A stretch of DNA of 12,441 nucleotides, from assembly GCA_019420045.1 (NCBI GenBank), contig JAHZHY010000245.1:1-12441 (forward strand), in the 5' to 3' direction. Position 1 is the stretch's first letter; each line of letters begins with the position of its first letter. This document shows positions 1-12,441 of the stretch, piece after piece. A program made the position numbers and the translations under genes. Source of the DNA: Clostridiales bacterium. Its GTDB lineage: Bacteria; Bacillota; Clostridia; Oscillospirales; Butyricicoccaceae. The notes under the pieces were generated by a model. The model saw only the letters and a list, made by a program, of their open reading frames with translations. It did not search any database and had not been told where the DNA came from.

Positions 1-662
1 TACTCGTCCTCTACCCGAATATGCCAACAATAAGGCAGAGGTTCCTGGCACCGCAGCTGGCCGTGGAGGTACTCCCCGTCGATACAGACTTTCAGCTGAA
101 ATACCTGCTGGGTGTCGTTTCTCACCCGGTAATCCAGGTAATTATAGGCAATGGAAGTACCCACCCCAAACGGCACCTGACGGCCGAAATCGGGGAACAG
201 ATCCATGCTGTCATGATGGTGGTGCTCCAGAATGGTCAAGGGACTGTGAAGCACCATGAAATGGATGAGGTTTGTAAACTGGCACATTCCGCCCCCCACG
301 CCCTGGCCTACCTGTCCCTTGCCGATGGTCATGCCCGTCTGATATCCTTTGCGGCGGGTACACCGGCCCACCAGATGCCAAAAGGAAAAGGTCTCCCCGG
401 GATAGATCAGAATTCCATCCACCCGTGGGGCGGCCAGGGTCAGATTCACCTTTTTGTTTTGCTGCAAAGCCATATCCACATCTCCCAACCGGCGGAGGAT
501 GAGGGATTTGTGGTCATAGATCAACTGAGGCAATGGTTCTTTCTGAAATGTTTTGGCAAAGGGGCCCCGGGAAAGATCTTTCATCTTCCGGCGGAGAATC
601 TCCTTCTCCTGGGAGATGCGATAGGCCCAAGGTCCCCACTGGCAAAAGAGCTTTCTGGCCAT
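1..662 (-). CDS. VanW family protein, 3' end cut by window edge
   Basis: About 220 residues are visible, reading leftward from ATG at 662; the end of the gene lies outside the window. Family hallmarks are clear: PGETFSFWHLVG at residues 88-99, KGYQTG at 105-110, the glycine-rich GVGGGMCQFTN at 121-131, HHHHDSMDLFPD at 147-158, and PFGVGTSIAYNYLD at 164-177. These match the VanW domain, named after an accessory gene of the vanB vancomycin-resistance cluster, whose biochemical role is not established. No signal peptide or membrane segment is seen. There are no vanHAX-type genes here, so this is not evidence of glycopeptide resistance. The AGGAGG ribosome binding site overlaps the TAG stop of the upstream amidase gene, so the two are almost certainly co-transcribed and probably translationally coupled. 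Confidence 0.9.
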   Translation of the reverse strand, partial: MARKLFCQWGPWAYRISQEKEILRRKMKDLSRGPFAKTFQKEPLPQLIYDHKSLILRRLGDVDMALQQNKKVNLTLAAPRVDGILIYPGETFSFWHLVGRCTRRKGYQTGMTIGKGQVGQGVGGGMCQFTNLIHFMVLHSPLTILEHHHHDSMDLFPDFGRQVPFGVGTSIAYNYLDYRVRNDTQQVFQLKVCIDGEYLHGQLRCQEPLPYCWHIRVEDE

Positions 663-671
663 AGGCGCCTC

Positions 672-1493
672 CTATTTCAGTTCACGCACCTGATACACAT
701 CCTCCCGGCGGGCGGAAAGCAGCGGCAGCTGCTGGCGCACCTGCTGTACCTGCTCCATGTCCAGCTCCACCACCTGGAAAGTTTCTTCTGCCCCGGCCCG
801 CCACAGCACATCTCCCCAAGGGGAGACGGCAATGGAATTGCCATAGGACACATAGCAGCCCTTTTCATCCCGGGCCGGAGCCACGCCCACGGTGTAGCAC
901 TGGCCGTCCACCGCACGCTGGCGGAAAAGGAGTTCCCAATGAGCCGGGCCTGTGGTCATATTGAAGGCCGCCGGCACCACCAGCACCTGGGCACCTTCCA
1001 GCACCATCAGCCGGGAAAGCTCGGGGAAACGGAAGTCAAAGCAGATACAAAGACCGATCTTTCCCCAAGGGGTGTCAAAGACCGTCACATCATCCCCAGC
1101 GGTGAAGGTGTCCGACTCCTTGAAGCTCTGGCCACCCTTGACATCGATGTCAAACAAATGCATTTTCCGGTGGCGGGCCACCTGGTTTCCCTCCGGATCA
1201 AACACAAAGGAAGTGTTATAGACCTTCCCCTCTTCATCGATCTCCGGGATGGAGCCGCCCACCAGCCACAGCTGGTTGTCCTTTGCCATGTGAGACAAGG
1301 CCTTCCAGCTCCGTTCTCCCACAGGCTCGGCATACGGACGGAAATAATCGTTGGAATAAGGGCCGTTGAAAATTTCCGGGAGCACGGCGATGTCGGCTCC
1401 ATTTTCTTTGCATTTCTTTACGAATTCCGCCGCACGACAAAGGTTTTTGTCCTTGTCCATCCCGGCTCCCATTTGGATCAATCCGATCTTCAT
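672..1493 (-). CDS. Omega-amidase / Nit2-type carbon-nitrogen hydrolase
   Basis: A 273-residue protein of the nitrilase superfamily, full length for the family. The catalytic triad can be placed as Glu40 (VLPEIF), Lys110 (HRKMHLFDID) and Cys151 (CICFDFRFPE). The stretches KMHLFDID, GGSIPE, FNMTTGPAHWELL and RQRAVD closely resemble mammalian NIT2, whose known reaction is hydrolysis of alpha-ketoglutaramate and alpha-ketosuccinamate to 2-oxoglutarate and oxaloacetate plus ammonia. That makes omega-amidase the best call, but other small-amide substrates cannot be excluded, and no partner glutamine transaminase is in the window. The ATG start at 1493 has GGGAGGG about 5 bases ahead. It is third in the leftward asd gene set, 79 bases after the M20 gene, with a hairpin in that gap, and its stop overlaps the binding site of the VanW gene. 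It should be cytoplasmic. Confidence 0.9.
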   Translation of the reverse strand: MKIGLIQMGAGMDKDKNLCRAAEFVKKCKENGADIAVLPEIFNGPYSNDYFRPYAEPVGERSWKALSHMAKDNQLWLVGGSIPEIDEEGKVYNTSFVFDPEGNQVARHRKMHLFDIDVKGGQSFKESDTFTAGDDVTVFDTPWGKIGLCICFDFRFPELSRLMVLEGAQVLVVPAAFNMTTGPAHWELLFRQRAVDGQCYTVGVAPARDEKGCYVSYGNSIAVSPWGDVLWRAGAEETFQVVELDMEQVQQVRQQLPLLSARREDVYQVRELK

Positions 1494-1522
1494 GCTGTCC
1501 CTCCCTTGCCCTTTTGCACCCA

Positions 1523-1547
1523 GCGCCCGGACAATATGCCCGGGCGC
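1523..1547 (-). other. Intercistronic hairpin between M20 and amidase genes
   Basis: GCGCCCGG (1523-1530) and CCGGGCGC (1540-1547) form a perfect 8-bp GC stem with a 9-base loop. No T-run follows on the leftward transcript, so it is unlikely to be an intrinsic terminator. It could stabilise or help process the operon mRNA. Function is inferred only. Confidence 0.55.
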
Positions 1548-1572
1548 CGGAAAACAGGCTTTTCTTCTCTTT

Positions 1573-2790
1573 TTATTTCTTTTTGACGATCACGCCGTCG
1601 CAGACTCCCTCCAGGCCGGTGAGAGCCAGGAGCATCAGCAGAGAATGGGCCGGGCCGGGATAATTGGGATCGGGCCGGTACCATTCCTCCGGATTGTGGC
1701 AGTTGCCGCCGGTGCCACCGTAACCCAGCACAGCAGCAGGAACACCCAGGCTCACCGGCACATTGCAGTCGGTGCTGCCGGCCTCAGAGATGTGCATGGT
1801 CTTGCCCATGGCCTCCATCACCTGGGAGAAGGTCTCTGCCATGATGCCGTCGTGGGGCTGAGAACCAGCCGGACGATCGCCGATCTTCTCAATGATCACA
1901 TTCACATGATCCTCATGCTTCCAGTGATCGGTCTCCTCCTGGGCGGCCTTGCGGGCCATGTCCAGAATGGTGCTTTCCAGCTTCTCCAGCTCCTGAGCGC
2001 TGTTGGAACGGATATCCACCAGCATATGGGTCTCGCAGGGGATGGAGTTGATGGAAGTGCCGCCGGAGACCACGCCCACATTGAAGGTGGTCTTGGGCTC
2101 TTTCAAGCCGTGAAGCTCCGAGATGGCGGCAATAGCCCGGCCCATGGCATGGATGGGATTGGGTTTGCCGAAGGCACCGAAGCTGTGGCCGCCTTCGGCG
2201 GTATAGGTGATCTTATACCGCTTGCTGCCGGTGGCATCCAGCAAAATCTCCTCCACGCCCCAGTGGTCCAGGGACACAAAGGCATCGATGGGCAGAGTGC
2301 GGAACAGTTCCTTGGTGCCCCGCAGATCGCCCAGGCCCTCTTCGCCCACATTGCCGCAGAGCAGCAGATTGGCTTTTGGCTTCAGGCCGGTCTCCTTGAA
2401 GGCCCGGGCCAGGCTGAGCACCTCAGCCAAAGCACGGGTGTCGTCACAGATGCCGGGGCAGTGGTAAACGCCGTCCTTCTCCTTCACTTCCAAAGGCAGA
2501 GTGCGGGGGAAAACGGTATCCAGATGCCCGGCCACCATCACAGTGGGACCTTCCGGATCGGTGCCGGGGATTCTGGCATACACATTGCCCACTTTGTCGA
2601 TGACAGGCTCATAGCCCATTTCCCGCAGACGGCGGGCAAAATCCTCTGTCCGCTCCCCTTCGTCATTGGAGGGGGCCGGGATGGTGACGATCTCCAGCTG
2701 TTCTTTCAGGATATTGGCTGCATCCTGTTTCAGATAATCCAGAGCCTTCTGAACTTTTTCCTCCCCCAGGAGTTCCTGCACATTGTTCAT
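1573..2790 (-). CDS. M20-family metallopeptidase / deacylase
   Basis: A 405-residue di-zinc hydrolase of the M20/M25/M40 type, probably cytoplasmic. Expected ligands are visible in order: His89 and Asp91 in AGHLDT, the bridging Asp116 in PGICDDTRA, the general base Glu150 and ligand Glu151 in VGEEGLG, Asp175 in SLDHWG, and His365 in GGNCHNPEEW. The segment GGHSFGAFGKPNPIHAMGR (200-218) lies in the lid/dimerisation region of the fold. The family includes aminotripeptidases, carboxypeptidases and N-acyl amino-acid deacylases; the substrate cannot be assigned from sequence alone. The start at 2790 was chosen over a longer frame because AGAGGAG lies about 8 bases ahead of it and the extra ten residues look unlike a protein start. 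It follows asd by 84 bases with no terminator, so it is probably in the same transcript. Confidence 0.88.
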   Translation of the reverse strand: MNNVQELLGEEKVQKALDYLKQDAANILKEQLEIVTIPAPSNDEGERTEDFARRLREMGYEPVIDKVGNVYARIPGTDPEGPTVMVAGHLDTVFPRTLPLEVKEKDGVYHCPGICDDTRALAEVLSLARAFKETGLKPKANLLLCGNVGEEGLGDLRGTKELFRTLPIDAFVSLDHWGVEEILLDATGSKRYKITYTAEGGHSFGAFGKPNPIHAMGRAIAAISELHGLKEPKTTFNVGVVSGGTSINSIPCETHMLVDIRSNSAQELEKLESTILDMARKAAQEETDHWKHEDHVNVIIEKIGDRPAGSQPHDGIMAETFSQVMEAMGKTMHISEAGSTDCNVPVSLGVPAAVLGYGGTGGNCHNPEEWYRPDPNYPGPAHSLLMLLALTGLEGVCDGVIVKKK

Positions 2791-2874
2791 GTTTCTTTCT
2801 CCTCTTTCCATAGTCTGCACAGCCCACCGTGAGGCAGGCTGTTTCTCCCTTGACGCAGTTTTGATATTTTCCTT

Positions 2875-3951
2875 TTAGATGTAGTTCTGGGCACACAGCA
2901 GCTCGGCCAGCAGCACAGCGCCGCCCGCTGCACCCCGCAGGGTGTTGTGGGACAGACAGACAAACTTATAGTCATATTGGCAGTCGGGGCGCAGACGGCC
3001 TACCGAAACCGCCATGCCATTCTCCAGCTGCCGGTCCAGACGGGGCTGGGGACGATCAGGCTCTGTGAAATAGTGGATAAACTGCTTGGGAGCCGAGGGC
3101 AGTTCCAGCCGCTGGGGCTCACCGGCAAAGTTCTTCCAATCCTCCAGAATCTGCTCCATGGTGGGCTTATTCTCAAAACGGACGAACACCGCGGCCAGAT
3201 GGCCATCGGACACCGGCACCCGGATGCACTGGGAAGTGATGGAGGGAGAGGCGGCGTTGACGATTTTGTCTCCATCCACCTTGCCCCAGATCTTCAAAGG
3301 CTCCTGTTCGCTTTTTTCCTCTTCCCCGCCGATGTAGGGGTTCACATTGTCCAGCATTTCCGGCCAGGTCTCAAAGGTCTTGCCGGCGCCGGAAATGGCC
3401 TGATAGGTGCAGGCCAGCACATCCTTCACCCCATACTTCATCAGGGGATGGATGGCAGGCACATAGCTTTGCAGGGAGCAGTTGGATTTCACCGCCACAA
3501 AGCCCCGCTGGGTACCCAGACGGCGGCGCTGGGCGTGGATGATCTCGGTATGCTCCGGATTGATCTCCGGGATGACCATGGGCACATCCGGTGTGCCCCG
3601 GTGTGCGCTGTTGTTGGACACCACCGGCACTTCGGCTTTGGCATAGGCTTCTTCCAGCGCCCGGATCTCTTCCTTCTTCATGTCCACCGCACAGAAGACG
3701 AAATCCACTTCCGCCTTCATTCCTTCCACATCCTGTGCGTCCTTCACGATAATATCCCGCATATTGGCAGGCACGGGGGTATCCATAAACCACCGGCCTT
3801 CCACTGCCTGGGCATAGGTCTTTCCCGCGCTGCGGCCAGAGGCGGCAATGGCGGTCACATGGAACCAAGGATGATTTTCCAGCAGCGTGGCAAAGCGCTG
3901 GCCCACCATGCCGGTGCCGCCCACGATACCCACCCGATAGCTTTTGTTCAC
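2875..3951 (-). CDS. asd: Aspartate-semialdehyde dehydrogenase, archaeal/fungal type
   Basis: A 358-residue enzyme that reduces aspartyl-phosphate to aspartate semialdehyde with NADPH, the branch point to lysine/diaminopimelate, threonine and methionine. Visible features are the dinucleotide-binding loop GIVGGTGMVGQRF (8-20), the catalytic cysteine Cys158 in VKSNCSLQSYVPAIHPL, AISGAGK (185-191), the acid/base His251 in RVPVSDGHLA, and a C-terminal NTLRGAAGGAVLLAELL. The SNCS/ISGAGK/RGAAGG pattern is that of the archaeal and fungal class, not the classical Escherichia coli class. The start is GTG at 3951, with AGGAG about 10 bases ahead; the protein begins with VGIVGGTG at the usual place. It is first in the leftward set asd, M20, amidase, VanW and has its own promoter at 4070-4098. 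Confidence 0.96.
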   Translation of the reverse strand: MNKSYRVGIVGGTGMVGQRFATLLENHPWFHVTAIAASGRSAGKTYAQAVEGRWFMDTPVPANMRDIIVKDAQDVEGMKAEVDFVFCAVDMKKEEIRALEEAYAKAEVPVVSNNSAHRGTPDVPMVIPEINPEHTEIIHAQRRRLGTQRGFVAVKSNCSLQSYVPAIHPLMKYGVKDVLACTYQAISGAGKTFETWPEMLDNVNPYIGGEEEKSEQEPLKIWGKVDGDKIVNAASPSITSQCIRVPVSDGHLAAVFVRFENKPTMEQILEDWKNFAGEPQRLELPSAPKQFIHYFTEPDRPQPRLDRQLENGMAVSVGRLRPDCQYDYKFVCLSHNTLRGAAGGAVLLAELLCAQNYI

Positions 3952-4063
3952 AGTCGATCCACTCCTTTATTGCATCTTGGCTAAATGCTCATGCTTCACA
4001 TACTATATGCGTCCTCCCCGGGACGCGGCCCCTTTCCTGGGGGATTTTTTCCTTCTTCTTTCT
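3952..4063 (-). promoter_or_regulatory. Structured 5' leader of asd
   Basis: From the predicted start near 4063, the asd mRNA would carry about 112 untranslated bases. It can form a perfect 6-bp stem GCGTCC/GGACGC with loop CGGGGA (4009-4026). A CCCC/GGGG stem (4029-4032 with 4039-4042) lies just before it. The loop GGGGA could also pair with the upstream TCCCC, giving a pseudoknot or alternative fold. It is too short for a lysine riboswitch, and I see no T-box consensus. A regulatory role is inferred only. Confidence 0.4.
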
Positions 4064-4069
4064 CGTTTC

Positions 4070-4098
4070 AGTATAGCATAGCACCCCCTTGCTTTCAA
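4070..4098 (-). promoter_or_regulatory. Sigma-A promoter of asd
   Basis: Leftward TTGAAA (4093-4098), a 17-base spacer, and TATACT (4070-4075) are a near-consensus housekeeping promoter. Transcription would start near 4063. It is back to back with the rightward exporter promoter at 4241-4269. Confidence 0.75.
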
Positions 4099-4240
4099 GC
4101 GCCGCAGGGTTTTGCTTTTTATCCCGGAATTTCGACAAAAAATTTGGAGTTTACCCTTTTTGCTCCCAAACTTTTTTATTCTTAGTGAAAATATATGAAA
4201 TATTTTTATACTCTTCCCGCTTTTTCCCACATCTGCAATC

Positions 4241-4269
4241 TTTTCATTCCGAAAGCCATACAGTATAAT
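4241..4269 (+). promoter_or_regulatory. Promoter of the thrE-like pair
   Basis: TTTTCA (4241-4246), a 17-base spacer, and a perfect TATAAT (4264-4269) precede the exporter genes by 65 bases. The -35 box matches only in part. The 4100-4240 stretch between the divergent promoters is AT-rich and holds a weak inverted repeat (TTTGGAG / CTCCCAAA, about 4144-4171) that could be an operator or nothing. Confidence 0.6.
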
Positions 4270-4334
4270 ATTTGCAGTTGGAAACACCGGGGCGAAGGAA
4301 GCCTTCACACCCGGTTTTTGGGAGGAAGAAGCCT

Positions 4335-5105
4335 ATGGATCAGCACATCGATCATCAAGAGCTTTTGGACATCGCAACCCGGGTGGGAGTTTCCCTCCTG
4401 CAAAATGGAGCGGAGATCTACCGGGTGGAAGATTCCATCCAGCGGATTGTGGCGACCTATGGAGTCAAAGAGGTGGATGTTTTCGCCGTTCCCACCACCA
4501 TCATCGTCACCATCAATCCTCCCGGAGGCAAAACGCTCACCAAAACCAAGCGAATTTACAGCCGCTCCACCGACCTGGACCGGATCTACCGGCTCAATGA
4601 CCTGTCTTTTGACATTGTGGAAGAAAAACCCACCTTTGAAGAGATCGAGCGTCGGCTGAAAGCCATTGCATCCCAGCCAGTCTATCCTCTGCCCGTCCAG
4701 GTTTTCGCCTGCGCCCTGGCTGCCTTCGGCTTCACTCTGTTTTTCGGCGGCAATCTGATGGACGCCATTTGCTCCCTCACTCTGGGTGCGGCCATCCGGC
4801 TCATCGGCTACGGCATGGATCTGTTCCACACCAACGGCTTTTTTATCAACACCATCTCCAGCGCTATCACCGCTTTTCTGGCGGTGTTCTGGGTGGAAAT
4901 CGGCGTGGCCTATCACATCGACAAGATGGTCATCGGCGCCATTATGAACCTGGTTCCCGGCGTTGCCATCACCAACTCCATGCGGGATATTATCGCCGGC
5001 GATCTGCTGGCCGGTCAGGCCAAACTGGTGGAGGCCCTTTTCATCGCCACCGCCATTGCTCTTGGCGCCGGTATGGTGCTCTCCCTCCATCGGCTGTTTT
5101 TCTAA
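4335..5105 (+). CDS. Threonine/serine exporter, ThrE N-terminal half
   Basis: A 256-residue membrane protein of the ThrE (DUF1212) family, which exports threonine and serine using the membrane potential. A soluble N-terminal part (about 1-115) carries the family signature GAEIYRVEDSIQRI (25-38) and TIIVTINPPGGKT. Hydrophobic segments follow at about 121-140, 143-160, 170-192, 198-215 and 232-252. The signature NLVPGVAITNSMRDIIAGDL (205-224) is typical of ThrE. ThrE of Corynebacterium is one longer polypeptide; here the C-terminal domain is the next gene, a common split arrangement. The start is ATG at 4335, with GGAGG at 4321-4325; an upstream extension in frame has no binding site. The stop is 21 bases ahead of the partner gene. 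Substrate is inferred from the family. Confidence 0.9.
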   Translation: MDQHIDHQELLDIATRVGVSLLQNGAEIYRVEDSIQRIVATYGVKEVDVFAVPTTIIVTINPPGGKTLTKTKRIYSRSTDLDRIYRLNDLSFDIVEEKPTFEEIERRLKAIASQPVYPLPVQVFACALAAFGFTLFFGGNLMDAICSLTLGAAIRLIGYGMDLFHTNGFFINTISSAITAFLAVFWVEIGVAYHIDKMVIGAIMNLVPGVAITNSMRDIIAGDLLAGQAKLVEALFIATAIALGAGMVLSLHRLFF

Positions 5106-5126
5106 CAAAGAGAAAGGAGCCTTCTT

Positions 5127-5597
5127 ATGCCCATTTATGAAATATTGCTGGCTTTCCTTTATGCCTATGTGGCCTGTCTGGCTTTTACCCTGATTTACAA
5201 TATGCGGGGCAAATTCATTTTCCTGGCCCCTCTGGGTGGGTCCATTTGCTGGATCGCCTATAACCTTCTGAATTTCACCGGCAACGATATTTTGCAAAAC
5301 TTTGTGGCCACCATGGCGGTGGCCCTCTATTCTGAGATTCTGGCCCGCATTTACAAAGCTCCGGTGACCATGTTCCTCATCGTGGGCATTCTTCCGCTGG
5401 TCCCCGGCGCTGGTATCTACTACACCATGGAATATTGTGTGTCGGGCAATCAGATCGCTTTCGGCCAGTCTCTGGTGCACACTCTGGCCGTGGCCGGTGC
5501 TCTGGCCCTGGGCATTGTGCTCATTTCCTCTCTCTTCCGCTTCTGTATGCTGTTCTGGTACCACCGGAAAAAGAAAAAACACTGCAAAAAAGCCTGA
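5127..5597 (+). CDS. Threonine/serine exporter, ThrE C-terminal half (DUF3815)
   Basis: A 156-residue, almost wholly hydrophobic protein with four or more likely membrane helices and a basic tail (HRKKKKHCKKA). The segments PLGGSICWIAYNLL (about 34-47), ILPLVPGAGIYYTMEYCVSGN (about 88-108) and the preceding helix match the small second subunit of split ThrE exporters. It should form the complete transporter with the gene before it: the gap is 21 bases, with AAAGGAG ahead of ATG at 5127. The transcript ends at the terminator 5602-5635 just after the stop. Its position divergent to asd fits a role in managing aspartate-family amino acids, but this link is inferred. Confidence 0.88.
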   Translation: MPIYEILLAFLYAYVACLAFTLIYNMRGKFIFLAPLGGSICWIAYNLLNFTGNDILQNFVATMAVALYSEILARIYKAPVTMFLIVGILPLVPGAGIYYTMEYCVSGNQIAFGQSLVHTLAVAGALALGIVLISSLFRFCMLFWYHRKKKKHCKKA

Positions 5598-5601
5598 CAG
5601 C

Positions 5602-5635
5602 AAAGCCGTCTTCCCAAATGGAAGGCGGCTTTTTT
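5602..5635 (+). terminator. Rho-independent terminator after thrE-like pair
   Basis: A 13-bp stem (5602-5614 with 5620-5632, one G-U pair) with loop CAAAT runs straight into a T-run ending at 5635. It begins 5 bases after the stop codon. Confidence 0.92.
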
Positions 5636-5637
5636 GC

Positions 5638-5664
5638 ACCCTTCCCCCTTTTCCACATAGAATA
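5638..5664 (+). promoter_or_regulatory. Candidate sporulation (sigma-K-like) promoter
   Basis: AC (5638-5639), exactly 16 bases, then CATAGAATA (5656-5664) fits the Bacillus sigma-K pattern AC-N16-CATAnnnTA. The -10 box also resembles sigma-E. I see no good sigma-A promoter between the preceding terminator and the gene at 5687. The match is to a short, degenerate motif, so it rests partly on the sporulation function of the two genes downstream. Confidence 0.45.
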
Positions 5665-5686
5665 AAGAGAAAAGGAGGAATGAACA

Positions 5687-6127
5687 GTGGCCTATTCGGA
5701 CAGGGAGCTTTTGGCACGATTGGTCCAGTGCGAAGCAGGCGGCGAAGGGGAAAACGGCATGAAAGCGGTGGCTTCGGTGGTGATGAACCGGGTCCACGCT
5801 CCCGGCGGAGAATATGCCCGGGTAGGCCAGGGCAGCCTGCGGAACATTATTTTTCAGCCCGGCCAGTTCGTCTGTGCCTCTGAAACGGAAAAGGGCCAAT
5901 ACAACTCCCAAAACATCTACAATATGCGCCCGGAGGCCATTCATTATGAGATCGCCGACTGGGCCATGGCGGGCAACCGTCTCTCCCCATTGGGTCAGGC
6001 GCTGTGGTTCTATAATCCCTATTCCCCGCTCTGCCGGGAGAACTTCCCCAGCGAAGTGGGAATTTTCACCCATCGCATCGGCGACCACTGTTTCTATGAC
6101 CCGCTGGACGCCTATTTTCAAACATAA
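5687..6127 (+). CDS. CwlJ/SleB-type cell wall (spore cortex) hydrolase
   Basis: A 146-residue protein consisting almost only of the Hydrolase_2 domain (SleB/CwlJ family). Key features are LLARLVQCEAGGEGENGMKA, with the likely catalytic Glu16, VVMNRV (31-36), and FYNPYSP near 109-115. Like CwlJ, and unlike SleB, it has no signal peptide and no peptidoglycan-binding repeat, which suggests production in the mother cell and deposition in the spore coat to degrade cortex on germination. The start is GTG at 5687, with AGGAGG at 5673-5678. It is followed 26 bases later by a GerQ-like gene; in Bacillus, CwlJ depends on GerQ, which supports the CwlJ-like reading. Direct evidence for cortex specificity cannot be read from sequence. 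Confidence 0.88.
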   Translation: MAYSDRELLARLVQCEAGGEGENGMKAVASVVMNRVHAPGGEYARVGQGSLRNIIFQPGQFVCASETEKGQYNSQNIYNMRPEAIHYEIADWAMAGNRLSPLGQALWFYNPYSPLCRENFPSEVGIFTHRIGDHCFYDPLDAYFQT

Positions 6128-6153
6128 CAACGGAAACACGGGAGGTACTTACT

Positions 6154-6534
6154 ATGTTTTATGACACATCCTATGGCGGTAACACTACCCAAGGGCTGCA
6201 CATGGGCCCGGACGAACCGATGAATCAGGTACTGGACCCTCAGTCCAATGCCGATGTAACCCGAGGCTCCATGCTTCAGGATCTGGCCGACAACCTGGGC
6301 TATTATGTGGAGATCGACTTTCTCATCGGCACCCAGAACATCGTCACCCGCGGCGGCATCCTTTATGCCGTAGGCAACAACTATGTGACATTGTATCAGG
6401 ATCTGGAGGACCGGTATGTGGTGTGCGATCTCTATTCCATCAAGTTCGTCACCTTTTATAATACCCGCTCCACCCCCCGCGGCCGCGGCACCATCAACGC
6501 CCCGGCTGGCAATGCCGGCTCCCGCTCCATGTAA
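6154..6534 (+). CDS. GerQ-like spore coat protein
   Basis: A 126-residue protein with a polar, Gly/Asn/Met-rich N-terminus, a folded core (about 40-105) and a low-complexity Arg/Gly/Ala tail. The core pattern, GSMLQDLADNLGYYVEIDF then ILYAVGNNYVTL then YVVCDLYSIKFVTFYN, resembles the C-terminal domain of Bacillus GerQ (YwdL), a coat protein cross-linked by transglutaminase and needed for CwlJ function. The resemblance is recalled, not computed, and the N-terminus is shorter in repeats than in Bacillus. ATG at 6154 has GGAGG at 6141-6145. The 26-base spacing from the CwlJ-like gene and a shared terminator make the two a dedicated germination unit. Confidence 0.75.
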   Translation: MFYDTSYGGNTTQGLHMGPDEPMNQVLDPQSNADVTRGSMLQDLADNLGYYVEIDFLIGTQNIVTRGGILYAVGNNYVTLYQDLEDRYVVCDLYSIKFVTFYNTRSTPRGRGTINAPAGNAGSRSM

Positions 6535-6543
6535 CAGACTGCA

Positions 6544-6579
6544 AGCAAAAAGCCGTCCCTTTGGGGACGGCTTTTTGCT
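6544..6579. terminator. Bidirectional terminator
   Basis: A perfect 16-bp inverted repeat (6544-6559 with 6564-6579) with a 4-base loop. Each arm carries a run of five A or T, so it gives a stem plus T-run in both directions. It lies 9 bases after the gerQ-like stop and 8 bases after the stop of the leftward solute-binding gene, so it serves both convergent genes. Confidence 0.93.
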
Positions 6580-6587
6580 GTAATCCT

Positions 6588-8120
6588 TTATTTTTTCCAG
6601 CTGATATTTTCGATGCGCAAATCACCGGCATCGTTGATCGTGACCCCTTCCAGATCTGCGTTAAAGGCCCGCAGACTGATAGTCTGATACAACGGCGCCT
6701 GGGAGCAGATCTGATTGAGCATAGCAGCACACTGGGTGGTCAGAGCTTCCCGCTCCTCCTTATCAATGGTCTTACTGGCCTGATCGATCAAGGCGTCAAT
6801 CTCCGGATTATTCAGCCGGGACTTATTGGAAGCATTGATGGATTTGCTATGGAACACACCGTTAAAATAGGAAATGGTATCGCTCATGCCATAACCGCCG
6901 ATGGCTGCCACAAAATCTCCCTCCGCTGTGGCGCTGAGATAGGTGGCCAAATCCATGGATTCCAAGGTGCATTCAATGCCGATTTCCTTCAAATTGGCCT
7001 GCACCACTTCACCGGCCCGCTTTTTGGTATCGTCAGAGCAAATAATGGAGAATTTGATCTCCGCCGGGTCCACTCCGGATTTTTCCAACCACTCTTTGGC
7101 TTTTTCCACATCATACTGGTCTGCATTTTCTTCTGTCACACCAGGGATATTGGTGGGCATCTGAGCCAAGGCCGGCTCACCCAATCCATTCAGAGCTACC
7201 GTGACCACGCTCTCCTTATCAATGGCACAGTTGATCGCATGGCGGATATTCTCGTTATCCATAAACTGCTTTTCATTGTTAAGCATGACCCATGTTACGC
7301 TGGTGGGCTTATATTGAATGGTGGCCAGCTTGTCATTTTCCTGGATGCGTTCTACATCCATCGCTTCCACCTCAATCACCAGATCTACTTCCCCAGCCTC
7401 CAGCGCAATGGTACGGGAAGAACCTTCTGGAATGATCTTCCAGATTACATGCTTAATGGAAGGTTCGCCCAGATAGTAGTCTTCAAAGGCTTCAAACTCC
7501 ACCTGATCACCGCGGGTCCAGCTGACAAACTTATAAGGGCCTGTGCCAATGGGCTGAGTATTAAAATCATGGCCTTCGTCAATCAGCTTTTTGGGGACAA
7601 TGGCATTACCGTGTTGTGTCAGATTGAACAGCAACACCGGAGAGGGAGCGGGGGTGGTGATGCGTACGGTGTAATCATCCACCACTTCCACCGACTGAAT
7701 ATTATCGTTATACAGGGAAACCTCGGTAAAGCCCTTGGCCCATTCCAGCGATGCTTTGACATCTTCTGCTTTCATAGAAGTGCCATCGTGGAATTTCACA
7801 TCCTGACGCAGCTTAAACTCCCATTCCGTATCGCTGATTGCTTCATAGCTTTCTGCCAGATCAGGCACTGGATTCAGATTCTCATCCAGACGCATGAGAC
7901 AAGTGAAGTTCATCAAGTTCATATAATAACCCGCAGTGGCATTCTGCTCCACTGGGCTGAGAGTGGGAGTTTCTGCCATGGTGGCTACCACCAGAGTGTC
8001 CTTGGTTCCGCTGGATTTTTTCCCTTTGGAATCCCCATCTTTGCCGCATCCGGCCACCAGGCCCAGACACAACATTCCAGCCATCAAAAGTGCTGTCAAT
8101 CGCTTTGTCGGCTTTTTCAC
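6588..8120 (-). CDS. ABC transporter solute-binding lipoprotein, family 5 (peptide/nickel type)
   Basis: A 510-residue extracellular binding protein. It has a lipoprotein signal, KKPTKRLTALLMAGMLCLG then LVAGC, with lipidated Cys25, followed by a Gly/Ser/Lys linker. Family-5 features include LAESYEAISDTEWEFKLRQDVKFHDG (about 89-114), APSPVLLFNL, QPIGTGPYKFVSW and NENIRHAINCAID. The family binds oligopeptides, dipeptides, nickel chelates or opines; I cannot choose among these. The start is GTG at 8120, with AGGAGG ahead by 9 bases. No permease or ATPase gene accompanies it, so it is an orphan that must use a transporter encoded elsewhere, or act as a receptor. Its bases look more AT-rich than the flanking genes, which may indicate transfer. 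Confidence 0.93.
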   Translation of the reverse strand: MKKPTKRLTALLMAGMLCLGLVAGCGKDGDSKGKKSSGTKDTLVVATMAETPTLSPVEQNATAGYYMNLMNFTCLMRLDENLNPVPDLAESYEAISDTEWEFKLRQDVKFHDGTSMKAEDVKASLEWAKGFTEVSLYNDNIQSVEVVDDYTVRITTPAPSPVLLFNLTQHGNAIVPKKLIDEGHDFNTQPIGTGPYKFVSWTRGDQVEFEAFEDYYLGEPSIKHVIWKIIPEGSSRTIALEAGEVDLVIEVEAMDVERIQENDKLATIQYKPTSVTWVMLNNEKQFMDNENIRHAINCAIDKESVVTVALNGLGEPALAQMPTNIPGVTEENADQYDVEKAKEWLEKSGVDPAEIKFSIICSDDTKKRAGEVVQANLKEIGIECTLESMDLATYLSATAEGDFVAAIGGYGMSDTISYFNGVFHSKSINASNKSRLNNPEIDALIDQASKTIDKEEREALTTQCAAMLNQICSQAPLYQTISLRAFNADLEGVTINDAGDLRIENISWKK

Positions 8121-8317
8121 AATTCTTCTCCTCCTGTCTCAATAGAATGACTTCATTATATTCCTCCAATTTTTCCTTGCCAATAGCGTCAGCAAGAATG
8201 TGCAGCCTAGGAATTGGGGAGATCCAGAGAACAATTGGATTTTTCTCTGTAGCAAACACAACACTTCTATCATTGTTTTCCCCTGAAATACACCTTTTTT
8301 TAAAAAAGGATCAATTT

Positions 8318-8345
8318 TATTTATTCTGCTTATTTTTTTGGTCAA
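8318..8345 (-). promoter_or_regulatory. Candidate promoter of the solute-binding gene
   Basis: Leftward TTGACC (8340-8345), a 16-base A-rich spacer, and TAAATA (8318-8323). The -35 box is good and the -10 box fair. Because the surroundings are very AT-rich, chance matches are likely here. Confidence 0.45.
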
Positions 8346-8403
8346 ACTACCTTTTCCCCATTGTTGTTTCATTTTGTGTTATCAAGATATAACCATTATT
8401 TAA

Positions 8404-8443
8404 AAGATAAAGCCCAGGAAACATGTTTCCTGGGCTTTATCTT
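8404..8443 (-). terminator. Perfect 40-bp palindrome, probable terminator of the ROK gene
   Basis: Two 20-base halves (8404-8423 and 8424-8443) are exact reverse complements with no spacer, giving a hairpin of up to 18 bp. On the minus strand it starts 76 bases after the ROK stop and is followed by CTTTTAAAT, a weak T-tract; on the plus strand no T-run follows. A terminator is the simplest reading. The segment 8438-8446 can instead pair with ATCAAGATA at 8381-8389, so a competing fold exists. Confidence 0.65.
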
Positions 8444-8519
8444 GATCGCGATAATCTAATTATTTTATTTTTCCCTCTTCATTTTTTCTTTTATTCTTTT
8501 CAGTTCTCATATCTGTTGT

Positions 8520-9635
8520 CTACAATTTGCTATGAACACTTCCCTGGAAGGCAGCTCCCATGGCCGCGGCCCAGGGGCCCAGACTCCCCAATTCCACCCG
8601 GGTAGGAATAGGGGTCAGCACACCCACTACCGCCCGGATATCCGGCAGTACCGGCTTCATATACTGAGCCACGATGCCGCCGATGACCACCACCTCCGGG
8701 TTGAGCATGCTGGCAATGTTGGCAATCACCCGGGCCAGATCCCGAATAAAATAGGTCACCGCTCCCCGTGCTGGCTCCTTCCCCTGCACATAGGCCTGGA
8801 ACATCTGCTCCAGATTCAATCCACAGCTGGTGAGAGTGCTCCAGATTTTCCGTTCCATCACCCCCGGCTCACCCAGCACATTCCGGTTGCTCATCTCCTG
8901 ATCGATCTCCCCCAGCAGATAGCCGATCTCTCCGGCCCGGCAGGCTGCACCATAAATCAGCTCGCCATCGCAAATAATGGCGCTGCCTACACCCTGACCA
9001 ATGGCGATGTAGCAAAGATCATCTGCCCGGGCGCCGGTACCCTTCCAGCGCTCTCCCAATGCGGCACAGTTGGCCTCGTTGTTGATCTCCACCGGAAAGG
9101 ACACCAGCCGTCCCATCTCCTCTGCCAAAGGATAGTCCTGCCACCCCAGGCTGTTGGCCCGGATGACTCTTCCCCGCCGGTCCACCGTTCCCGGCAGGCT
9201 GACGCCCAGGCCGATGGTTTTTTCCTGGGTCATCCCCGCCTTTTCCACGCACTTGCGGGCCAGGGCCGCTATGGATTCAGGAGAAGGGTCCATGGCGGTT
9301 TCCGCACGATAGAGGACCCGGCCATCCAGATCGGTGACCACGGCCAATGCGTGATCCGGGTGAATATCGATGCCCACGCCGCAGGCCGAAAGTGGATTGA
9401 AGCCCAGCATCTTGGAGGGGCGTCCGCTTCCCTTTTCCGGTCCTTTTTCCCCCAGGTCGATGACCATCCGGCTGCGCAGCAACTCGTCACAAATGGCGCT
9501 GACGGTGGTTTTGCTCAAAGAAAGCTCCCGGGCAATACGGGCACGGCTGATGGGCTGATGGCTTTTGATGGTCTCCAGCACCAGCTGTCGATTGATCTTT
9601 TTGATCATCTCCAGGCTGCCGGTTCTGCTTTTCAT
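8520..9635 (-). CDS. ROK-family transcriptional repressor
   Basis: A 371-residue protein with an N-terminal winged helix-turn-helix and a C-terminal ROK (sugar-kinase-like) domain. The DNA-recognition part is ISRARIARELSLSKTTVSAI (29-48), with a wing carrying GRPSK (71-75). ROK-domain features are GVGIDIHPDH (86-95), LGVSLPGTVD (143-152), INNEANCAALGE (184-195), GQGVGSAI (213-220) and AGEIGYLLGE (234-243). The Cys/His zinc cluster (CxCGxxGC) usual in this family, expected just after GEIG, is absent, so kinase activity is unlikely and effector binding may differ from NagC-type members. ATG at 9635 has AAAGGAG ahead by 8 bases; a longer frame upstream has no binding site. It is divergent from nicotinate phosphoribosyltransferase with overlapping promoters. 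Its ligand is unknown. Confidence 0.92.
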   Translation of the reverse strand: MKSRTGSLEMIKKINRQLVLETIKSHQPISRARIARELSLSKTTVSAICDELLRSRMVIDLGEKGPEKGSGRPSKMLGFNPLSACGVGIDIHPDHALAVVTDLDGRVLYRAETAMDPSPESIAALARKCVEKAGMTQEKTIGLGVSLPGTVDRRGRVIRANSLGWQDYPLAEEMGRLVSFPVEINNEANCAALGERWKGTGARADDLCYIAIGQGVGSAIICDGELIYGAACRAGEIGYLLGEIDQEMSNRNVLGEPGVMERKIWSTLTSCGLNLEQMFQAYVQGKEPARGAVTYFIRDLARVIANIASMLNPEVVVIGGIVAQYMKPVLPDIRAVVGVLTPIPTRVELGSLGPWAAAMGAAFQGSVHSKL

Positions 9636-9669
9636 AACGGTCTCTCCTTTATTTTGCTGAAAAAACGCC

Positions 9670-9694
9670 TGGGAGGCAGAAAATTGTCCTCCCA
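9670..9694 (-). promoter_or_regulatory. Inverted repeat in the ROK gene leader
   Basis: TGGGAGG (9670-9676) and CCTCCCA (9688-9694) are perfect 7-bp arms around 11 bases, located between the ROK promoter and its start codon. It could be a ROK operator (autoregulation) or an mRNA hairpin near the binding site. Role is inferred. Confidence 0.4.
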
Positions 9695-9708
9695 ACAGGG
9701 AATTTCGT

Positions 9709-9737
9709 TTGACACTGACCATCTTACCATATATCAT
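9709..9737 (+). promoter_or_regulatory. Promoter of nicotinate phosphoribosyltransferase
   Basis: A perfect TTGACA (9709-9714), a 17-base spacer, and TATCAT (9732-9737). The start would be near 9744, leaving a leader of about 58 bases. It overlaps the divergent ROK promoter. Confidence 0.75.
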
Positions 9738-9750
9738 GTAGATAGGGCAA
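9721..9750 (-). promoter_or_regulatory. Promoter of the ROK repressor gene
   Basis: Leftward TTGCCC (9745-9750), an 18-base spacer, and TAAGAT (9721-9726). Its -10 box lies inside the spacer of the opposite promoter, so both cannot be occupied by polymerase at once. Confidence 0.6.
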
Positions 9751-9801
9751 ATCTCTTTCCGGGAAAAAGCCCCAATTTTGAAAGAAACGCAGGTGGACAC
9801 C

Positions 9802-11241
9802 TTGAAACTAAACAAAAATCTCACCATGCTCACCGATTTTTACGAATTTACCATGGCCAATGGCTATTACAAAAAGGGCATGGGAGATACCATCGCCTAT
9901 TTTGATATGTTCTACCGGAATGTGCCTGACAATGCCGGCTATTCCATCATGGCCGGCGTGGAGCAGCTGGTGGACTATTTGAAAAACCTCCACTTTACCC
10001 AGGAGGATCTGGAATATCTTCACAGCAAAGGCTGCTTCTGCCCGGAATTTCTGGACTATCTGAAAAACTTCAAATTTGCCTGTGATGTATGGTGCATCGC
10101 CGAAGGCACTCCCATTTTCCCGGGCGAACCCATCGTCACCGTGCGTGGCCCGGTGGCCCAGGCCCAGTTTATCGAAACCATGGTGCTGCTCACCATCAAC
10201 CACCAGAGCCTGATCGCCACCAAAGCCAACCGGATGGTGCGGGCGGCTCAGGGGCGGACGGTGCTGGAATTCGGTTCCCGCCGTGCCCAGGGCGGCGATG
10301 GCGCCGTTCTGGGCGCCAGAGCGGCCTACATCGGCGGCTGTGCCGGCACGGCCTGCGTCATGACCGACCGGGATTACGGCGTACCGGCGGCAGGCACCAT
10401 GGCCCATAGCTGGGTGCAGATGTTCCCCACGGAATACGACGCCTTCAAGGCCTATGCGGAGATCTATCCCCAGGACTGCACTCTGCTCATCGACACATAC
10501 AGCGTCATGAAATACGGCCTTCCCAATGCCATCCGCATCGCTAAGGAAGTGCTGGAGCCCCAGGGCTACCGGCTGAAAGGCGTGCGCATCGACAGCGGCG
10601 ACATCGCCTATGTGAGCAAGAAGATCCGGGCCAAGCTGGATGAGGAAGGGCTGACCGATTGCAAGATCGTGGTTTCCAACTCCATGGACGAAGTGCTCAT
10701 CCGGGACCTGATCATGCAGGGGGCCCAGATCGACACCTTCGGCATTGGCGAACGGCTGATTACTTCCCGCAGCGCACCTATTTTCGGCGGCGTTTACAAG
10801 CTCACTGCCATCGAGGACAAAGACGGACACATCATCCCCAAGATCAAGATCAGCGAGAATGTGGAAAAGATTACAACCCCTCATTTCAAGCAGATCTGGC
10901 GGTTTTATGACAAGGAGACCGGCCTGGCCTCTGCCGATGTGGTGGCCCTCCATGAGGAGGAAATGCCCCAGGGCGAGCCCTATACCATTTTCGACCCCAC
11001 TTACACCTGGAAGAAAAAGACTCTCACCGATTACACAGTGGTGCCCCTGCTGCAGCCTATTTTCCAAAAGGGCAAATGCGTCTATGAAAAACGGCCCATC
11101 CAGGAAATCCAGGCTTTCTGCCGTCAGCAGGTGGGAACGCTGTGGCCTGAGGTCAAGCGGTTCGAAAATCCCCATTCCTACATCGTGGATCTCTCCCCCA
11201 AACTGTGGAAGATCAAGCAGGATTTGCTGGAACAATATTAA
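9802..11241 (+). CDS. pncB: Nicotinate phosphoribosyltransferase
   Basis: A 479-residue cytoplasmic enzyme of NAD salvage that joins nicotinate and PRPP to nicotinate mononucleotide, coupled to ATP hydrolysis. Family features from the N-terminus are NLTMLTDFYEFTMANGYY (6-23), EGTPIFPGEPIV (101-112), LEFGSRRAQG (155-164), the GTMAHSW motif with His202 (198-204; the family has a phosphorylatable His in this area), DTYSV (231-235), GVRIDSGD, VSNSMDE and FGIGERLITS. Length fits the Gram-positive class. The start is the least certain point: TTG at 9802 is preferred because AGGTGG lies 5 bases ahead and the protein then begins like its relatives; TTG at 9778 would add eight residues with a poor binding site. 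It is a single-gene transcript, divergent from the ROK repressor. Confidence 0.94.
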   Translation: MKLNKNLTMLTDFYEFTMANGYYKKGMGDTIAYFDMFYRNVPDNAGYSIMAGVEQLVDYLKNLHFTQEDLEYLHSKGCFCPEFLDYLKNFKFACDVWCIAEGTPIFPGEPIVTVRGPVAQAQFIETMVLLTINHQSLIATKANRMVRAAQGRTVLEFGSRRAQGGDGAVLGARAAYIGGCAGTACVMTDRDYGVPAAGTMAHSWVQMFPTEYDAFKAYAEIYPQDCTLLIDTYSVMKYGLPNAIRIAKEVLEPQGYRLKGVRIDSGDIAYVSKKIRAKLDEEGLTDCKIVVSNSMDEVLIRDLIMQGAQIDTFGIGERLITSRSAPIFGGVYKLTAIEDKDGHIIPKIKISENVEKITTPHFKQIWRFYDKETGLASADVVALHEEEMPQGEPYTIFDPTYTWKKKTLTDYTVVPLLQPIFQKGKCVYEKRPIQEIQAFCRQQVGTLWPEVKRFENPHSYIVDLSPKLWKIKQDLLEQY

Positions 11242-11249
11242 ACCCTTCC

Positions 11250-11275
11250 AAAGCCGCCGGGAAACCGGCGGCTTT
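11250..11275 (+). terminator. Terminator after nicotinate phosphoribosyltransferase
   Basis: An 11-bp stem (11250-11260 with 11265-11275) capped by a GAAA tetraloop, 8 bases after the stop. The following tract is only TTTGTCACTTTG, so the T-run is weak but the stem is very stable. Confidence 0.78.
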
Positions 11276-11294
11276 GTCACTTTGTTACAAAACC

Positions 11295-11323
11295 TTGAAA
11301 AAATGGCAGGGTAATGTTATAAT
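11295..11323 (+). promoter_or_regulatory. Sigma-A promoter of the lipoprotein gene
   Basis: TTGAAA (11295-11300), a 17-base spacer, and a perfect TATAAT (11318-11323) with an extended TG at 11315-11316. It lies between the preceding terminator and the lipoprotein start. Confidence 0.82.
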
Positions 11324-11366
11324 TACATTACATATCGGAACCACCATGACCCAGGAGGGGATACCC

Positions 11367-12011
11367 ATGAATCACAAAAAATCCACCATACGCCTTTGCG
11401 CTTTGGGCCTTTCGGCTGTGATGCTGCTGGGGCTGTTCGGCTGCAATAAGCAGGAAGAGCCTTCCAAGGCGGAAGAAAAGGTGCAGCAGACGGAAAACAC
11501 CAAAGATACCCCGGACAACACAGAAAAGCAGGAAGAAACTCCCCTGCCCGATGTGACCCAGCCGCTGAGCGAAGAGGAATATCTGACCGTTTGCCAGCAC
11601 TATTATGACGAGCTGATGCTGGCCAGCAACGAGGCCTCCCTCAAGCTGGACGAAGCCATGAGTGCTTCTGCTGAGACTGAGGAAGAAAAGAAAGCCCAGC
11701 AGAACAAAATCGATGTGGCGATGGGTCTGATCAGCAATATGCGGCCCATGTACGAGCGTTTTGCCGAACTGCAGGCGCCGGAAAGTTATGCGGAAGCCCA
11801 TGAGCTGGTGAAAACCGGGGCCACGGCCTCCAGCGAAGTGCTGCGGCTGACGGTGGAAATCGCCGAGGCCGCCAAAAAGGAGAACGGTGCTGCGGAAGCT
11901 CTGGTGCTCCAGGCGGAGATGGAGGAATATACCTCCGATGCCCAGAATTTCTCCAAGGGTTTGGAGATGGTGCTGGGCGATGTGGTGGGCACCGGCACCA
12001 GCAACGACTAA
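11367..12011 (+). CDS. Lipoprotein of unknown function
   Basis: I do not recognise the family. The 214-residue product has a lipoprotein signal peptide: a basic start, then LCALGLSAVMLLGLFGC with the lipid-bearing Cys26. A charged, low-complexity linker (about 27-65, rich in Glu, Lys, Gln, Thr) follows. The rest (about 68-200) is Ala/Glu/Leu-rich and looks wholly alpha-helical, with heptad-like stretches such as ASLKLDEAMSASAETEEEKKAQQ, consistent with a small helical bundle outside the membrane. ATG at 11367 has AGGAGG at 11353-11358; a longer frame runs back into the preceding gene and is not real. It is monocistronic, with its own promoter (11295-11323) and terminator (12063-12092). Confidence 0.88.
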   Translation: MNHKKSTIRLCALGLSAVMLLGLFGCNKQEEPSKAEEKVQQTENTKDTPDNTEKQEETPLPDVTQPLSEEEYLTVCQHYYDELMLASNEASLKLDEAMSASAETEEEKKAQQNKIDVAMGLISNMRPMYERFAELQAPESYAEAHELVKTGATASSEVLRLTVEIAEAAKKENGAAEALVLQAEMEEYTSDAQNFSKGLEMVLGDVVGTGTSND

Positions 12012-12062
12012 GCGGTCCGGTGGCCGGACGGCCATACTTTCTTGGCCTGAGTGGACACAACC

Positions 12063-12092
12063 AATCCCCCCTTACAACAAGGGGGGATTTTT
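12063..12092 (+). terminator. Terminator of the lipoprotein gene
   Basis: An 11-bp stem (12063-12073 with 12079-12089) containing six G-C pairs, loop ACAAC, running into five T residues. It is a textbook intrinsic terminator. Confidence 0.93.
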
Positions 12093-12185
12093 CATTCTGG
12101 ACAGTGCACACAACCGGCCTGGGTGCTGTGATTGGGTGCAGGAGCACCGCATGGGTGCAGCGTCACGCTGCCCGGGCACATGCCC

Positions 12186-12215
12186 TTGACACAAAGGGAA
12201 ACTTCGCAGTATAAT
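12186..12215 (+). promoter_or_regulatory. Consensus sigma-A promoter of the small RNA
   Basis: A perfect TTGACA (12186-12191), an 18-base spacer, and a perfect TATAAT (12210-12215). Both boxes match consensus fully. No open reading frame with a ribosome binding site follows, so a non-coding product is expected. Confidence 0.85.
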
Positions 12216-12221
12216 AAAGAC

Positions 12222-12315
12222 AGAAAAGGGCGCTGCCGGTAAGTCGGTTAGTCCCCCTGTCAGTTACGAAGAAGTAACCGCGTCAGTTGGGCCTGGGGCG
12301 GTTACTTCTTTTTTT
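12222..12315 (+). ncRNA. Putative small RNA of about 94 nt
   Basis: Predicted from the promoter (start near 12222) and a terminator ending at 12315. No ATG/GTG/TTG frame of useful length with a binding site is seen. The RNA can form the 13-bp terminator stem (12269-12281 with 12298-12310) or, exclusively, a smaller hairpin GTTAC-GAAGAA-GTAAC (12263-12278). GTCAGTT occurs twice (12259-12265 and 12282-12288). The ending AAGAAGTAACCGC ... GCGGTTACTTCTT reminds me of the antitoxin/terminator region of holin-like type I toxin loci in Firmicutes, where AAGAAGTAA encodes the toxin's Lys-Lys-stop. No toxin gene is present here. That resemblance is from memory and untested. Confidence 0.62.
12269..12315 (+). 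terminator. Terminator of the small RNA
   Basis: A perfect 13-bp stem (12269-12281 with 12298-12310) and a 16-base loop, with seven T residues from 12309. The large loop is unusual for a plain terminator and leaves GGGCCTGGG free to pair with the upstream CCCCC (12253-12257). Confidence 0.85.
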
Positions 12316-12395
12316 GCAGCGTGACGCTGCACCCATACTGCGCTGCCGCGCTGAGCAACAGAACCAGGGCTGGTTGTGTGCAACCTGGCAAAGAA

Positions 12396-12441
12396 GCCTC
12401 CCTTGTGCAAAGGGAGGTGGCGGCGAATGCCGCCGGTGGGA
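12396..12441. repeat. Palindromic intergenic repeat, cut by window edge
   Basis: Two tandem hairpins: CCTCCCTT/AAGGGAGG (12397-12404 with 12410-12417) and GGCGGC/GCCGCC around GAAT (12419-12424 with 12429-12434), then the start of a further GGTGGGA. From memory, repeats of this GCCTCCCTT...AAGGGAGGTGGC form are common between genes in Ruminococcaceae. The copy number in this genome cannot be seen from the window. Confidence 0.6.

Follow-up and report, generated by a model that had tools for sequence, protein, structure and literature searches.

The described systems closest to the locus analysed here are the Fst/par toxin–antitoxin loci (par of pAD1). In the portions of the literature available to us, these are described as convergent genes whose overlapping RNAs have a hairpin in common, which specify a short hydrophobic peptide with a charged tail and a short antisense RNA, and which occur in copies both on chromosomes and on mobile elements. 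The family of loci described below is like them in these respects. In Fst/par, direct repeats in the DNA (DRa and DRb) make the two RNAs complementary and cover the start site, according to the consulted sections of PMC7472228. The convergent type I pairs of C. difficile (CD2517.1-RCd8 and others) were compared by description, as given in the accessible part of PMC6563280; their toxins have 50-53 residues, and it is by this description only that we set them apart.

The window, by which we mean the whole 12,441-nt stretch of DNA that was analysed, carries near its right end a core (12184-12315) that is very probably a homologue of type I antitoxins. We consider it likely that this core represents what is left of a type I pair, the antitoxin gene, after loss of the toxin, and probable, too, that the antitoxin is an orphan in the window's genome.

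A sequence-only reading of this DNA had described a promoter, a short RNA and a terminator between inverted arms, and on re-measurement its geometry was confirmed. The two arms (Table 1) are 67 nt long each, 78% complementary and 144 nt apart, and pair perfectly at their outer 11 and inner 21 bases; the 278-nt arm-to-arm stretch has a predicted fold of -158.2 kcal/mol (z -9.7), matched by 0 of 200 shuffles. The promoter (12186-12215), which had been called perfect, indeed holds 12 of 12 consensus bases in the arrangement TTGACA-18 nt-TATAAT, and the region 11900-12441 contains 2 promoter-like sites, compared with 0.1 in shuffles. The proposed short RNA and terminator also stand as sequence predictions: a strong hairpin (stem 12269-12286/12293-12310) is followed by a T run, and for the 100-nt RNA the predicted fold reaches -46.4 kcal/mol (z -5.35), with none of 200 shuffles as low. 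A simple terminator scan did not return the 12269-12310 hairpin. The right arm starts where the T run of the terminator ends, and the window stops 126 bp 3' of the antitoxin RNA. Upstream of the core lie a lipoprotein gene (stop at 12011) and a spacer rich in repeats. An Rfam search of the window gave no match at gathering score.

Table 1. Features of the probable antitoxin locus in the window
Feature	Position	Strand	Remark
-35 box TTGACA of the antitoxin promoter	12186..12191	+	identical in L001
-10 box TATAAT, 18 nt from the -35 box	12210..12215	+	identical in L001
Putative antitoxin RNA (RNAII-like), about 95-100 nt, start placed from the -10 box	12216..12315	+	
5' stem-loop GGGCGCTGCCGG...CGGTTAGTCCCCC, leader motif	12228..12257	+	present, same-sense, in the family's toxin mRNAs
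Terminator hairpin (AAGAAGTAACCGC...GCGGTTACTT) and T run	12269..12315	+	in relatives, toxin stop codon of the opposite strand lies inside
Toxin-frame remnant K-K-K-stop, last codons only	12302..12313	-	identified by comparison with the minus-strand frame that ends at 12358 in L001
Right arm, a dispersed-repeat copy	12316..12382	+	occupies the place of the toxin gene body in L001
Left arm, an oppositely oriented variant copy of the repeat that forms the right arm	12105..12171	-	
Part of another repeat, overlapping the outer end of the right arm	12365..12441	+	

Relatives of the locus were sought through the upstream nicotinate phosphoribosyltransferase gene, and 80 loci were kept. Among these, the 278 bp were matched only by L001, a genome labelled Intestinimonas butyriciproducens An565, whose adjoining DNA is 91% identical to the window. 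Core positions 12184-12313 align to L001 12240-12369 with 94% identity over 131 bp, and the L001 core lies directly 3' of the same lipoprotein gene. The 76 nt from the -35 box through the 5' stem-loop (12184-12259) are identical in both; in the adjoining 3.5 kb, 0 of 3422 windows of 76 nt are identical and the longest identical run is 57. The terminators of the window and of the L001 antitoxin, counted on the alignment, differ at 1 of 45 bases. This conservation would fit either continued function or a recent loss of the toxin. The sequence-only reading had also offered a regulatory RNA locus, and in this it was right, since the promoter–RNA–terminator unit is real and is kept in relatives.

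The flanks of the core in L001 are a single truncated repeat in the other orientation on the left and, on the right, a convergent toxin gene of 34 codons encoding a hydrophobic peptide. A second core copy, 86% identical, follows 5.4 kb further on. Both copies face convergent short hydrophobic frames (MTVVTYVTLSDLLTFCLVIIGVISLVIQAGNKKK and MVMVTYSDLIQIGILTVAIISLFFQVNNKKK), whose stop codons sit in the terminator stem of the RNA on the opposite strand. The window retains the antitoxin promoter, 5' stem-loop and terminator intact, and its toxin frame is cut at the last codons by the repeat; no toxin gene stands beside the antitoxin, and up to 12441 K-K-K-stop alone precedes the repeat. Rfam searches of the L001 locus yielded sub-threshold hits only (BsrG, 11.8 bits against a required 55). 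G002, the other member of the genus, has a different repeat at this site and no such RNA in the 644 bp of contig that follow the lipoprotein gene; a DNA search of its genome with the L001 pair found no match, and the covariance model R1 described below has two matches elsewhere in that genome. The post-lipoprotein spacer of the other genus member (L153:1-640) carries a tandem-like arrangement of a different repeat of ~60 bp (GTCCGG..GGCCGGACGGCCATAACGGGTGCCTAT...).

When 87 genomes of the taxonomic family were searched with the core by plain DNA comparison, 18 of them yielded matches, at 25 places in all. An alignment of 24 RNAs including that of the window (A1) gave a two-hairpin structure, from which the covariance model R1 was built. 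Two of its members (L112 and L115) failed the script and were added by eye, and L130 contributed two RNAs. Three places were omitted: L126, with a promoter-like match only; L125, where the script found no promoter; and L128, with a diverged terminator. The places in L125 and L128 were later matched by R1. R1 has hits in 57 of those 87 genomes at E 1e-3, 71 of 295 genomes in an order sample at E 1e-6 and 14 of 398 in a phylum sample at E 1e-8, all E-values being rough; because these cut-offs differ, the order and phylum rates are not directly comparable. In the window it matches 12216-12314 with 87.1 bits, the window being one of the 24 training sequences. For the following analyses we studied the best-scoring 99 entries of a longer match list, 23 of which are training sequences. 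In an alignment of 102 matches fitted to the model (A2), both-side changes occur in 10 of 17 base pairs, with 117 such cells compared with a shuffled mean of 40. Eight of these 10 pairs belong to the terminator helix, in whose stem the end of the toxin frame is also encoded; support is weaker for the 5' stem-loop, at 2 pairs and 2 cells. On sequence grounds, the family antitoxin is predicted to be a structured RNA that has a promoter and a terminator of its own. We did not recognise this RNA family in the literature searched, which lay mostly outside subscription journals and included the consulted parts of PMC7472228, PMC6563280, PMC10903887 and PMC12548467.

The small hydrophobic gene overlapped by a convergent RNA gene, the layout expected of a type I pair, is widespread in the RNA family. 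A script that looked for convergent frames 18-60 codons long which include a hydrophobic segment (KD15 of at least 1.5) and end near the terminator was satisfied at 85 of the 99 best matches, and at 80 of 99 the stop codon lay at one fixed offset; at random positions of the same loci, 465 of 4000 passed the frame test and 5 of 4000 had the fixed offset. The five hits (of 85) at other offsets include some that look frame-shifted or decayed. The 80 regular peptides have 20-39 residues and invariably end in K or R, and their genes start with ATG (73), TTG (5) or GTG (2). Several toxin classes, which by eye appear mutually unrelated, sit on this RNA scaffold, for example MVTYSELF...KKK, MEYLIMLVVILVLIERIL..., MDYQAMILLLIVATGYIIAIKKK, MKLFRFFVC...TINAK and MFMEQI...IKTIKK. 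Only the second L001 toxin passes the cut-off of the Pfam family Hol_Tox (PF16935), and narrowly (24.2 bits; cut-off 23.3); the first L001 toxin scores 15 and one other class 18.5, and none of nine other toxin peptides reached this or any other Pfam cut-off. Hol_Tox, a putative holin-like toxin, is a protein family only, and most toxin classes beside the RNA have no match to it. Judged by title, none of the papers naming Hol_Tox concerns an RNA antitoxin; they mention it once each, except PMC11357604, which does so more often. The Fst family was not among the families listed for the toxin peptides tested, and the nearest type I toxin model, PepG1, fell well short of its cut-off (E 0.05 and 0.07).

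The 14 of 99 matches that gave no script hit fall into several states. Three are cut by contig ends (L238, L247, L285), two have a toxin recognisable by eye (L211, L277) and three keep a truncated toxin (L216 at 14777, L250, L262). At two, a second antitoxin copy follows (L222 at 27730, L258 at 13030), and four face unrelated sequence (L217 at 38104, L251, L253, L267). By this breakdown, in part judged by eye, 6 of 99 antitoxins are without a toxin of their own and 3 more have remnants, so that toxin-less antitoxins are a recurrent minority state. In the two double arrangements (L222:856-952 and L258:701-800), an antitoxin RNA gene is immediately followed by the second antitoxin gene, and a toxin accompanies only the latter. 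Tandem arrays were also observed at L221, L223, L228 and L259, where two to four antitoxin genes, most with toxins, lie within ~2 kb; in L223, two toxins have the same altered end in common.

Viral contigs were searched as well. An exact 36-base pattern from the core matched none of them, and a looser terminator pattern found 23 contigs. Each of the 23 has toxin sequence beside the pattern, recognised by script in 20 and by eye in three: in L166 and L174 it lies close to where the fetched stretch ends, and in L169 the frame is shifted. The 23 contigs may be pieces of prophages. At seven loci (L155, L161, L164, L168, L169, L171, L175), R1 also has a weak match on the opposite strand (E 2e-5 to 9e-4), which overlaps the antitoxin match and the toxin side; such matches are expected if both RNAs have a leader–insert–terminator layout.

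Against the Fst/par loci, as far as the sources consulted describe them, differences emerged. The 5' leaders of the two RNAs are same-sense copies here (inverted in the DNA), and the toxin stop codon lies within the terminator stem. When the antitoxin 5' segment was compared with the 130 nt upstream in the toxin mRNA in 80 regular pairs, the same-sense score averaged 23.0, the complementary score 12.6 and shuffles 12.3; the same-sense score was higher in 78 of 80 pairs and the complementary score in 1. Direct repeats with complementary 5' regions of the Fst/par kind are lacking in these 80 pairs. Given the same-sense leaders, the two RNAs together resemble an imperfect palindrome with the terminator at its centre. 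The hairpin is present in both, with a long T run on the antitoxin side only; for the toxin mRNA it is a putative terminator. As to what the common leader does, 5' protection or a common processing site is our guess. The 5' part of the antitoxin showed no overall specificity for the start region of its own toxin: predicted cognate pairing exceeded the non-cognate mean in 45 of 80 pairs and shuffles in 50 of 80, and as a general rule such specific pairing is unsupported. For the L001 pair, predicted pairing was strong (-28.8 kcal/mol, non-cognate mean -21.1 kcal/mol).

The sequence-only reading had favoured a non-autonomous mobile element with the inverted arms as its ends and the RNA as its cargo, an explanation to which the equal length of the arms and the strong fold lend some appeal, and which we now regard as very improbable. 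Across 322 kb of the L001 genome (five contigs, chosen because they contain hits or the homologous site), sequence resembling the arms was found at 109 places, mostly in partial form, and 11 of the 109 cover at least 61 of 67 bases. The 67-bp edge is merely where the resemblance between the window's two copies ends; other copies run past it. The 15 innermost bases, GCAGCGTGACGCTGC, form a near-palindrome that is frequent among copies of the repeat. Although open frames of at least 200 codons on any strand cover 80% of bases, only 31 of 109 places lie inside them, so the repeat is mainly intergenic. Close neighbours have the same direction in 33 of 49 pairs, and the '-+' arrangement seen in the window is rare (3 of 49). 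At the orthologous place in L001, the core is present without the arm pair; the position is conserved and the arms are not, which speaks against mobility, in one relative only. The search for further copies that this idea called for found the 278-bp unit nowhere as a unit in the L001 genome (86 matches; 40 of 101 candidates scored), and no homologue was found at the DNA level in phage or plasmid records. Nor is there a duplication of 2-12 bp at the bases adjoining the two outer arm edges, or a direct repeat of at least 12 bases near the arms. The features of a MITE or other mobile element, a same-ended unit at several sites, a target duplication and an empty site, were not found. The arms are unrelated filler. 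They are like REP/BIME-like intergenic repeats in being short, palindrome-bearing, mosaic and mostly between genes; REP/BIME-like repeats have another sequence and another host. The partial repeat at 12365-12441 is 82% identical to L001 17097-17173 and 79% to 17341-17417. In L001:17029-17573, just before the second toxin–antitoxin copy, repeat blocks lie ~250 bp apart and comprise three copies of one stretch and two of the stretch like window 12365-12441.

Two further explanations concern the fate of the toxin. Repeats might have been inserted between its last codons and a body that lies beyond 12441, leaving it displaced and not lost. The toxin body, leader and promoter of L001 occupy some 200-250 bp past the terminator and the window shows only 126 bp, which match repeats; because the window stops there, such a body could lie further on. 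Even so, its frame would have lost contact with both its stop codon and the antitoxin overlap, and we consider this reading unlikely. Very improbable is a substitute toxin supplied by the repeat. The earlier statement that no protein is encoded was nearly right, but a repeat-derived frame of 29 codons with a TTG start (12391-12302, minus strand) runs from the right arm into the K-K-K-stop. It is in phase with the old stop codon and has a KD15 of 1.65, and because of it the window passes the loose toxin test, which 465 of 4000 random positions also pass. Its KD15 lies under the lowest of the 80 regular toxins (1.83-3.18), only 5 of which use TTG; it matches no Pfam or NCBIfam family, and the toxin-side leader motif is absent from the 126 bp (score 12; shuffled mean 12.3).

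The explanation that we favour is thus an antitoxin gene bereft of its toxin. In intact pairs, two convergent promoters would produce an mRNA for a hydrophobic peptide of 20-39 residues ending in K or R and, from the second promoter, an antisense RNA of ~92-107 nt, both transcripts being predicted from the layout. They would overlap in the hairpin that serves as terminator of the antisense RNA and contains the toxin stop codon. By analogy with par/Fst-type systems, the RNAs would meet through complementary terminator loops, and their meeting would block toxin translation or trigger decay. At the locus in the window, the toxin gene would probably have been removed through turnover of dispersed repeats. 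The RNA is probably still made. With its terminator 1 of 45 bases off that of the L001 antitoxin, silencing of related toxins in trans is conceivable; that the window RNA is active in this way we regard as a tentative suggestion, somewhat doubtful on present evidence.

For the individual locus, the finding probably means ordinary decay of a toxin–antitoxin pair. A wider reading, which we put forward as speculative and rather unlikely, is that an unnamed RNA antitoxin family of Clostridia, present in genomes and viral contigs, forms a fixed scaffold on which unrelated membrane peptides are exchanged while their stop codon stays within the terminator of the RNA, with toxin-less copies serving as trans-acting immunity RNAs against incoming phage-borne pairs; in the same speculative reading, control would differ from that of Fst/par, because toxin mRNA and antitoxin carry a same-sense 5' leader. 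The idea of anti-addiction for chromosomal toxin–antitoxin genes is already in print, in the part of PMC12548467 consulted, and such a role for the window RNA would be an extension of it.

What appeared to be a small-RNA transposon has therefore become a lead on a widespread RNA antitoxin family that has no Rfam match. Toxin peptides can be found with its covariance model, and of those sampled for testing the majority have no Pfam match. In their same-sense leaders the pairs differ clearly, and in a way open to testing, from the mechanism described for Fst/par, and the recurrent toxin-less copies offer a handle on whether orphan antitoxin RNAs may protect against phage-borne pairs.
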